Assembly: GCF_024204645.1 (NCBI RefSeq)
Contig: NZ_CP100351.1
Coordinates: forward strand, 3,188,001-3,252,000
Direction of reading: 5' to 3'
Length of the DNA: 64,000 nucleotides
Origin: Desulfomicrobium sp. ZS1
GTDB taxonomy: Bacteria; Desulfobacterota; Desulfovibrionia; Desulfovibrionales; Desulfomicrobiaceae
Position numbers and translations under genes: made by a program
Part shown: positions 1-64,000 of the stretch, piece by piece
How the letters are laid out: each line of letters opens with the position of its first letter
Numbering within the stretch: position 1 is the first letter of the stretch
The notes under the pieces: model-generated
Seen by the model: the letters and a program-made list of their open reading frames with translations, nothing else
What the model was told of the DNA's origin: nothing
Databases searched by the model: none

Positions 1-273
1 CTTGTCGGCCACGTAATCCAGGGCCTCGTCCCATGACACGGCCTTCCATTTGCCTTCGCCGCGTTCGCCCACGCGAATAAGCGGAGTCTGCGGTTTTTCA
101 GGATCCTGTTCCAGAGCAATGCCGGCCGCTCCGCGGGCGCACAGACCCTTCTTGAGCGGAGAAAATTCGTTTCCTTGGATGCGAACGGCCTTGCCGTCCT
201 GCACGTCCACTTGGATTGGGCAGCGCACGGTGCACATGCCGCAGACACTGAACACTGATTTTGTTGCCGTCAT
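1..273 (-). CDS. Molybdopterin oxidoreductase, N-terminal part (runs off window)
   Basis: Only the first 91 codons are present. They form the [4Fe-4S] domain of the complex iron-sulfur molybdoenzyme family: C11, C14 and C18 (CX2CX3C) with a fourth cysteine at C45, followed by an SWDEAL stretch typical of the molybdopterin-binding domain. Enzymes of this family (formate dehydrogenase, polysulfide or thiosulfate reductase and relatives) move electrons to or from a small substrate; the substrate cannot be told from this fragment. No twin-arginine signal is visible, so as read it would be cytoplasmic. I chose the ATG at 273 because GGGAG lies six bases upstream; an in-frame ATG at 279 is too close to that site. 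Confidence 0.85.
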   Translation of the reverse strand, partial: MTATKSVFSVCGMCTVRCPIQVDVQDGKAVRIQGNEFSPLKKGLCARGAAGIALEQDPEKPQTPLIRVGERGEGKWKAVSWDEALDYVADK

Positions 274-543
274 GGCCATCTCCCGCTGATAAGAGGGGAA
301 ACCCGAAATCGGACCCCGCTGATGGTTACTCAATATGATTTTTCGTCACTACCTGCAGACGGGTGTTTAAGAAAACACACCCCGATAATGACCTTTTTTT
401 CACAAGCGTTGCTTTAATAATCCTTGATTCAGGCCTATTTTTTTTGCAGCTTGTACCATTTTTGCGTAACTCATCCCTCTCTGCCCGGAAAAACCACTTT
501 GACCCCAACACTACGAATCCGAAAAAACACGCAAAAAACAACC
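274..543. other. AT-rich intergenic region
   Basis: This stretch separates the molybdopterin oxidoreductase start from the end of the NlpC/P60 lipoprotein gene. It is clearly richer in A and T than its surroundings between about 330 and 543. It holds a short inverted repeat (GTGTTT at 363-368 and AAACAC at 373-378, loop AAGA) that could be an operator or weak hairpin in the oxidoreductase leader. I found no convincing -35/-10 pair. Short open frames here have no coding character. Confidence 0.5.
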
Positions 544-1965
544 TTATTTTTTGAACACGGGAGGCTTTGCGCCGATCAGCGTCAATCCTCGAACCTTTTT
601 CAGGAAGTTGTCCCGGCCCACATCATCGCGCTCCTCCCCCGGGCGCAGGGTTGAAATGACCAGGCGGCCGACCACGGCCCGCCCTTCGCTCCCGTCAGGC
701 AAAGCGGTGCGCACTCCCCAAATATTGTGCAGAAGAAGCGGATCGCCCTGCCCGTCCGTGCCGAGATAAAGCCCGATGTGTCCCGGCAACCAGACAAGAG
801 AGGCAAACGGCACGCCCTGCGTGCGGATGACGTGGAGTTTGGCATTCGCAGCCATCCCCTCCAGGGAAATAAGCTCTCCGCCATGTTGCGCCTGCTGCGA
901 AGAATTGCGGGGCAGCCAGATGCCAAACGGCAGGAACAGGTCGCGCATGCTGGAGGAGCAGTCCCGATTCTCGAACATTCCCCCCCACCCGTACAGTTGA
1001 CCGGACATGGCGTCGGCCAGTTCCGCCACGGAGCGCGAAGTCAGCGGCAGGGGCAGGCGCGATGCTTGCGGATAGCCGAGCTCGGCCAGGGCCATTTTCG
1101 CCCGACCGGCGGCGTCCCGAACCGGAACCTTGACCATGAAGCCCTGTCCGCTTCGGGAATCCAGGGGAAAGATGGCCCCGATATGTGTCTGGCCCAGAAA
1201 AATGCCCTGCCCGACCAGCGAGGTCTCGTCCTTGCGCACGGCCACCATGGCCTTTGATTCATAGTGCGCGCAAAAATTCCTGTCCGTCAGCGCCACATCC
1301 TCATTGCGCACCCAGCCGTTGGCAAAGGCCGTCTCGACATAATACCAGGCCCGGTCCAGGGACGCATGGCTGATGAAGACAGGCGTGCCCATCCACACGG
1401 CGGTGTTCTGGAAATAATCAAAAGGGAAGCCTTCGCCGGGCCTCGCCGGGTCCAGAAAAAACGGACGGTTCGAGGGCAGCACCCGCAAGGCGGTGTTGCG
1501 CACGGTTATGGCCGCGGCACGCAAAGACGGATAGGCAGGCAGATCCTGCAAGGCCACGACATGCGCCCACCGGTCCTGCGGATACGGCTGCAGATTTTCG
1601 GCATAGCCCTGCTTGGAACCGAGACTGCGTACGCCCCAGGAAATGTCTTTCGCGGACAATGATGCGCGGACCTGCTTCCACGGCGCAAAAAAGCGCTCCA
1701 GGGCGCGCTCATGCATGGCCACCTGCACCGCCGGAGCCAGCAGCGGATGATCCGAGACCGGCACTGCCTGACTGGCCCGCTGCGGCACGTCGAGGACAAT
1801 CTCGGAAAATGGATCCGCGCGCAGCGGCGCCTCGTCCGTTTCCGTCAGCGCCGGACCGGAGTCAGGCTTGAGGTCAGCCGGAGGCTTGCCCGCGCAGGAA
1901 CTCAGGAGCGAGATGGAAAGCATCAAGCACACTCCGAAAACCAGACCGCGCAAAATTCTGTTCAT
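544..1965 (-). CDS. NlpC/P60 family lipoprotein with SH3b domains
   Basis: This is a predicted cell-wall endopeptidase of the gamma-D-glutamyl-diamino acid type, anchored as a lipoprotein. The N-terminus is a signal peptide with lipobox LSSC, so C24 would be lipidated. Residues about 60-310 fit the SH3b-type domains that precede the catalytic domain in this subfamily. The catalytic NlpC/P60 domain follows, with C336 in an NRDCSS motif, H396 in GHIGLYLG and a third polar residue at H413. The 473-residue length and layout match the Desulfovibrio-type NlpC/P60 proteins with tandem SH3b domains. The cysteine and histidine are intact, so it should be active on peptidoglycan stem peptides. It stands alone on the minus strand. 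Confidence 0.88.
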   Translation of the reverse strand: MNRILRGLVFGVCLMLSISLLSSCAGKPPADLKPDSGPALTETDEAPLRADPFSEIVLDVPQRASQAVPVSDHPLLAPAVQVAMHERALERFFAPWKQVRASLSAKDISWGVRSLGSKQGYAENLQPYPQDRWAHVVALQDLPAYPSLRAAAITVRNTALRVLPSNRPFFLDPARPGEGFPFDYFQNTAVWMGTPVFISHASLDRAWYYVETAFANGWVRNEDVALTDRNFCAHYESKAMVAVRKDETSLVGQGIFLGQTHIGAIFPLDSRSGQGFMVKVPVRDAAGRAKMALAELGYPQASRLPLPLTSRSVAELADAMSGQLYGWGGMFENRDCSSSMRDLFLPFGIWLPRNSSQQAQHGGELISLEGMAANAKLHVIRTQGVPFASLVWLPGHIGLYLGTDGQGDPLLLHNIWGVRTALPDGSEGRAVVGRLVISTLRPGEERDDVGRDNFLKKVRGLTLIGAKPPVFKK

Positions 1966-2025
1966 GCTCTTGAGTCCATGCGTTGATGTTCAAAAAAAAT
2001 AACCCCGCCTGACGCTCCTTTACGC

Positions 2026-2901
2026 TCAATACACCTTGCGCCGCGAAAAGCCCTTGCCGATAACGTTGAACGTGTTCTCGAAAATGACGAAAGCTTCGGG
2101 GTCCAGCGTGAAGATCAATTCCTCAAGCTTCTTCTGCTGCACGTTGTTGACCACGGTCATGACCACCTGCTTGCGCTGGCCGGTGTAGCCCCCTCGCCCT
2201 TCGAGCAGGGTCACTCCCCGGTTGGCTTCCTTGATGATCACATCCGAGATGGCCTGGGCATGATCGGAGACGATGAACACAAGCTTGCGCTGGTTGAACA
2301 TGCTGAGGACATAATCCATGATCTGGCTGGTCACGAAAACCATGATCAGGGAATAAAGCACGATATCCGTGTCCAGCAGCGTGAAACTGACCGTGAACAG
2401 GGCCGCATTGAACGCAAAGCTGACCTGGCCGATGCGGAACCCGAAGCGCTGGTGCAGGAGGATGCCGAGGATGTCCAGGCCGCCGGAAGAACCCAGGGAG
2501 CGCATGCTGATTCCTGCCCCCGCGCCGAGCACGGCGCCACCGGCGATGGCCGCCAGCAGGCTGTCGTGCACGGGGAGGGCAAAGGTGATGATCTCCATCC
2601 ACGCGGTGATGGCACACATGCCGTAGGCCGTGTACAGCACGAATCTGCCGCTGATCATGGCCCAACCGATCACGGCGATGGGAATGTTCAGGATGAAAAG
2701 CCACAGCCCCGGAGTCAGAACATCCGAAAAATAGTAGATCAGCAGGGCAATGCCCGAAATGCCGCCAGTCACGAAACCATGGGGCACGGCCACGGATTTG
2801 ATGGACATGGCGATTAAAAAGCTGCCCACGGTCAAAAGGAAGATGTTCCAGGGGATGGAATAGGCGTAGAGTCGTAGTTTGGAGTTCATGAATGCCAACA
2901 T
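2026..2901 (-). CDS. YitT family membrane protein
   Basis: Predicted inner-membrane protein of 291 residues. The first 200 residues contain five to six hydrophobic segments (YitT/DUF161). The C-terminal 80 residues form a soluble DUF2179 domain, here containing VTLLEGRGGYTG and ending near an NVIGKGF stretch. The family is widespread, and its transported substrate or role is not established. The start could be 2901 or the in-frame ATG at 2889; neither has a strong ribosome-binding site. It is separated from the lipoprotein gene by 60 bases and may be cotranscribed with it. Confidence 0.85.
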   Translation of the reverse strand: MLAFMNSKLRLYAYSIPWNIFLLTVGSFLIAMSIKSVAVPHGFVTGGISGIALLIYYFSDVLTPGLWLFILNIPIAVIGWAMISGRFVLYTAYGMCAITAWMEIITFALPVHDSLLAAIAGGAVLGAGAGISMRSLGSSGGLDILGILLHQRFGFRIGQVSFAFNAALFTVSFTLLDTDIVLYSLIMVFVTSQIMDYVLSMFNQRKLVFIVSDHAQAISDVIIKEANRGVTLLEGRGGYTGQRKQVVMTVVNNVQQKKLEELIFTLDPEAFVIFENTFNVIGKGFSRRKVY

Positions 2902-3047
2902 GCCGCGTTTGACGAAAATGTCCAGCTTTTACCGATGCGCCTCCCCGGCAGCCCCCGGACCCGAACGTACAAGCGCGTGAACCTTATTCTTGTCCTGCCG
3001 CCCTCCCCTGCGCTACGCTGACAAAAATCCATCTTTTGGAGCATCCC

Positions 3048-5483
3048 ATGAGCATCAGCGTTGCCACCCATATTAATTTCACGGCCATGACCCAGATTTT
3101 TGCCGAGGCCCAAAACACGGGACGAGACCTTCTCTACGAGCATGAGGTCTACAGCCTGCTGCAAAATCTGGGCTCCGAGACGCCGCCGCGCAGCCTCCTG
3201 CTGCAGGCCGGGACACGGCCAACGGACGGGGAACTCCATGCCCTGCCCGGAGACAGGGTCGTGCTCAAGATCGTCTCGCCCTACATCGTGCACAAGAGCG
3301 ATGTCGGCGGCGTGCGCATCATCCCCAAGCATCCGGACAAGATCCGCTCCACCTGGCGGCGCATGATGTACGAGGTCGCAGAGAACTACGCCGACCGCAT
3401 CGAACGCCGCCCCGCCCATGCGCCGGCGCACTATCAGGGGTTGACCGGCGACGCTCTGATCTCGGCCATCTCCCAGGATATCCAGGGCGTGCTCCTGGTG
3501 CAGTTCATTCCGCCGGACACCACCTCTTTTGGCAACGAACTCCTTGTCGGACTGCGCGCCACGCGCGAGTTCGGCATGATCCTCACCGCCGGAGTGGGCG
3601 GCACGGACACGGAACTTTTGGCCGACAATTTCCGCAAGAACCGCAGCATCGTCTCGGCCTCCACCGAACTCAACGACGGCGAGTCCTTTTTCGAGCTCTT
3701 CAGGCGCACCGTGGCCTACAAGGTCCTGGCCGGGAAAACGCGCGGCCAGAAACGCGTGGTCGCCGACGAACAGCTGATCGAATGCTTCTCGGCCTTCATC
3801 CAGGTCGGCAATCATTTCTCGCCCACCGCCGCCCAGGCCCCGTTCGTCATCGAAGAACTGGAGATCAACCCCTTCGCCTTTTCGGACTTCATGATGGTGC
3901 CGCTCGACGGGATGTGCCGCTTCTCACTGCCGCAAAAGGCGCTCGTCGCCCCCCGGCCCGTGGAAAGGATCCACACCCTGCTGCACCCGGGCCGCATCGG
4001 CCTGATCGGGGTGTCCACATCCCGCCAGAACTTTGGACGCGTCATCCTGCAAAACGTCCTGGCCCACGGTTTTCCGGCAGGCAAGATCACGGTCATCCAC
4101 CCGACCGCCCCGAAAATCGACGGCGTGGCGTGCGCAAAAGGGCTTTCCGCCCTGGATGAGCCGCTGGACCTCTTCGTGGTGGCGGTGGCGGCCGAACATC
4201 TGCCGGAGCTGATCGAGGAGATCATGCGCAGCAAAAAGGCCAGGTCCGTGCTTCTCATCCCGGGCGGCCTGGGCGAAACGCAGGACAGCAAGGCCATGGC
4301 CGAAAAGATCATGGCCCTCATCAATGAAGGGCACAGGCAAGGCGACGGACCAGTCTTTCTGGGCGGCAACTCCATGGGCGTCATTTCCCATCCCGGAAAC
4401 TACGACACCTGGTTCATCCCCGAAAAAAAACTGCCCAAGGGCCGGGGACAGCACCATCGCAACTCCGCTTTCATCAGCCAATCCGGAGCGTTCATGGCCA
4501 CACGCATGAGCCGCACCCCGGAGCTGGACCCGGCCTATCTCATCTCCATCGGCAACCAGAACGACCTGACCCTGGGCGACTTCATGGCCTACTTCAAAAC
4601 CCATTCGGACACGGACGTGGTCGGAGTCTACTGCGAAGGCTTCAACAACCTCGACGGCGTGCACTTCACCCGCGCCGTGCGGCAGGCGGTCCTGGCCGGC
4701 AAGGAGGTCATCTTCTACAAGGCCGGCCGCACGCCCGAGGGCAAGACCGCAACGTCCAGCCACACGGCCTCCCTGGCGGGCGACTACACGGTCTGCGAAT
4801 CCTGCCTGACCCAGGCCGGGGCCATGGTTGCCAGATCCTTCAACCAATTCACGGAACTCTACATGCTGGCCAAGGGGCTGCATGGCAAAGCCATTCCCGG
4901 AAACCGCATGGCCGCCGTTTCCACGGCCGGGTACGAGGCGGTCGGCATGGCCGACAACATCACGGCTGACGACTTCGAGCTGCGCATGGCCACCTTCCGC
5001 CCAGCGACACGGCAGCGCATCGCCAAGGCGCTGGAGGCCTGCGGACTCGAACGGCTGGTCGAGGTCAAGAACCCGCTGGACATGAACCCGGCGGCCACTG
5101 ACGGACTCTTCACGGAGGTCGTGGAAGCGCTGGCGGCGGACCCGGGCGTGGATCTGGCCGTCATCGGCATGATCCCGCTCACTCCGTCCCTGTCCTCGCT
5201 GGACATGGACGCGAGCCAGAACATCGCCGAGCGCATCGGCGCCATCGCGCGGCACAGCCCCAAACCCATCGTGGCCGTGGTCGACGGCGGCGAGATGTAC
5301 AATCCCTTCGCGGCCATGCTGCGTGAACGGGGCATGCCTGTGTTCAGGGACGCGGACCGGGCCGTTCGGGCTCTCGGGCTTTATGTCCAGGCCCGGCTGG
5401 GCGCGGAAAACCTGCGTTGCAGAAGAGGGGGAAACGTCGAAGAAAAAAAGGCTAATCCTCTGCGCTGCGGCGCAGATTCTTGA
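3048..5483 (+). CDS. Fused ADP-forming acyl-CoA synthetase (acetyl-CoA synthetase type)
   Basis: Predicted NDP-forming acyl-CoA synthetase, which interconverts acyl-CoA, ADP and phosphate with acid, CoA and ATP. The ATP-grasp (beta) half is first, residues about 20-285, with HKSDVGGV and GMILTAGVGG motifs. The CoA-binding and ligase (alpha) half follows from about residue 300, beginning IGLIGVS. The phosphorylated histidine expected in SHTxSLAG is H572. Many bacterial fusions, such as the Pat/YfiQ type, have the opposite order, alpha then beta. The start was set at 3048 because GGAG at 3038-3041 is six bases upstream; an upstream TTG at 3036 would place the ribosome site inside the gene. The last 32 bases overlap arfB on the other strand. 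Confidence 0.85.
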   Translation: MSISVATHINFTAMTQIFAEAQNTGRDLLYEHEVYSLLQNLGSETPPRSLLLQAGTRPTDGELHALPGDRVVLKIVSPYIVHKSDVGGVRIIPKHPDKIRSTWRRMMYEVAENYADRIERRPAHAPAHYQGLTGDALISAISQDIQGVLLVQFIPPDTTSFGNELLVGLRATREFGMILTAGVGGTDTELLADNFRKNRSIVSASTELNDGESFFELFRRTVAYKVLAGKTRGQKRVVADEQLIECFSAFIQVGNHFSPTAAQAPFVIEELEINPFAFSDFMMVPLDGMCRFSLPQKALVAPRPVERIHTLLHPGRIGLIGVSTSRQNFGRVILQNVLAHGFPAGKITVIHPTAPKIDGVACAKGLSALDEPLDLFVVAVAAEHLPELIEEIMRSKKARSVLLIPGGLGETQDSKAMAEKIMALINEGHRQGDGPVFLGGNSMGVISHPGNYDTWFIPEKKLPKGRGQHHRNSAFISQSGAFMATRMSRTPELDPAYLISIGNQNDLTLGDFMAYFKTHSDTDVVGVYCEGFNNLDGVHFTRAVRQAVLAGKEVIFYKAGRTPEGKTATSSHTASLAGDYTVCESCLTQAGAMVARSFNQFTELYMLAKGLHGKAIPGNRMAAVSTAGYEAVGMADNITADDFELRMATFRPATRQRIAKALEACGLERLVEVKNPLDMNPAATDGLFTEVVEALAADPGVDLAVIGMIPLTPSLSSLDMDASQNIAERIGAIARHSPKPIVAVVDGGEMYNPFAAMLRERGMPVFRDADRAVRALGLYVQARLGAENLRCRRGGNVEEKKANPLRCGADS

Positions 5484-5865
5484 GGCGCGACTGCTTTGCC
5501 TTGGAGGCAAGGCGTCTTTCCTTGGAGGCCCGGGTGGGTTTGGTGGCCCGGCGGGGCTTGGGGCGCACGGCGGCCTGGGCCACCAGATGCGCCAGACGCT
5601 CCAGAGCGGCCTTGCGGTTGCCCTCCTGGGTGCGATGCGACTCGGCCCGGATGACCAGCTCTTTCTCCACGGTAAGGCGTCGGCCGGCCAATGCCTCAAG
5701 ACGGGCCAGCCCGTCCTCGTCCAGGCCGTGAATCGCATCCAGGCGAACGCGCAGCCGGACAGCCGTGGAAACTTTGTTCACATTCTGGCCGCCGGGACCG
5801 GAGGCACGGATGAATTCGAGGCGGATGTCCTCGTCTTCGATATGTACGCGGGGTGTAATGAACAT
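5452..5865 (-). CDS. arfB: Alternative ribosome-rescue factor ArfB (YaeJ type)
   Basis: A 137-residue peptidyl-tRNA hydrolase domain protein that frees ribosomes stalled on truncated mRNAs. The catalytic GGQ is at residues 25-27 within GPGGQNVNK, and the C-terminus is a basic tail (KPRRATKPTRASKERR region) as needed to enter the empty mRNA channel. The length matches ArfB, not a full release factor. It converges with the acyl-CoA synthetase gene and overlaps its end by 32 bases. An intrinsic terminator sits 36 bases upstream of the start, so it may depend on readthrough from the IscA-like gene or on a weak promoter. Confidence 0.9.
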   Translation of the reverse strand: MFITPRVHIEDEDIRLEFIRASGPGGQNVNKVSTAVRLRVRLDAIHGLDEDGLARLEALAGRRLTVEKELVIRAESHRTQEGNRKAALERLAHLVAQAAVRPKPRRATKPTRASKERRLASKAKQSRLKNLRRSAED

Positions 5866-5900
5866 GGGGACGTGTTAGCGAAAATGTTGATGTTCCGAAA

Positions 5901-5932
5901 GCGAAAAGGGCGGCCAATGCCGCCCTTTTCGC
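5901..5932 (-). terminator. Perfect 14-bp hairpin, terminator of the IscA-like gene
   Basis: A perfect inverted repeat: arms GCGAAAAGGGCGGC and its complement with loop CAAT (ATTG on the minus strand). On the minus strand the stem is followed by a T-rich tract. It lies after the IscA-like gene and before arfB. Confidence 0.7.
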
Positions 5933-5951
5933 GCTGGATTCGTGTTTTCTA

Positions 5952-6272
5952 TCAGCCGCAGCTTCCGCCGCACCCGCAGGAGGAGCAACCGCCCTCGCCC
6001 TCCGGGAAGACCATGCTCGATTCCACGGTGAAACCCATATTCTGGTCAAAAAGAACCGTCATGGGTTTGGCCTGCTCGAACAGGTCGCCTTCGACCAGGA
6101 AGGAGTATCCGTCCACGTCGAAAGTCTGATCGTTGTCTTTCATCTCGTCCAGGGCCAACCCGAGACGGGGTCCGCCGCAACCTGACGCCAGATATATACG
6201 AATGGGTTCCTTGTCCTTGCCGCCGAAATGCTCATCCAGCTGCGCTTTTGCCGCCGGTTGGAGAGTAAACAT
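5952..6272 (-). CDS. IscA/HesB-like protein with cysteine-rich tail
   Basis: A 106-residue A-type iron-sulfur carrier-like protein. C32 in the motif SGCGGPRLGLALDE corresponds to the first conserved cysteine of the IscA/ErpA fold. The C-terminus carries four cysteines (C96, C99, C101, C105) in a CSSCGCGGSCG-type tail, richer than the usual CxC pair. This supports cluster or metal binding, but a true role in Fe-S assembly is inferred only from family. The ATG at 6272 has a strong AGGAGG site. It has its own promoter and terminator, so it is probably monocistronic. Confidence 0.8.
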   Translation of the reverse strand: MFTLQPAAKAQLDEHFGGKDKEPIRIYLASGCGGPRLGLALDEMKDNDQTFDVDGYSFLVEGDLFEQAKPMTVLFDQNMGFTVESSMVFPEGEGGCSSCGCGGSCG

Positions 6273-6301
6273 AGATGCCTCCTATAGTTTGAATAGGTAA
6301 A

Positions 6302-6329
6302 AATTTAATCCCGACAAAACAGATGTCAA
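6302..6329 (-). promoter_or_regulatory. Sigma-70-like promoter of the IscA-like gene
   Basis: On the minus strand TTGACA (6324-6329) is followed after 16 bases by TAAATT (6302-6307). The -10 box is about 30 bases upstream of the start codon at 6272. Confidence 0.6.
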
Positions 6330-6392
6330 CACCTGCGGTGCCGAACAAACAAAAGCCGGCACGAATCCGGACATGCGCCTCCCGCGAAGACC

Positions 6393-6419
6393 AAAAAAAA
6401 GCGGACTCCGGGCCCGCTT
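6393..6419 (-). terminator. Intrinsic terminator of the GAF/GGDEF/PilZ gene
   Basis: On the minus strand AAGCGG pairs with CCGCTT around a short loop, followed by eight T residues. It lies 26 bases after the stop of the gene at 6445-7791 and closes the long minus-strand run. Confidence 0.8.
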
Positions 6420-6444
6420 CTCGTCAATCTGAAAACTCAAACAG

Positions 6445-7791
6445 TCAGCGCATCAAATAAAAACCGAGATCGCTGTCGTAGCTCTTCTGGTCCGCAAACT
6501 GGCATCCGACATACCTCTCGCTCAGGTATTTGACACGGGTCAGACGGGTCACTTCCGTGCGTCGCGAGTCGTCCAGGCGAAAACGAACCTTGATCAGAGC
6601 CCCCCGAACCAGGCGATGGGAGAGCAACGTGGTAAACCCGACGCCATTCAAAGAAATATTATCCAGCAGAAAATCACCCGCCTCGCCAGTATCCGGATTC
6701 TCGAACTGCCCAGCGAGCTGCACATTCTTGCGGTAATACTGCCTGCGCTCCATGGCCTGCTTTTCCTCGTTGAGGAGCAGCACAAGATTTTCGGCCACGT
6801 TGCGAAATTTGCGAAAGCCCCGGGGCGCGGTCTTGCTGGTGTCGCAAATCCCGAGCAGCGGAGTGACATCGTCCTGAATGCCGGACACGACATTAAGGAT
6901 TACGGAAAAATACGGCATCTGTCTGGTCGCGCTTTGCTGGGCGATCTTGGTGTTGATGCGCTGGCTGACATCAAGGGCGGCCGGCCTAGCCGTATTGGGC
7001 ATGATCACCGCAAACCTGTTGGAGGCGATGCGGCATGCCATATCAACCTTTCGCACTTCATCGACCAGGACCACCGCAAGCAGCTGGATGATCTTGTCCA
7101 CGCTCGACGGCCCGTATTCCTCGTTGAGCCTGCGCAGATTCTCGATCGTGAGCAGCACCACGCTCGACGGCGTGCCGTATCGCTTGCAGACTTCGATCTC
7201 GCGTTCCATGTAGCGATCGAAAGTCCGCTTGTTCGGCAACCCGGTGAGCTGATCCGTTTCGGCCATGCGCCTCATGGCCTGAAAATAATATGCCCGCTCC
7301 AACGCAACGGCCGTGACCTCCGCAATGGCTGCGAAATCCGCCAAAGTCTTCTTTGTATACGGTTCCCCGTGCCGGGTATCGATGAGTTCCAGAACGCCGT
7401 AGACCATATCCCCGCTCTTGAGCGGGACAGCCATGACCGTTGAGCACCCCTTGGTCTTGGCCGTCAAAAACTGCGTGGCGAAACGCGGATCCTGCGCGGT
7501 GTCCTCGATCAGCAGGGCTTCTTGGGTTTCGGCGACCCATCCGGCCAGTCCCGTGCCCTTTCGCAATTTCTTGCCGCTGACCAAATCGGTTTTTTCACCC
7601 ACAACGTGATTAAAAGTCAGGTCGCCGGTGTCCGGATCCACAAGCAGAAATGCCAAATGCCTGGGAGAAAAATAGCTCTCCACATGGATGCAGATTTCTT
7701 CCAGTGTCTTTTGAATGCTGGTTCGATGCGAAAGTCCCCTGGAAATTCCGAGGAGGACATTTATGCATGAAGAAGGCGTAAGCGGCTCCAT
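6445..7791 (-). CDS. GAF - degenerate GGDEF - PilZ signalling protein
   Basis: A soluble 448-residue signalling protein. A GAF sensor domain occupies about residues 20-168. A GGDEF-like domain is at about 175-320, but its active-site loop reads ASNRF instead of GGDEF, so diguanylate cyclase activity is unlikely. A PilZ domain at about 345-445 has a YYRK/RRQYYR basic motif and DNISLNG, matching the RxxxR and [D/N]xSxxG c-di-GMP contacts. The likely reading is a c-di-GMP receiver with a small-molecule sensor. It is last in the minus-strand run with yibQ and ctpA, and a terminator follows it. Confidence 0.85.
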   Translation of the reverse strand: MEPLTPSSCINVLLGISRGLSHRTSIQKTLEEICIHVESYFSPRHLAFLLVDPDTGDLTFNHVVGEKTDLVSGKKLRKGTGLAGWVAETQEALLIEDTAQDPRFATQFLTAKTKGCSTVMAVPLKSGDMVYGVLELIDTRHGEPYTKKTLADFAAIAEVTAVALERAYYFQAMRRMAETDQLTGLPNKRTFDRYMEREIEVCKRYGTPSSVVLLTIENLRRLNEEYGPSSVDKIIQLLAVVLVDEVRKVDMACRIASNRFAVIMPNTARPAALDVSQRINTKIAQQSATRQMPYFSVILNVVSGIQDDVTPLLGICDTSKTAPRGFRKFRNVAENLVLLLNEEKQAMERRQYYRKNVQLAGQFENPDTGEAGDFLLDNISLNGVGFTTLLSHRLVRGALIKVRFRLDDSRRTEVTRLTRVKYLSERYVGCQFADQKSYDSDLGFYLMR

Positions 7792-7866
7792 CTTTGGCTC
7801 CTGCTGTTGAGCTGAAACAAATCACTTTGTACAGGATTCATTACTTGGAGAAAAAGCAAGTTTTTG

Positions 7867-9168
7867 TCAAATATCTTGTATCTTGCAGACCACCACGTGC
7901 ATATCGCGGGACTTCGCCCATGACTCCAACGCAGACAGCGTCGCGGGATAGGGATGACCGATGGCCACTGCCAGCCCGGTGCGCTTGGCCAGGCTTTCGG
8001 CTTTTTTGAGCTGCAGCAGGACTGCATGTTCCTTGGCCGTGTTGTCGAGAAAGATATGCCTTCTGTAATAGCGCATGCCCAACGTCTTACTCACGTCACG
8101 CACGCAACTTTTCGGCGTGGTCAGGCTGTCCACAAAAAACTTTCCCTGCCCCTGCAGATGCTTAAGAACAACGGTCATGGCCTTTTTGTCCTGAGTCAAA
8201 CGCGACCCCATGTGATTATTGACCCCATCCACATCCGGCAGACGCGCCAGATTATCAACCAAGGTCTGCTCCAAAACGGCCGGAGTCATATTCACGCGCA
8301 AGGTGCCGGGACCGGAATTGGCCAATTTGGGATAGCCTTCCGGTTCGCTGGGGAGATGCAGCAGCAATTCAAGATTTTCCTGCCGGGCCAGATTTGCCAC
8401 CTGGCGCGCCTTGGTGTTGTGCGGCAGCACCGAAAAACTGACTGCAAAAGGCAGGGCGGCCAAGCGCTTGGCCACTGCCATGCTCTCGCCCAGATCATCA
8501 ATGATGATCACAAGTCGTGAGGCTCTCGCCGTCCGCACCTCGGGCTCCGGCTCGGGAACCAGGGCAAGCGGCAGAAAAATGTGATGGGTCGGCTCGCCCA
8601 GAATGGAGATCTCCAGATCACGCGGATTGTTGTCGACGGTCTGCAGGCTGAAGTCGGTCCCCAATTGATCCAGATTTTTTTTAAGTTCGGCAAGAAAGGG
8701 AAAAACTTCGTGACCCAGAGTGATGGTCAGATTCTGATAATAAAATTCCTGACCACGATGACGCCTGACTTCCACGGCCCGATGCCGCATGAGGCTCTCG
8801 GATTCGCCTTGGGCCGCCAACCCCATGAGGATGGCCAGGTCGACGCTGCGGACCTTGGCGTCAAAGTCGTCGATAGGGGCTTCGTATACCTGTGCCTGCT
8901 TCTTCTGCACCGAGGCATTCCAGACGGGCGCCGGCTCCGGCCGGGGCTTTTTTCGGCTCCGGGCTGCGGGGGCTTCGGAGTCCTTGCGCGCGACCGGCGA
9001 CTGGACTGTCCCGGATTTGCTGGGCGTGTTTCTGAGCGGCAGATGCATGACCACAAAAAGAGTCAGGCCGGTCAACAGGACAACGCAAATCCAGAGCAGG
9101 GATTTGAACAGCGGAAAACCGGACCCTTTGGTCGCGGGCTTCTTCTTTTTTTGTTTTTTAGGAGGCAT
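7867..9168 (-). CDS. Divergent polysaccharide deacetylase (YibQ family)
   Basis: A 433-residue envelope protein: lysine-rich N-terminus, one transmembrane segment at about residues 20-45, a proline/arginine-rich linker, then a divergent polysaccharide deacetylase domain from about residue 215. Motifs seen are IDDLG near the start of the domain and NNHMGSRLT. In enterobacteria yibQ lies directly next to envC; here ctpA lies between them, which supports a shared role in envelope or septal peptidoglycan work. Substrate is unknown for the family. No strong ribosome site precedes the ATG, and a hairpin lies 14 bases upstream of the start. Confidence 0.85.
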   Translation of the reverse strand: MPPKKQKKKKPATKGSGFPLFKSLLWICVVLLTGLTLFVVMHLPLRNTPSKSGTVQSPVARKDSEAPAARSRKKPRPEPAPVWNASVQKKQAQVYEAPIDDFDAKVRSVDLAILMGLAAQGESESLMRHRAVEVRRHRGQEFYYQNLTITLGHEVFPFLAELKKNLDQLGTDFSLQTVDNNPRDLEISILGEPTHHIFLPLALVPEPEPEVRTARASRLVIIIDDLGESMAVAKRLAALPFAVSFSVLPHNTKARQVANLARQENLELLLHLPSEPEGYPKLANSGPGTLRVNMTPAVLEQTLVDNLARLPDVDGVNNHMGSRLTQDKKAMTVVLKHLQGQGKFFVDSLTTPKSCVRDVSKTLGMRYYRRHIFLDNTAKEHAVLLQLKKAESLAKRTGLAVAIGHPYPATLSALESWAKSRDMHVVVCKIQDI

Positions 9169-9182
9169 GGATATGAAAAGAC

Positions 9183-9206
9183 GCGGGACGGCTTCCGCCG
9201 TCCCGC
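9183..9206 (-). terminator. Perfect 10-bp hairpin between ctpA and yibQ-like gene
   Basis: GCGGGACGGC pairs perfectly with GCCGTCCCGC around a four-base loop. On the minus strand it is followed by GTCTTTTC, a weak U tract, so it looks like a partial terminator or attenuator. It ends 14 bases before the next start codon. Confidence 0.5.
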
Positions 9207-9219
9207 AAGATAATGAGAA

Positions 9220-10491
9220 TCAGTTGGTGAGCTGCATGAAGCGCGGCAGGGACTTGACCATGCTCAGGCCGATGCGCAGCTGGTTGTCCTGGGCCAATGC
9301 TTCCTTTGCTTCAAGCTCTTCCGGACCCAGCTCCACGTCCCCGTTGGGATTGTCCAGATGCTTGGACAGGTTCGCCTCCCGGAAATCACGCGGCTGCGCG
9401 GCATCCTCGGGCACAGCCACAAACGGAAGCTCCACGTCGGGGTCGATGCCTGAAGCCTGGATGGATCTGCCGTTTGGCGTGTAGTAAAGGGCGATGGTCA
9501 GCTTGACCGCCGAGCCGTCGGACAGGGGCATGATGGTCTGCACGGAACCCTTGCCGAAGGTGCGTTCTCCGATCAGGATGCCCCGTTTGCGGTCTTGCAA
9601 AGCTCCGGCCACAATTTCCGAGGCCGAGGCCGAGCCGGAATTGATAAGCACGACCACCGGGCAGGTCACGTCCGTCGCTTGCCGGGAAGCCATCTCGTCC
9701 TTTCTGCTCTTGGGGTTACGCCCCTGGGTATAGACGATGAGTCCATCACGCAAAAAGGTGTCGGTCACGGAAATGGCCTGATTGAGCAGCCCACCGGGGT
9801 TGTTGCGCAGGTCCAGGACAACGCCTTTGAGTTCCTGCTTGGCCGTGTACTCTTGCAATTTTTGGTGCATGTCATCTGTAGTGTTGGCCTTGAAATCGGT
9901 CAGCCGCAAATGCACATAGCCGGGTTCGAGTTCCTTGAGCTTGACGCTGATCAGCGGAATCGTACCGCGCACGATGGTCACTTTTTCCGGAGCCTGGGAG
10001 TCCTTGTGCAGGATGGTCAGCTCCACGGCCTCTCCCTTGGGGCCGCGAATCTTGGACACGGCGTCCTCAAGGGAAACGTCCAGCGCCGATTCGCCGTTGA
10101 TCTCAAGAATGATGTCTCCGGCCTTGAGGCCCGCCTTGTCGGCCGGAGTGTCTTCAATGGGGGCGATCACGGTCAGGCGCTTGTCGCGGACTCCGATCTG
10201 GATGCCGATCCCTCCGAATTCTCCCTGAAATTCTTCCTGCATCATCTTGAATTTTTCAAGATCGATATATGCGGAATGCGGATCAATGGAATTGAGCATC
10301 CCTTCGATGGCCCCGTGGATCAAATCCGTACGGTCGACCTCCTGAACATAGTTTTTTTCGATCAGATCCAGAACCTGGCTGAACTGCTTCAAGGCCTGAT
10401 AATGATCGGTATCCCGAGCCTGGCTGGACGAGGCCGTGCCGCAAAGGCCGACCAGAAGAATCATCGTGCCAAGAAAATGGCTGAGACGCAT
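9220..10491 (-). CDS. ctpA: Carboxy-terminal processing protease (S41, CtpA type)
   Basis: A 423-residue periplasmic serine protease. A signal peptide of about 24 residues is followed by the N-terminal cap, a PDZ domain (from about residue 80; GGIGIQIGV and DIILEINGE) and the S41 catalytic domain. The catalytic serine lies in NSGSASASEI and the lysine in FGKGSVQT. It cleaves exposed C-termini of envelope proteins. I start it at 10491 because AGGGAGG stands five bases upstream; an in-frame ATG at 10533 lacks this. It follows the EnvC-like gene, and the pair is common in proteobacteria. Confidence 0.93.
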   Translation of the reverse strand: MRLSHFLGTMILLVGLCGTASSSQARDTDHYQALKQFSQVLDLIEKNYVQEVDRTDLIHGAIEGMLNSIDPHSAYIDLEKFKMMQEEFQGEFGGIGIQIGVRDKRLTVIAPIEDTPADKAGLKAGDIILEINGESALDVSLEDAVSKIRGPKGEAVELTILHKDSQAPEKVTIVRGTIPLISVKLKELEPGYVHLRLTDFKANTTDDMHQKLQEYTAKQELKGVVLDLRNNPGGLLNQAISVTDTFLRDGLIVYTQGRNPKSRKDEMASRQATDVTCPVVVLINSGSASASEIVAGALQDRKRGILIGERTFGKGSVQTIMPLSDGSAVKLTIALYYTPNGRSIQASGIDPDVELPFVAVPEDAAQPRDFREANLSKHLDNPNGDVELGPEELEAKEALAQDNQLRIGLSMVKSLPRFMQLTN

Positions 10492-10586
10492 GATTTCCTC
10501 CCTGAGGGAATGGCGAGAAATTGTTGGAATCACTTAAAAGCGGATACCGTGGTGCAGTCCTGTCCGAAAAAATGCGAACCCACTTT

Positions 10587-11708
10587 TCACCCCGACTGTA
10601 ACCATTTTAAAGGATTAATGACTTTTTGCCTGTAACGCAATTCGAAATAGAGGCCTTCGCCCTTGGCCGCAGGGTAGAATCCACAGACACCGATCTGCTG
10701 TCCGCGTTCCACTTCCCGGCCCACCGGAAGGGGGGCTTCGGACAAAAAGGCGTACAGCGAATAATAATCCTCGCCGTGAAAAACAATGACCACTTGTCCA
10801 AACCCACGCAACTGGTCGTTGTGCACGACCTTTCCCCACGAGACGCTACGCACCGGCGTGCCCGCGGACAGGGACAGACCGATGCCGTTACTGGGCGGAT
10901 TTCCGTCCGGCGCATACGACACGACCCGCTTGCCCTTGGCCGGCCAGGTCAGCTTGCCCTGCAGCTTTGAAATCTTCTTGGAGGATTGCAGACTGATCTT
11001 GTGGCGTAGCCCTGCGATGGAACCCATCAGACCCTGGATTTCCTTCTCGCTCTCCTTCTTCTTGACCCGCACCTGGGCAATCTGGTGTTCGAACTGCGTC
11101 CTCTTTTTTTCAAGCTCGGCCCTGGAAGCCTTGATCTTGTCCAGTTTGGCCTCGGCCCGGGCCGCGTTCTGGTCCAGAACAGACTGCTGGTCGGCCATGA
11201 CCTGGCTCTGCCGTTCGATATCCTCCCGCAAGGACTGAGCCTCGCGGTACAGGGCCGTCAGCCAGGTTTCCCGGCGGTTGGCCTCGCCCCACTGCTCCAC
11301 CGAGGCAAAACCTTCTTCCTTGGCCGTCAGATAGATGGGCCACAGAGTCTGCATCAATTCCTGCAGGCGGCCAGTGGTCTTTTCCCGCTCCGCCAGCAAC
11401 TCATCGAGACGCCTCGCGCCTTCGGCCTGTTCTTTCTTGAGCGCGTCCAGCTCGTCTTCGAGCGTCTGAAGGGATGCGGCCGCCTGCTTGACCGAGCCTT
11501 CGAGTTTGGCCAGATCCTTGTGCAGGCTTCTTTCCTTGTCGGTCAGGCTCTGAATGGCTTTTTTCCGCTCGGCCAGCTGCTTGTTCTTGGCGGCCATCTC
11601 TTCTTCGAGAGAGGCAAGGCCAAGCGAGGCCGTGAATGCGATGCCGCCCAGGAGCAACAGGATGATCGCGAAAAAGCGCAGCGTGGGGCGGGATGACGGA
11701 CGATTCAT
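10587..11708 (-). CDS. EnvC-like murein hydrolase activator
   Basis: A 373-residue exported protein: a signal anchor at residues 10-33, a long coiled coil (about 35-245, rich in E, K, Q and L), then a LytM/M23 domain. The zinc ligands are not conserved: the usual HxH is LYFEL, and the first metal motif is also lost. This matches EnvC, which is not a peptidase itself but activates amidases at the division site. The start at 11708 overlaps the stop of the glycosylase gene by ATGA, which argues for translational coupling; a longer frame to 11813 would lie inside that gene. Confidence 0.85.
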   Translation of the reverse strand: MNRPSSRPTLRFFAIILLLLGGIAFTASLGLASLEEEMAAKNKQLAERKKAIQSLTDKERSLHKDLAKLEGSVKQAAASLQTLEDELDALKKEQAEGARRLDELLAEREKTTGRLQELMQTLWPIYLTAKEEGFASVEQWGEANRRETWLTALYREAQSLREDIERQSQVMADQQSVLDQNAARAEAKLDKIKASRAELEKKRTQFEHQIAQVRVKKKESEKEIQGLMGSIAGLRHKISLQSSKKISKLQGKLTWPAKGKRVVSYAPDGNPPSNGIGLSLSAGTPVRSVSWGKVVHNDQLRGFGQVVIVFHGEDYYSLYAFLSEAPLPVGREVERGQQIGVCGFYPAAKGEGLYFELRYRQKVINPLKWLQSG

Positions 11709-12403
11709 GGGTGAGGGATGATGCTTTTTCCTGTGCAGGTCAAGGGGCTGAACTCTTCCAAAAAGACGGCCAGTGGACAGCCCGGACATTTTCCCTGCCT
11801 CTTTGCGCACCACTTCTTGCCCGTGCGCACGATGAGGGCGTGGTATTCATTGTATAACGCCGGGTCCGGCGGCAAAACATCCATGAAGAATTCCCGCAGT
11901 TCCCCGTATGCGATGTCTTCGGGTACAAGCCCGTGCCGGTTCAGGATGCGGCGCGTGTAGGCGTCGACCACAAAGGACGGTAACCCAAGGGCGTAGAGCA
12001 GGATGGAATCGGCAGTTTCAGGGCCAACGCCGGAAACCTCAAGCAGGGCCGGGCGTAGCGTCTCCACCGTCTCGCCCCGCAATCCATCCATGTCCAGATC
12101 GCAGGTCCTGTGCAAAAAATGCAGGAAATTGCGCACCCGCACCGCCTTGACCCGGTAGGCCCCGGCCGGCCGAATGAACGTCGCCAATTCCTCATCGGTC
12201 AACCGGGCAAGAGCCCGGGGATCGAGCAATCCGGATTCGCGCAGGGCGTGCATCGCCTTTTCCACGTTGGTCCAGGCCGTATTCTGGGTCAAAATGGCGC
12301 CCAGCGCGATCTCGAACGGCGTTCGCCCCGGCCACCACCGGCTTGGGCCCAGCGCGTCCAGCATCGTTTGGTAGTAGCCACGAAGCGTGGCTTCCCGCTT
12401 CAT
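11705..12403 (-). CDS. MagIII-like DNA glycosylase (endonuclease III superfamily)
   Basis: A 232-residue helix-hairpin-helix GPD protein with LGAILTQNTAW near the N-terminus. In the hairpin (GVGPETAD) the lysine used for strand cleavage by endonuclease III is replaced by E129, while the catalytic aspartate D147 (VVDAYTRR) remains. That pattern is known from Helicobacter MagIII, a 3-methyladenine glycosylase without lyase activity. The C-terminus has C199, C206 and C209 in the spacing of the iron-sulfur loop, but the fourth cysteine at the expected place is absent; C223 is further on. The start at 12403 forms an ATGA overlap with the prmA stop; a longer form from 12427 is possible. Confidence 0.8.
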   Translation of the reverse strand: MKREATLRGYYQTMLDALGPSRWWPGRTPFEIALGAILTQNTAWTNVEKAMHALRESGLLDPRALARLTDEELATFIRPAGAYRVKAVRVRNFLHFLHRTCDLDMDGLRGETVETLRPALLEVSGVGPETADSILLYALGLPSFVVDAYTRRILNRHGLVPEDIAYGELREFFMDVLPPDPALYNEYHALIVRTGKKWCAKRQGKCPGCPLAVFLEEFSPLTCTGKSIIPHP

Positions 12404-13254
12404 GTCCGAAAAACGAGCAGGGTCCATTCCCCGGAGTATGAAATCTGAGGAGCCGCAAGCCCCTGCAGGGTGTAGGCCTGCACGACGCGATCCGCCTGCT
12501 CGCGCAGGATGCCGGACAGGATCAGCACGCCCGGCCTGGACAGGCGGGCGCAGATGTCCTCGGCCATATCGATCAGCGGATTGGCCAGAATGTTGGCCAG
12601 GATGCAATCAAAATGCTGCTCCCGAGGGATGTCCGTGACGCTCCCCGTGGCCGGTCTGAAAGCATCCGTCACGGCGTTCAGAGCCGCGTTTTCGTGCGCG
12701 TTGTCCACGGCCACGGGATCGATGTCGAGCCCCTGGCCGACGAGTCCAAGCTTGACGGCGGCAATGCCCAGAATTCCCGAGCCCGTACCCAGGTCGAGAA
12801 AAGACTGCCCCGGTGTAAGGACCCCTTCTGTCGCCAAACGGTCCAGAGCCTCCAGGCACAGGGCCGTGGTCTGATGATGCCCTGTTCCGAAGGCCATCTT
12901 GGGCTCGATCAGGATGGGCTGGACCGCGCAGGGCTCATCCTTGAGCCAGGCCGGCAGGACCACGAATCGGGACCCGATGGGAATGGGCGTGAAGTACTTC
13001 TTCCAGGCGCTGGTCCAGTCCGCATTGTCCACGCTTGTGCTCTCCAGGATCATTTCCGGACAGGCGGCCTGCAGCGCGGCCTCGGTTTCGGCGGACTGCT
13101 CCGGACGATCGAAATGCACGGTCAGGCGGCGCAGGCCGTCTTTCAGCCCACCGTCTTCCCAACCCCAGGGAGTGTGCAAAAACAAGAGGCCGGTGACGAG
13201 ATCCTCGTTCTCCGGGGCAAAAGAAAGAGCAAGACGTGCGAGTTTGTTTGACAT
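12400..13254 (-). CDS. prmA: Ribosomal protein L11 methyltransferase
   Basis: A 284-residue class I SAM methyltransferase that methylates ribosomal protein L11. The SAM-binding motif FLDLGTGSGILG is at about residues 150-161, and the conserved ILANILANPL motif of the family follows. The N-terminal 120 residues form the substrate-recruiting domain. It lies in the minus-strand run between argD and the glycosylase gene, with a 4-base overlap to the latter. Confidence 0.92.
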   Translation of the reverse strand: MSNKLARLALSFAPENEDLVTGLLFLHTPWGWEDGGLKDGLRRLTVHFDRPEQSAETEAALQAACPEMILESTSVDNADWTSAWKKYFTPIPIGSRFVVLPAWLKDEPCAVQPILIEPKMAFGTGHHQTTALCLEALDRLATEGVLTPGQSFLDLGTGSGILGIAAVKLGLVGQGLDIDPVAVDNAHENAALNAVTDAFRPATGSVTDIPREQHFDCILANILANPLIDMAEDICARLSRPGVLILSGILREQADRVVQAYTLQGLAAPQISYSGEWTLLVFRT

Positions 13255-13350
13255 TTTAAAACCTGATATCGGGACGCGCCCGTTTGAATGCGATGTTGAA
13301 AACCGGCCCCCCCTTCGTATCCGGGAGAGGCTCGCAAGTGGCCTTATCGG

Positions 13351-14544
13351 CTACTTCCCGGTCAGAACGGATTCCAGAGCCTGGCAAAAAGACTCCAGCT
13401 CCTCTTCGGTGATGACCAGCGGAGGCAGCAGGCGCAGCACCGTATTCTGGGTCAGGTTCAGGACAAAGCCCCGCTCCAGCAGCGCCTTCCAGACCTCGGC
13501 CCCGGGATGCGTCAGCTCGATGCCGATCATCAGGCCATGCACCCGCACCTCGGCGATCTGCTCCGGCAGTCGGGATTTGATCCCCTCCAGCCGTCCGCGC
13601 AGCCAGTCACCCATGCGCGCGGCCCGGCCGCAGAGGTCATCGCGTTCGATGATCTCGATGACCTTGTCCGCCACGGCGGAAATGAGCGCGTTGCCGCCGA
13701 AGGTCGTGCCATGGCTACCCGGAGGAAAGCCCTTCGACACCTCTTCGGAGCACATGACCGCGCCCATGGGCAGGCCCCCGCCCAGGCCCTTGGCCACGGT
13801 GACGATATCGGGCACAAGACCCAAATGCTGATGCGCCCAGAATTTTCCGGTCCGGCCCACGCCGGTCTGAATCTCGTCGATGATCAGCAGCACGCCCTTC
13901 TCGGCACAAAGCGCGGCCAGTCCCCGGACATACTCCTCCGGCAAAGGCTTCACTCCGCCTTCGCCCTGGATCATCTCGATCAGCACGGCGGCGGTGCGTT
14001 CGGTCATGGCGGCCTTCATGGCCTCCAGATCGGCAAAGGGCACGGTGATGAATCCTTCCGGCAGCGGCCCGAAGCCGGTCTTGATCTTGTCCTGGCCCGT
14101 GGCCGTCAGCGTGGCCAGGGTCCGGCCATGGAAGGACCCGCTCAAGGTGATGATCTCGAAGCGCTCCTCGCCCCGGCCCTCGCGCATATAACGCCGGGCC
14201 AGCTTGATGGCCCCTTCGTTGGCCTCAGCCCCGGAGTTGCAGAAGAAGACCCGCTTCAAATGCGAGGTCCCAAGCAGTCTGGCGGCCAGGGCGACCTGTT
14301 CTTCCTGATAGAAAAGGTTGGAGACATGGACGAGTTTTTTCGCCTGGGCGCAGATGACCTCCACCAGCTCAGGATGGGAGTGACCCAGATTGCAGACGGC
14401 GATGCCGGCCAACAGGTCGGTATAGACCCGGCCTTCGGGCGTGAAGAGCCTCGTTCCTTCGGCCCGGCTGACGGCCAGGGGATAACGCGCATAGGTCCGG
14501 CACAGAGCCGAGGCTTCACCTTGTTTTATATCTTCGCTGTTCAT
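13351..14544 (-). CDS. argD: Acetylornithine aminotransferase
   Basis: A 397-residue class III PLP aminotransferase of arginine biosynthesis (N-acetylornithine to the semialdehyde). Seen are the PLP phosphate motif CNSGAEANEGAIKLAR, LIIDEIQTGVGRTG, and the PLP lysine in TVAKGLGGGLPMGA. Close relatives that use succinylornithine or ornithine cannot be excluded, but the length and motifs fit ArgD. The ATG at 14544 has GAGGAGA five bases upstream; the open frame continues to 14928, but that part lies over dut and is not coding. The gap to dut is 26 bases. Confidence 0.92.
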   Translation of the reverse strand: MNSEDIKQGEASALCRTYARYPLAVSRAEGTRLFTPEGRVYTDLLAGIAVCNLGHSHPELVEVICAQAKKLVHVSNLFYQEEQVALAARLLGTSHLKRVFFCNSGAEANEGAIKLARRYMREGRGEERFEIITLSGSFHGRTLATLTATGQDKIKTGFGPLPEGFITVPFADLEAMKAAMTERTAAVLIEMIQGEGGVKPLPEEYVRGLAALCAEKGVLLIIDEIQTGVGRTGKFWAHQHLGLVPDIVTVAKGLGGGLPMGAVMCSEEVSKGFPPGSHGTTFGGNALISAVADKVIEIIERDDLCGRAARMGDWLRGRLEGIKSRLPEQIAEVRVHGLMIGIELTHPGAEVWKALLERGFVLNLTQNTVLRLLPPLVITEEELESFCQALESVLTGK

Positions 14545-14570
14545 GACATTCTCCTCGCAAGTGAGTTGGA

Positions 14571-15047
14571 TCAAATCGTACCGGTATGTCCGAATCCTCC
14601 GGCACCGCGAGCGGTGTCCGAAAGGCTGTCCTGCGGAAGGATCTCCGCACGTACAACAGGCTGGAAAACGAGCTGGGCGATGCGTTGGCCCCGGGTCACG
14701 GTGCGGGTCTGATCCGAAGTGTTCAGCAGGCTGACCAGAATCTCGCCGCGATAGTCCGGGTCGATGACGCCGACCCCCTGACTGACCACCAGCCCGTCCT
14801 TGGTTCCCAGGCCGCTTCGGGAATAGACAAAACCGGCCACTCCCGGCATCGTGCATTCCACGGCGATGCCGGTAGGAAAGCGGTAACGTCCCCCAGGGGG
14901 GATTAAAACTTCCGCGTCCTCCATACAAGCCCGCAGATCAATACCTGCCGACCCCGGAGTGGCATAGTTGAATTTCTCCGGCGGGCACGTTTCCGATAAA
15001 AAACGGACCTTGACCGGTATGGTGACAGTTCCGGAACAGGGATTCAT
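14571..15047 (-). CDS. dut: Deoxyuridine 5'-triphosphate nucleotidohydrolase
   Basis: A 158-residue trimeric dUTPase that hydrolyses dUTP to dUMP and pyrophosphate. The family motifs appear in order: AGIDLRA, YSRSGLGTKDGL, GVIDPDYRGE, RGQRIAQLVF and the glycine-rich tail ARGAGGFGHTG. The start at 15047 is chosen by AGGAG five bases upstream. It is the first gene of the minus-strand run toward argD and diverges from the glucan phosphorylase gene across a 77-base gap. Confidence 0.95.
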   Translation of the reverse strand: MNPCSGTVTIPVKVRFLSETCPPEKFNYATPGSAGIDLRACMEDAEVLIPPGGRYRFPTGIAVECTMPGVAGFVYSRSGLGTKDGLVVSQGVGVIDPDYRGEILVSLLNTSDQTRTVTRGQRIAQLVFQPVVRAEILPQDSLSDTARGAGGFGHTGTI

Positions 15048-15124
15048 TTCTTCTCCTGGGCATGCTAACTTGTGCATCAAGCACGCATGCAGGGATGCGT
15101 TACAAATTTATGACAGGGGGATTT

Positions 15125-17713
15125 ATGCAACCATTGCATGTTTATACAGTTGTGCCCAAACTTCCGGAAAAACTTCTGCCGCTCAAGACGCTGGCAAGCA
15201 ACCTCTATTTTTCATGGCAACATGAAATCGAGGAGTTTTTCGCCCAGATAGACCGCGAATTATGGGAAAAAAGCGAACACAATCCGATCTGGTTCCTGAA
15301 CCACCTGCCCCAGAGCACTCTGGAAGAACTGGGCGAGGATGAATTCTTTCTGGACCGTCTGTCAACCATTGCGGCGGGTTTCGAAAAATACATTTCCAAG
15401 CGCAGCCCCATGACCGGACTCGACGCTCTTGAGAGCGGACCTGTGGTCGCCTATTTCAGCGCCGAATATGGCATCGCCCAATGCCTGCCCGTGTATTCGG
15501 GAGGGCTTGGCGTGCTGGCCGGGGACCACTTGAAATCCGCCAGCGACCTGAACATTCCTCTGGTCGGGATCGGTCTGTGCTACCAGCGCGGATTTTTCCG
15601 CCAGTACCTCACCCACGACGGCTGGCAGCAGGAACGCTATCAGGCCAACGACTTCGAGCAGATGCCCCTCTCGGCGGTGCTGGACGAAGACGGGCTGCCG
15701 CTGAAGGTGCGGTTCCAGATGCAGGGCAGCCCGCTCTATTTCCGCGTCTGGCGGGCCGACGTTGGCCGCGTGCCTCTTTTCCTAATGGACACCAATATCT
15801 CCGAAAACACGCCGGAACGCCGGGAGCTGACCTCCCAACTCTACGGCGGGGACCTGGAGATGCGGCTCATGCAGGAATACCTGCTCGGCATCGGCGGCAT
15901 CAAGGCCCTTGAGGCCATGGGCCTCTCCCCCCGGGTCATTCACATGAACGAAGGTCACTCGGCTTTTGCCGGTCTGGAAAGAATCCGCGTGCTCATGAAA
16001 GACCGCCACCTGTCCTTTGAAGCGGCTCTGGAACTGGTCGCCCAGAGTTCGGTCTTCACCACGCACACTCCTGTTCCGGCGGGCAACGATCGTTTTGCCC
16101 CGGAGCTGATGGCCAAATACTTTCAGGAATATTCCGCGGACCTGGGACTCTCCTGGAAGGTTTTCCTGGCCCTGGGCCGGGAGAACACACGCAATGACGC
16201 CGAACATTTCTGCATGACCATACTGGCCCTGCGCCTGTCCCGGTTCAACAATGGCGTCAGCCGGCTGCACGGCAAGGTTTCGCGCAAAATGTGGGCCAAT
16301 GTCTGGTCCCAGTATCCCGAAGAGGACGTGCCCATCACCTGGGTCACCAACGGCATCCATTTCCCGACCTGGGTGGCTCCTGAAATGTCGGTTCTTTACG
16401 ACCGTTTCCTGGGCCAGTCATGGCGTGAAGACCCGGACTGCGAGCGGGTCGGCGAAAAATTCGGGTCCATCCCGGACATCGAGCTCTGGCGGGCGCACGA
16501 GCGCCTGCGGGAGCGCCTGGTCGATTTCGTGCGCCGCCGCCTGCAGCAACAGATCATGTCCCGGGGCGGCCGCAGCTGGGAACTCGAAGTCGCGGACAAT
16601 GTCCTTAATCCCGAGGCGCTGACCATCGGTTTCGCCCGCCGCTTCGCGTCCTACAAGCGCGCCTACCTGCTGCTCAAAGACGATGACCGCCTAAAACGCC
16701 TCGTCACGGATCCCGCCCGCCCGGTACAGTTCATCTTTGCCGGCAAGGCCCACCCCCGGGACAACGAGGGCAAGAAAATCATTCAGGAGCTCATCAGCCT
16801 CTGCCAGTCTCCGGAGAGCCGCGCATCCATGGTCTTTCTGGAAGACTACGACATGCAGGTCGCCCGCTATCTGGTCCAGGGCTGCGACATATGGCTCAAC
16901 AACCCGCGCCGCCCTCTGGAGGCCTGCGGCACCAGCGGCATGAAGGCCATGGCCAACGGGGTACTCAACCTGAGCACCCTCGACGGCTGGTGGGACGAGG
17001 CCTGGAGTCCGGACAATTCCGTGGGCTGGGCCATCGGCAACGCCGAGGAATACGACGACGTCGAATACCAGGACTTCGTGGAGAGCCAGACCCTCTACAA
17101 CATCCTCGAAAAAGATATCATCCCGCTCTTCTACGACCGCGTGCAAGGCTCCTTCCCCAGGCGCTGGGTGCAAAAGATGAAGCAGGCCCTCAAAACCCTG
17201 GGGCCGGTCTTCAACGGACACCGCATGGTCGAGGAATACTCCAAGCGAGCCTATCTCCCGTCCAACATCAGCTACGGCAAGCTCTCGGCGGGCGGATACC
17301 GCCCGGTCATGGAACTGGCCGACTGGCGCATGAATCTGCTCACCCACTGGGGCGGGCTCGATATCCGTAACGTGCAGTGCGTCACGGCCCACGAAATGTT
17401 TGTCGGCGAAAACCTGGAGGTCAGCGCCGAGGTCAAGGTCGAAGGCCTTAGCATCCAGGACATCCGCGTGGAAATCTACACCGGCCCCCTTGATCACACC
17501 GGCAAATTCGCAAACCGGTCCACCTTCGCCATGAACCCGGACGAACGCACGGCCGACGGCTGGTACATATATCGAGGCAAGGCCATGCCCATGGCCACGG
17601 GTAAATTCGGCTTCACCGTGCGCATTCTGCCTCACCACCCGCTGCTGCGCGATGCGCACAGTCTGGGCCTGATCTTCTGGGCTGACAACCCAGGTCCAAA
17701 ACTCCAAGGGTAG
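15125..17713 (+). CDS. glgP: Alpha-glucan (glycogen) phosphorylase
   Basis: An 862-residue GT35 enzyme that releases glucose-1-phosphate from alpha-1,4-glucan. The N-terminal 120 residues are the DUF3417 extension of the short bacterial type, followed by YFSAEYGIAQ and SGGLGVLAGDHLKSASDL motifs. The PLP site is seen in EACGTSGMKAMANG. I begin at 15125 because GGGGG lies four bases upstream; the frame is open further back without a ribosome site. No glycogen synthase or branching enzyme is in the window. It could share sugar phosphates with the sucrose operon at 51-57 kb, which is inference. Confidence 0.93.
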   Translation: MQPLHVYTVVPKLPEKLLPLKTLASNLYFSWQHEIEEFFAQIDRELWEKSEHNPIWFLNHLPQSTLEELGEDEFFLDRLSTIAAGFEKYISKRSPMTGLDALESGPVVAYFSAEYGIAQCLPVYSGGLGVLAGDHLKSASDLNIPLVGIGLCYQRGFFRQYLTHDGWQQERYQANDFEQMPLSAVLDEDGLPLKVRFQMQGSPLYFRVWRADVGRVPLFLMDTNISENTPERRELTSQLYGGDLEMRLMQEYLLGIGGIKALEAMGLSPRVIHMNEGHSAFAGLERIRVLMKDRHLSFEAALELVAQSSVFTTHTPVPAGNDRFAPELMAKYFQEYSADLGLSWKVFLALGRENTRNDAEHFCMTILALRLSRFNNGVSRLHGKVSRKMWANVWSQYPEEDVPITWVTNGIHFPTWVAPEMSVLYDRFLGQSWREDPDCERVGEKFGSIPDIELWRAHERLRERLVDFVRRRLQQQIMSRGGRSWELEVADNVLNPEALTIGFARRFASYKRAYLLLKDDDRLKRLVTDPARPVQFIFAGKAHPRDNEGKKIIQELISLCQSPESRASMVFLEDYDMQVARYLVQGCDIWLNNPRRPLEACGTSGMKAMANGVLNLSTLDGWWDEAWSPDNSVGWAIGNAEEYDDVEYQDFVESQTLYNILEKDIIPLFYDRVQGSFPRRWVQKMKQALKTLGPVFNGHRMVEEYSKRAYLPSNISYGKLSAGGYRPVMELADWRMNLLTHWGGLDIRNVQCVTAHEMFVGENLEVSAEVKVEGLSIQDIRVEIYTGPLDHTGKFANRSTFAMNPDERTADGWYIYRGKAMPMATGKFGFTVRILPHHPLLRDAHSLGLIFWADNPGPKLQG

Positions 17714-17717
17714 CGGA

Positions 17718-18464
17718 GTGGCCAAGAAAGTCGATCGGGCCGACGTGGTCCTGGCCGAGCAGGGGCTGGTCGAGAGCTGCGAAAAGGCCACACGCATGGT
17801 CATGGCCGGGCAGGTATTCCTGCTCCAGAACGGGACCAGGACCCTCGTGGCCAAGCCCGGGCAGCAGATCCCCCGCGACGCGCGGCTGGAACTCAAGGAA
17901 TCGGAGCGTTTCGCATCACGCGGCGGCTACAAGCTGCTCACGGCCCTGGAGCATTTTGCCCTGGACGTGAGCGGCTTGGTCGCCCTGGACGCCGGGGCCT
18001 CCACCGGCGGATTCACGGACTGCCTGCTGCAGTTCGGGGCCGCGCGGGTTTACGCCGTGGACGTGGGACACGGGCAGCTGCACTGGAAGCTGATCCGCGA
18101 CCCACGCGTCATCAACATGGAGCGGATCAACCTGCGCCATGCCACGGCAAACCTTCTCCCTGAAAAAGTGGATCTGGTAGTGGCCGACTGCTCCTTCATT
18201 TCCCTGCGGCTCATCCTGCCCCCCTGCCTGCAGTTTTTAAAAGACGCAGGGCATATTGTGGCCCTGGTCAAACCGCAATTCGAGCTGGCGCCTGAGCATG
18301 CAGTCAAGGGCGTGGTCCGCTCGGAGGAATTGCAGCTCAAAGCCGTGGCCGAGGTGCAGGCCTTCGCCGCGGAGGAGCTCGGGTTGCAGGTTTTGGGCTC
18401 CGTCCCGGCAGGAATCAAGGGGCCCAAGGGCAATCAGGAGTACCTGCTCCATTTGCGACGCTGA
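17718..18464 (+). CDS. tlyA: TlyA family rRNA 2'-O-methyltransferase
   Basis: A 248-residue protein with an S4 RNA-binding domain at residues about 5-65 and an FtsJ/RrmJ-like SAM methyltransferase domain from about 75. The motif LDAGASTGGFTDCLL is the SAM loop. TlyA proteins methylate cytidines in 16S and/or 23S rRNA; older records call them hemolysin A. The start codon is GTG, four bases after the phosphorylase stop, so translation is probably coupled. Confidence 0.9.
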   Translation: MAKKVDRADVVLAEQGLVESCEKATRMVMAGQVFLLQNGTRTLVAKPGQQIPRDARLELKESERFASRGGYKLLTALEHFALDVSGLVALDAGASTGGFTDCLLQFGAARVYAVDVGHGQLHWKLIRDPRVINMERINLRHATANLLPEKVDLVVADCSFISLRLILPPCLQFLKDAGHIVALVKPQFELAPEHAVKGVVRSEELQLKAVAEVQAFAAEELGLQVLGSVPAGIKGPKGNQEYLLHLRR

Positions 18465-18540
18465 CCTTGGGCTTTGCCAACACGGGGCGATGCGGGTACA
18501 GACCGCGTTCATCTTCCACACTTCAACCACATTTGAGCCC

Positions 18541-19146
18541 ATGCCCGACAGATTTCTGACCGAAGACCGCAAAACCAGACTCAGATCCGTATTGGCCAGA
18601 CGTCAGCCCGACCTGACCCTGGTGCTGAACAATATCCACGATCCGCACAACGTGTCCGCCATCCTGCGCAGCTGCGACGCTTTCGGAGTGTTTGGCGTGC
18701 ACCTGTACTACACCAAGGAAAAATTTCCGTCCCTGGCCAACAGCTCTTCGGGCTCCGCCAAGAAATGGATCGACCTGACCCGCCACCGTGAAGCCGGGAC
18801 CATGATACAGGGCCTGCGCGGACGGGGCATGCAGATCGTGGGCACGGGTTTTAGCCCCACGGCCAGGCCCATCATGGATATCGATTTCACCAGGCCCACG
18901 GCCATCATCCTTGGCAACGAACACCGGGGCATGGACCCCGATGTCAAGATCCACGTGCCCGACGAGATCTACATCCCCATGTTCGGCATGGTGCAAAGCC
19001 TGAACGTGTCCGTGGCCGCGGCGACCATTCTCTACGAGGCCATGCGCCAACGCCTGGCCGCCGGAATGTACGACCAGAGCCCCCTGGACACGGATGAATT
19101 CGAGAACGTATACGCAGACTGGTGCAAGCGCGGCAAAGACTATTAG
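18541..19146 (+). CDS. trmH: tRNA (guanosine-2'-O-)-methyltransferase, TrmH/SpoU family
   Basis: A 201-residue SPOUT methyltransferase. The N-terminal motif NNIHDPHNVSAILRSCDAFG is the TrmH signature, and the trefoil-knot SAM motifs IILGNEHRGM and SLNVSVAAA follow. This subgroup modifies G18 of tRNAs. An in-frame ATG at 18490 would add 17 residues; 18541 fits the family N-terminus better, though its ribosome site is weak. It lies 76 bases after tlyA and just upstream of aroC. Confidence 0.9.
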   Translation: MPDRFLTEDRKTRLRSVLARRQPDLTLVLNNIHDPHNVSAILRSCDAFGVFGVHLYYTKEKFPSLANSSSGSAKKWIDLTRHREAGTMIQGLRGRGMQIVGTGFSPTARPIMDIDFTRPTAIILGNEHRGMDPDVKIHVPDEIYIPMFGMVQSLNVSVAAATILYEAMRQRLAAGMYDQSPLDTDEFENVYADWCKRGKDY

Positions 19147-19171
19147 CCTGGGGCAAGCCCCTGGAGACCTG

Positions 19172-20236
19172 ATGGCGGGAAACACTTTCGGCAGCATCTT
19201 CAAACTGACGACCTTCGGCGAATCCCATGGCCCGGCCCTGGGCGGAGTGGTGGACGGATGTCCCTCCGGGATCGCCCTCAGCGAGGCCAGCATCCAGACG
19301 GAGCTTGACAAACGCAGGCCCGGCCAGGGCGGCCCGGCCGTCACCGCCCGCAACGAGCCGGACCGCATCCGGCTCTTGTCCGGAGTCTTTGAAGGCCGCA
19401 GCACAGGCACGTCCATCGGCTTCATCATCGAAAACACGGACCAGCGCTCCCATGATTACGGCGAGATCAAGGACGTGTTCCGGCCGGGTCACGGAGACAT
19501 GACCTACCAGGCCAAATACGGCCTGCGCGACTATCGCGGCGGAGGCCGCTCCTCGGGCCGGGAGACGGTCTCGCGCGTGGCGGGCGGAGCCGTGGCGGGG
19601 GCGTTTCTGAAGACGCTGGGGATCACTGTCCGGGCCGCCGCCGTGGAGCTTGGCGGCATCATGTGCGAGAGCGTCGATCTGGAAGGCGCCGAGCACCGCC
19701 CATTTTTCGCGGCCGACGACAACGCGGCCCTGTACTGGCAGGAGAGGGTCAAAGACGTCGCGGCTCAAGGCGACACCCTGGGCGGCATCGTCGAGATCCG
19801 CGCCTGCGGAGTGCCGGTGGGACTGGGCGAGCCGGTCTTTGACAAGCTCGATGCCCGTCTGGCCGCGGCGCTGATGAGCGTGGGAGCGGTCAAGGGAGTC
19901 GAGATCGGAGGCGGATTCGCGGCCAGCCGCATGCTCGGCAGCGAAAACAACGACGCCATGCTGGATTCGGGGTTTGCGTCCAACAATGCCGGCGGAATCC
20001 TGGCCGGTATCTCAAGCGGCCAGGAAATTGTGCTGCGCGCCGCCATCAAACCCATCCCCTCCATCGCGCTCGAGCAGCGGACCCTGGACCGCTTCGGGGC
20101 AGCGCGGACCATCCGCGTCGGCGGGCGGCACGACATCTGCGCCATCCCCCGCGTGGTCCCGGTGCTCTGCGCCATGGTCAAACTGGTTCTGGCCGACATG
20201 GTCCTGCTGCAACGGCGCATGGGAGTCGGCACATGA
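19172..20236 (+). CDS. aroC: Chorismate synthase
   Basis: A 354-residue enzyme of the shikimate pathway that turns EPSP into chorismate with reduced FMN. Motifs GESHGPALGGVVDGCP near residue 15, RPGHGDMTYQAKYGLRDYRGGGRSS and the family C-terminal region are all present. The ATG at 19172 has GGAG five bases upstream; the frame is open back to 19094 inside trmH. The stop overlaps the next start by ATGA. Confidence 0.95.
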   Translation: MAGNTFGSIFKLTTFGESHGPALGGVVDGCPSGIALSEASIQTELDKRRPGQGGPAVTARNEPDRIRLLSGVFEGRSTGTSIGFIIENTDQRSHDYGEIKDVFRPGHGDMTYQAKYGLRDYRGGGRSSGRETVSRVAGGAVAGAFLKTLGITVRAAAVELGGIMCESVDLEGAEHRPFFAADDNAALYWQERVKDVAAQGDTLGGIVEIRACGVPVGLGEPVFDKLDARLAAALMSVGAVKGVEIGGGFAASRMLGSENNDAMLDSGFASNNAGGILAGISSGQEIVLRAAIKPIPSIALEQRTLDRFGAARTIRVGGRHDICAIPRVVPVLCAMVKLVLADMVLLQRRMGVGT

Positions 20237-21015
20237 GCGTGGGCGCGGGCTTTATCCTCAAAAAAGCCCTGGGCACGCTCTTCATGCCCCTGTCGGTCTG
20301 CCTTGTTCTTTTCGCCCTCGGCCTGCTCTATGTGCTGCTGCGTCGCTCCAAGGACGCCATCGCTCCCTTTGTCATGAGCGGGCTCCTGCTTTACGCCTTT
20401 TCCCTCAACTCCGTGTCCGGATATCTGATCCGCCCCCTTGAAAACGCCTACCCGCCGCTGAATCTGAGCAATGCGGAGATCGTCAAAAAGCCGGTCAAAT
20501 GGGTGGTCGTGCTCGGCTCCGGACATTGGACGGACCAGCGCCTGCCCCCCGGGGCCATGCTCGAAGAGGCGGCCCTGTACCGGCTGAACGAGGGCATCCG
20601 GGTCGCGAATCGTTTTCCGGGCGCGATTCTGGTTCTTTCGGGCGGAAAATTCAAAGACGAGCAATCAAACGCGCAGGTCATGGCCGCTGCCGCCGTGGAC
20701 CTGGGCTTTAATCCGGGCCGGATCATGCTCTCGGACAAGGCCCTCGACACCCACGACGAAGCGATGCGCATAAGGGCCCTGGCCGGTTCCGACCTCTTCG
20801 TGCTGGTGACATCGGCCTCGCACATGCTGCGCGCCGTCAAGCTGTTTGAAAATCAAGGCTTAAAACCCATTCCCGCGCCGACCTGTTACCAAAGCAAGGG
20901 CGAGCCCGAATACTTCCTGCCCCGCGCGGACAACATCACGACCTGCCACATGGCCGTACATGAATACCTAGGCCTCGCCTGGTCCTTTGTGCGCGGGCAG
21001 ATATCCATCCTTTAA
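20233..21015 (+). CDS. DUF218/ElyC-like envelope protein
   Basis: A 260-residue protein with two hydrophobic segments in the first 60 residues, then a DUF218 domain (VVVLGSGHWTD, LVLSGGKF, DTHDEAMRI, LVTSASHMLRA). This is the layout of ElyC/YcbC, implicated in peptidoglycan and lipid-carrier homeostasis in E. coli. Role here is inferred from that similarity. It overlaps aroC by four bases and directly abuts the rhomboid gene. Confidence 0.82.
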   Translation: MSVGAGFILKKALGTLFMPLSVCLVLFALGLLYVLLRRSKDAIAPFVMSGLLLYAFSLNSVSGYLIRPLENAYPPLNLSNAEIVKKPVKWVVVLGSGHWTDQRLPPGAMLEEAALYRLNEGIRVANRFPGAILVLSGGKFKDEQSNAQVMAAAAVDLGFNPGRIMLSDKALDTHDEAMRIRALAGSDLFVLVTSASHMLRAVKLFENQGLKPIPAPTCYQSKGEPEYFLPRADNITTCHMAVHEYLGLAWSFVRGQISIL

Positions 21016-21903
21016 GTGATCGACATCCTGCCCACCCTGGCTCTGGCCACCCCGAAACACAGCCCCGACAAGGCTACCATCCGCGCATGGACCCTGGTCC
21101 TGACCAGCCGCAGGTTCCTGAACCGCTCCGATCACGGCAGACTTCTGGTCGCTCCGGCCCTGGCAGCGCTCGCCGTGCAGGAAATCCTCGCCTACGAGCA
21201 GGAAAATCTGCCTCGGTCCCGCCCGGCGCCCCTGCCGGACAACTCCTGGGTCAGCCTGCTGGTCATCGCCGTCTTTCTGGGCCTGACCATGTGGCTCGAC
21301 GCCCAGGGCCTGGGCAGGCGTATCTCCTGGCATCTCGCCGGCCGGGCCGACGCCGGACTCATCCTTGGCGGGGAGTGGTGGCGCTGCGTGACCGCCCTTT
21401 TCCTGCACGCCGACGCCGGACATCTGCTGGCCAACGCAGGCGCCCTGGCGGTCCTGGCCTCGCTTCTGGCGCGACGCATCGGATCAGGCCTGACCTGGGG
21501 ACTTTTCGTTTTCTCCGGAACTCTCGGCAATGCCGTCAACGCCTGGGCGCAGGCCCCCGATCACCTGAGCGTAGGCGCATCCACGGGAGTCTTCGGACTG
21601 ATCGGCGTCCTGGCCGGCGGCGCGGGCCGGGCCGAACGCGGCTCAAGAGGACAGGTTTTGCTGCTGGCTCTGGGCTTCGGTTTCAGCCTGCTGGCCATGC
21701 TCGGCGCGGGCGAGGAACACGTGGACCTGGGCGCGCATTTCTTCGGGATGTGCTGCGGTCTGCCTTTCGGGTTGATGGTCGGCGGTTGGCACGGGGCGAC
21801 GGGATGGAAAACCCGGATTGGAGCTTTGGCCGGTGCGGCCGGGCTGGTCCTTGTGATCTGGGCCTGGATAGTGGCCCTTGAAAGCGACATGCCGGGAGGA
21901 TGA
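21016..21903 (+). CDS. Rhomboid family intramembrane serine protease
   Basis: A 295-residue multi-pass membrane protein. A soluble N-terminus of about 75 residues precedes six predicted membrane segments. The catalytic serine lies in VGASTGVFG and the catalytic histidine in LGAHFFGMCCGLPFG. The motif after the serine is TG instead of the most common G, as in several rhomboids. The GTG start follows the DUF218 stop with no gap. Substrates are unknown. Confidence 0.85.
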   Translation: MIDILPTLALATPKHSPDKATIRAWTLVLTSRRFLNRSDHGRLLVAPALAALAVQEILAYEQENLPRSRPAPLPDNSWVSLLVIAVFLGLTMWLDAQGLGRRISWHLAGRADAGLILGGEWWRCVTALFLHADAGHLLANAGALAVLASLLARRIGSGLTWGLFVFSGTLGNAVNAWAQAPDHLSVGASTGVFGLIGVLAGGAGRAERGSRGQVLLLALGFGFSLLAMLGAGEEHVDLGAHFFGMCCGLPFGLMVGGWHGATGWKTRIGALAGAAGLVLVIWAWIVALESDMPGG

Positions 21904-21948
21904 GATTCGAGGAGCCGAAAAGGCTCCCCGATCAGATGTGCGTGCGGT

Positions 21949-22314
21949 CTAAAATTGTCCGGTTCTGAGCATGACCAGGGTGCAGGCATGTTCCCAGGGG
22001 ATGCCCGCTTCGGTCAGGGCCTGTTCCAGCGCCGCCGATTCCGTGCCGGGATTGAGAATGACCCTCCCGGGCTTCAAGGCCAGGATGGAATCCTGCATCT
22101 GAGCGCTGCGCTCCGGTCCGACATAAAGGGTCAGCGTGTCCACCTTCTGATCGATGGCGTCCAGGTTGGGGACAACAGGCAGCTCTTCGATGACGGTTCG
22201 GCCCGGCGTGACCGGAATGACCGAATGTCCGTAATCTTTGAGCATACGCACGGCCTGATTTGAATACCGTTCCGGCTTGTGGCTCGCGCCAAGCACTGCG
22301 ACAATCTGGCCCAT
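21949..22314 (-). CDS. CoA-binding domain protein (YccU-like)
   Basis: A 121-residue single CoA_binding_2 domain: AVLGASHKPERYSN at the N-terminus is the dinucleotide-type loop, followed by VIPVTPGR and ILNPGTES. The function of these small proteins is not established. It lies four bases downstream of grpE and is the last gene of the rfbB-rfbD-hrcA-grpE run. The start at 22314 has GGGAGA eight bases upstream. Confidence 0.85.
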   Translation of the reverse strand: MGQIVAVLGASHKPERYSNQAVRMLKDYGHSVIPVTPGRTVIEELPVVPNLDAIDQKVDTLTLYVGPERSAQMQDSILALKPGRVILNPGTESAALEQALTEAGIPWEHACTLVMLRTGQF

Positions 22315-22318
22315 GAAT

Positions 22319-22864
22319 TTACTCTCCCGCCTTGCGGCTGACCATGACCTTGGCCGGGCGCAACAGCCGATCTTTGAGCATGTAGCCCTTCTGCAACATC
22401 TGGCAGACCGTGTTCTCGGCAACGTCGTCCCGTTCGACCTGACCCAGGGCTTCGTGGCGAGACGGATCGAACGGCACCTCAAGCGCAGCGATCTGCTCCA
22501 GCCCATGTTTCCTCATCGTGTCGAGAAAAATGTTCATGGTCATCTCCACGCCCGTGACCAGATCCTTGCAGGCCGCGGTCTGCTTGCCGTGGGCCAGGGC
22601 CAGGTCAAGGTTGTCCATGACCGGGATGATCTCCTCGAGGATGGCGGAGGTGGCGAATTTGAAATAATCTTCCTTTTCGCGCAAGAGCCGCTTCTTAAAA
22701 TTCTCGCTGTCCGCCAGGACGCGCAGGTTGTCCTTTTTCAGTTCCTCCATGTCGGCCAGGGCCTGGACGTATTTTTCCTCCAGGGTCAGTTCCTTTGCTT
22801 CTTCAGCCTGCATTTCGGTCTGCACTTCATCCGGGTTCTGGCCCTCTTTTTCCTTATTGGACAT
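22319..22864 (-). CDS. grpE: Nucleotide exchange factor GrpE
   Basis: A 181-residue co-chaperone that releases ADP from DnaK. The N-terminal part is acidic and predicted coiled coil (LEEKYVQALADMEELKKD), followed by the NFKKRLLREKEDYFKFA motif and the C-terminal beta domain containing HEALGQV. The start at 22864 follows AGGAG with seven bases of spacing. Its partner dnaK is at 32330 on the other strand, not adjacent. Confidence 0.95.
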   Translation of the reverse strand: MSNKEKEGQNPDEVQTEMQAEEAKELTLEEKYVQALADMEELKKDNLRVLADSENFKKRLLREKEDYFKFATSAILEEIIPVMDNLDLALAHGKQTAACKDLVTGVEMTMNIFLDTMRKHGLEQIAALEVPFDPSRHEALGQVERDDVAENTVCQMLQKGYMLKDRLLRPAKVMVSRKAGE

Positions 22865-22914
22865 GAAAAACTCCTGATCCTTGAAATATTTGAGAAATCG
22901 CTTCACGACAAACC

Positions 22915-23931
22915 TTAGAAGCGGGATTTGAGGCACTGACTAAGTATTTGGGCGGCAAAGTCAACCATGGGCACGATGCGCGCGTAGTTCATGCGCACCG
23001 GCCCGAGCACGGCCAACGTGCCGTGATTGGTGGAAAAAGCGCTGTAGGGAGAAGCCACCAGCGAACATCCCGCAAGTCCGGGCATGTCCTGGGTCAGACT
23101 GACGGAGACGGACTGGCTGGCCGAGGTCTTGTCCAAAAGTTCGAGCAGCCTGGAGCGTTCCTCGATGAGCCGCAAGAGCTCCTGGATGGTCTCCAGTTCC
23201 GTGAATTCGGGCTGGTCCGTAAGGTGGCTCGCGCCACCGACAAAGACTTCCGGCTGTTCTTCCTCGGCCAGAGCCTGCGCGGCCAGCTCCCAGGCCCTGC
23301 GGTAGGCATCCAGGGTCTTGCGCGCTTTCTGCAACTGGCGCTCGATCTCGCCACGCACCTCCTGGGTGGTGCGTCCCTCGAACAGGCTGTTCAGATAGTT
23401 GCCGTAGTGCACAAGGTCATCGGCGTTCAAACGCTCGTCCATCTGCACCAGGCGGTTGCTGATCAGCCCGCCCTGCATGACCAGTACCGCCATGATCATG
23501 CCCGGCCGCAAGAGGACGAAATCTATCTGCCGCCAGCGGGCCAGATCCTGACGCGGGGCCATGATCACGCAGACCTGACGGGTCAGGGACGAAAGAGTGC
23601 GGACGGCGCGACGCAGAACCTGGGTCAGATCCCCCTCGCCCGGCAGGATGTGTTCGTGCAGGCGGGACTGTTCCCTGCGCGGCAGTGGGCCGAGGGTGAG
23701 CACCTGATCGAGATAATAGCGAAAAGCCAGGACCGTGGGGACCCGTCCCGCGGATGTGTGCGGCTGCCGCAGATACTCCTTTTCCGTCAACGCGGCCATG
23801 GCCGATCTGACGGAAGCGGGGCTGAGCCCCAGGCCCGAGGCCAACGTCTGCGAGGACACGGGCAGGGCTGTCTCAACATAGGTCTCGACCACAGCGGTGA
23901 GGACGGCGGTTTCGCGCTTGCTTAAGATCAT
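22915..23931 (-). CDS. hrcA: Heat-inducible transcription repressor HrcA
   Basis: A 338-residue repressor that normally binds CIRCE elements upstream of groE or dnaK operons. The N-terminal winged helix (LSKRETAVLTAVVETYVE to SAGRVPT) and the GAF-like dimerisation region are present, ending in the typical MVDFAAQILSQ. The start at 23931 overlaps the rfbD stop by ATGA, so hrcA seems to be read through from the rhamnose genes. I see no CIRCE element before this operon or before dnaK. Confidence 0.93.
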   Translation of the reverse strand: MILSKRETAVLTAVVETYVETALPVSSQTLASGLGLSPASVRSAMAALTEKEYLRQPHTSAGRVPTVLAFRYYLDQVLTLGPLPRREQSRLHEHILPGEGDLTQVLRRAVRTLSSLTRQVCVIMAPRQDLARWRQIDFVLLRPGMIMAVLVMQGGLISNRLVQMDERLNADDLVHYGNYLNSLFEGRTTQEVRGEIERQLQKARKTLDAYRRAWELAAQALAEEEQPEVFVGGASHLTDQPEFTELETIQELLRLIEERSRLLELLDKTSASQSVSVSLTQDMPGLAGCSLVASPYSAFSTNHGTLAVLGPVRMNYARIVPMVDFAAQILSQCLKSRF

Positions 23932-24791
23932 GACAAGCAGTCTTCCCGGGAAAAAAGAAATTCGCGCAGGGCCTGCAGCCACGGGCGCGGCGCAATACCC
24001 GTGGCGGCCGTGAAGGCGCCGAGGTCCAGCACCGAATACGCCGGACGGCAAGCCTTCTGGGGATATTCGGACGAGGGGATGGGCTTGATCCGGCAGGCCA
24101 GGTCCGCGCCCCGGACAGCCTCCGTAGCCAGCTCGCACCAGCTTGCCTGGCCCGCGTTGGCCAGATGAAAAATGCCTGTCGCCCCCGCCGCCAACAGCGT
24201 CAGGGAACCGGCGGCCAGATCCGGAGTGTAGGAGGGGCTGCCGATCTGATCATGGACCACGGAGAGCTCCGGCCTTGACGCGGCCAGCTCCAGAATGCGG
24301 GTCACGAAATTTGTTTTGCACGGACCAAAAAGCCATGAAGTGCGGATGATGAGCAGGTTCGGCAGGCCCAGGGACAAGAGCTCCCGCTCACCCTGCAACT
24401 TGGTCTGGCCGTAGACCGAACAGGGAGCGGTCTGATCCGCGGGGCCATAGGGGCTTGTCTTTTTGCCGCTGAAAACGAAATCCGTGCTGTAGTGGACCAT
24501 GGGCACTCCGGCGGCCTGCACGGCTTTACCCAGAACGAGCGGCAGCTGCCGGTTCAGCCTGGAGGCCTCGGCCGGCTCGTCCTCGGCCTGATCGACCTTG
24601 GTGTAAGCCACGGTGTTGAAAAGCACCTCCGCCTTGGTCCGGGCGAGATAATCTTCCACGGCCGGGCGCTCGAACAGGTTCAGCTCATCGCGCCCCGGAG
24701 CATGCACGGCCCATCCCTGCCTGGTCAGGGCCAGGCTTAAGGCCTGTCCCAAAAGACCGGTCTTGCCGCCCAGCACAACGGCGCTCCTCAT
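23928..24791 (-). CDS. rfbD: dTDP-4-dehydrorhamnose reductase
   Basis: A 287-residue short-chain reductase (RmlD) for the last step of dTDP-L-rhamnose synthesis. Motifs seen: GGKTGLLGQAL for the nucleotide, VNTVAYTKVDQAEDEP-like substrate loop, YSTDFVFSG and VYGQTKLQGE containing the YxxxK pair. It overlaps rfbB upstream and hrcA downstream by four bases each. rfbA and rfbC are not in the window. Confidence 0.92.
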   Translation of the reverse strand: MRSAVVLGGKTGLLGQALSLALTRQGWAVHAPGRDELNLFERPAVEDYLARTKAEVLFNTVAYTKVDQAEDEPAEASRLNRQLPLVLGKAVQAAGVPMVHYSTDFVFSGKKTSPYGPADQTAPCSVYGQTKLQGERELLSLGLPNLLIIRTSWLFGPCKTNFVTRILELAASRPELSVVHDQIGSPSYTPDLAAGSLTLLAAGATGIFHLANAGQASWCELATEAVRGADLACRIKPIPSSEYPQKACRPAYSVLDLGAFTAATGIAPRPWLQALREFLFSREDCLS

Positions 24792-25813
24792 GCCTGCCTC
24801 GTCCGGTACCAGTTATCCATGAACTGGCGATAGGCGCCGCTCTGCACTTCGTCAAGCCAGGCCTCGTTGGCCTTGTACCAGGCCAGGGTGCGGGCCATGC
24901 CATCCTCGAAAGAATGCTGCGGGGTCCAGCCCAGATCCGCCGTGGAGCGCGCAAAGGCCATGGCATAACGGCGATCATGACCGGGCCGGTCGGTGACATG
25001 GGTGATGAGGTCTTCGCTTTTGCCCGTCAGCCGCAGGATGAGGCGCACCACCTCCAGGTTCGTGCGTTCGGCGTCCCCGCCAAAATTGTAGACCGCGCCG
25101 GGCTGGCCTTTGAAAAGCGTGGCTTCCACGCCCCGGCAGTGGTCCATGACGTAAATCCAGTCCCGAACGTTCTGCCCGTCGCCGTAAACGGGGATGGGCT
25201 CGCCCCGGGAGGCCTTCAGATAGACCAGGGGAATGAGTTTTTCCGGAAACTGGTAGGGACCGTAGTTGTTGGAGCAGCGGGTGACCATGACGGGCATCCC
25301 GTAGGTGTGGAAATAGGCCCGGGCCAGCAGATCCGAGGAGGCCTTGGACGCCGAGTACGGGGAATTGGGCGCCAGGGGGGTGTCTTCGGTGAACTGCCCG
25401 GTGGGCCCGAGGGTGCCGTAGACTTCGTCGGTGGAGATGTGCACGAAACGCGGAATTTCAGCCCGCCTGGCGGCCTCCAGAAGATTCTGCGTGCCCAGCA
25501 CGTTGGTCGTGACAAAGGGGAACGGGTCGCTTATGGAGCGGTCCACATGCGATTCGGCCGCGAAATTGAGCACCGCATCGAAGACAAAGCGCTTCATGAG
25601 CTCCGGCACGAGCTCCTGGTCGCAGATGTCGCCGTGCACGAAATGATAGCGGCGCCCCAGATGCAGCGCCTCCTCCTCGGCCAGATTGCGGCGGTTGCCC
25701 GCATAGGTCAGCTTGTCGAGGTTAACGATGACCACATCCTCGTGAGTGGCAAGCATGTGCTGAATGAAATTGGAGCCGATGAAGCCGCAGCCTCCGGTGA
25801 CAAGCAGATGCAT
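24788..25813 (-). CDS. rfbB: dTDP-glucose 4,6-dehydratase
   Basis: A 341-residue extended short-chain dehydrogenase (RmlB). The NAD loop is GGCGFIGSNF at residues 7-16; STDEVYG contains the catalytic residues, and YSASKASSD contains the YxxxK pair. It makes dTDP-4-keto-6-deoxyglucose for rhamnose in surface polysaccharide. A good AGGAG precedes the ATG at 25813. It is the first gene of the five-gene minus-strand operon and diverges from trmL. Confidence 0.95.
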   Translation of the reverse strand: MHLLVTGGCGFIGSNFIQHMLATHEDVVIVNLDKLTYAGNRRNLAEEEALHLGRRYHFVHGDICDQELVPELMKRFVFDAVLNFAAESHVDRSISDPFPFVTTNVLGTQNLLEAARRAEIPRFVHISTDEVYGTLGPTGQFTEDTPLAPNSPYSASKASSDLLARAYFHTYGMPVMVTRCSNNYGPYQFPEKLIPLVYLKASRGEPIPVYGDGQNVRDWIYVMDHCRGVEATLFKGQPGAVYNFGGDAERTNLEVVRLILRLTGKSEDLITHVTDRPGHDRRYAMAFARSTADLGWTPQHSFEDGMARTLAWYKANEAWLDEVQSGAYRQFMDNWYRTRQA

Positions 25814-25937
25814 GAATTCTCCTGACTTCGCGGTCCTTGACGGAAGCGGGTTTGAAAGCCAAAAATGGGTGACGCGCCGGCAGGGCTTGCCCGAATCGGG
25901 CCGTGCCTACCCAAAAAATACGCAAAGAGAATCAAAG

Positions 25938-26414
25938 ATGCAAATCGCCCTTTACGAGCCTGAAATTCCCCCCAACACCGGGACCATCGCCCGGCTCTGC
26001 GCCGCCTCCACCACCCGCCTGAATCTGATCGAACCCCTGGGCTTCAGCCTGGACGACAAATACCTCAAAAGGGCGGGGCTCGACTACTGGCCGCACGTGG
26101 ACAAGCGGATCTGGCCGTCCTGGGCCGCCTTTCTTGCGGGCCGCGATCCGGGCCGACTGGTTTTCACCAGCGCGCGCCAGGGGGTAGCCTACCACCGGTT
26201 TTCCTTCAGGGCCGACGACATCATCGTGCTCGGCCCGGAGACCCGGGGCCTGCCCCCGGAAGTACTCCATGACGCGCAGGATCTGATCCGCATCCCCATC
26301 TGGGGAAAAGTCAGAAGCGTCAACCTGGCCAATGCCGCAGCCGTGCTTCTCTACGAGGCCTATCGTCAGACCGGGGAACTGGACCTGCGCGAGGGCCAGC
26401 CCGCCGCCCCCTAA
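25938..26414 (+). CDS. trmL: tRNA (cytidine/uridine-34-2'-O)-methyltransferase
   Basis: A 158-residue SPOUT enzyme that 2'-O-methylates the wobble base of tRNA-Leu species. Motifs: YEPEIPPNTGTIARLCA at the N-terminus, VLGPETRGLP and IPIWGKVRSVNLANAAAV at the knot. The start at 25938 matches the family N-terminus exactly; the frame is open upstream. The ribosome site is weak. cbiB follows 15 bases later. Confidence 0.92.
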   Translation: MQIALYEPEIPPNTGTIARLCAASTTRLNLIEPLGFSLDDKYLKRAGLDYWPHVDKRIWPSWAAFLAGRDPGRLVFTSARQGVAYHRFSFRADDIIVLGPETRGLPPEVLHDAQDLIRIPIWGKVRSVNLANAAAVLLYEAYRQTGELDLREGQPAAP

Positions 26415-26429
26415 CCCCCGGAGACGCGC

Positions 26430-27401
26430 ATGTCCGACACGCTCTACAGTCTGCCGCTGAACCTGTCACTCTTCGTCTTCCTGCTGGGCTGCGTGGCCCT
26501 GGACCTGCTCTTTGGCGATCCCCGCGACTGGCCGCACCCTGTGCGGCTCATCGGCAAAATACTGGCGCGTCTTGAGGGCTGGACAACATCTTTTTTTCTT
26601 GGACCGCGCATAGGCGGAGCCCTGAGCGTCGCCGCCGTGGCCGCGGGCAGCGCGGCCGTGGTCCTTCTGCTGACCGGCCTGCCCCTGGTGGGAGAGATCC
26701 TGGCCCTGTACCTTGGCTATGCGGGGCTGGCCCTGGGCTGTCTGCTGCGGGAAACGAACACCGTACTGGCCCTGCTCGAAGACGGGCGGCTGGCGGCGGC
26801 CCGCGCCCATCTGGCCGGGCTGGTCAGCAGGGACACGGAAGACATGACCGAGGACGAAGTCTGCCGCGCCCTGGGCGAGACCCTGGCCGAAAATTTCAAT
26901 GACGGATTCGTGGCCCCCCTCTTCTGGCTCTGCCTGCTGGGGCCCGCCGCGTTGTGGGCCTACAAGGCCGTGAGCACCGTGGACTCCATGTGGGGGTACC
27001 GCACGCCGCGTTTCGAGAAGATCGGCAAGGCCGGGGCGCGGGCCGACGACATCCTGGCCTGGATGCCCGCCCGCCTGGCCGCCATCTCCATCTGGGCCAC
27101 GGGCTGGATGCTGCTGCGCCCCGCCGCCTGGGAACGCATCGCGCGCGATGCCCGGAGTATGGACAGCCCCAATGCGGGCTGGCCCATGAGCGCCGCCGCC
27201 CATGTGGCAGGCGTGAGCATGGGCGGCCCGACCCGTTATTTCGGAGAGATCAAGGACAAGCCGTTCCTCGGGCCGCTCGGTGTGACCTGGTCCCCGCGGC
27301 GCGTTCGCGGCATGCTGCGCGCGCTGCTGCCGGCCGCGCTGCTGTGTACCCTGGTCCTGACCATCGCGGGAAGCTCTTTGAGCTGGTGGAACCTCGGCTG
27401 A
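26430..27401 (+). CDS. cbiB: Adenosylcobinamide-phosphate synthase
   Basis: A 323-residue membrane enzyme (CobD/CbiB) that attaches aminopropanol phosphate to adenosylcobyric acid in cobalamin synthesis. LLFGDPRDWPHPVRLIG at the N-terminus is the family signature; NDGFVAPLFW and VDSMWGYR follow in order. Several hydrophobic segments are present. No other cobalamin genes lie nearby. Confidence 0.92.
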   Translation: MSDTLYSLPLNLSLFVFLLGCVALDLLFGDPRDWPHPVRLIGKILARLEGWTTSFFLGPRIGGALSVAAVAAGSAAVVLLLTGLPLVGEILALYLGYAGLALGCLLRETNTVLALLEDGRLAAARAHLAGLVSRDTEDMTEDEVCRALGETLAENFNDGFVAPLFWLCLLGPAALWAYKAVSTVDSMWGYRTPRFEKIGKAGARADDILAWMPARLAAISIWATGWMLLRPAAWERIARDARSMDSPNAGWPMSAAAHVAGVSMGGPTRYFGEIKDKPFLGPLGVTWSPRRVRGMLRALLPAALLCTLVLTIAGSSLSWWNLG

Positions 27402-27426
27402 AACGAAACGCGCTCAACACCGATCA

Positions 27427-27486
27427 ATCTCCGGATTTCAAATCTCAAATCTCCGGATTTCAAATTTCAAATCTCAAATTTGAGAT
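27427..27486. repeat. Short direct repeat plus 16-bp palindrome
   Basis: A 17-bp unit (ATCTCCGGATTTCAAAT) occurs at 27427-27443 and again at 27449-27465. It is followed by a perfect 16-bp palindrome, ATCTCAAATTTGAGAT, at 27471-27486. The stop codon and last residues of the minus-strand methyltransferase lie inside the palindrome. The array is between two convergent genes. AT-rich units of this kind resemble a small intergenic repeat. Confidence 0.7.
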
Positions 27487-28337
27487 CTGTTCGCTTCCCA
27501 TCTTCCCCATGTGCCGCTGGGCAGGTCCAGAACCTCCTGCCCGCCATGCAGCAGCATTTCCCCGCAGGCCAGAGTTCCCTTTCCGAAAGTCTGCTCCAGC
27601 AGGTTCCTGAGCACGATGGGCGAAAAACCCGGCGTGTGCGAGGTCAGGATGACGAAAAGCGGCGTGTCGCTTAAAACCTGACGGACCAGGTCCAGGGTCT
27701 CCTGCACGTTCTTTTCGACCTTGTAGAGTTCTCCGCGCTTGCCCCGCCCGAAAGATGGAGGGTCCAGCAGCACGCAGTCGTACTTGCGCCCGCGCCGCAC
27801 CTCGCGCTTCAAGAACGCGCTCACATCGTCGACAATGAAGCGGGTTCCCGAATCCTCAAGGCCGTTCAGGGCGGCGTTGCCGCGTGCCCACTCGACCATC
27901 CCCTTGGACGCGTCGAGATGGCAGCACTGCGCCCCGGCCAGGGCAGCAGCCAAGGTCGCGCCGCCGGAATAGGCGAAGAGATTGAGGAAGCGCGGGGCCT
28001 CCCCGTGCGCGGCCGCGCCCTGGCGCACAGCGCCGGCGATCCATTGCCACAGATCAAGGGTCTCCGGAAAAATGCCCAAATGGCCAAAATCCGTGGTCGA
28101 AAGGCGCATGCGCACCCCGCGCACGGTCACGATCCATTCCTCGGGCAGACGCGCCCTCCCGTGCCAGTTCAGCCCGTCCTTGCGGTCGAAGGTGGCGCTG
28201 GCGGATTCCCAGAGCTCGGGCTGCGAGGGTTCCCATACGGCCTGGGCGCAGGGGCGGGCCAGGATGACGGTACCGAATCGTTCCAGTTTTTGTCCGTTGC
28301 CGCTGTCGAGAAGTTCGTAATCGTCCTGTATCTGCAT
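27474..28337 (-). CDS. Class I SAM-dependent methyltransferase, RlmI/RlmL-like
   Basis: A 287-residue methyltransferase. The SAM loop is [16 protein letters not shown], with the [13 protein letters not shown] acidic motif and the catalytic-type [10 protein letters not shown] stretch typical of rRNA m5C/m2G-type enzymes. It lacks a PUA or THUMP domain, so the exact target is not assigned. I chose the ATG at 28337 because GGAG stands six bases upstream. It lies just after the tRNA-Val terminator. Its last codons come from the repeat at 27471-27486. Confidence 0.8.
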
Positions 28338-28354
28338 GGGATGCTCCATAAGCG

Positions 28355-28389
28355 AAAAAACCCTTCCGGGCGGCTGCCTGAAAGGGTTT
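28355..28389 (-). terminator. Intrinsic terminator of tRNA-Val
   Basis: On the minus strand AAACCCTTTC pairs (one mismatch) with GGAAGGGTTT, followed by six T residues. It begins 11 bases after the tRNA CCA end and ends 17 bases before the methyltransferase start. Confidence 0.85.
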
Positions 28390-28399
28390 GTGCGGTCGG

Positions 28400-28475
28400 T
28401 GGTGGGCGATACAGGATTTGAACCTGTGACTTCCACCGTGTGAAGGTGGCACTCTCACCGCTGAGTTAATCGCCC
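28400..28475 (-). tRNA. tRNA-Val (anticodon CAC)
   Basis: A complete 76-base cloverleaf on the minus strand. The acceptor stem is GGGCGAT with ATCGCCC, and the discriminator A is followed by an encoded CCA. The anticodon stem CCACC/GGTGG carries the loop TTCACAC, giving anticodon CAC for GUG valine codons. The T arm is ACAGG TTCAAAT CCTGT. A promoter lies directly upstream and a terminator directly downstream, so it is its own transcription unit. Confidence 0.97.
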
Positions 28476-28485
28476 CGAGGAGATG

Positions 28486-28515
28486 CGTTTAGCTCCGCCC
28501 CCCGTGTCATGTCAA
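28486..28515 (-). promoter_or_regulatory. Promoter of tRNA-Val
   Basis: On the minus strand a consensus TTGACA (28510-28515) is followed after 18 bases by TAAACG (28486-28491). The -10 box ends 10 bases before the tRNA 5' end at 28475, as expected for a short tRNA leader. The -10 match is only partial. Confidence 0.6.
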
Positions 28516-28544
28516 GATATTACCGCCGCCTGGCGCAGCCGGGA

Positions 28545-29075
28545 TCACAGATTTTTCTGCAGCTCCAGAAAGGCGTGCCGTCCGGGACCGAAACAGCGGT
28601 CACCGCTCATTCCCGTGACCTGCATGAAACCGAGCCTGATCCAGAACCGCAGGGCATTCCAATTCTTAAGCCCCACTCCCACCCGCACGCGGGTCATGGG
28701 CCCGGGACGCAGCATGGCCTCCAGGCTCAGATAGGCCTCTCGGCCCAGGCCGATGCCCTGAAATTCGGCGCTCAGGAAAAGTTCCCCAACATAGGCGACA
28801 TCGCCTTTGGGGTAACCGGTGTACAGGCTCATAAGCCCGATGATGTCGCTGGCCATGGGTTCGCGCAAAATGAGATTATGCAGGGAGGACCTGCACCCTC
28901 GCGGCGGCAGGTTCTGGTGCTCGACAAAGCGACGGGCCAGGACGGGCGGATCGTTTTCGCGGTCCAGAAGCAGCAGCAGCTCCCTGTTTCCGGCATAAAC
29001 AGTCTCGATTTCCGGGGTTTCGGCCCCGGTTACGGGCTGGGCGAGGATGCGTGCGCTACGGAATGAATACGGCAT
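28545..29075 (-). CDS. GNAT family N-acetyltransferase
   Basis: A 176-residue protein with the GNAT acetyl-CoA loop FQGIGLGREAYLSLE at about residues 103-117, preceded by the strand VAYVGELFLSAE and followed by NALRFWIRLGF. The acceptor substrate is unknown. Its first ATG directly abuts the T tract of an intrinsic terminator (29076-29098), leaving no room for a ribosome-binding site. The start may therefore be different, or the mRNA may be translated in an unusual way. Confidence 0.7.
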   Translation of the reverse strand: MPYSFRSARILAQPVTGAETPEIETVYAGNRELLLLLDRENDPPVLARRFVEHQNLPPRGCRSSLHNLILREPMASDIIGLMSLYTGYPKGDVAYVGELFLSAEFQGIGLGREAYLSLEAMLRPGPMTRVRVGVGLKNWNALRFWIRLGFMQVTGMSGDRCFGPGRHAFLELQKNL

Positions 29076-29098
29076 AAAAAAGGCGGCGCGTGGCCGCC
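29076..29098 (-). terminator. Intrinsic terminator after proC
   Basis: On the minus strand GGCGGC, loop CACGC, GCCGCC, then six T residues. It starts one base after the proC stop codon, and its T tract touches the ATG of the next gene at 29075. Confidence 0.85.
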
Positions 29099-29890
29099 CT
29101 AGCCTGCAAGTTCCTTGCTGCGTCTGGCGGCGGCCAGAACCGCCTGGCCAAGCGCGAATTTGAAGCGGTGCTCGTCCAGAACGTTGAGTCCCGCGATGGT
29201 CGTCCCCCCGGGGGAGGTGACCATTTCTTTTAAAAGCGTCGGGTGGGCGCCCTCGGCCTCGGCCATGAGCGCCGACCCGGAGACCAGCCCCGCGACCATG
29301 CTGGTGGCCTGGGCCCGGGTCAACCCCAGGGTCACGCCCGCGTCGATCAGCCCTTCCATGAAGGCATAGACATAGGCGGGTCCGGAACCGATGAGGCCCG
29401 TGTAGGCGTCGAAGAGTTTTTCCGGCAGCACATGGGCCTGACCGATGGAGGAAAAAACATCCAGCATGGTCTGCCTGCGACCCTCATCCAGCAGCGCGTG
29501 GTCGAAGCACAGAGCATAAACGCCCTTGCCGACCATGGCCGGAGTGTTGGGCATGACGCGTACCACGGGGCATGCTTTCCCGGACCATTCGACCAGCTGG
29601 TCCAGAGTGACGCCGGCAGCGATGGAGACAAGACAGGTTTCGGGTCCAAGGGCCGAGGCCAGGCCGGTCAGCACCGGGCGCATGACCTGCGGCTTGACGG
29701 CCAGCAGAACATAGTCCGAATTATCGACCAGCTCGTGGACAGTGGCATGAATGGTCATGATGTCCGTATTCTTGCGACACATGCCCTCACTCGGATCGAA
29801 TCCGTGCAGGGCGAACGCGCCGCCCGAGGCCAGCCCGCGAGCGATGGCTCCGCCCATGTTCCCAAGACCGATGAACCCGAATCTTTTCAT
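29099..29890 (-). CDS. proC: Pyrroline-5-carboxylate reductase
   Basis: A 263-residue enzyme for the last step of proline synthesis. The NAD(P) loop is FIGLGNMGGAIARGL at residues 5-19, with VLLAVKPQ and RVMPNTPAMVGKG in the middle. The C-terminal helical domain contains GSGPAYVYAFMEGLIDAG and the conserved TSPGGTT. The start shares one base with the ndk stop (TAATG), so the two are translationally coupled. Confidence 0.95.
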   Translation of the reverse strand: MKRFGFIGLGNMGGAIARGLASGGAFALHGFDPSEGMCRKNTDIMTIHATVHELVDNSDYVLLAVKPQVMRPVLTGLASALGPETCLVSIAAGVTLDQLVEWSGKACPVVRVMPNTPAMVGKGVYALCFDHALLDEGRRQTMLDVFSSIGQAHVLPEKLFDAYTGLIGSGPAYVYAFMEGLIDAGVTLGLTRAQATSMVAGLVSGSALMAEAEGAHPTLLKEMVTSPGGTTIAGLNVLDEHRFKFALGQAVLAAARRSKELAG

Positions 29891-30306
29891 TATCCTACCA
29901 ACTCCAATGCGTTGAAGAAGTATGCGATTTCGACCGCTGCGGTATCCTGACCGTCGGAACCGTGGCAGGAGTTCTTTTCGATGTCCAGCGCGTATTTCTT
30001 GCGGATGGTGCCTTCGGCGGCGTTGTCCTTGTTGGTCGCGCCCATCAGATCACGGTATTTCTGCACGGCGTTGTCGCCTTCCAGGCACATGACCACGCAG
30101 GGGCCGGAGCACATGTATTCGACAAGACTGCCGAAAAAGGGACGCTCGCTGTGCACGGCATAGAAGCCTTCGGCCTGGGATCTGGTCAACTGGATCATTT
30201 TCATGCCTTTGATGCGCAGTCCCGCGCTCTGGATCATGGCCATGATCTCGCCCTGCAGGTTGCGGGCGACGGCGTCGGGTTTGATGATGGAGAAAGTGCG
30301 TTCCAT
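29890..30306 (-). CDS. ndk: Nucleoside diphosphate kinase
   Basis: A 138-residue enzyme that equilibrates nucleoside tri- and diphosphates. The phosphorylated histidine is H115 in NSCHGSD, and the N-terminus [15 protein letters not shown] is typical. AGGAG precedes the ATG with a good spacing. It heads a two-gene unit with proC and diverges from the GAF-domain gene. Confidence 0.96.
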
Positions 30307-30384
30307 AAATACTCCTGTAAAAGATTTTGGGGCCTCGTATCCTCTGCATATGGAAAACTCAATACTTCCGCAGAAAATGCCGGA

Positions 30385-30413
30385 TTGTTTGATTATTCAA
30401 TTCATAATATTAT
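30385..30413 (+). promoter_or_regulatory. Possible promoter of the GAF-gap unit
   Basis: TTGTTT (30385-30390), 17 bases, TATTAT (30408-30413). It lies in an AT-rich stretch about 83 bases before the GAF gene start. Not consensus at -35. Confidence 0.4.
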
Positions 30414-30495
30414 TTCGGAAGTGAAAATGTATTGTTCTCTTGCGCCGTTGTCATGTATGCCTTTCGCCAAGTCTAAGACAGGAAAGGAGGAAATC

Positions 30496-31056
30496 ATGAG
30501 CAAAAAACGCCTCTATGAAATTATTTACGAAGTCAGCCGGACCGTGAACTCAAGCCTTGACCCGAGCGAGGTTTTAAGCCGCATCGCGGAGCAGGTAACC
30601 CGGGCCATGGGCGTCAAGGGATGTTTCATCCGGCTCCTCGATCGCAGCGGCAATGTCCTGAAACCGGCGGCCTATTTTGGTCTCAGCGAACGCTACGCCA
30701 AAAAGGGCGTGGTCGAAGTGGCCAAGAGCGGGCTGGACCGCGAAGCGTTTACCGGCAAGGTGGTCCAGATTGCCGATGCGGGCTCCGACCCGCGCTTTCA
30801 GTACGGCGGCGAAGCGACCAAGGAAGGGCTGGTGTCCGTGCTGGTGGCTCCCCTGTTCGTGGAAGGCAGCCGCCCCATTGGGGTGCTCAGGGTTTACACG
30901 GGAGAGCGCCGCGAATTTGATGAAGAGGAGATCGGCTTTTTGCAGGCCATCGCCAACATTTCGGCCATCGCCATCGAAAACGCGCGCATGCACCAGACCT
31001 TGAAGCGCCAGATGGAACTCATAAACGCATACGACTACCAGGTTTTTGAAGACTAG
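30496..31056 (+). CDS. GAF domain protein
   Basis: A 186-residue protein made almost entirely of one GAF domain (about residues 15-170): [16 protein letters not shown] at the start, [19 protein letters not shown] near the middle and [18 protein letters not shown] at the end. No output domain is attached, so it is probably a ligand-sensing partner of another protein. It has a strong AAAGGAGG site. It lies ten bases upstream of gap, which suggests cotranscription and perhaps a link to central carbon metabolism; this last point is inference. Confidence 0.82.
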
Positions 31057-31066
31057 GGAGCATCTT

Positions 31067-32086
31067 ATGGAAAAAACACGAATTGGAATAAACGGCTTCG
31101 GCCGCATCGGCCGGCAGGTGCTCAAAACCATCTGGCAGCGCCACCGCGACACCCTGGAAGTCGTGGCCATCAACGACCTCTTCGATACCCGGACCAACGC
31201 CCATCTGCTGCGTCACGACACCTCCTACGGACATTTCGAACCCACGGTTACCGCCGACGACGACACCATCCGGGTGGGCGGCGAATGGGAAGTGAAGAGC
31301 TTCTCCCAGCGCGACCCCAAACTCATTCCCTGGAAATCGTGCGGCGTGGACATCGTCATCGAATCCACGGGCATCTTCCGCACCGGCCCGACAGCCGGCC
31401 AGCACCTGGAGAGCGGGGCCAAGAAGGTCATCATCACCGCGCCATCCAAGGACGAGGACCTGACCGTGGTCATCGGAGTGAACGAGGACAAGTACGACCC
31501 GGCCATCCATCACATCGTCTCCAACGCCTCCTGCACCACCAACTGTCTGGCTCCGGCGGTCAAGATCATGCACGCCAAATTCGGCGTGGCCAAAGGCGTG
31601 CTGACCACGGTCCACGCCTACACCAACGACCAGCGCATCCTCGATCTCCCGCACAAGGATCTGCGCCGGGCCCGGGCCGCCGCCTGCAACATGATCCCGA
31701 CCTCCACGGGCGCGGCCAAGGCCGTGGCCAAAGTCATCCCCGAGATGGCCGGACGCTTTGACGGTTATTCGGTACGCGTACCCGTGCCTGCGGTGTCCCT
31801 GGTGGATTTCGTGGCAGTGCTCGAACGCGATGCCACCGCCGAGGAGCTTAAAACCGCGTTCAAGGATGCCGCCGCCGGCGAACTCAAAGGGATACTGGGG
31901 TACGCCGAAGAGCCCCTGGTCTCCTCCGACTTCATCGCGGACCCGCATTCGGGCGTGGTGGATGCGGATTTCACCACGGTCCAGGCCGGAAACCTGGCCA
32001 AGGTGCTGATCTGGTACGACAACGAATGGGGATATTCCTGCCGCGTGGCCGACCTGGCCCATCTCATGGCACAAAAGGGCCTTTGA
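31067..32086 (+). CDS. gap: Glyceraldehyde-3-phosphate dehydrogenase, type I
   Basis: A 339-residue NAD-dependent glycolytic enzyme. The N-terminal [10 protein letters not shown] binds NAD, the catalytic cysteine is C156 in [12 protein letters not shown], and [11 protein letters not shown] is near the C-terminus. The start at 31067 has GGGAG six bases upstream. A terminator follows the stop. Confidence 0.95.
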
Positions 32087-32115
32087 TCCACCCAGGGCAT
32101 CTTCATCTGAACTGA

Positions 32116-32148
32116 AGCCTCTGCCGACATGCACGGCAGGGGCTTTTT
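32116..32148 (+). terminator. Intrinsic terminator of gap
   Basis: AGCCTCTGCCG pairs with CGGCAGGGGCT (one T-G pair), followed by five T residues. Confidence 0.85.
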
Positions 32149-32329
32149 CGCGCGCCGCCCACCACGCCCGTTCCTGCCCCCGGAATACTCCCGGCAGACC
32201 CGCCGTCTTTGGCCCCGCAGGCATCAGCGTCTAAAAAAAATGCCCCTCAGCCCTTTACAAGCAATTTTTAGGCGTTAATTTGTGCCCGATTTTTACATAA
32301 TTATTTCAATTACCGCAGAGGAGACCACA

Positions 32330-34237
<1,908 letters not shown>

Positions 34238-34295
34238 GTACCGACCACGACAAGCATTGGCTTGACACGGCAATTTGCCGGTCCCTATACTCCAC

Positions 34296-34327
34296 GCCTG
34301 GCCCTTGACGGGGCCAGGCTTTTTTTT
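34296..34327 (+). terminator. Intrinsic terminator of dnaK
   Basis: GCCTGGCCC and GGGCCAGGC form a strong GC stem around a short loop, followed by eight T residues. Confidence 0.92.
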
Positions 34328-34374
34328 ATTCAACCGGGACACTCCCGTCAGACCATCGTCAGGCTCCATACCTT

Positions 34375-36309
34375 ATGAAAATCGGACCTCTTTACTCCTG
34401 CATCCTCGCGTTGGCCCTGATTCTCGGCGCGTCCTCCTGCGCCAAGAAAATCGTGTATTCCACTCCAGGCGCAAAACCCGCCTCCGCCCTGCCCGGGCAC
34501 AAGGCGGCGAACCCGCAAAAAGCCCTCCAGCGCTACACCAAGTATCTGGAGACAACCGGAGTGGGCGATCCCGGCCGCAGCGATGCCTGGCGCAATACCG
34601 TCGACAGTGCGGTGCAACTCGGGGAATTCGAGCTGGCGGAAAAGAACCTGCAAGCCTGGCAGGCCGAAAACAAAACCGCCACGTCCTCCTGGGACTGGAA
34701 CCAGGCCAACGCCCAGCTTCTCCTGGCCCGCAAGGGCAAGGACGCCTATGTCAGCTTCCTCCTCGACCTTGCCGGTCGCGCCGACCTTGATTGGACCACG
34801 CGCGATGCGGCCGGAATGGAGCTCGTCGATCATTTCTGGGCCATCCCCGAATACGGGCTGGCCTTCGACACCATGGGTTTCCTCTACAAGGCAGCCCCCG
34901 ACGACGCGATCCGGGGCACGCTGGAAGCGGAAGCCCTGCGCCGGGCCGAATCCCTGCCCGCCGACGAGCTGCGCACCGTTCTGGACAGCGCCCTGGGCGC
35001 CGATCCGGGCGCCTATCCCTGGTCCATGGTGGTCTGGGCGCGGAGCATGAAGCTTCTGACCCAGGACAAGGACAACTGGACGTCTGTCTGGCCCAGCCTT
35101 TCCACCATCGTGCGCAGCGGAGGGCTCGCCAACAAGGATTTCTTTGCCGGACACCTGCGCGCCCTGGAACAGCAAATGGGCGTGGTCAAGCAGAATCTGG
35201 TCCTGCTCCTGCCACTTTCCGGCCCGTACGCGCAGGTGGGCTGGAAGATCGCCAAAGGCGCCGACACCGCCTGGCGGGAGAGCCGGGCCCAGACCGAGGC
35301 GCCGGCGATAAAGCTCATCAACACCGAGTCTCCGACCTTTCTGGAAGAATTGCGCGCCGTGAGCGGCGTGCCCATCATCGGCGGTCCACTGCGCAAGGAA
35401 ATCTGGGGTCAGATCCGACTGGCGGGCCTGCACCGCACATCCAGATTCCTGACCTTCATGCCCAGCGTCGAAGACGAAGGCGTGGAGGCATGGCGTTTCT
35501 TCAGCACCCCCGCAGATCAGGTCCGGGCCGTCATCCGGGGCTGCGAACGCCTGGGAGTCACGTCGTACGCGATCCTGCATCCCCAGGACCGATTCGGCAC
35601 GGCCATGGCCGACATCTTTCAGGAACAGGCCAAAATTCTGGGAGCGCGCATCTCCACTGTCCGGGGCTACGACATCCAAAATCCGCCAACCTGGGGCAAA
35701 GCTGTGGCGGCTCTCTTGGGGGCCAGCGGAGCCAAGGACACCCTGAACCCAGACCCTCCCTTTCAGGCGGTTTTCCTGCCCGATTCCCTCTTCCGGGTGC
35801 AGCAACTGGCTCCGCTTTTTCATTATTACGAAGAGACGCGGCTCCTTTTTCTCGGGCCGCAACTCTGGGGACAGAGCCTGTCAGATGCCAATCTGGAAAC
35901 GCAATACTTTGACCTCACGCTCTTTCCCGGAGCCTGGAGTGCCGAAATCTCCACCCAGAGCGCGCAGAGCCTGAAGCGCGGCATGCAGGAAGGCGACGGG
36001 AATGAAGCGGACATGTGGGCGGCGCTGGGCTATGATTTCGTGCGTTTCACCGCTCTTCTCGGAGGCGGCCAAAGCTCGGTCGAGGCCTTCAACCAGGCTC
36101 TGGCCGAAGCCGCCAGCCGCATGCCCTGGTCTTTGGCCCCGATGCACTGGGACGGGGGGCAAGCTTCCCAAGATCTGTTCCTGTTTCAGCCGGAACGCTC
36201 GGGCATGATCCAGGCGGACCTGGAAAAAATCCGCAAGGCCCGAGAACAAAGACAAATTCGTCGCGACGAGCGCCGAATCCAACTTCAAAACAAGAAGAAG
36301 CAAGGATGA
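34375..36309 (+). CDS. LpoA-like penicillin-binding protein activator lipoprotein
   Basis: A 644-residue outer-membrane lipoprotein candidate. A signal peptide ends in GASSC, giving C22 as the lipidated residue. Residues about 40-260 are helical with TPR-like character, and from about 270 a periplasmic-binding-protein fold begins (VLLLPLSGPYAQVG). This is the architecture of LpoA/LppC, which stimulates penicillin-binding protein 1A. It ends with a basic, R/E/Q-rich tail. The stop overlaps the gatC start by ATGA; this coupling to a translation gene is unusual. Similarity, not test, supports the role. Confidence 0.8.
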   Translation: MKIGPLYSCILALALILGASSCAKKIVYSTPGAKPASALPGHKAANPQKALQRYTKYLETTGVGDPGRSDAWRNTVDSAVQLGEFELAEKNLQAWQAENKTATSSWDWNQANAQLLLARKGKDAYVSFLLDLAGRADLDWTTRDAAGMELVDHFWAIPEYGLAFDTMGFLYKAAPDDAIRGTLEAEALRRAESLPADELRTVLDSALGADPGAYPWSMVVWARSMKLLTQDKDNWTSVWPSLSTIVRSGGLANKDFFAGHLRALEQQMGVVKQNLVLLLPLSGPYAQVGWKIAKGADTAWRESRAQTEAPAIKLINTESPTFLEELRAVSGVPIIGGPLRKEIWGQIRLAGLHRTSRFLTFMPSVEDEGVEAWRFFSTPADQVRAVIRGCERLGVTSYAILHPQDRFGTAMADIFQEQAKILGARISTVRGYDIQNPPTWGKAVAALLGASGAKDTLNPDPPFQAVFLPDSLFRVQQLAPLFHYYEETRLLFLGPQLWGQSLSDANLETQYFDLTLFPGAWSAEISTQSAQSLKRGMQEGDGNEADMWAALGYDFVRFTALLGGGQSSVEAFNQALAEAASRMPWSLAPMHWDGGQASQDLFLFQPERSGMIQADLEKIRKAREQRQIRRDERRIQLQNKKKQG

Positions 36310-36596
36310 GCATGAAAATTAGCCCTGAAAAAGCACTGGCCATCGCCACCCTCGCACGGCTCGAGATCAGCCCGGAGCAGGCCGTCAGCCTGGGCGCGCA
36401 GATGGACGACATTCTTGGCTACATGGACAAGCTGAACGAGCTGGACACCACGAGCGTCGAGCCCATGTACACCACCATCGAACAGCCCGGATTCTTGCGC
36501 GAGGACGAAGTCGCCAAGGAATTCGGGCGTGCGCAGATCCTGCTCAACGCGCCGGAAAGCGACGGCGAATACTTCATCGTACCCCGCATCGTCTGA
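36306..36596 (+). CDS. gatC: Glutamyl/aspartyl-tRNA amidotransferase subunit C
   Basis: A 96-residue small subunit that stabilises GatA in the GatCAB complex, which amidates misacylated Glu-tRNA-Gln and/or Asp-tRNA-Asn. The family pattern is seen from [14 protein letters not shown] to LREDEV and the C-terminal [15 protein letters not shown]. The start may be 36306 (overlap with the previous stop) or the ATG two codons on. gatA follows; gatB is not in the window. Confidence 0.92.
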
Positions 36597-36637
36597 TCCC
36601 GGGCGCACATCAGAACCGCTCCAAAAGGAAGTTTTTC

Positions 36638-38104
36638 ATGTCACAGCTTTTCCATCATTCCCTGACCCAGATTCGCGACCTCCTGCGTGCAGGCGAAGTC
36701 ACCGCACGGGAAGCCACGGCCTCCTGCCTGGACCGCATCGCAGCCACCGAACCCAGGCTGGACGCCCTCCTGCATGTGGCCGCAGAAGAAGCCCTCGCCC
36801 TGGCCAAAACAATGGATACGCACGGGCCGGATACAAATAAGCCCCTGTGGGGCGTCCCCGTCATCATCAAAGACGTTCTGACCACGGTCGGCATACCCAC
36901 CACCTGCGGCTCCAAAATCCTGGAGAACTTCGTCCCGGTCTATGACGCCGACTGCGTGACCAGACTCAAAGAAGCCGGGGCCATCATCCTGGCCAAGTCC
37001 AATATGGATGAATTCGCCATGGGCTCGTCCACGGAAAATTCCGCTTTCAAAGTCACCAAAAACCCTTGGGACGTGACGCGGGTGCCGGGCGGCTCCAGCG
37101 GTGGCTCGGCGGCCAGCGTAGCGGCCGGTCAGTGCTTCGCCTCCATCGGCACGGACACGGGCGGCTCCATCCGTCAGCCGGCCAGCTTCTGCGGCATCGT
37201 AGGCGTAAAGCCCAGCTACGGCCGGGTCTCGCGCCGGGGCCTCATCGCCTATGGCTCATCCCTGGACCAGGCCGGACCCATGACCCGCACCGTGGCCGAT
37301 GCGGCAGAAATTTTGCAGGTCATCGCCGGTCACGACCCCAAGGACTCCACCAGCGTCAACGCGCCCGTGCCCGATTATCTGGCAGCCCTGAACCGGGGCG
37401 GTTCCCTGAAGGGCCTGCGCCTCGGGATGCCCGAGCAGTACTGGGGCGAAGGCCTTTCGACCGAAGTGGACGCGGCCTGCCGTAGCGCCGTCGAACTGGC
37501 CGTTTCCCTGGGCGCCCAAATCGTGCCCGTGTCGCTGCCGCATACCGAATACGCCATCGCCACCTACTACATACTGGCCATGGCCGAAGCCAGCTCCAAC
37601 CTGGCCCGCTTCGACGGGGTGCGCTACGGCCGCCGCAGCAGCCAAACCCAGGACCTTGCGACACTCTACACCCGCTCCCGCTCCGAAGGGTTCGGGGAAG
37701 AAGTCATGCGCCGCATCATGCTCGGCACCTATGTGCTTTCGGCCGGATACTACGACGCCTACTACAGGAAGGCGGCGCAGGTTCGGCGACTGATCCGTCA
37801 GGACTTCCTGAACGCCCTGGACAAATGCGACCTGATCTGCGGCCCGGCCTGCCCGACCACGGCTTTTGCCATCGGAGAGAACACGGCCGACCCGCTGCAG
37901 ATGTACCTGACGGACATCTTCACCATCTCCCTGAATTTGAGCGGACTGCCCGGCCTTTCCCTGCCCGTCGGGCTCGGCAAGGACACCGGCATGCCGGTCG
38001 GCCTGCAGCTCTTCGCCGGGAACATGGACGAAGCGGGCCTTTTGTCTGCGGCCCAGACTCTGGAAACGCATCTGCCAAAACTGCCCGAACCGCCACTTGC
38101 TTAA
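36638..38104 (+). CDS. gatA: Glutamyl/aspartyl-tRNA amidotransferase subunit A
   Basis: A 488-residue amidase-signature enzyme that releases ammonia from glutamine. The Ser-cisSer-Lys triad is provided by K78 (VIIKDVL), and by the two serines in [15 protein letters not shown] and [12 protein letters not shown]. Length and motifs are complete. A terminator lies four bases after the stop, so it should end the lpoA-gatC-gatA transcript at least in part. Confidence 0.96.
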
Positions 38105-38108
38105 CCCG

Positions 38109-38131
38109 GGCCGGATCTTCCGGCCTTTTTT
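38109..38131 (+). terminator. Intrinsic terminator between gatA and mnmA
   Basis: GGCCGGA, loop TCT, TCCGGCC, then six T residues. It ends two bases before the mnmA ATG at 38134. Confidence 0.85.
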
Positions 38132-38133
38132 AC

Positions 38134-39177
38134 ATGCATAAAACTGCGATCGCACTGAGCGGAGGGGCCGATTCCCTCATGAGCCTGCTTCTGCTCCGGG
38201 AAACCGAGGCCGAGGTCATGGCCGTACACGCCCGTTTTCTGGGCGCCGACGACGAGGCCCTGCACGAACGCCTGCACGGACTGTGCGCGAAACTTCGTGT
38301 GCCCTTCCATCTGGTGGACCTGCGGGGCGAATTCGAGGAACTGGTCATCGCCCCCTTTGTGCGCGCCTATCAGTCCGGACTGACCCCCAATCCGTGCGCG
38401 ACCTGCAATCCAGCCATAAAATTCGGCCTGCTGCTGGACAGAGTCCGGGAGCTCGGGGCGGACCGACTGGCCACGGGGCACTATGCCCGCCTCGCGCGGA
38501 CTCCGCACGGCGCCGCCCTGTACAGAGGGCTCGATGCGGACAAGGATCAGAGCTATTTTCTGTCCAGGGTTCCCCGGGAACGGTTCGAGCAGGTCATCTT
38601 CCCCCTGGCCGACTGGACCAAGAACGCCGTTCGCCAGGCCCTGGACGAACGCGGGCTCACGCCTCCCGCCGGGCGGGAAAGCCAGGAGGTTTGCTTCATT
38701 CCCTCCGATTACAGGGACTTTCTGCGGGAACGCAACGTCCGCCTGGGCGGCCCCGGCCCGATCACGCTGGCCGACGGCACGATCCTGGGACGTCACGAGG
38801 GGCTGTGGAACCATACCCTCGGGCAACGCAAGGGCCTCGGCATCGCCTACAGTCAGCCCCTTTACGTCACGGGCAAGGATTTCGCGCAGAATCGGCTCCT
38901 CGTCGGGCCCAAATCCGAGACCCTGTCGACGGGCTGCCGCACAGGCATCCCCAACCTGCTCTGGCCGCCCGAACTCTGGCCCGGGGAAGTCCTCGCGCAG
39001 ACGATCTATCGCCAACGCCCCGAACCAGCACGCGTGAGCGTGGACCAAGCCGGCATGACCATCACCTTTCCCGATCCACGGGCCATGCCCACCCCCGGAC
39101 AGGTGGCCGCGGTGTATTCCCCCGAAGGACAGGTCCTGGCCGGCGCGGTCATCGAGGAGGCCAGCCATGCGGCGTGA
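38134..39177 (+). CDS. mnmA: tRNA-specific 2-thiouridylase MnmA
   Basis: A 347-residue enzyme that inserts sulfur at U34 of Lys, Glu and Gln tRNAs. The ATP loop SGGADS is at residues 9-14. The two catalytic cysteines are in NPCATCN and QEVCFIP, and the GHYAR motif and HTLGQRKGLGI stretch are present. The protein is a little shorter than the usual 360-370 residues. The start is fixed by the closeness of the ATP loop, yet the terminator T tract ends two bases upstream and no ribosome site is visible. The 3' end overlaps mtaB by 11 bases. Confidence 0.9.
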   Translation: MHKTAIALSGGADSLMSLLLLRETEAEVMAVHARFLGADDEALHERLHGLCAKLRVPFHLVDLRGEFEELVIAPFVRAYQSGLTPNPCATCNPAIKFGLLLDRVRELGADRLATGHYARLARTPHGAALYRGLDADKDQSYFLSRVPRERFEQVIFPLADWTKNAVRQALDERGLTPPAGRESQEVCFIPSDYRDFLRERNVRLGGPGPITLADGTILGRHEGLWNHTLGQRKGLGIAYSQPLYVTGKDFAQNRLLVGPKSETLSTGCRTGIPNLLWPPELWPGEVLAQTIYRQRPEPARVSVDQAGMTITFPDPRAMPTPGQVAAVYSPEGQVLAGAVIEEASHAA

Positions 39178-40456
39178 ACCCGGCCAGCTCTTTTTGCTGA
39201 CCACCCAGGGATGCAAGGTCAACCAGTATGAATCCCAAGCCATCCGCGAAGCCCTTGTCGCTGACGGCCTGATGGAAACCCACGACCCGTCCCTGGCCGA
39301 CATCGTGCTCATCAACAGCTGCGCCGTGACCGAACGCGCCGTGCTCGATCTGGCGAAACTGATCCGGGGCTTCGCGGCGACGGACCCCAAGCCGTGGATC
39401 GTCGTGGCCGGCTGCGCCGTGGAGGCGGACCGGGAGCGCATCCTGGCCCTTTGCCTTGTGGATGAGGTCATCGCGCAAAAGGACAAAGCCACGCTGGTCA
39501 GAATGGGCGAGCCATCAGCCCCCTTCCCCGCACTGTCCATCTCCGGCTACAACCGGGCCAGAGGGGTCATAAAGGTCCAGGACGGCTGTTCACACGGCTG
39601 CACCTACTGCATCATCCCCTCCACCCGCGGGCGCTCCGTCAGCCGCCCTGTCGCAGAGATCATCGGCGAAGCCAGACGGCTGCTTGAGGCCGGCATCCGC
39701 GAAATATCCCTGTGCGGCATCAACCTGCGCCACTACGGACGGGACCTACCGGGAACCACTGATTTCTGGGATCTTTTGGCCGAGGTGGACCAGGCCCTGT
39801 CCCCCCGCTGGGCAGGGCGGGCTCGGCTGCGCCTCGGCTCCCTGGAACCGGGAGACCTGAGCGCCAAGGCGCTCTCTACCCTGGCGCAAAGCCGCCTCAT
39901 GACTCCGCATCTGCACATCTCCCTGCAAAGCGGCAGCCCGGAAGTGCTGCGGCGCATGGGCCGGGGCCACTACGGGCTGGAGCAGATATTTGCCTTTCTG
40001 CACGACCTGCGCGATATTTGGCCGGTTTTCGGCCTGGGCGCGGACCTCATCGCGGGCTTTCCCGGCGAAACGCAAAGCCATGCGGATGAAACCTTGGAAG
40101 TCGTCAAGCGCTTGCCCCTTTCCTACGCCCACGTCTTTCCCTATTCCGAGCGCCCGGGCACCCCGGCCGCGCTCTTCAAGGGCGCCGTGCCCGGTCACAT
40201 CCGCCGGGAAAGGGCCAAGGCCCTGCGCCGGGAAGTGGCCCGCAAGCGCGCTGATTTTCTGCATGAGCTGCTCAAGCTCCCCTACATGGACGTGATCCTG
40301 GAAGAGGGCGGCACCGGCATGAATGAATTTTATGTCGAGTGCTCGATCAGCGACGCGCCGCCGCAGGCCCGCGAGCTGCTGCGCGTCATCCCGACGGGAT
40401 TGACCTCTTCGGGTCTACAAGCCAAGATTCCCGATACTCAAAGGGAAAAAACATGA
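39167..40456 (+). CDS. mtaB: tRNA threonylcarbamoyladenosine methylthiotransferase, MtaB type
   Basis: A 429-residue radical SAM methylthiotransferase that converts t6A37 to ms2t6A37. The N-terminal UPF0004 domain (TTQGCKVNQYESQ) holds three cluster cysteines, and the radical SAM motif CSHGCTYC is at about residues 140-147. The TRAM-like C-terminus is short. Among the family (MiaB, MtaB, RimO), the GCKVNQYES form matches MtaB. GGAGG lies seven bases before the ATG. Confidence 0.9.
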   Translation: MRREPGQLFLLTTQGCKVNQYESQAIREALVADGLMETHDPSLADIVLINSCAVTERAVLDLAKLIRGFAATDPKPWIVVAGCAVEADRERILALCLVDEVIAQKDKATLVRMGEPSAPFPALSISGYNRARGVIKVQDGCSHGCTYCIIPSTRGRSVSRPVAEIIGEARRLLEAGIREISLCGINLRHYGRDLPGTTDFWDLLAEVDQALSPRWAGRARLRLGSLEPGDLSAKALSTLAQSRLMTPHLHISLQSGSPEVLRRMGRGHYGLEQIFAFLHDLRDIWPVFGLGADLIAGFPGETQSHADETLEVVKRLPLSYAHVFPYSERPGTPAALFKGAVPGHIRRERAKALRREVARKRADFLHELLKLPYMDVILEEGGTGMNEFYVECSISDAPPQARELLRVIPTGLTSSGLQAKIPDTQREKT

Positions 40457-41016
40457 GCATTCCGATACTTCCCTTGCCGGGACGCGCCTTTCTGTCCGTG
40501 CTGAGCGCCCGCCATGACGAATTCCGGCCAATGCTCCGGCCCCGCCTTGAAGAAATTCTGGGCTCCATCGATTACGAGTCGCAGCCCATCCCCTTCAACC
40601 GGACCAGCTATTACGACTCGGAACTGGGCACGCCCATCTCCCGGCACATCCTGTCCTTTGAACGCCCCCTGCCCCTTGACGGACTGGCCGAAGTCAAACT
40701 GGCCACCAACCGGCTGGAAGCTGAATGGGCGCTGGACGGCCGCAGGCTTTTCAACCTCGACCCGGGCTACGTCACCCAGGAGCGTCTGGTCCTGGCCACG
40801 GGCAAGAATTTCACGCACCGGGTGTACCTATCCCACGGAATCTGGGCCGATTTGACCCTTATTTTTCAAGGGGGAGACTGGCGCGACCTGCCCTGGACCT
40901 TTCCGGACTACGCCGCACCCGCAGTCAAAACGCACCTGACCCGCATCCGGGAGATGTACAGGGACTCCCTCAAGCATTTAACATCATTAGAGGATACACC
41001 ATGCCTAAAAGTATGA
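40453..41016 (+). CDS. DUF4416 family protein
   Basis: A 187-residue protein of a conserved family without a known function. It contains IPFNRTSYYDSELG and FNLDPGYVTQERLVLATGKNFTHRVYL, which look like conserved catalytic- or ligand-style patches. No membrane segment or signal peptide is seen. It overlaps mtaB by ATGA and yicC by 16 bases, so it belongs to a tight run of RNA-modification and nucleotide genes. Confidence 0.85.
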   Translation: MSIPILPLPGRAFLSVLSARHDEFRPMLRPRLEEILGSIDYESQPIPFNRTSYYDSELGTPISRHILSFERPLPLDGLAEVKLATNRLEAEWALDGRRLFNLDPGYVTQERLVLATGKNFTHRVYLSHGIWADLTLIFQGGDWRDLPWTFPDYAAPAVKTHLTRIREMYRDSLKHLTSLEDTPCLKV

Positions 41017-41882
41017 CCGGCTACGGCCGCGCCAGCGCCCAGGAAGAAGGTTGGACCCTGTCCTGGGAAATCCGCAGCCTCAACAACCGCCATCTGGATC
41101 TGAAATGGAAGATTCCGCCCACCCTCTACGCCCACCAGAAAGAGTGGGAGAACACGGTTCGCGGAGTGGCCAACCGGGGCGGAGTGGAGCTCTTTCTCGG
41201 GCTCAAGATCAACAATCCCGAACTGCAATCCTTAAGTCTGGACAGGACCATGGCGGCCTCCATGCTGCAGGAACTGGAGCGGCTGGCCTCATCGACGGGC
41301 CTTTCGCACACCCCGGACCTGAACCGGCTGCTCAGCATCCCCTCCCTCTGGAAGGACTCCGGCAGCATCGACAACCCGCAGCTCATCGAAAGCCTGACCG
41401 AGACCTTGAAAAAGGCTCTGGCGGACTGGGACGAAGCGCGAGTCCGTGAGGGATTGGCCCTGGAGGAAGATCTGCGCGTGCGCTTTGCGCGTCTGACCGT
41501 GCTGGTGGAGGAAATCCGGGTCCTGGCAGCCCAGACCGCGCCGGAACGTTTCGCCCAGTTGCAGGAACGGGTCGCCAAGCTGCTCCTTGACAGCGGCGCC
41601 CAGATAGACCCGGACCGCATGCTGCAGGAACTGGCCACCATCTCCGACCGGGTCGATGTGTCCGAGGAACTGACGCGCCTGGAGATCCATCTCAAAGGCA
41701 TCGACGGGTACTTCAACCAAACCGAACCCGTGGGCCGCAAACTCGATTTCATGGTTCAGGAGTGCTTCCGCGAGATCAACACCTGCGGCAACAAGAGCCA
41801 GAACACGAGCATCAGCCAATTGGTGGTGACCTTCAAGGCCGAACTCGAAAAATGCAGAGAGCAGATCCAGAATCTGGAGTAG
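41001..41882 (+). CDS. yicC: YicC family endoribonuclease
   Basis: A 293-residue YicC protein, a family shown to be endoribonucleases that help degrade small RNAs. The N-terminal KSMTGYGRAS and SLNNRHLDLKWKIP motifs and the C-terminal DUF1732 motif, GRKLDFMVQECFREINTCGN, are complete. The start at 41001 has AGAGGA seven bases upstream. Adjacent remA and gmk give the common yicC-remA-gmk order. Confidence 0.9.
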   Translation: MPKSMTGYGRASAQEEGWTLSWEIRSLNNRHLDLKWKIPPTLYAHQKEWENTVRGVANRGGVELFLGLKINNPELQSLSLDRTMAASMLQELERLASSTGLSHTPDLNRLLSIPSLWKDSGSIDNPQLIESLTETLKKALADWDEARVREGLALEEDLRVRFARLTVLVEEIRVLAAQTAPERFAQLQERVAKLLLDSGAQIDPDRMLQELATISDRVDVSEELTRLEIHLKGIDGYFNQTEPVGRKLDFMVQECFREINTCGNKSQNTSISQLVVTFKAELEKCREQIQNLE

Positions 41883-41885
41883 GCA

Positions 41886-42143
41886 GTGGAAAAGAAAAAA
41901 CTCCTCAACATCGGCTTCGGCAACGCCGTGGTCATAAGCAGAGTGGTGGCCATTGTCGGCCCGACCTCCTCCCCCATGCGGCGTCTGCGGGAGGAGGCCA
42001 AGCAGGCCGGACGGCTCATCGACGCGACCCAGGGCCGCAAAACCAGGTCGCTGATCATCACCGATTCAAACCACTGCATTCTGTCCGCCATTCAGCCCGA
42101 AACAATCAGCCAACGCTTCACCGCCGGAGGCAGTGATGAATAG
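41886..42143 (+). CDS. RemA-like DUF370 protein
   Basis: An 85-residue DUF370 protein related to Bacillus RemA, a DNA-binding regulator of matrix genes. Motifs: [15 protein letters not shown] and [25 protein letters not shown]. In Gram-negatives its job is not known. It starts with GTG three bases after yicC and overlaps gmk by eight bases. Confidence 0.88.
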
Positions 42144-42783
42144 CGCAAGCATGCATCCCTCTGACACCAACGTGGGCATGATGCTCGTCATCAGCGCCCC
42201 TTCGGGCACAGGAAAAAGCACCCTCATCCGGCGTCTGACCACGGAATTCAGCGCCTTCACCTTTTCCGTGTCCTGCACCACCCGCGCCCCGCGCCCAGGC
42301 GAGGTCGACGGCCGGGAATACCATTTCCTGACCCGTGAAGAGTTTCTGCGCCGCCGGGACGAGAAGTATTTCGCCGAATGGGCCGAAGTCCACGGCAACC
42401 TCTACGGCACTCCGCAACAAACCACCATGGATCTGCTGTCCCTTGGACGCGACGTCATCTTCGACATCGACGTGCAGGGGGCGCGCCAGATCAAAAGCAA
42501 CATGGGCCAGGGCTGTTACGTGTTCGTCTTTCCTCCCTCGCGCGAAGCCCTGGAAAAACGCCTGACCGGACGGGGCACGGACAGCGAAGAAACCATCATC
42601 CGCCGTCTGGCCGCTGCCAGACACGAAATCGCGGACAGCCAGTGGTTTGACCACTGGGTCATAAATGACGAACTGGATGCGGCCTACCAAGAGCTGCGCG
42701 CCATCTATCTGGCTGAAAAAACCAGGCCCGCATACAGGGCGTCCTGGCAAGCCGCCCTGAGCCGCCAATGGGGGGTGTCATGA
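42136..42783 (+). CDS. gmk: Guanylate kinase
   Basis: A 215-residue kinase that converts GMP to GDP. The P-loop is [10 protein letters not shown], followed by [19 protein letters not shown] and [14 protein letters not shown]. The ATG at 42136 has GGAGG five bases upstream; a GTG directly before it is less likely. The stop overlaps the pyrF start by ATGA. Confidence 0.95.
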
Positions 42784-43493
42784 GCAACGCGCCGGCCCTG
42801 GTCGTGGCCCTGGATTTTCCTGAAACGGCTCCGGCGCTGGCCCTGGCTTCCCGCCTGCAAGGCGTCGTGCCCTGGGTCAAAGTCGGCCTGGAACTGTACC
42901 TGCGCGCGGGCCAGGACCTGCTCGCCCGGCTCAAGGACATGGGATTTCTGGTTTTCCTCGACCTCAAGTTCATGGACATCCCCAACACCGTGCAGGCGGC
43001 CACGGCCCAGGCCACGCGCATGGGCGCGGACATGCTGACGATTCACGCACTCGGCGGACGCGCCATGTGCGAAGCATCGGCAGCAGGCCGGGACCAGGCC
43101 CTTGCTCCCGGACAGACACCGCCATGCATCCTCGGAGTGACCCTGCTGACCAGTCTCGGGCCGAAAGATCTGGCCTGGAACCCGGCCGCCACCGATGACG
43201 ATCTTCGCGATCTGACCGTTCACCTGGCGAGGAGCGCCCAAAACTGGAAACTCGATGGCGTGGTCTGTTCAGGCAGGGAAGTTCGTGTTATACGTCAGGC
43301 ATGTGGAGCATCTTTTCAGCTCCTCACTCCCGGCATTCGCCTGCCCGACGCCGACTCCGGAGACCAATCCCGGGTCTGCACGCCGGCCCAGGCAGCCCGT
43401 GACGGCAGCAATTACCTTGTCGTCGGCCGACCCATCACCAAGTCGGACAACCCTGTGCAGGCAGCTCGGAACTATCTGAAGACAATCACATAA
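42780..43493 (+). CDS. pyrF: Orotidine 5'-phosphate decarboxylase
   Basis: A 237-residue enzyme for the last step of UMP synthesis. VALDFPE at the N-terminus, the catalytic FLDLKFMDIPNT and the phosphate loop LTPGIR with VVGRPIT near the C-terminus are all present. It overlaps gmk by four bases. Confidence 0.95.
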   Translation: MSNAPALVVALDFPETAPALALASRLQGVVPWVKVGLELYLRAGQDLLARLKDMGFLVFLDLKFMDIPNTVQAATAQATRMGADMLTIHALGGRAMCEASAAGRDQALAPGQTPPCILGVTLLTSLGPKDLAWNPAATDDDLRDLTVHLARSAQNWKLDGVVCSGREVRVIRQACGASFQLLTPGIRLPDADSGDQSRVCTPAQAARDGSNYLVVGRPITKSDNPVQAARNYLKTIT

Positions 43494-43511
43494 TTTCTGC
43501 GGGGGACGCCC

Positions 43512-44297
43512 ATGTCGGAAACTGAAAATCAACGAGCGCGGATCAAGGGAGTTTTTTCCTCCGAAAAAATTGCCAAGGTCGGGGCGGGCGCGACCGTACG
43601 CAAGACCACGCAAACCATGTACTGGTTTGCCGAGGAAGACGAGCAGGGCGTAATCACGATTCAACCGCTGAACCCGAACTACGTGCCCTCCGGTCCCAAG
43701 CAGGAAATCCCCAAGGAAGAATTTCTGGAGCAGTACGCGCCAGAGCCCGAGTTTTATTCAAGCAAGGTCTATCCCAACATCCGCAAGCTGAATCAGACCA
43801 TTGCCAAGGCAGAGCGGCACCGGGTCAACGGCGATACCTACAGCGCCGAATACGAATTCGGCAACGCCCTGCGTGTCGACGAAGAAAACATCAGAGCCAA
43901 TTTCGGTCTGGGTCTGACCTATCTTGACCGGGGAGAAACAGGCAAGGCCGACAATATCTTCCAACGCCTGATCAACATGGAAGCAACCTTCGAGGCCGAA
44001 CACAAACATCTTTTCAATGATTTTGGCATCAGTCTGCGCAAAAATGAAATGTACGACCAGGCCACGGAATACTACGCCAAGGCTCTGGAACTCTCCCCGG
44101 CCGACGAGAATCTGCATTACAACATGGCCCGGGCCTGCTTCGCCAAGGCCGACATCCAGAACACCGTCGAACACCTGCGCACGGCCCTGCGCCTTAACAA
44201 CAATCTGGAAATAGCCAAAAAGTTTCTAGAGTATCTCAAGAAAAACAAACTGTTGCCGCAAAATATCTCCGGCGCGGAACCAAAAGTATCGGATTGA
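43512..44297 (+). CDS. TPR-repeat protein
   Basis: A 261-residue soluble protein. The first 90 residues are a family-specific N-terminus with no recognised domain (MYWFAEEDEQGVITIQPL). From about residue 95 three to four TPR units follow, for example YDQATEYYAKALELSPADENLHYNMARA. No signal peptide is seen, so it is probably a cytoplasmic scaffold. It lies 28 bases before the PilZ-LuxR regulator, so they may work together; this is inference. Confidence 0.75.
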   Translation: MSETENQRARIKGVFSSEKIAKVGAGATVRKTTQTMYWFAEEDEQGVITIQPLNPNYVPSGPKQEIPKEEFLEQYAPEPEFYSSKVYPNIRKLNQTIAKAERHRVNGDTYSAEYEFGNALRVDEENIRANFGLGLTYLDRGETGKADNIFQRLINMEATFEAEHKHLFNDFGISLRKNEMYDQATEYYAKALELSPADENLHYNMARACFAKADIQNTVEHLRTALRLNNNLEIAKKFLEYLKKNKLLPQNISGAEPKVSD

Positions 44298-44325
44298 CAC
44301 GTTGCGCACCCGCCACGGAGGAAGC

Positions 44326-45333
44326 ATGAACAGCAGTGCGGCGTCCAAAAAGGACAACAGGCGCAGGATTGAACGTTTTTCCATGAGCATCCCCTCGAAA
44401 GTGAGCTCGATCATGCATGACTATTCGGACCAGGAGCTGGCCACGACAAACATCTCCGCAGGAGGAGTCTTTTTCGAAACCGGGCAGACATACCCCGCCG
44501 GCACTGAAGTGACCCTGATCATCTCCCTCGATTTTGGCGGCATGAAGGCCAGCCAGCCGCAATCACGATTCCGGGTCGAAGGCACCGTGGTACGCACGGA
44601 AAACAACGGAATGGCCATTGCCTTTGATCCGGACAAGGTCACCTCCATCCGCGTCAATACGGGCAGAAAACCTGGGCAGGCCGGGCCGGCCATGCTTGGA
44701 ATCGTAGGAGACGACCCGCTCTTGAACGATCTTTTAGCCGCCAGGCTCAGCCAGGAGACCGGCGTCAGCTGCAGCCACTCTCCGTCCTTGCCCAGGATTC
44801 TTGAAACCGCCAGGCCCGACCTGACCCTTCTCGACTGTACCGGCATGTCCATGGAGGAACTTCTGCGCGAGGCAAACGGAGAAGACTCTCCGTTCATGTC
44901 CACCTCCGTGGCCCTTTTCAACGTCCCGGAAGACCGCGCGCTCGAGCTGGAAGCCATCAATTCCGGCATTCGCGGCATCTTTTTCCGCAACTCTCCGTTC
45001 AAGCTCATGGTCAAAGGCGTAAGCGCCATGCTCGACAACGAGCTCTGGTTCTCGCGCGAGGCCATGTCCGCTTTTCTGCTCGGCAAGCAGAACCGTCCCG
45101 CCGAACTGAGCGCGCCGGAAGACGGACAGGCCGATCTGAGCCAGCGGGAGCAGGAGATTCTGCTTATGCTCGCCGCCGGAGCCACCAACAAGGATATCGC
45201 GCAAAAACTTTTTTTGAGCCTCAACACCATCAAGTCGCACATCTACAACATCTACAAGAAAATCGACGTGCCCAACCGATTGCAGGCTTCGCTGTGGGCG
45301 GCCAGACACCTTGGAAACAGAGAAAATTCTTGA
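44326..45333 (+). CDS. PilZ - receiver-like - LuxR-type transcription regulator
   Basis: A 335-residue regulator. A PilZ domain at about residues 10-120 has NRRRIERF and NISAGG (42-47), the two c-di-GMP contact motifs. A receiver-like region at about 125-245 begins MLGIVGDDPLLNDLLAARL and has an aspartate in LTLLDC, but it looks divergent. A LuxR helix-turn-helix at about 266-330 contains LSQREQEILLMLAAGATNKDIAQKL-type and LNTIKSHIYNIYKKI motifs. The likely job is c-di-GMP-dependent transcription control. GGAGG lies before the ATG. Confidence 0.82.
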   Translation: MNSSAASKKDNRRRIERFSMSIPSKVSSIMHDYSDQELATTNISAGGVFFETGQTYPAGTEVTLIISLDFGGMKASQPQSRFRVEGTVVRTENNGMAIAFDPDKVTSIRVNTGRKPGQAGPAMLGIVGDDPLLNDLLAARLSQETGVSCSHSPSLPRILETARPDLTLLDCTGMSMEELLREANGEDSPFMSTSVALFNVPEDRALELEAINSGIRGIFFRNSPFKLMVKGVSAMLDNELWFSREAMSAFLLGKQNRPAELSAPEDGQADLSQREQEILLMLAAGATNKDIAQKLFLSLNTIKSHIYNIYKKIDVPNRLQASLWAARHLGNRENS

Positions 45334-45423
45334 GTTTCGCGCGCAAGTATATCAAGGACCAATCCACGCCAAGGCCCTCGCGTCCGGCTTTCCAGACACC
45401 CTCGACCACAGGTTTGAGCATTC

Positions 45424-45969
45424 ATGAAAATTCTGTCCATCACGCAACTGCCGGTGCAGCCGGAGTTCGATTTCCCTACCTTCCTTTTCCTGTCCCAGAT
45501 CGAAGAACTCGGGCCCCGCGACATGCTCGCCGTGCTCGACGTTTGGGAAAAATGGCTCCCGCTCCTCAAAGTCTACAAGCTTGGCGACCGCAAGGAACAT
45601 GTGGTTGTCTTTCTTGAAAGCGAGGTTGAGGATCAGGTCGACGAGATCTGGAAGCAGTCCCCGTCCGAGGCATTCAAACACGAGGCCATCGCCCAGACCA
45701 TGATCATGGGGACCTTAAAGGCGCTGATGCCCGAATTGGGGGAAAAGCAGTGCGCGCCGGTTCCGGAGCCGACCAAGCCGCTGTGCCGGACGCTTGAAAA
45801 AATCGGCCTGAACCTGCAGGATTCCGGAGCCCTGGACCGCAAATACGCGACCATCACCCCCTATCCCCACCGCTACGGATGCGAACGCTGTCACTTGAAA
45901 GACAGCTGCATCAAGAACATGAATCTGGACCTCAGCGGCATCATGAAATCACAGCCCAAGGCAGAGTGA
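45424..45969 (+). CDS. Unknown protein with CX2CX5C motif
   Basis: I do not recognise a family for this 181-residue protein. The N-terminal 100 residues look alpha/beta and acidic, without a signal peptide or membrane segment. The C-terminal part has C110 and C121, then C153, C156 and C162 (YGCERCHLKDSC), which could hold a zinc ion or an iron-sulfur cluster. It follows the PilZ-LuxR gene by 90 bases on the same strand and has coding-type composition. The region after it contains the dispersed repeat. Confidence 0.65.
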   Translation: MKILSITQLPVQPEFDFPTFLFLSQIEELGPRDMLAVLDVWEKWLPLLKVYKLGDRKEHVVVFLESEVEDQVDEIWKQSPSEAFKHEAIAQTMIMGTLKALMPELGEKQCAPVPEPTKPLCRTLEKIGLNLQDSGALDRKYATITPYPHRYGCERCHLKDSCIKNMNLDLSGIMKSQPKAE

Positions 45970-46085
45970 TCCCCGTCTCACGCGAAATTTCTTAAAAGAA
46001 TCCGGCAGGCGGACGTATCGTCCAAATTGCTCCCATCTTCCTGTGCACACCGCACCGAAAATGCTTTTCGCCAGTGTCTCAAGGT

Positions 46086-46254
46086 CCGGTGTCGGCATGG
46101 CCTTGAGGCGCGTCGGCTGTCTGACTGAGCCAGGCATCGTTTGCTGAATCGTTGCCGCGCGTCCTGCCCGGATTTTTCGTCTGACACGCAACGATTCAGC
46201 TCTACGAGGCCCACGAAGGAGTTCCGGCGGGCCTCAAGGCCATGCCGACACCGG
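46086..46254. repeat. Nested inverted repeats in the 324-base gap 45970-46293
   Basis: The outer arms are a perfect 24-bp inverted repeat at 46086-46109 and 46231-46254. Inside it is a perfect 13-bp inverted repeat, GCTGAATCGTTGC at 46143-46155 and its complement at 46188-46200. The gap lies between two convergent genes (the unknown cysteine protein and the SPL-like gene), so a folded RNA end on both strands is possible. Apart from these repeats and copy A of the dispersed repeat I see no gene or promoter here. Confidence 0.75.
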
Positions 46255-46265
46255 GCCGCTTGCCG
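46216..46265 (+). repeat. Dispersed 50-bp repeat, copy A
   Basis: This 50-base unit begins AAGGAGTTCCGGCGG and ends CGGGCCGCTTGCCG. It is identical at 44 of 50 positions, without gaps, to the unit at 50875-50924. Its middle also forms the right arm of the 24-bp inverted repeat. Confidence 0.8.
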
Positions 46266-46293
46266 CGAATTAAAAACGTTCTCAAACCGCTCC

Positions 46294-47400
46294 CTACTCG
46301 TTGCCTTCTTCCCCAAAAGCCTGTGCCATGAGATGCCTGTAAAGCCCACCCAGGTCTGCGGGAGTGCGCCCAAGCACGGCCTGCCAGACTTCGTCAGACT
46401 CCATGCACATATAGAGCTGCCGATCAAGGCCGCCCCGTCGCAGGGCGCCTGCCAGAAAACGGAACTGCTCGACCCGCAGGGGACGCAGCAGGCGCTGCTT
46501 GCCGTCCAATCCGGTGATGAACTCACCGTAAATATACGTGGACTCGGGAAAATTTTCGCTGATGCAGCGCTTCAAATCCGGCATGTGCCGAAATGAGCCC
46601 ATGCTCACGTAGGCTATCTCTTCGGGGCGCAGATGGTCGAAGATCATCTCCACGGTGCGGGCGTAGCCGTCCTGCCAGCCGGGGAAATGGATCATGGGGT
46701 CAAAGTGCAGGCAGACCCGGAAGCCCTCCCGGGCGCAGGTTCTGGCCGCGGCAAGGCGTTCTTCCAGGCTCGCGCACTCCCCCTGCTCCTCGTGTTCGGC
46801 AATGGCCGGCGCGTTCATGGACCAGGCCGGGAGCACCCTGGACGGATCGCGGACCACGTCCATCCAGGACAGATCCACGACCTTGGATTTAAGTTCCAGG
46901 CAGACCTGCGGATACCGCCCCAGAAACTCGATCAGATCCCGGCTGTAGCCGGTCAGGGCTTCAAGCACCAGGGAATCGGTGAATTCTCCGGTTCCGACCC
47001 GATAGCGCCGGCTCGGGTTTGCGCTGAAGGCCTGGTCCAGTTCCCGCCACAGATCGTCCTGGTTGGCCCATACCTTGAGCACGCGATCCTGAAAATAGGC
47101 CTGCAAGATGCAGTAGGAACAGCGCAGCGGACAATTCTCGCCAATGTGGATGATCTGGTAACCGCAACAACGATAATAGCTGGTACCGGGACAATGACGC
47201 AAAAAACGCCCCCGGTACTGCTTCAGATAAAGAATATCCTCACGCGCAAGCCCGGAAGACAGGGTTTCCCCCTCGGGAAGAACTTCCGCCGTCAGGTGTG
47301 GCAATCTCTCCCGCACCCGAAGCGCGACGGGGGATTCAGCCACGGCCGCATCGACCACCACCCGGCTGATGCCCCGCAGATAGGAGGGCAGGGTATTCAT
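46294..47400 (-). CDS. Spore photoproduct lyase-like radical SAM protein
   Basis: A 368-residue radical SAM protein of the SPL family. The cluster motif CX3CX2C is C90, C94, C97 (GENCPLRCSYC), at almost the same positions as in Bacillus SPL. Later stretches such as MNAPAIAEHEE, HFDPMIHFPGWQDGYA and SMGSFRHMPDLK match the SPL pattern. In the place of the hydrogen-donor cysteine of true SPL (SCTSD context) this protein reads GEFTD, so the donor seems missing. The host does not look like a spore former. The start overlaps the ParB-like stop by ATGA. It may repair or modify DNA or another substrate; its reaction is not known. Confidence 0.82.
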   Translation of the reverse strand: MNTLPSYLRGISRVVVDAAVAESPVALRVRERLPHLTAEVLPEGETLSSGLAREDILYLKQYRGRFLRHCPGTSYYRCCGYQIIHIGENCPLRCSYCILQAYFQDRVLKVWANQDDLWRELDQAFSANPSRRYRVGTGEFTDSLVLEALTGYSRDLIEFLGRYPQVCLELKSKVVDLSWMDVVRDPSRVLPAWSMNAPAIAEHEEQGECASLEERLAAARTCAREGFRVCLHFDPMIHFPGWQDGYARTVEMIFDHLRPEEIAYVSMGSFRHMPDLKRCISENFPESTYIYGEFITGLDGKQRLLRPLRVEQFRFLAGALRRGGLDRQLYMCMESDEVWQAVLGRTPADLGGLYRHLMAQAFGEEGNE

Positions 47401-48374
47401 TTGCGCCCCACGGGAAAAAGGCCGTCCAGATCTTCACGGGCCGCGATGCGGGCCAGCTCGGCACTGGCGGCCCGCAACTCGTCCGGGCTTGTCAGGCGCA
47501 CGCTCAGTTCCACCGCGTTGCTCTCAAACATGTCCGGCTGCACCACCCGCCAGCGCGTTCCGGTCGATATCCTGCGGGCGGTTTCGGCAAAATCACGCTC
47601 CATGTCCGACAAAACCGGATAACGCCGCAGGCGCGCCTCGTGGAGGATGCGAGTCATGGCGTCCTTGGGCGAAAGACCGGCCGCCAGAATCTCCTTCAGT
47701 CCCACGCCATCCAGCACCTCCTGCACGGAAACACCGTCCCGGGCGCAGATCTCGCGAATCCAGGTCAGCACGTTGACCGCATTCCCGCGCGACCAGGAGA
47801 GCGTGATAAAGAGCGCCTCAAGTGCTGCCAGATCACCAGGGGCAAATGCCTCCAGCACGTCCGCGCAGGCCAGGGGGACGGCTCCCGTGCCCAGAAAATC
47901 GTCCCAGCGCGTGGGCAACGTCAGCCAGGAGCGGATCAGGCGTAGCCGCTTGGATCGCGCCTCAAGGTCCAGAGCTTCCAGCACCACCGCCATGTCCACA
48001 TCCGGCAGGGCGTTGAAATAGCGCATGGCCAGAACGAGCTGCCCGTCGGTCAACTCTGCCCCGGCATTGGAGCGCACGTAGGCCAGCCCTCTGGCCTCAT
48101 CGCTCAAGGCCCCCAGGTCCAGGCACAAAATCCCACGACCAAGCTCCGCCAGGGCCGCCACCCGTGCCGCACCCGCAATGAGCACGGGCCGAGCACCGCC
48201 GGTATCAACCAGTACAGGCATGAGCTGCCCATGATTTTCCAGGCTGCGGCGCAGGGACGGGGACGGCGGAGCGGACCAGAAAAGCCAGGGCCCGCCAACC
48301 TCGATATCCGATACGGCGCAACGCAGCATCGTAGGCCGCGCAGGACTCTGTAGCTGTTTATCGACCATATTCAT
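47397..48374 (-). CDS. ParB-like N-domain protein
   Basis: A 325-residue protein whose first 90 residues resemble the ParB/sulfiredoxin fold (SLENHGQLMPVLV, then ARPVLIAGAARVAALAELG where ParB has the GERR box). The GxRR arginines of CTP-binding ParB are not conserved (GAARVAA), so it is unlikely to be the chromosome-segregation ParB. The rest is helical, with no parA next to it. It overlaps the SPL-like gene by four bases, which suggests a joint function. It diverges from the EF-G-like gene. Confidence 0.65.
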   Translation of the reverse strand: MNMVDKQLQSPARPTMLRCAVSDIEVGGPWLFWSAPPSPSLRRSLENHGQLMPVLVDTGGARPVLIAGAARVAALAELGRGILCLDLGALSDEARGLAYVRSNAGAELTDGQLVLAMRYFNALPDVDMAVVLEALDLEARSKRLRLIRSWLTLPTRWDDFLGTGAVPLACADVLEAFAPGDLAALEALFITLSWSRGNAVNVLTWIREICARDGVSVQEVLDGVGLKEILAAGLSPKDAMTRILHEARLRRYPVLSDMERDFAETARRISTGTRWRVVQPDMFESNAVELSVRLTSPDELRAASAELARIAAREDLDGLFPVGRK

Positions 48375-48428
48375 GATTTTCTCTCAACAATTTTGAAGAA
48401 TTACGCACCGCTTAAAATCCCGTTGCTC

Positions 48429-48458
48429 TTGACAACTTCCAAGGCCCCTCTCTATAGG
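48429..48458 (+). promoter_or_regulatory. Promoter upstream of the EF-G-like gene
   Basis: TTGACA at 48429-48434, 18 bases, TATAGG at 48453-48458. The start codon is at 48642, so the leader would be about 175 bases; I see no riboswitch fold in it. Confidence 0.45.
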
Positions 48459-48641
48459 GGTATTTCTTGAAAAAGTTCAGGATAGCAGGCGGTTTACAAG
48501 CGCTCGGGGACTCAGAGCGTGGGACTTTCATCCAATTTCTTCTCTTTTGCAAGCGAATTCCCGTCATTCATCATGAAAGGCTGGAACGATCTTATACCCT
48601 GTAGCCATATGGTTGCGTAATACTTTGCATAAGGGGGCTGT

Positions 48642-50702
48642 ATGCAGGATCAACTTCAAAAACAGAGGACTTTCGCCCTGATAGGGCATGGAGGAACCGG
48701 AAAGACTTCAGTGGCCGAAATGCTGCTGTTTGCCGCCGGTTCCATTACCAGGCTGGGCAAAATTGACGAAGGCTCGACGGTTCTGGACTATGAACCTGAA
48801 GAAACCAAACGCAGGGGCAGTATTCAACCCGGTTTTGCGCAATTCCCCTGGAAGAAAAACCTGAATTTCCTCATCGACACGCCCGGTGACAACAACTTTA
48901 TCGGCGACCTCCCCTATCTCCTGCAGGGCGCGGACAATGTGGTCCTGGTCATCGACGCCATCGACGGGGTCAAGCCGCTGACCAGAAAAATCTGGTCCGA
49001 GGCCGTCAAAGCCTCACTCCCGGCCATGGCCTTCATCAACAAGATGGACCGTGAGCGTGCGAATTTCCAAATGGCCTACCAGGGTCTGTCCGATATGCTG
49101 GGCATCAAACCCGTCCTTCTCTTTCTGCCCATAGGCAGCGAAACGGACTTCCGCGGGCTGGTCGATATTCTGGCCGAGAAAGCCTACGCCTTCGACGAGA
49201 ACGGTGGTCTGACACCCATCGATATACCTGAAGACCTGGCTGACGAAGTCACCATGACGCGTGAAATCGCCATTGAAAATATCGCCGAGAGCAGCGAAGA
49301 GCTGATGGAAAAATACCTGGAAGAGGGCTCGCTGACAGACGAGGAGATGATCTCCGGTCTGCGTGCGGGCGTTGCCAGCCGCATGCTGGTCCCGGTCTGC
49401 GCGGGTTCCGCCATGCAGAACAAAGGGGCGACCATGCTCCTTGATACCATTCAGAACATCATGACCTCGCCGCTTGAACACGAGCCCTGGCTCGACGCCG
49501 ACGGGACCGAGCGCCCGTCAAGCCCTGACGCTCCTTTTGCCGCCTTTGTCTTCAAGACCATCGCCGACCCCTTTGCCGGGCAGCTCTCCATACTGCGCGT
49601 GCTCTCCGGCGTTTTATCCCCTGACGCCACCGTCCTCAACGCAACCAAGGACGAAAAGGAGAAAATCGGCCAAATCCTGTTTCTGGAAGGCAAGAAACAG
49701 ACTCCCTGTAAGCAGGAAGTCGGACCCGGAGCCATCGTGGCCGTGGCCAAGCTCAAGAACACGGCCACCGGCGACACCCTGTGCGCGGAAAAGGCTCCCT
49801 TCATCCTGCCCAAACCGGCCTTAAGCCCCTCAATCATTTCCTACGCCCTGGCCGCCGAGGAAAAGGGCGAAGAAGACAAGGTTTTTGCGGCGATCCAGAA
49901 GCTTCTGGACGAAGACATCAATCTGCATCTGGTCCGCAATGACGAAACCGGCGACATGCTCCTCACCGGCATGGGGCAACTGCACATCGAACTGGCCGTG
50001 GAAAAGGTCAAGCGCCGCTACAAAACCAACATCCTCCTCAAAACACCCAAAATCCCCTACCGGGAAACCATCAAGGGCAAGGCCCAAGTCCAGGGGCGGC
50101 ATAAAAAACAGTCCGGCGGACGCGGACAGTTCGGCGATTGCTGGATCCGCATGGAGCCCAACACGCGCAGCGCAGGCTATGAATTCCTGGATGAAATCGT
50201 CGGCGGCTCCATCCCGCGCAACTACATTCCGGCCGTTGACAAGGGCGTCCAGGAAGCGGCGGCACGCGGGTTTCTGGCCGGTTATCCCATGGTCGACTTC
50301 AAAGTGGCCGTTTACGATGGCTCCTACCACAACGTCGACTCCTCGGAAATGGCGTTCAAGATCGCCGGTTCACTGGCCTTCAAGAAAGCCGTCGAAATGT
50401 GCAATCCGATCCTGCTCGAACCCATCATGCTTGCGGCCGTTTTCATCCCCGACGAGTTTATGGGCGATGTTATCGGCGATCTTTCCAGCCGCCGCGGCCG
50501 GGTCCTGGGCTCCGATTCCATCGGCGGCGTGACAGAGGTCAAAGCTCACGTACCCATGGCCGAGATGATGAAATACGCCCCGGACCTGCGCTCCATGACC
50601 GGAGGCCAGGGCACTTTCACCATGGAATTCGCGCATTACGAGGAATGCCCGCCCAACGTGACGGAGCAGGTCATCGCCGACAGCAAGAAAGAAGACGAAT
50701 AA
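48642..50702 (+). CDS. Elongation factor G-like GTPase (EF-G2-like)
   Basis: A 686-residue five-domain translational GTPase. G1 is GHGGTGKTS (15-23) and G4 is NKMD (133-136). G3 reads DTPGDNNF (79-86), with D83 where the GTPase-activating histidine of EF-G stands. Switch I is TKRRGSI, not the ERERGITI of the main EF-G. These changes mark the EF-G paralogue group, whose role in translation is unclear; the main fusA is expected elsewhere with rpsL and rpsG. AAGGGGG precedes the ATG. It is a single-gene unit with a promoter and a terminator. Confidence 0.85.
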   Translation: MQDQLQKQRTFALIGHGGTGKTSVAEMLLFAAGSITRLGKIDEGSTVLDYEPEETKRRGSIQPGFAQFPWKKNLNFLIDTPGDNNFIGDLPYLLQGADNVVLVIDAIDGVKPLTRKIWSEAVKASLPAMAFINKMDRERANFQMAYQGLSDMLGIKPVLLFLPIGSETDFRGLVDILAEKAYAFDENGGLTPIDIPEDLADEVTMTREIAIENIAESSEELMEKYLEEGSLTDEEMISGLRAGVASRMLVPVCAGSAMQNKGATMLLDTIQNIMTSPLEHEPWLDADGTERPSSPDAPFAAFVFKTIADPFAGQLSILRVLSGVLSPDATVLNATKDEKEKIGQILFLEGKKQTPCKQEVGPGAIVAVAKLKNTATGDTLCAEKAPFILPKPALSPSIISYALAAEEKGEEDKVFAAIQKLLDEDINLHLVRNDETGDMLLTGMGQLHIELAVEKVKRRYKTNILLKTPKIPYRETIKGKAQVQGRHKKQSGGRGQFGDCWIRMEPNTRSAGYEFLDEIVGGSIPRNYIPAVDKGVQEAAARGFLAGYPMVDFKVAVYDGSYHNVDSSEMAFKIAGSLAFKKAVEMCNPILLEPIMLAAVFIPDEFMGDVIGDLSSRRGRVLGSDSIGGVTEVKAHVPMAEMMKYAPDLRSMTGGQGTFTMEFAHYEECPPNVTEQVIADSKKEDE

Positions 50703-50767
50703 TCCAGGCTTCTCCACAACCAGAGCCGCGTTTCAGCTTCCTTCGGACTGCCGGCAAAGCCACCCCG

Positions 50768-50797
50768 AAACCCTCGTCAAATGACGGGGGTTTTTTT
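50768..50797 (+). terminator. Intrinsic terminator of the EF-G-like gene
   Basis: AAACCCTCGTCA pairs with TGACGGGGGTTT (one mismatch), followed by a run of T residues. Confidence 0.9.
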
Positions 50798-50874
50798 ATT
50801 AAAACAGCATGTTGCCCGCAGCAGCCCCACAAATTCGCACTGCGGGCCTGCTTCTTCAAAAATGCACAACCCGC

Positions 50875-50924
50875 AAGGAGTTCCGGCGGCGTTCAAGGCC
50901 ATGACAACAGCGGGCCGCTTGCCG
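50875..50924 (+). repeat. Dispersed 50-bp repeat, copy B
   Basis: Same length and orientation as the copy at 46216-46265, 44 of 50 bases identical. The conserved blocks are the first 15, a central TCAAGGCCATG and the last 14 bases. It lies about 170 bases after the EF-G-like stop, past its terminator. Confidence 0.8.
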
Positions 50925-51259
50925 AGAAGGGATGCGCATCCAAAAAAAATCAAGCCCATTTGTTTCTGTCCACCATCGCATCTTGTTGAGCTCAAACTGA
51001 ATAGTTCCTGCTTTTGTTGACATCAATCGCATTAAAAATGTAACAAAAAAAATTACATCAGTTTTTTTATTGATCCGCACGCCACACATCTCGTAAAAAA
51101 ATCTCAAAATCAGCGACATGATATAACGGAAATCAATCATCCAACCATCTCACTGAATCTGACAATTGAACACCAAGGCCTGTTTAACACCATTCATCAA
51201 TCAAACACAAAACATGCAAACATCCTTTAAATTTAATAGAATGACGAGACACCCAGCAT

Positions 51260-52222
51260 ATGAGACACAAGATCAGCCTGGAACAACCCGTCACGCATCA
51301 AACGCCCACGAGTGAAGGCCTGAGCCCCGCCATCCTCCTTTTCGGAGAAATTCTGGCGGACGTTTTTCCCGATCGCGCGGTTCTCGGCGGCGCGCCTTTC
51401 AATGTTGCCCGGCATCTGGCGGCCTTCGGACAAAGACCGCTTATGATCTCCCGCCTGGGAGACGACGCCCTTGGCATCCAGGCCCTTGGCAGCATGGAAG
51501 ACCGAGGCATGGATATTTCCGGAGTCCAGATTGACCCGGAGCTGCCCACGGGAAGGGTAGAGGTTCATATCGAGAATGAGGGGCACCGCTTTGAAATACT
51601 GCCACGGCAAGCTTACGACTTCATCGACCCGGCAAGTGCGGCTGTCGCAGCCGAAGCCGCAGCTCCCGCGCTCATCTATTTCGGAACCTTGAGCCAGCGC
51701 CACCACACCTCTCGGCAGGCGCTGGCCCAAGTACTGCAAAACACTGCGGCCCCACGCTTTCTGGACATCAACCTGCGCGAACCCTGGTATGACGAAGACA
51801 CGGTGCGTTTGTCGCTGCAGAATGCAGGCATCATAAAATTGAATGATGAGGAACTGCGGACCCTGGCCGACATGTTCAAGGCAGGCGCAGGGTTGGCGCA
51901 GGCACAGGGAACAGAGCTGAAACGCATGTTCGATATCGAGCGCCTGATCGTGACTTGCGGGAAAGACGGGGCCTGGCAACTGGATGGAAACGATGACCTC
52001 TTTATCGCCACCCCCGGCAAGGAACCCTTGCGCATCGTCGACACGGTGGGCGCAGGCGACGCTTTTTCCGCCGCCTGCATTCTCGGCATGCGGCTCTGCT
52101 GGCCTGAGACTACGACCCTGAAGCGCGCAAACGATTTTGCCGCCGCCATCTGCGAAATACGGGGAGCGGTTCCTGATGACCGGGAATTCTACCAGACTTT
52201 TTTCAAGGAGTGGGAGTTGTGA
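51260..52222 (+). CDS. PfkB family fructokinase
   Basis: A 320-residue ribokinase-family sugar kinase. GGAPFNVARHLAAFG near residue 43 is the sugar-binding signature, and DTVGAGDAFSAA contains the catalytic aspartate and anion hole. Its place at the head of a sucrose operon points to fructose as substrate, giving fructose-6-phosphate for sucrose-phosphate synthase. The ribosome site is weak. The stop overlaps the next GTG start. Confidence 0.87.
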   Translation: MRHKISLEQPVTHQTPTSEGLSPAILLFGEILADVFPDRAVLGGAPFNVARHLAAFGQRPLMISRLGDDALGIQALGSMEDRGMDISGVQIDPELPTGRVEVHIENEGHRFEILPRQAYDFIDPASAAVAAEAAAPALIYFGTLSQRHHTSRQALAQVLQNTAAPRFLDINLREPWYDEDTVRLSLQNAGIIKLNDEELRTLADMFKAGAGLAQAQGTELKRMFDIERLIVTCGKDGAWQLDGNDDLFIATPGKEPLRIVDTVGAGDAFSAACILGMRLCWPETTTLKRANDFAAAICEIRGAVPDDREFYQTFFKEWEL

Positions 52223-54375
52223 AAAAACGCAGACAGCCCGTCAAAAAACCACTGTTCATCGTGCTGATCAGCATTCACGGACTGGTGCGCGGACATGACA
52301 TGGAATTGGGGCGTGACGCGGACACCGGCGGACAGGTCAAATATGTGGTCGAACTGACCCGCGCCCTTGGCGAACGCCCGGATGTGGAAAAAGCCATCCT
52401 GCTGACCCGCAGGGTTGTCGACGAGGCCATCAGTCCCGATTACGCGCAGGTGATGGAACCGCTCTCCGACAAGGCCAGCATCGTGCGCATCGAATGCGGC
52501 GAGGAAAAATACCTGCGCAAGGAACTGTTGTGGGACTCGCTGGATAATTTTTCCGACAATGTGTTCACCTTCCTGAAAAGCCAGGAGCGCGTCCCCGACC
52601 TCCTGCACAGCCATTACGCCGACGCGGGCTATGTCGGAGCCCGACTCTCGCATCAGCTCGGCATCCCGCTGGTTCATACTGGCCACTCCCTGGGACGCAG
52701 CAAACGGCTGCGGCTGCTGGCCAGCGGCATTTCGCGGGGACAGATCGAGGACACATACAAGATGTCGCGCCGCATCGAAGCGGAGGAAACCACGCTCAGC
52801 GCGGCCGAGCGCATCATCACCAGCACCGGGCAGGAGATCGAGGAGCAATACGGCCTCTACGATTTCTATCAACCTGAACGCATGTGCGTGATCCCCCCGG
52901 GCACGGACCTGGACCATTTCTACCCGCCCCGCGAAAGTGAAAAAGAAAGCCCTATTGCCCGCGAGTTGAAGCGTTTCCTGCATCGGCCCACAAAGCCCAT
53001 GGTGCTTGCGCTCTCGCGGCCGGACCCGAAAAAGAACATCGTGACCCTCATTGACGCCTACGGGGAATCCCCCCAGTTGCAGGAGGCCGCCAACCTGGTC
53101 GTCGTTGCCGGCAACCGCGACGACATTCAGGACATGGACGAAGGTGCGCGGGGGGTCTTAAATGACATCCTGCTCGCCATCGACCGCCACGACCTCTACG
53201 GCAAGGTCGCCTATCCCAAGCACCACAGGCCCGAAGAAGTGGCCACCCTTTTTCGTCTGGCCACCGCATCACGCGGAGTTTTCGTCAACCCCGCGCTGAC
53301 CGAGCCCTTCGGCCTGACCCTGCTCGAAGCCGCAGCCTGCGGGCTGCCCATCGTGGCCACGGAGGACGGCGGACCCATCGACATCATCAGAAATTGCCGC
53401 AACGGCCACCTCGTCGATCCCCTCGACAAGGAGGCCATGGCGGAAACGATCCTGCGAACCCTGGTCGACAAAAAAGAATGGCGCAGCTTCGCCAAGAACG
53501 GGCTGGCCGGCGTGCGCCATCATTATTCATGGCAGGCGCACGTGGAAAAATATCTGGATGTTGTCCGCCCCCTGGTGGAAAAAACCGCGCCGCTGATCCG
53601 CATGGCGCCCATCCGGCGCAGGAGCATCTCCCGCAAACAGGCGCTCTTCGCGGAGCTGGACCTGAGCCTCATCGGCGAAAATTACTCGCTCACGGCGCTG
53701 ATGCAGACCCTGCACGCCCACCGCAAGACCGTCCTCTTCGGCATTGTCACCGGACGCCGCCTGGACAACGCCCTGGCCACGCTACGCAAGCACAAGATCC
53801 CGCAACCCGATGTGCTGATCTCCGGTCAGGGCACGGAGATACATTACGCCCCCAGCCTCACTCAGGACACAATCTGGAATCGGCACATCAACCACCTCTG
53901 GAATCCTCGGGCCGTGCGCGAGACCCTGCGCGAAATCCCGGGCCTGTCTTTGCAGCCCAAACAGCACCAGAGCGCGTTTAAAATCAGCTACTACATCGAT
54001 ACTACGGTGATCAGCGGACAGCAGGTCCGCCAACTGCTCCAGCACAACGAGCAGGCCGTAAACGTGCTCGTCTCCTTCGGCCAATATCTGGACGTGCTGC
54101 CGCTACGGGCCTCCAAGGGCCTGGCGCTGCGCTGGTGCTCCGAACAGCTTGACTTTCCATTAGAGAGCACCCTGGTCGCCGGAGTCACCGGAGCCGATGC
54201 CGACATGCTGCGCGGCAACACCCTGGGCACGGTGGTGGACAACCGGCACATCACGGAGCTGTCCGAGCTTGCGAACATCGAGGGGATCCACTTTTCGGAA
54301 GCATCCTTCGCGGCGGGGATTCTCGACGCCATGACCCATTATGGATTCCCCGCCCAGGAAGAGGGCGCACCATGA
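52219..54375 (+). CDS. sps: Sucrose-phosphate synthase
   Basis: A 718-residue two-domain protein. Residues about 10-460 form a GT4 glycosyltransferase (SIHGLVRGHDMELGRDADTGG at the start; E362 and E370 in the TEPFGLTLLE motif) that makes sucrose-6-phosphate from nucleotide-glucose and fructose-6-phosphate. Residues about 470-710 form a HAD phosphatase-like domain, but motif I is E479-L-D-L-S in place of DxDxT, so that half is probably inactive, as in plant enzymes. The GTG at 52219 overlaps the previous stop (GTGA) and has AGGAG eight bases upstream. A separate phosphatase gene follows. Confidence 0.92.
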   Translation: MKKRRQPVKKPLFIVLISIHGLVRGHDMELGRDADTGGQVKYVVELTRALGERPDVEKAILLTRRVVDEAISPDYAQVMEPLSDKASIVRIECGEEKYLRKELLWDSLDNFSDNVFTFLKSQERVPDLLHSHYADAGYVGARLSHQLGIPLVHTGHSLGRSKRLRLLASGISRGQIEDTYKMSRRIEAEETTLSAAERIITSTGQEIEEQYGLYDFYQPERMCVIPPGTDLDHFYPPRESEKESPIARELKRFLHRPTKPMVLALSRPDPKKNIVTLIDAYGESPQLQEAANLVVVAGNRDDIQDMDEGARGVLNDILLAIDRHDLYGKVAYPKHHRPEEVATLFRLATASRGVFVNPALTEPFGLTLLEAAACGLPIVATEDGGPIDIIRNCRNGHLVDPLDKEAMAETILRTLVDKKEWRSFAKNGLAGVRHHYSWQAHVEKYLDVVRPLVEKTAPLIRMAPIRRRSISRKQALFAELDLSLIGENYSLTALMQTLHAHRKTVLFGIVTGRRLDNALATLRKHKIPQPDVLISGQGTEIHYAPSLTQDTIWNRHINHLWNPRAVRETLREIPGLSLQPKQHQSAFKISYYIDTTVISGQQVRQLLQHNEQAVNVLVSFGQYLDVLPLRASKGLALRWCSEQLDFPLESTLVAGVTGADADMLRGNTLGTVVDNRHITELSELANIEGIHFSEASFAAGILDAMTHYGFPAQEEGAP

Positions 54376-55205
54376 GACGATTCCTGCTCTGCACCGACCT
54401 CGACCGGACCCTGATCCCCAACGGCCCGGCCCCCCCGTGGCCGGCGGCCAAGACGCTGTTTCAAAAACTGGCGGCGCGCGAGGATATCTGCCTGACCTAC
54501 GTAACCGGCCGCCATCGCGCCCTGATCGAAGACGCTATCGCGGAGTTCGACCTGCCCAGCCCCGACTTTGCCATTGCCGACGTCGGCGCGAGTATCTACC
54601 AGGTCAGCGCGGACGACTGGCAGCCCTGGAATCAGTGGGAGGAGCACATCGCGCCGGACTGGCAGGGCATGCGTTGCGCCGATCTCAAGAACCTGCTGCG
54701 CGGAATTGCGCAATTGCAACCGCAGGAGCGGGAAAAGCAGGCTCCCTTCAAGCTGAGCTATTATGTCGCCCTGGACGAGGACTCCCGCACGCTCATCGCC
54801 CGGATGTACGAGCGCCTGCAGCACGAAGGCATCCGCGCCAACCTGGTCTGGAGCATCGACGAACTGGCCCATATCGGACTGCTCGATGTACTGCCCCAAA
54901 GCGCCGGAAAACTGCATGCCATCCGTTTCATGATGACGCGACAAAACTTTTCCCTGCGGGACACGCTCTTCGCGGGCGACAGCGGCAACGACCTGGACGT
55001 GCTCCTCAGCGACATTCCGGCGGTGCTGGTGGCCAATGCCGACGGGGACATAAAGACACAGTTGGCAAAAACCAAACCCGAAGCGCTGTATATCGCCACA
55101 GGAGGATATCTCGGCATGAACGGAAACTACAGCGCCGGCATTTTGGAAGGAGTGGCGCATTTCTGGCCCGAGGCCGATGCGTGGCTGCGAGAATTTGAGC
55201 AATAA
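54372..55205 (+). CDS. spp: Sucrose-6-phosphate phosphatase
   Basis: A 277-residue HAD phosphatase. The nucleophile motif is intact, D9-L-D11-R-T13, and GDSGNDLDVL supplies the metal-binding aspartates. It removes the phosphate from sucrose-6-phosphate. The ATGA overlap with sps suggests matched expression. Its intact motif contrasts with the degenerate one in the sps fusion. Confidence 0.92.
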   Translation: MRRFLLCTDLDRTLIPNGPAPPWPAAKTLFQKLAAREDICLTYVTGRHRALIEDAIAEFDLPSPDFAIADVGASIYQVSADDWQPWNQWEEHIAPDWQGMRCADLKNLLRGIAQLQPQEREKQAPFKLSYYVALDEDSRTLIARMYERLQHEGIRANLVWSIDELAHIGLLDVLPQSAGKLHAIRFMMTRQNFSLRDTLFAGDSGNDLDVLLSDIPAVLVANADGDIKTQLAKTKPEALYIATGGYLGMNGNYSAGILEGVAHFWPEADAWLREFEQ

Positions 55206-55214
55206 GGATCATCC

Positions 55215-57167
55215 ATGTACGAACAAGCTTCCCATGCCCTGTTGAACGAAATCCTGGCGGGCCTGAGACCCGAAATCGGCAAGTTCCGGCTGCGCCATTT
55301 CTATACCCGCCTGGGTGCCAACTTTTACGCCATCTATTCCCTCTTCAAACTGCTCTACGGAGACCGGCCCGACTTCAAGCAGCAGATGGTGCGACTGGTC
55401 GAAACCCTCGCCCTGCGCTATATGGAGCGTACTCCCGCCTTGCGGAAATCGGACCTGGCGCGTGAAGTGAACTACAACTGGTTTTTAAGCCAGAAATGGG
55501 TAGGCATGGCGCTGTACTGTGATCGCTTCGCGGACAACCTGCAGGGCCTGCGCGAAAAACTCCCCTATTTCCAGGAACTGGGCGTCAACATGCTGCACGT
55601 CATGCCCATCCTCGACTGCCCGCTGGAAAACAACGACGGCGGCTATGCGGTGCGGGACTTCCGCAAGATCGACACCAGATACGGCACCCTCAAAGACGTC
55701 GAAGAGCTGGCGGCCACGCTCAAGAGCCGCGAAATCCTCCTGGTCCTCGACGTCGTGGTCAACCACACCTCTGACGAACACGAATGGGCAACGCGGGCGC
55801 GGCAGGGCGAAAAGAAATATCAGGGCTACTACTACGTCTTCGACAACCGCGAAACACCCGACGCTTACGAGGAGGGCATGCCCGAAATCTTCCCGGTCAC
55901 AGCGCCCGGCAACTTCACCTGGGACGAGCCCATGGGCAAGTGGGTCATGACGGTTTTCAACAACTATCAATGGGATTTGAACTATCGCAATCCGGCGGTG
56001 CTGATCGAGATGCTCGACATCATCCTTTTCTGGGCCAACAAGGGCGCGGACATCCTGCGCCTCGACGCCGTGGCCTTCCTATGGAAGAAGATCGGCAGCA
56101 CCTGCCAGAACGAGCGCGAGGCCCATCTGCTGCTGCGGCTCATGAAAGACTGCTGCCAGGTGACGGCGCCAGGCGTGCTGTTCATCGCAGAGGCCATTGT
56201 CGCGCCGGGCGAGATCGCCAAATATTTCGGGGAGGACGCGATCTACTCCAAAGAATGCGAGATCGCCTACAACGCCTCGCTCATGGCCCTGCTCTGGGAC
56301 GCCGTAGCCACCAAGAACGCAAACCTGCTCAACCTCGGCGTAAAGAACCTGCCGAATAAGCTGGAGCGGGCGACCTGGCTCAACTACGTGCGCTGCCACG
56401 ACGACATCGGACTTGGCTTCGACGACAGCGACGTGGTGCTGGCGGGATACGACCCGACCCTGCACCGGGCCTTTCTGGTGGATTATTTCACGGGCAAATT
56501 CCCTTCGTCTCCGGCCAGGGGCATGCCGTTCGGGACGAACCTGAAAACCGGCGACGCGCGCATCTCCGGCTCCCTGGCGTCCCTGGTCGGCCTGGAATCG
56601 GCGCTGGAGTCCGAGGACGAGGAAGCCATAAACGCCGCGATCAATGCCCTCACACTGCTGCACAGCATCATTCTCTCCTTTGGCGGCCTGCCGCTCATGT
56701 ACTACGGCGACGCCGTAGGCACGCTGAACAATCTGGAGTTTCTCTCCGATCCGGCCACGCAGCATGACTCACGATGGGTGCACCGTTCCCGCTTCGACTG
56801 GGAAAAAGCCGAAAAGCGCCATCAAAGCGGCACTGTCGAACAGCGTATTTTCTCCGCGCTAAAAAAAATGATCGCCCTGCGCAAGGAGCTTCCGGCCTTC
56901 GCGGATTTCGACAACCGCCACCTGTTGCTGGTCGAGAACCAGAACCTCCTGGTCTTCTACCGCACGGATCCGGAAAACTGCCGCAGCCGGGTGCTCGTCA
57001 TCAACAATTTCAACATCGAACCGCAGTCCCTCCCCGTGGACACACTGACACCGCATGAATTCTATGTATACGAAAGCATGACGGACCTGTACTCCGGCGA
57101 ACGCGTGCCGGTGGAAGACGGACAGATATCCATACCGGCCCTGTCCTTTTACTGGCTCAAGGATTGA
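55215..57167 (+). CDS. ams: Amylosucrase
   Basis: A 650-residue GH13 subfamily 4 enzyme that converts sucrose to alpha-glucan plus fructose, with some hydrolysis. The catalytic residues are D284 (ILRLDAVAF), E326 (LFIAEAIV) and D396 (RCHDDIGLGF), almost the numbering of the Neisseria enzyme. The helical N-domain, (beta/alpha)8 barrel and C-terminal beta domain are all of full length. Sucrose hydrolase is the nearest alternative. With fructokinase, sps and spp it allows both making and breaking sucrose. The 3' end overlaps the HIT gene by 11 bases. Confidence 0.9.
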   Translation: MYEQASHALLNEILAGLRPEIGKFRLRHFYTRLGANFYAIYSLFKLLYGDRPDFKQQMVRLVETLALRYMERTPALRKSDLAREVNYNWFLSQKWVGMALYCDRFADNLQGLREKLPYFQELGVNMLHVMPILDCPLENNDGGYAVRDFRKIDTRYGTLKDVEELAATLKSREILLVLDVVVNHTSDEHEWATRARQGEKKYQGYYYVFDNRETPDAYEEGMPEIFPVTAPGNFTWDEPMGKWVMTVFNNYQWDLNYRNPAVLIEMLDIILFWANKGADILRLDAVAFLWKKIGSTCQNEREAHLLLRLMKDCCQVTAPGVLFIAEAIVAPGEIAKYFGEDAIYSKECEIAYNASLMALLWDAVATKNANLLNLGVKNLPNKLERATWLNYVRCHDDIGLGFDDSDVVLAGYDPTLHRAFLVDYFTGKFPSSPARGMPFGTNLKTGDARISGSLASLVGLESALESEDEEAINAAINALTLLHSIILSFGGLPLMYYGDAVGTLNNLEFLSDPATQHDSRWVHRSRFDWEKAEKRHQSGTVEQRIFSALKKMIALRKELPAFADFDNRHLLLVENQNLLVFYRTDPENCRSRVLVINNFNIEPQSLPVDTLTPHEFYVYESMTDLYSGERVPVEDGQISIPALSFYWLKD

Positions 57168-57609
57168 CGGGCGGGCGGCCACCGTCCAAGGCACTCAGGA
57201 CACGCCCCTTGACGTCTTTGACATCTGCGACTGCATACGACCGTCCCGGCACGCTCCGGCCCCAAACCACTCCCGGCCAGTAGGGGTCCGTTTTCCAACG
57301 ACCGATGACGTGAAAATGAAACTGCGGCACCATGTTGCCGATGGCGGCGATGTTGACCTTGTCGCAGCCTTCGTCGCGCTTGAGCATCGCGCCCAGCATC
57401 GTCGACGCGGCCAGAAGCTGATCGCGCAAATGTGCGGGCAATTCATGCCATTCGATGGCGTCGGTTTGCGGGACGAGGATGAACCAGCGCACATGGGCGT
57501 CCCTGTGCAGCAGGAGCCGAAGCTCCCGCCATTGTCCAAGGGCATGGCAGTCCGCATCAAGAGTGGGGTGCACTATGAATGATTCCATGCCCGACGCTAC
57601 GGCAGCCAT
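57157..57609 (-). CDS. HIT domain protein
   Basis: A 150-residue histidine-triad protein, probably a nucleotide hydrolase or transferase. The signature reads QFHFHVIGR, so the first histidine of HxHxH is Q; the last two remain. The start at 57609 is preceded by GGGAGGGGG; a second in-frame ATG at 57588 lacks such a site. It converges with ams. Confidence 0.82.
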   Translation of the reverse strand: MAAVASGMESFIVHPTLDADCHALGQWRELRLLLHRDAHVRWFILVPQTDAIEWHELPAHLRDQLLAASTMLGAMLKRDEGCDKVNIAAIGNMVPQFHFHVIGRWKTDPYWPGVVWGRSVPGRSYAVADVKDVKGRVLSALDGGRPPVNP

Positions 57610-57680
57610 GCCCCCTCCCGCAAGTACGGACTTTCCCGGCCATACAGCTTGTCCGACAAGAAGCCCAAAAAGAAGAGCGC

Positions 57681-57708
57681 TTTACAGTTCTCCGCAACAG
57701 GTGATAAT
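57681..57708 (+). promoter_or_regulatory. Promoter of the dipeptide ABC operon
   Basis: TTTACA (57681-57686), 16 bases, GATAAT (57703-57708). The start codon of the binding-protein gene is 52 bases downstream at 57760. Confidence 0.55.
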
Positions 57709-57759
57709 CGCACTCCGTGGCATACAAGCCCCTACATACACTCCTGGAGGTATCGAAGC

Positions 57760-59307
57760 ATGCGTTCCCTGACACTATTGAGCTGTCTTCTCGTGTTTCT
57801 CGGATCAATGGCCCCTGCGGCCTTTGCTGCGGACAAAGACACCCTTGTCGTTTCCGTGTCTTCGGACATCCACACCATGGATCCCGGAGTCTCCAGCGAC
57901 AACTACGACTGGCGCCAGATCTACCCCTGCTATGACCGGCTGGTAAAGTACAAGGTCAAGGACGGGGTCGGCCTGACCGAGGTGGAGCCCATGGCCGCCG
58001 AGTCCTGGACCGTGTCCGAGGACGGCCTGAAATGGATCTTCAAGATCAGGAAAGGCATCACCTTTGACGACGGCACGCCCCTCAACGCAGAGGCCGTGCT
58101 CTATTCCTTCGACCGCACCCTGGCCATCGGCAAGGGCCCGGCCGACAACCTGACCGCCATCGCCTCCATGACCGTGGTCGACGACTACACCCTCGAAATC
58201 ACTCTCAAAAATCCTTACGGCCCCTTCCTGCAGACCCTGGCCACCAACGGCGCGTCGATAATCAATCCCAAAGTCGCGGCCAAGGCCGTGGGTGACGACA
58301 AGGCCCAGGCCTTCCTGGCCGAGAACATCGACGGCAGCGGCCCCTTCAAGATCGTGGAGTGGACGCGCGGCCAGCGCTGCGTGCTCGAAGCCAAGCCGAA
58401 GTACTGGGGGGACAAGCCGAAGCTCAAAAAAGTCATCATCCGCTTCATGTCCGAATCCGCCGACCGGCGCATGGCCCTGGAACAGGGCGACGTGGACATC
58501 GCCGAGAACATCCTCATCGACCAGATCCCGGCCCTGGAGAAGAACACGAACATCGTCGTCAACCGCTTCCCCTCGCAGATGGTCGAATACGTGTACGTCA
58601 ACTGCCAGAACGAGAAACTGAAAGACCCGGCCGTGCGCCAGGCGCTGTCCTATGCCGTGGACTACCAGGGCATCATCGACCACGTGCTGCAGGGCAACGG
58701 CGTGCAGATGCGCGGACCCATCCCCGACGGCATGTGGGGGCACCGCAAGGATGTCTTCCAGTACAAGCTCGATGTCGCCAAGGCCAAGGAGCTGCTCAAG
58801 TCCGCCGGCGCCGAGAACCTGGAACTGACCCTCATCTATTCCGAACGCCGCGCCACCTGGGAGCAGATCGCCCTGGTCATGCAGGCCAATCTGGCCGACA
58901 TCGGCGTAAAGCTGAATCTTGAACTCATGGCCAACCCGACCCTGCGCGACAAGATCGACAAGGGCGACTTCGACCTTTGCCTCGGCGCCTGGAGCCCGGA
59001 CTTCGCCGACCCCTACATGTTCATGAACTTCTGGTTCGACTCGGCCAAGCAGGGCCTGCCGGGCAACCGCAGCTTCTACAAGAACGATCACGTCGATGAA
59101 CTGGTCCGCAAGGCCGAAGTGTCCTCCGACGTGGAAGAACGCAAGAAGCTCTACAGCGAAGCGCAGGATATCATCATGCAGGACGCGCCCTACATCTTCC
59201 TGTACCAGATCCAGACCATCGTGCCCCTGCGGGCGAACGTGCAGGGCTATGTCTTCAACCCCATGCTCGAATCCATGTACAACTTCGAATCCATCTCGAA
59301 AAAATAG
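57760..59307 (+). CDS. Dipeptide ABC transporter, substrate-binding protein (family 5)
   Basis: A 515-residue exported protein: signal peptide of about 24 residues ending AAFAADK, then the SBP_bac_5 fold (LKWIFKIRKGITFDDGTPLNAEAV at about residues 90-115). It delivers peptides, or possibly nickel, to the permeases that follow. The D-aminopeptidase at the end of the operon favours peptides with D-residues. GGAGG lies nine bases before the ATG. Confidence 0.9.
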   Translation: MRSLTLLSCLLVFLGSMAPAAFAADKDTLVVSVSSDIHTMDPGVSSDNYDWRQIYPCYDRLVKYKVKDGVGLTEVEPMAAESWTVSEDGLKWIFKIRKGITFDDGTPLNAEAVLYSFDRTLAIGKGPADNLTAIASMTVVDDYTLEITLKNPYGPFLQTLATNGASIINPKVAAKAVGDDKAQAFLAENIDGSGPFKIVEWTRGQRCVLEAKPKYWGDKPKLKKVIIRFMSESADRRMALEQGDVDIAENILIDQIPALEKNTNIVVNRFPSQMVEYVYVNCQNEKLKDPAVRQALSYAVDYQGIIDHVLQGNGVQMRGPIPDGMWGHRKDVFQYKLDVAKAKELLKSAGAENLELTLIYSERRATWEQIALVMQANLADIGVKLNLELMANPTLRDKIDKGDFDLCLGAWSPDFADPYMFMNFWFDSAKQGLPGNRSFYKNDHVDELVRKAEVSSDVEERKKLYSEAQDIIMQDAPYIFLYQIQTIVPLRANVQGYVFNPMLESMYNFESISKK

Positions 59308-59313
59308 GCCGTG

Positions 59314-59345
59314 GCCGTGGTCAGGCAGATTTGCCTGACCACGGC
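59314..59345 (+). other. Strong hairpin between binding-protein and permease genes
   Basis: GCCGTGGTCAGGCA and its exact complement form a 14-bp stem with a four-base loop. There is no T tract, so it is not a typical terminator. At this place in transport operons such stems protect the upstream message and lower downstream expression, which is the likely role here. Confidence 0.75.
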
Positions 59346-59356
59346 GCATCCCGCGC

Positions 59357-60367
59357 ATGCGAATCCTCACCTACATCATAAAGCGTATCCTGGCCGCGAT
59401 TCCGGTGCTCATCGGCGTGAGCATTCTCACGTTCATCATTTCGCACGCCATCCCCGGCGATCCGGCCCTGCTCATTGTCGGCCCCAAGGCCAGCAAGGCG
59501 GCGGTGGAATCCATCCGCAAGGAGCACGGCCTGGACCGACCCATGCCCGTGCAGTACCTGCGCTACATGCGCGGTCTGGCGCAGGGCGTCCTGGGGCAGT
59601 CGATCCGCAACCATCGCCCCGTGACCAGCGATCTGGCCGACTTTTTTCCGGCGACCCTGGAGCTGACCATGGCGAGCCTTTTTCTGTGCCTCTTCATCGG
59701 CATCCCGCTCGGCATCCTGGCCGCCGTACGCCGCAATCGCCTCGCCGATCATGTGGCCCGGGTCATTTCGGTCATCGGCGTGTCCACCCCGGTCTTTTGG
59801 CTTGGACTGATGCTGCTTTTGCTCTTCTACCGCCACCTGGGTTGGCTGCCCGGTTCCGGGCGGCTGGACGTGACCAGCTCGCCGCCCATAGGCGTGACCG
59901 GCCTGTACGTGATCGACGCCGCCCTGGCCGGGGACTGGGCGCTGCTGCGCGAAGTGCTGAGCCATCTCATCCTGCCCGCGTTCTGCCTGTCCTACGTGTA
60001 CCTGGCGGTCATCACGCGCATCGTGCGCTCCTCGATGATCGCGGTGCTGGGCCAGGATTACATCACCACCGCCAAGGCCAACGGGCTGTCCACGTTCCGG
60101 GTCATCTTCAAGCACGCGTTCAAGAACTCGCTCATCCCCACCGTGACCATCGCGGGCCTGTCCCTGGGCGAGCTCCTCGGCGGGGCCATCCTGACCGAGA
60201 CGATCTTCGCGTGGCCGGGCATGGGCAAATACGTGGTCGATTCCATCAATTCCCTCGATTTTCCGGCCATCATGGGCTTTACCCTTGTGGCCAGCACGGC
60301 GTACGTGGCCATCAATCTCTGCGTGGACGTGCTCTACGCATTCCTGAACCCGCGCATACGCTACTAG
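59357..60367 (+). CDS. Dipeptide ABC transporter permease (DppB type)
   Basis: A 336-residue inner-membrane protein with six predicted membrane segments. It has the DppB/OppB N-terminus (YIIKRILAAIPVLIGVS) and the EAA loop near YITTAKANGLSTFRVIFKHAFKN that contacts the ATPase. It lies 49 bases after the binding-protein gene, across the hairpin. Confidence 0.93.
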   Translation: MRILTYIIKRILAAIPVLIGVSILTFIISHAIPGDPALLIVGPKASKAAVESIRKEHGLDRPMPVQYLRYMRGLAQGVLGQSIRNHRPVTSDLADFFPATLELTMASLFLCLFIGIPLGILAAVRRNRLADHVARVISVIGVSTPVFWLGLMLLLLFYRHLGWLPGSGRLDVTSSPPIGVTGLYVIDAALAGDWALLREVLSHLILPAFCLSYVYLAVITRIVRSSMIAVLGQDYITTAKANGLSTFRVIFKHAFKNSLIPTVTIAGLSLGELLGGAILTETIFAWPGMGKYVVDSINSLDFPAIMGFTLVASTAYVAINLCVDVLYAFLNPRIRY

Positions 60368-60376
60368 AGGACGCCC

Positions 60377-61234
60377 GTGGCACTGCATCCATTTTTCCGC
60401 GAACTGCGACTCACCCTGGGCATACTCGCACGCAACCCCTCGGCCGTGATCGGCGGGGTCATCATCGCCGTCATGGTCCTCCTGGCCGTGGGGGCGCCGC
60501 TGCTGGCCCCCTTCGACCCCGTGCGTCTGTCTTTGCCGGACCGGCTTCTGGCACCGGGCGCGACGCACTACTTCGGCACGGACGAGCTCGGCCGCGACAT
60601 CTTCTCCCGCGTCATGTTCGGAGCGCGCATCTCGCTGTCCATCGGCCTTCTGGTCATCGCCGTGGCCGGGATCACGGGCGCGCTCATCGGCGCGACGTCG
60701 GGATATTTCGGGGGCAGGACCGACAACGTCATCATGCGCTTCATGGACGTCATCCTGTCCTTCCCGTCGCTCATCCTGGCCCTGGCTCTGGCGGCGGCCT
60801 TGGGGCCGAGCCTCGTGAACGCCATTTTGGCCACCGCCTTTGTCATGATCCCCAAATTCGCCCGGCTCGTGCGTGGCGAGGCCATGGTCGTGCGCGAGAT
60901 GCCCTATGTGGCCGCCAGCCGGGTCGCCGGGGCCGGACACGGCTTCATCATCCGCCGCCACATTTTGCCCAATTGCCTGAACTCGGCCATTGTCCTCGCC
61001 ACCCTGACCCTTGGCGACGCCATCCTCATCGCCGCCTCCCTGTCCTTCATCGGCCTCGGTGCCCAGCCGCCCACCCCGGAGTGGGGGGCCATGATCGCCT
61101 CGGGCCGCAAATTTTTGATGGACCAGTGGTGGTACGCGACTTTCCCTGGCCTCTTCATCCTGTTCACGGTCATCGGCTTCAACATCTTCGGCGACGCCCT
61201 GCGCGACGTCCTCGACCCGCGAATCAGGCGCTGA
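60377..61234 (+). CDS. Dipeptide ABC transporter permease (DppC type)
   Basis: A 285-residue second permease with a long first periplasmic part, HYFGTDELGRDIFSRV, and the EAA-type loop YVAASRVAGAGHGFIIRRHILPN. Six membrane segments are predicted. It starts with GTG nine bases after dppB and pairs with it to form the pore. Confidence 0.93.
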   Translation: MALHPFFRELRLTLGILARNPSAVIGGVIIAVMVLLAVGAPLLAPFDPVRLSLPDRLLAPGATHYFGTDELGRDIFSRVMFGARISLSIGLLVIAVAGITGALIGATSGYFGGRTDNVIMRFMDVILSFPSLILALALAAALGPSLVNAILATAFVMIPKFARLVRGEAMVVREMPYVAASRVAGAGHGFIIRRHILPNCLNSAIVLATLTLGDAILIAASLSFIGLGAQPPTPEWGAMIASGRKFLMDQWWYATFPGLFILFTVIGFNIFGDALRDVLDPRIRR

Positions 61235-61235
61235 C

Positions 61236-62216
61236 ATGACAAAGCTACTCCTCGACATTCGCAACCTTTCCGTCAGCTTCGACACCTATCAGGGCCAGGC
61301 CCGCGTGCTGGACAAGGCAAGCCTCGGCGTCAGGCACGGCGAGATCATGGGCCTTGTCGGCGAAACCAGCTGCGGCAAGTCCGTGCTCTCGCGCTCCATC
61401 CTGCGCATTATCCCTTCGCCTCCAGGCCGTATCGACGGCGGCGAGATCTACTTCGAGGGCCAGGACCTGCTCAAATTGCCGCGCCCGGCCATGCGCAAGC
61501 TGCGCGGCGAGCGCATCTCCATGATCTTTCAGGAGCCCATGAGCAGCCTCAACCCCGTCTTTTCAGTGGGCAACCAGATGCGCGAGGTGGTCCGCTCCCA
61601 TCGCCCGGTCAGCCGGGGCGAAGCGAACGCCATCTGCCTTGAAATGCTGAGCTCCGTGCGTCTGCCGGACCCCGAGTCCGTGCTCACGGCCTACCCGCAC
61701 GAGCTGTCGGGGGGCATGCGCCAGCGGGTCATGATCGCCATGGCCTTGACCTGCCGCCCGGCGCTGCTGCTGGCCGACGAGCCGACCACGGCCCTCGACG
61801 TCACGGTCCAGGGCCAGATCTTGGCCATTCTGGCCGAGCTCGCCGCAAGCCAGGGGCTGTCCATCCTCTTCGTCACCCACGACATGGGCGTGGTCGCCCA
61901 GCTCTGCCACCGCGTGGCGGTCATGTACGCAGGCCAGGTCGTGGAGGTCGCGGACGTCGAAAGCCTCTTCGCCCGCCCGGCCCATCCGTACACGCAGGGC
62001 CTCATCGCCTCCATCCCCGGACGGACCGCGGGCGGCGAGCTGTACGCCATCCCGGGCAGCGTGCCGAGCTGTCTCGCCCCTCCGCCGGGTTGCCGCTTTC
62101 ATACGCGCTGCACGCAGGCCGGGCCGGACTGCCGCCGGGCTGTCCCGGAGATGGTGCGCGTGGCCTCGGACCACAGCGTGGCCTGCCACCTCTGTCCCAC
62201 GGGAGGCGCGCTGTGA
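61236..62216 (+). CDS. Dipeptide ABC transporter ATPase (DppD type)
   Basis: A 326-residue ATPase. Walker A is GETSCGKS, the signature is LSGGMRQR and Walker B ends [11 protein letters not shown]. The C-terminal extension with [14 protein letters not shown] is typical of the OppD/DppD group, where these cysteines bind an iron-sulfur cluster. The stop overlaps the next GTG start. Confidence 0.93.
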
Positions 62217-63187
62217 ACGAGTCGCTGCTCCGCGTCCAGGACCTGTGCAAAGCCTTTGCGGTGGGTGGAAGTTTTCTGGGGGGAAAGAAGTGGCTGCGGG
62301 CGGTGGACAAGGTCTCCCTGCACGTGGACCGTGGCGAGACCCTGGGGCTTGTCGGGGAGTCGGGCAGCGGAAAGACCACCGTCGGCAATCTGATCTTGCG
62401 CCTGCTCTCCCCGGACAGCGGCGCGATCGTCTTCGAGGGCGTGGACATGACCCGGCTCGCCGGCTCGGAACTGGTCACGGCCAGGGCCCGCATGCAGGTC
62501 GTCTTTCAGGATCCGCAGAGCTCCCTGGATCCGCGCATGACCGTGGGGTCCATCGTCTCTCTGCCGCTCAAGATTCTGGGCCTGGCCAAAGGAAGCGCGC
62601 TGCGCGAGCGGGCCGTGGCGAGCCTAGCCGAAGTGGGCCTCGGGCCCGAATGCCTGGACCGGTATCCGCACGAATTTTCCGGCGGGCAGCGGCAGCGCAT
62701 CGGCCTTGCGCGCGCTCTGGTCGCGAGTCCCGCCTTCGTGATCATGGACGAGCCCACCAGCGCCCTCGATGTCTCGGTCCAGGCGCAAATCCTGAACCTC
62801 ATGGGCGATCTGCAGTCCCGTCACGGCCACGCCTACCTGTTCATTTCCCATGATCTGACCGTGGTCCGCCATGTCAGCCACCGCATCGCGGTCATGTACC
62901 TGGGCGCCATCGTCGAGACGGCCCCCACGCAGACGCTTTTCGACAATCCGGCCCACCCGTACACGCGGGCGCTCTTGGCCTCGGTCCCCGTTCCCGACCC
63001 GCGCAACCGCCGCAACCTGGCCCTTCTGACCGGGGATGTGCCGAGCCCCGTGGACCTGCCGCCGGGGTGCCGTTTTCATCCGCGTTGCCCCGAGGCCCTG
63101 CCGCAGTGCGCCAGCCTGGACCCGCCAAGGGTGGTCCTGTCACCCGGACACGAGGTCGTCTGTCATCTTCACCAGCAAAACACGTAA
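62213..63187 (+). CDS. Dipeptide ABC transporter ATPase (DppF type)
   Basis: A 324-residue second ATPase: Walker A GESGSGKTT, signature FSGGQRQR, Walker B IMDEPTSALD, and a C-terminal CRFHPRCPEALPQC cluster motif. The GTG start at 62213 overlaps the dppD stop (GTGA) and has GGGAGG six bases upstream. It forms the hetero-dimeric motor with DppD. Confidence 0.93.
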   Translation: MNESLLRVQDLCKAFAVGGSFLGGKKWLRAVDKVSLHVDRGETLGLVGESGSGKTTVGNLILRLLSPDSGAIVFEGVDMTRLAGSELVTARARMQVVFQDPQSSLDPRMTVGSIVSLPLKILGLAKGSALRERAVASLAEVGLGPECLDRYPHEFSGGQRQRIGLARALVASPAFVIMDEPTSALDVSVQAQILNLMGDLQSRHGHAYLFISHDLTVVRHVSHRIAVMYLGAIVETAPTQTLFDNPAHPYTRALLASVPVPDPRNRRNLALLTGDVPSPVDLPPGCRFHPRCPEALPQCASLDPPRVVLSPGHEVVCHLHQQNT

Positions 63188-63197
63188 GGATACCACC

Positions 63198-64000
63198 ATG
63201 AAAATCTATATCAGCGCAGACATCGAAGGCGTGGGCGGCGTGGCCCGCCACGAGCATTCCCGCGTGGACGGCCGCGAATACCCCCTGGCGCGCCGGTTGA
63301 TGACAAACGAGGTCAACGCGGCCATTGGCGGGGCCTTCGAGGCCGGGGCCATGGATGTGACCGTGTCGGATTCGCACAACGTGGGCCTCAATCTCCTGCC
63401 CGAGGAGCTCGACGAGCGCGCCCGCCTGGTCATGGGCTCGCCGCGAACCCTGTCCATGATGCACGGCATCGACGCCACGTATTCGGCCGCGTTCTTCGTC
63501 GGCTATCACGCCATGGGCGGCACCATGGACGCGAGCATCGTGCACACCTTCACAGGCAGAATCCAGGAAGTGCGTTTGAACGGGATCAAAGTCGGAGAGA
63601 TCGGACTGAACGCGGCCCTGGCCGGACACTTCGGCGTGCCCGTGGCCTTCGTGGCCGGGGATCTGGCCGCCTGTCGCGAGGCCGAGGCCCTGCTGCCGGG
63701 CGTGCGCACCCTGGCGGTCAAGGAAGCCATCGGGGCCTACGCCGCCATCTGCGAGCACCCCGCCAGGACATGTCGGGCCATCCACGCCGCGGCCATGGAA
63801 GCGATCACCAATCCCCCCAAGGTCAAGCCGCTGGTTTTCTCCGGCGAGGTCGAGTTGACGGTGCGCTGCACCACGGCGTCAGGCGCCGACCGCGCAGGCA
63901 TGATCCCGCGCGCCGAGCGCCTGGACGACCTCACGGTACAATACGTCGGTCGCGACGTGATTGAAGCTTTCAAGGCCTTCAACACCATGAGTTGTCTGGT
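63198..64000 (+). CDS. D-aminopeptidase DppA (M55), partial
   Basis: The first 267 residues of an M55 zinc aminopeptidase, cut by the window end. The N-terminal SADIEGVGGV, the DSHNVGLN motif and GYHAMGG follow the Bacillus DppA pattern of zinc ligands. Such enzymes cleave D-Ala-D-Ala-type dipeptides. Ten bases after the ABC genes and on the same strand, it probably acts in the cytoplasm on the imported peptides. AAGGA precedes the ATG. Confidence 0.9.
   Translation, partial: MKIYISADIEGVGGVARHEHSRVDGREYPLARRLMTNEVNAAIGGAFEAGAMDVTVSDSHNVGLNLLPEELDERARLVMGSPRTLSMMHGIDATYSAAFFVGYHAMGGTMDASIVHTFTGRIQEVRLNGIKVGEIGLNAALAGHFGVPVAFVAGDLAACREAEALLPGVRTLAVKEAIGAYAAICEHPARTCRAIHAAAMEAITNPPKVKPLVFSGEVELTVRCTTASGADRAGMIPRAERLDDLTVQYVGRDVIEAFKAFNTMSCL

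Follow-up and report, generated by a model that had tools for sequence, protein, structure and literature searches.

A ParB-like protein and a radical SAM enzyme with the fold of spore photoproduct lyase form a conserved gene pair in Desulfomicrobium and its phylum

Two overlapping genes of Desulfomicrobium sp. ZS1, one for a ParB-like protein and one for a radical SAM protein with the fold of spore photoproduct lyase (SPL), constitute a coupled, conserved two-gene unit, and a functional pairing of their products is well supported by our analysis. Within the phylum the enzyme occurs near-obligately together with this paralog of ParB, and the recurrence of the features described below over the phylum is more than chance. 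The pair is located in a 64,000 nucleotide stretch of DNA (contig NZ_CP100351.1; referred to as the window) of a 3.87 Mb genome. Both open reading frames are on the minus strand, the partner gene (325 aa) at 47397..48374 and the radical SAM gene (368 aa) at 46294..47400, and they share an ATGA overlap at 47397-47400. An earlier reading of the DNA from sequence only had noted this overlap and considered the genes to be coupled. Both statements are borne out, the first by the two reading frames themselves and the second by other genomes, where the two genes are mostly kept or lost together and in many cases are adjacent. A relative labelled as Desulfomicrobium (L050) has 86% identity.

Co-occurrence of the two genes was surveyed in 395 genomes of the same phylum. 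With cut-offs for strong matches which, for enzyme and partner alike, were set after the values were known, the two genes are found together in 219 genomes, while 13 have the enzyme alone, 5 the partner alone and 158 neither. The enzyme was found in 244 of the 395 genomes at E <= 0.001, and the 232 matches with E <= 1e-21 were counted as strong. The partner profile found a match in 374 genomes, 224 of them strong (better than about 5e-22), the remaining 150 (5.6e-11 to 7.5e-22) being at the level of canonical ParB. G377, by elimination the genome lacking a partner match, has neither gene and was first tallied as partner only; Fisher's test for co-occurrence gives p = 2e-85 on the counts 219/13/6/157, in which this genome still stands as partner only. 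Stratification over 26 families (154 genomes; hand-copied family labels, with one family, f88, that is not mixed and adds nothing) gives z = 8.5 and p = 2e-17. Within 16 families, genomes that carry both genes stand beside genomes that carry neither. Such joint retention and loss points to a two-part machine. In the family to which the window belongs, the enzyme is present in 22 of 22 genomes and the partner is above the canonical level in 21; in G011 the enzyme is cut by a contig end and the partner match is only at the canonical level, while in G018 the two genes are on different contigs.

Fourteen of the 18 genomes with a single gene likely have an explanation, and four remain. On the enzyme-only side, two genomes (G264, G344) carry another SPL-like subfamily, in three (G045, G325, G400) a diverged partner lies next to the enzyme, in G331 a neighbouring frame of 92 residues gives a weaker partner match, and two (G181, G371) have a partner segment fused to the enzyme. 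Two more, G206 and G209, have an enzyme match that begins 27 and 122 bases from the start of the contig, on the side where the partner is expected. No explanation was found for G135, G164 and G190, which are 80-86% complete. On the partner-only side, G154 has an enzyme fragment beside the partner at an apparent contig end, and in G089, G180 and G279 the partner is at most 143 bases from the contig end on the side of the expected enzyme; for G133 no explanation was found. Another 11 genomes have a weak enzyme match and no strong partner match; in 10 of these the matching protein is without the CC and YxCME motifs of the family, and G227 has no profile match. The partner was not found at the strong level in any of the 12 genomes in which only another SPL-like protein, without CC and YxCME, was found.

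Adjacency of the two genes is not confined to one strain. Among the 123 genomes that have places for both genes among the matches listed, the partner is directly upstream of the enzyme on the same strand in 78 and upstream within 600 bases in 3 more; in 8 the genes are elsewhere on the same contig, and in 34 they are on separate contigs, which in some draft assemblies may reflect a break. A separate set consists of 80 named loci (L050-L129) out of at least 576 relatives confirmed by a scan of genome contigs, with titles that name sulfate-reducer taxa, Deltaproteobacteria, Pseudomonadota, Proteobacteria or just a bacterium. The partner is adjacent in 45 of the 80 named loci listed and near in 2, another 2 are cut off, and 31 are without an adjacent partner, including L068, where only 408 bases are available upstream. 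From their titles and taxonomy, 18 of these 31 loci presumably belong to the Desulfobulbales.

Where the partner is located away from the enzyme, a purC-like gene is next to it in 8 of 18 regions, and a purC-like cluster is present in 21 of the 80 named loci listed. Because this gene stands beside the partner both in non-adjacent loci and in part of the adjacent ones, an old purC-partner-enzyme order is suggested, which would later have been broken with both genes retained. The purC-like gene and an EF-G-like gene recur near the pair by synteny (names read from the sequence), and SSB-like and DnaJ-like genes are found past the enzyme, at varying distance, in 14 and 15 of the 80 named loci listed. 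These four genes were considered as a third gene of the system; none is general and they are not counted as parts. Overall, the gene neighbours vary by lineage and do not make up a clear DNA-modification pathway.

A defence system was also considered and set aside, as neither protein has a PADLOC match at E <= 0.01. The matches in PHROGs are weak and concern only the partner, two of the three being ParB-like. An origin from a phage or a plasmid was rejected because scans of viral contigs with the partner and the enzyme alignment gave no relative. A tblastn search with the enzyme returned six plasmid records, four of which were examined and belong to other SPL subfamilies, and two phage records of another subfamily.

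Two further elements were seen downstream of the pair. Between the enzyme gene and the next gene, a 175-bp element (46083-46257) has inverted arms of 34 nt that are 91% complementary. It has 59 matches in the host genome, with short ones and its own arms counted, and 12 matches, one of them the element itself, span 166 bases or more with an identity of 80% or higher; this family is a REP/MITE-like repeat. The convergent neighbour gene (45424-45969) encodes a protein of 181 aa with a CxxCxxxxxC stretch close to its C-terminus, and no Pfam or NCBIfam family matches it above cut-off.

The radical SAM protein scores 60.9 bits against the Pfam SPL family PF20903 (cut-off 27), which at E <= 0.01 also matches 38 of 38 members of our enzyme alignment A1. 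Its score against the SPL equivalog TIGR04070 is 61.6 bits, under the cut-off of 400, and that against TIGR03886 (spore photoproduct lyase family protein) is 23 bits, under the cut-off of 437.55. An AlphaFold2 model of the enzyme built from the 38-row alignment has a mean pLDDT of 89.2, and the first six ranks of a Foldseek search of the PDB with this model are all SPL. Structural superposition with SPL (4fhf) by VIA-align gives a Z of 33.9 over 316 of 368 residues (rmsd 2.2; model 6-333, SPL 2-341), and the next fold has a Z of 14.8. The whole fold is thus shared with SPL (SplB; PDB 4fhc-4fhg), and so are the cluster motif CX3CX2C (C90, C94 and C97 of the radical SAM [4Fe-4S] cluster; 47110..47133, minus strand, with Y96 inside and I98 next), as the sequence-only reading had it, the tyrosine Y96, and an aspartate, here D142, three residues past the donor column.

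It has been reported, in a passage of PMC3742179, that the direct hydrogen donor of SPL is a cysteine, C141 in the Bs and C140 in the Gt enzyme, and that the relay tyrosine, Y99 in Bs and Y98 in Gt, is part of the radical return path. Positions were mapped through a phmmer alignment to chain 4fhg (a C140S mutant) with columns counted by hand. Enzyme residue E139 (46984..46986, minus strand) aligns with chain residue 167, which is the column of SPL residue 140 because the cluster cysteines C90/C94/C97 fall on chain residues 117/121/124. In the same alignment, I98 occupies the column of SPL Y98 and Y96 that of SPL Y96. Both the donor cysteine and the relay tyrosine of SPL are therefore absent from the window enzyme, and the earlier observation that GEFTD takes the place of SCTSD at residue 139 agrees with this mapping. 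An inspection of the alignment for a cysteine at the donor position gave none in 176 rows (the window and 175 loci, L001 being the same gene, with L203 of another subfamily dropped before the count) and none in the 80 named loci listed, which are counted apart from the rows.

Position 139 is a glutamate in all 176 rows and in 78 of the 80 named loci listed, the other two having glutamine (L064 and L065, both from Solidesulfovibrio). Position 98 is I in 122 rows, V in 41, F in 5, A in 5 and Y in 3 (L198, L202, L328), and in the last three the donor cysteine is still absent. A strict rule is weakened by Q139 in two loci and Y98 in three rows. The cluster cysteines and Y96 are present in 176 of 176 rows. 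Beyond what had been read from the window, the family has four further conserved cysteines in addition to the lost relay tyrosine. C70, C78 and C79 precede the cluster loop (47164..47193, minus strand), and C332 is located in a YxCME motif close to the C-terminus (46405..46407, minus strand). C70 and C79 are present in all 176 rows; C332 in 173, with a gap in the three rows that end early, and in 80 of 80 named loci listed. C78 is found in 167 rows, and all of the remaining nine have C72, which occurs in none of the 167. Four of these nine rows are in our tree, where they are situated at three separate places (L198; L192 with L234; L333). This exact exchange of C78 for C72 suggests a metal or Fe-S site. 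The number of thiols ahead of the cluster is held at three while one of them moves, as a metal site would ask, and C332 makes four. The alignment thus suggests that C70, C78, C79 and C332 could form a metal or Fe-S site.

The same residues have to be weighed for another function, an SPL-like repair in which C332 or another extra cysteine would replace C140 in space and the lesion would be other than the spore photoproduct, 5-thyminyl-5,6-dihydrothymine, which SPL repairs. This is compatible with the SPL fold, with the location of C332 near the end of the aligned SPL chain and with the midpoint-rooted tree, where the group nearest to the family is made up of SPL and its close relatives. However, the relay tyrosine is also gone in 173 of 176 rows (I, V, F or A), the three loop cysteines and their swap resemble metal ligands rather than a donor, and we know of no DNA lesion that these anaerobes would share, which we count against it as well. 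We consider repair with an alternative donor unlikely.

In a tree of 49 rows, a branch with support 95/89 sets off the 32 rows of the family as one group. SPL and three plasmid proteins of the SPL family adjoin this group, and a gut group and ten more SPL-like proteins from the phylum stand apart from it. The midpoint root is for drawing only (93% of 200 bootstrap trees), and three long-branch rows make the deep placements unsure. In contrast to SPL, the family has E139 for C140, I98 for Y98 in the window enzyme, the four extra cysteines, about 35 more C-terminal residues and a ParB-like partner, and the TIGR04070 score of the window enzyme is far from the cut-off. The three plasmid proteins, annotated as spore photoproduct lyase family protein (Aureimonas, Gloeothece and Granulicella; L138-L140), are likewise SPL relatives outside spore formers. 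Unlike the window family, they keep the donor cysteine (SCYTD) and the relay tyrosine (YCYL), are without the extra cysteines and group with SPL in the tree. Their scores are 249.6 to 339 bits against TIGR04070, under 400, and 88 to 106 against TIGR03886, under 437.55; the NCBIfam scan thus places them nearer to TIGR04070, and their membership in TIGR03886 was rejected. The gut group, two phage records and a Fusobacterium protein (L141-L143; SYDTD type), also has no cysteine in the donor column. However, it has a tyrosine there, keeps the relay tyrosine, is without the CC and YxCME motifs and is located on the opposite side of the tree. Further SPL-like radical SAM proteins without CC and YxCME occur in the same phylum (L203-L206, L208-L215), and their host genomes have no strong partner match.

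The partner protein of the window has no Pfam match, and ParB_N is matched at E <= 0.01 by 6 of 31 partner relatives. A profile of 31 partners aligns by hhalign with canonical ParB of the host genome and its relatives at 99.6% probability over 275 columns, through the C-terminal domain, so that N-domain, HTH region and C-terminal domain match end to end. Searched against the PDB, the profile finds chains of Noc, ParB and Spo0J with E down to 2e-20. A model of the partner (pLDDT 91.4) has Noc/ParB as top Foldseek matches and resembles Noc, ParB, KorB and PadC in structure, the fold of ParB, Noc and KorB being matched over the N-terminal two thirds. Only G49, G68, R71, P253 and E284 are invariant in the 31 rows, and a diverged partner (L197) is without E284. 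As had been read from the sequence, the ParB-like N-domain is without a GERR box. Of this box G68 and R71 are invariant in the 31 partners, so that a GxxR is kept at its place (48162..48173, minus strand). In the EN..R nucleotide motif, N103 is present in 22 of 31 partners and the preceding E in 6, the window partner having S. The window protein retains neither box I nor the GERR arginine. This, together with S for the E before the asparagine, makes nucleotide binding, that of CTP included, doubtful; the residues of the CTP site are conserved only in part.

In contrast to ParB, Noc and KorB, the partner has an incomplete GERR box and box I, has no parA in the window, and is a paralog of the canonical ParB of the same genome that is linked to a radical SAM gene. 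The absence of a nearby parA, also stated in the sequence-only reading, was confirmed with the ParA family PF13614, which has 12 matches in the genome and none inside the window; the best one adjoins canonical ParB, and this parA-parB pair is about 150 kb from the gene pair. In a search for a parS-like site, the 330 bases that precede the partner were compared in 13 loci and gave no palindrome common to them, some single loci having one of their own. A stretch similar to TTGACA/TATAGG upstream of the partner is presumably, by its resemblance to the promoter consensus, the promoter of the divergent EF-G-like gene. Another ParB-like gene of the host genome (G000:C1:386757-387317) is situated beside a frame similar to sigma-54 activators, and the 3.4 kb examined there show no parA-like frame.

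In two genomes, G181 and G371, only a part of the partner was found. Their enzymes (L198 and L202, with a cysteine at 72 instead of 78) carry an in-frame N-terminal extension that matches positions 197-262 of the partner profile (approximately the same residues in the window partner, 47589..47786, minus strand). The E of the match varies from 1e-5 to 1e-7 with the size of the search set, and 10,000 shuffles gave no such match. The two extensions are 52% identical over 111 residues and the fusion is in stretches without N. The rest of the partner, including the ParB N-domain and HTH, was not found in the stretches searched (the whole contig of G371 and 6 kb of G181), and a search for the partner in the whole genomes gave matches at the canonical level only. 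The family of these two genomes includes a third, G274, with a partner match of its own (1.4e-43) and no extension. An apparent fusion in genus g4 was rejected: the 798-aa frame of L020 crosses undetermined bases (329 N in the locus), and in L188 and L189 each gene has a frame of its own. With only the middle segment found, as a fusion, some lineages can probably do without loading of DNA by the ParB core. The presence of only residues 197-262 in two genomes also weakens a strict DNA-clamp model, and from the sequences this docking segment may be the essential part.

It is possible to see the partner as a regulator or an otherwise unrelated DNA-binding protein, as KorB and Noc are, with an enzyme that acts on RNA or a metabolite and a gene arrangement that is an operon of convenience. 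The ParB fold does include a repressor, KorB (according to titles of PDB entries), and among the 123 genomes with places listed for both genes, 45 fall outside our limits for adjacency. However, both genes are still kept where adjacency is lost, on different contigs in 34 genomes (some maybe through assembly breaks) and on one contig in the 8 genomes where they are more than 600 bases apart or turned round. That both genes are lost together within 16 families, and that a part of the partner is fused to the enzyme, speaks for a shared function. This reading appears distinctly improbable to us.

The tight linkage and co-loss would also suit an enzyme that modifies the ParB-like protein, or another protein, in the manner of a maturase, the pair being a modifier with its target or leader. 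The segment fused in two genomes resembles a docking segment, and radical SAM protein modifiers are among the structural neighbours of the enzyme, at Z values far below SPL (PFL activase 13.8, SuiB 13.6). However, the closest fold by a wide distance is that of a DNA enzyme. As a target, the partner has merely five invariant columns in 31 rows, one of which is lost in L197, and most of it was not found in G181 and G371. This explanation is also an unlikely one in our opinion.

The reading that we tentatively prefer, at rather less than an even chance, is that the pair is a two-component anaerobic enzyme system in which a ParB-like adaptor brings an SPL-fold radical SAM enzyme to DNA. DNA is proposed as the substrate on the indirect grounds of the SPL fold and the ParB-like partner. 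This substrate, a role in repair and loading of DNA by the partner, all put forward in the sequence-only reading, stay inferences by analogy. To our knowledge, SPL is the only radical SAM enzyme known to act on DNA. The adaptor might use its middle helical segment and the RYP region to dock on the enzyme, and so deliver it to DNA. Cleavage of SAM, as in other radical SAM enzymes, would then generate a 5'-deoxyadenosyl radical, which could take a hydrogen from a base or sugar. With the SPL return path missing, SAM would be spent in each turnover, and with the donor and, mostly, the relay gone, the product side must differ from SPL. The conserved glutamate at the donor position and the possible four-thiol site suggest an oxidative end or a transfer through a second site: E139 may handle the substrate, and the putative metal or Fe-S site of C70/C78/C79/C332 may finish the reaction. 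The product would be a modified or processed base and not the simple reversal of a thymine dimer.

The sequence-only reading had named the pair as a candidate for an undescribed system, and as far as the open-access full texts searched go this holds, no description of the pair having been found there. Passages of PMC2628731 and PMC5317093 mention SPL homologs of Nautilia and Desulfurellaceae, with no ParB partner in those passages.

The further proposal that a ParB-derived adaptor and an SPL-fold enzyme with a second metal site carry out a new radical modification or repair of DNA throughout the phylum is possible, although we hold it to be somewhat unlikely. The family combines a lost SPL donor, a probable metal site and a tie to a ParB paralog, which, if true, would amount to a new kind of radical chemistry with nucleic acid as its probable target. 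The pair is short and is found in cultivated sulfate reducers, according to the named records. With 219 of 395 genomes, it reaches over half of the species sampled in a major anaerobic phylum. If the proposal is true, SPL would be joined by another class of radical SAM enzymes that act on DNA, and the ParB fold would serve a purpose other than partition.
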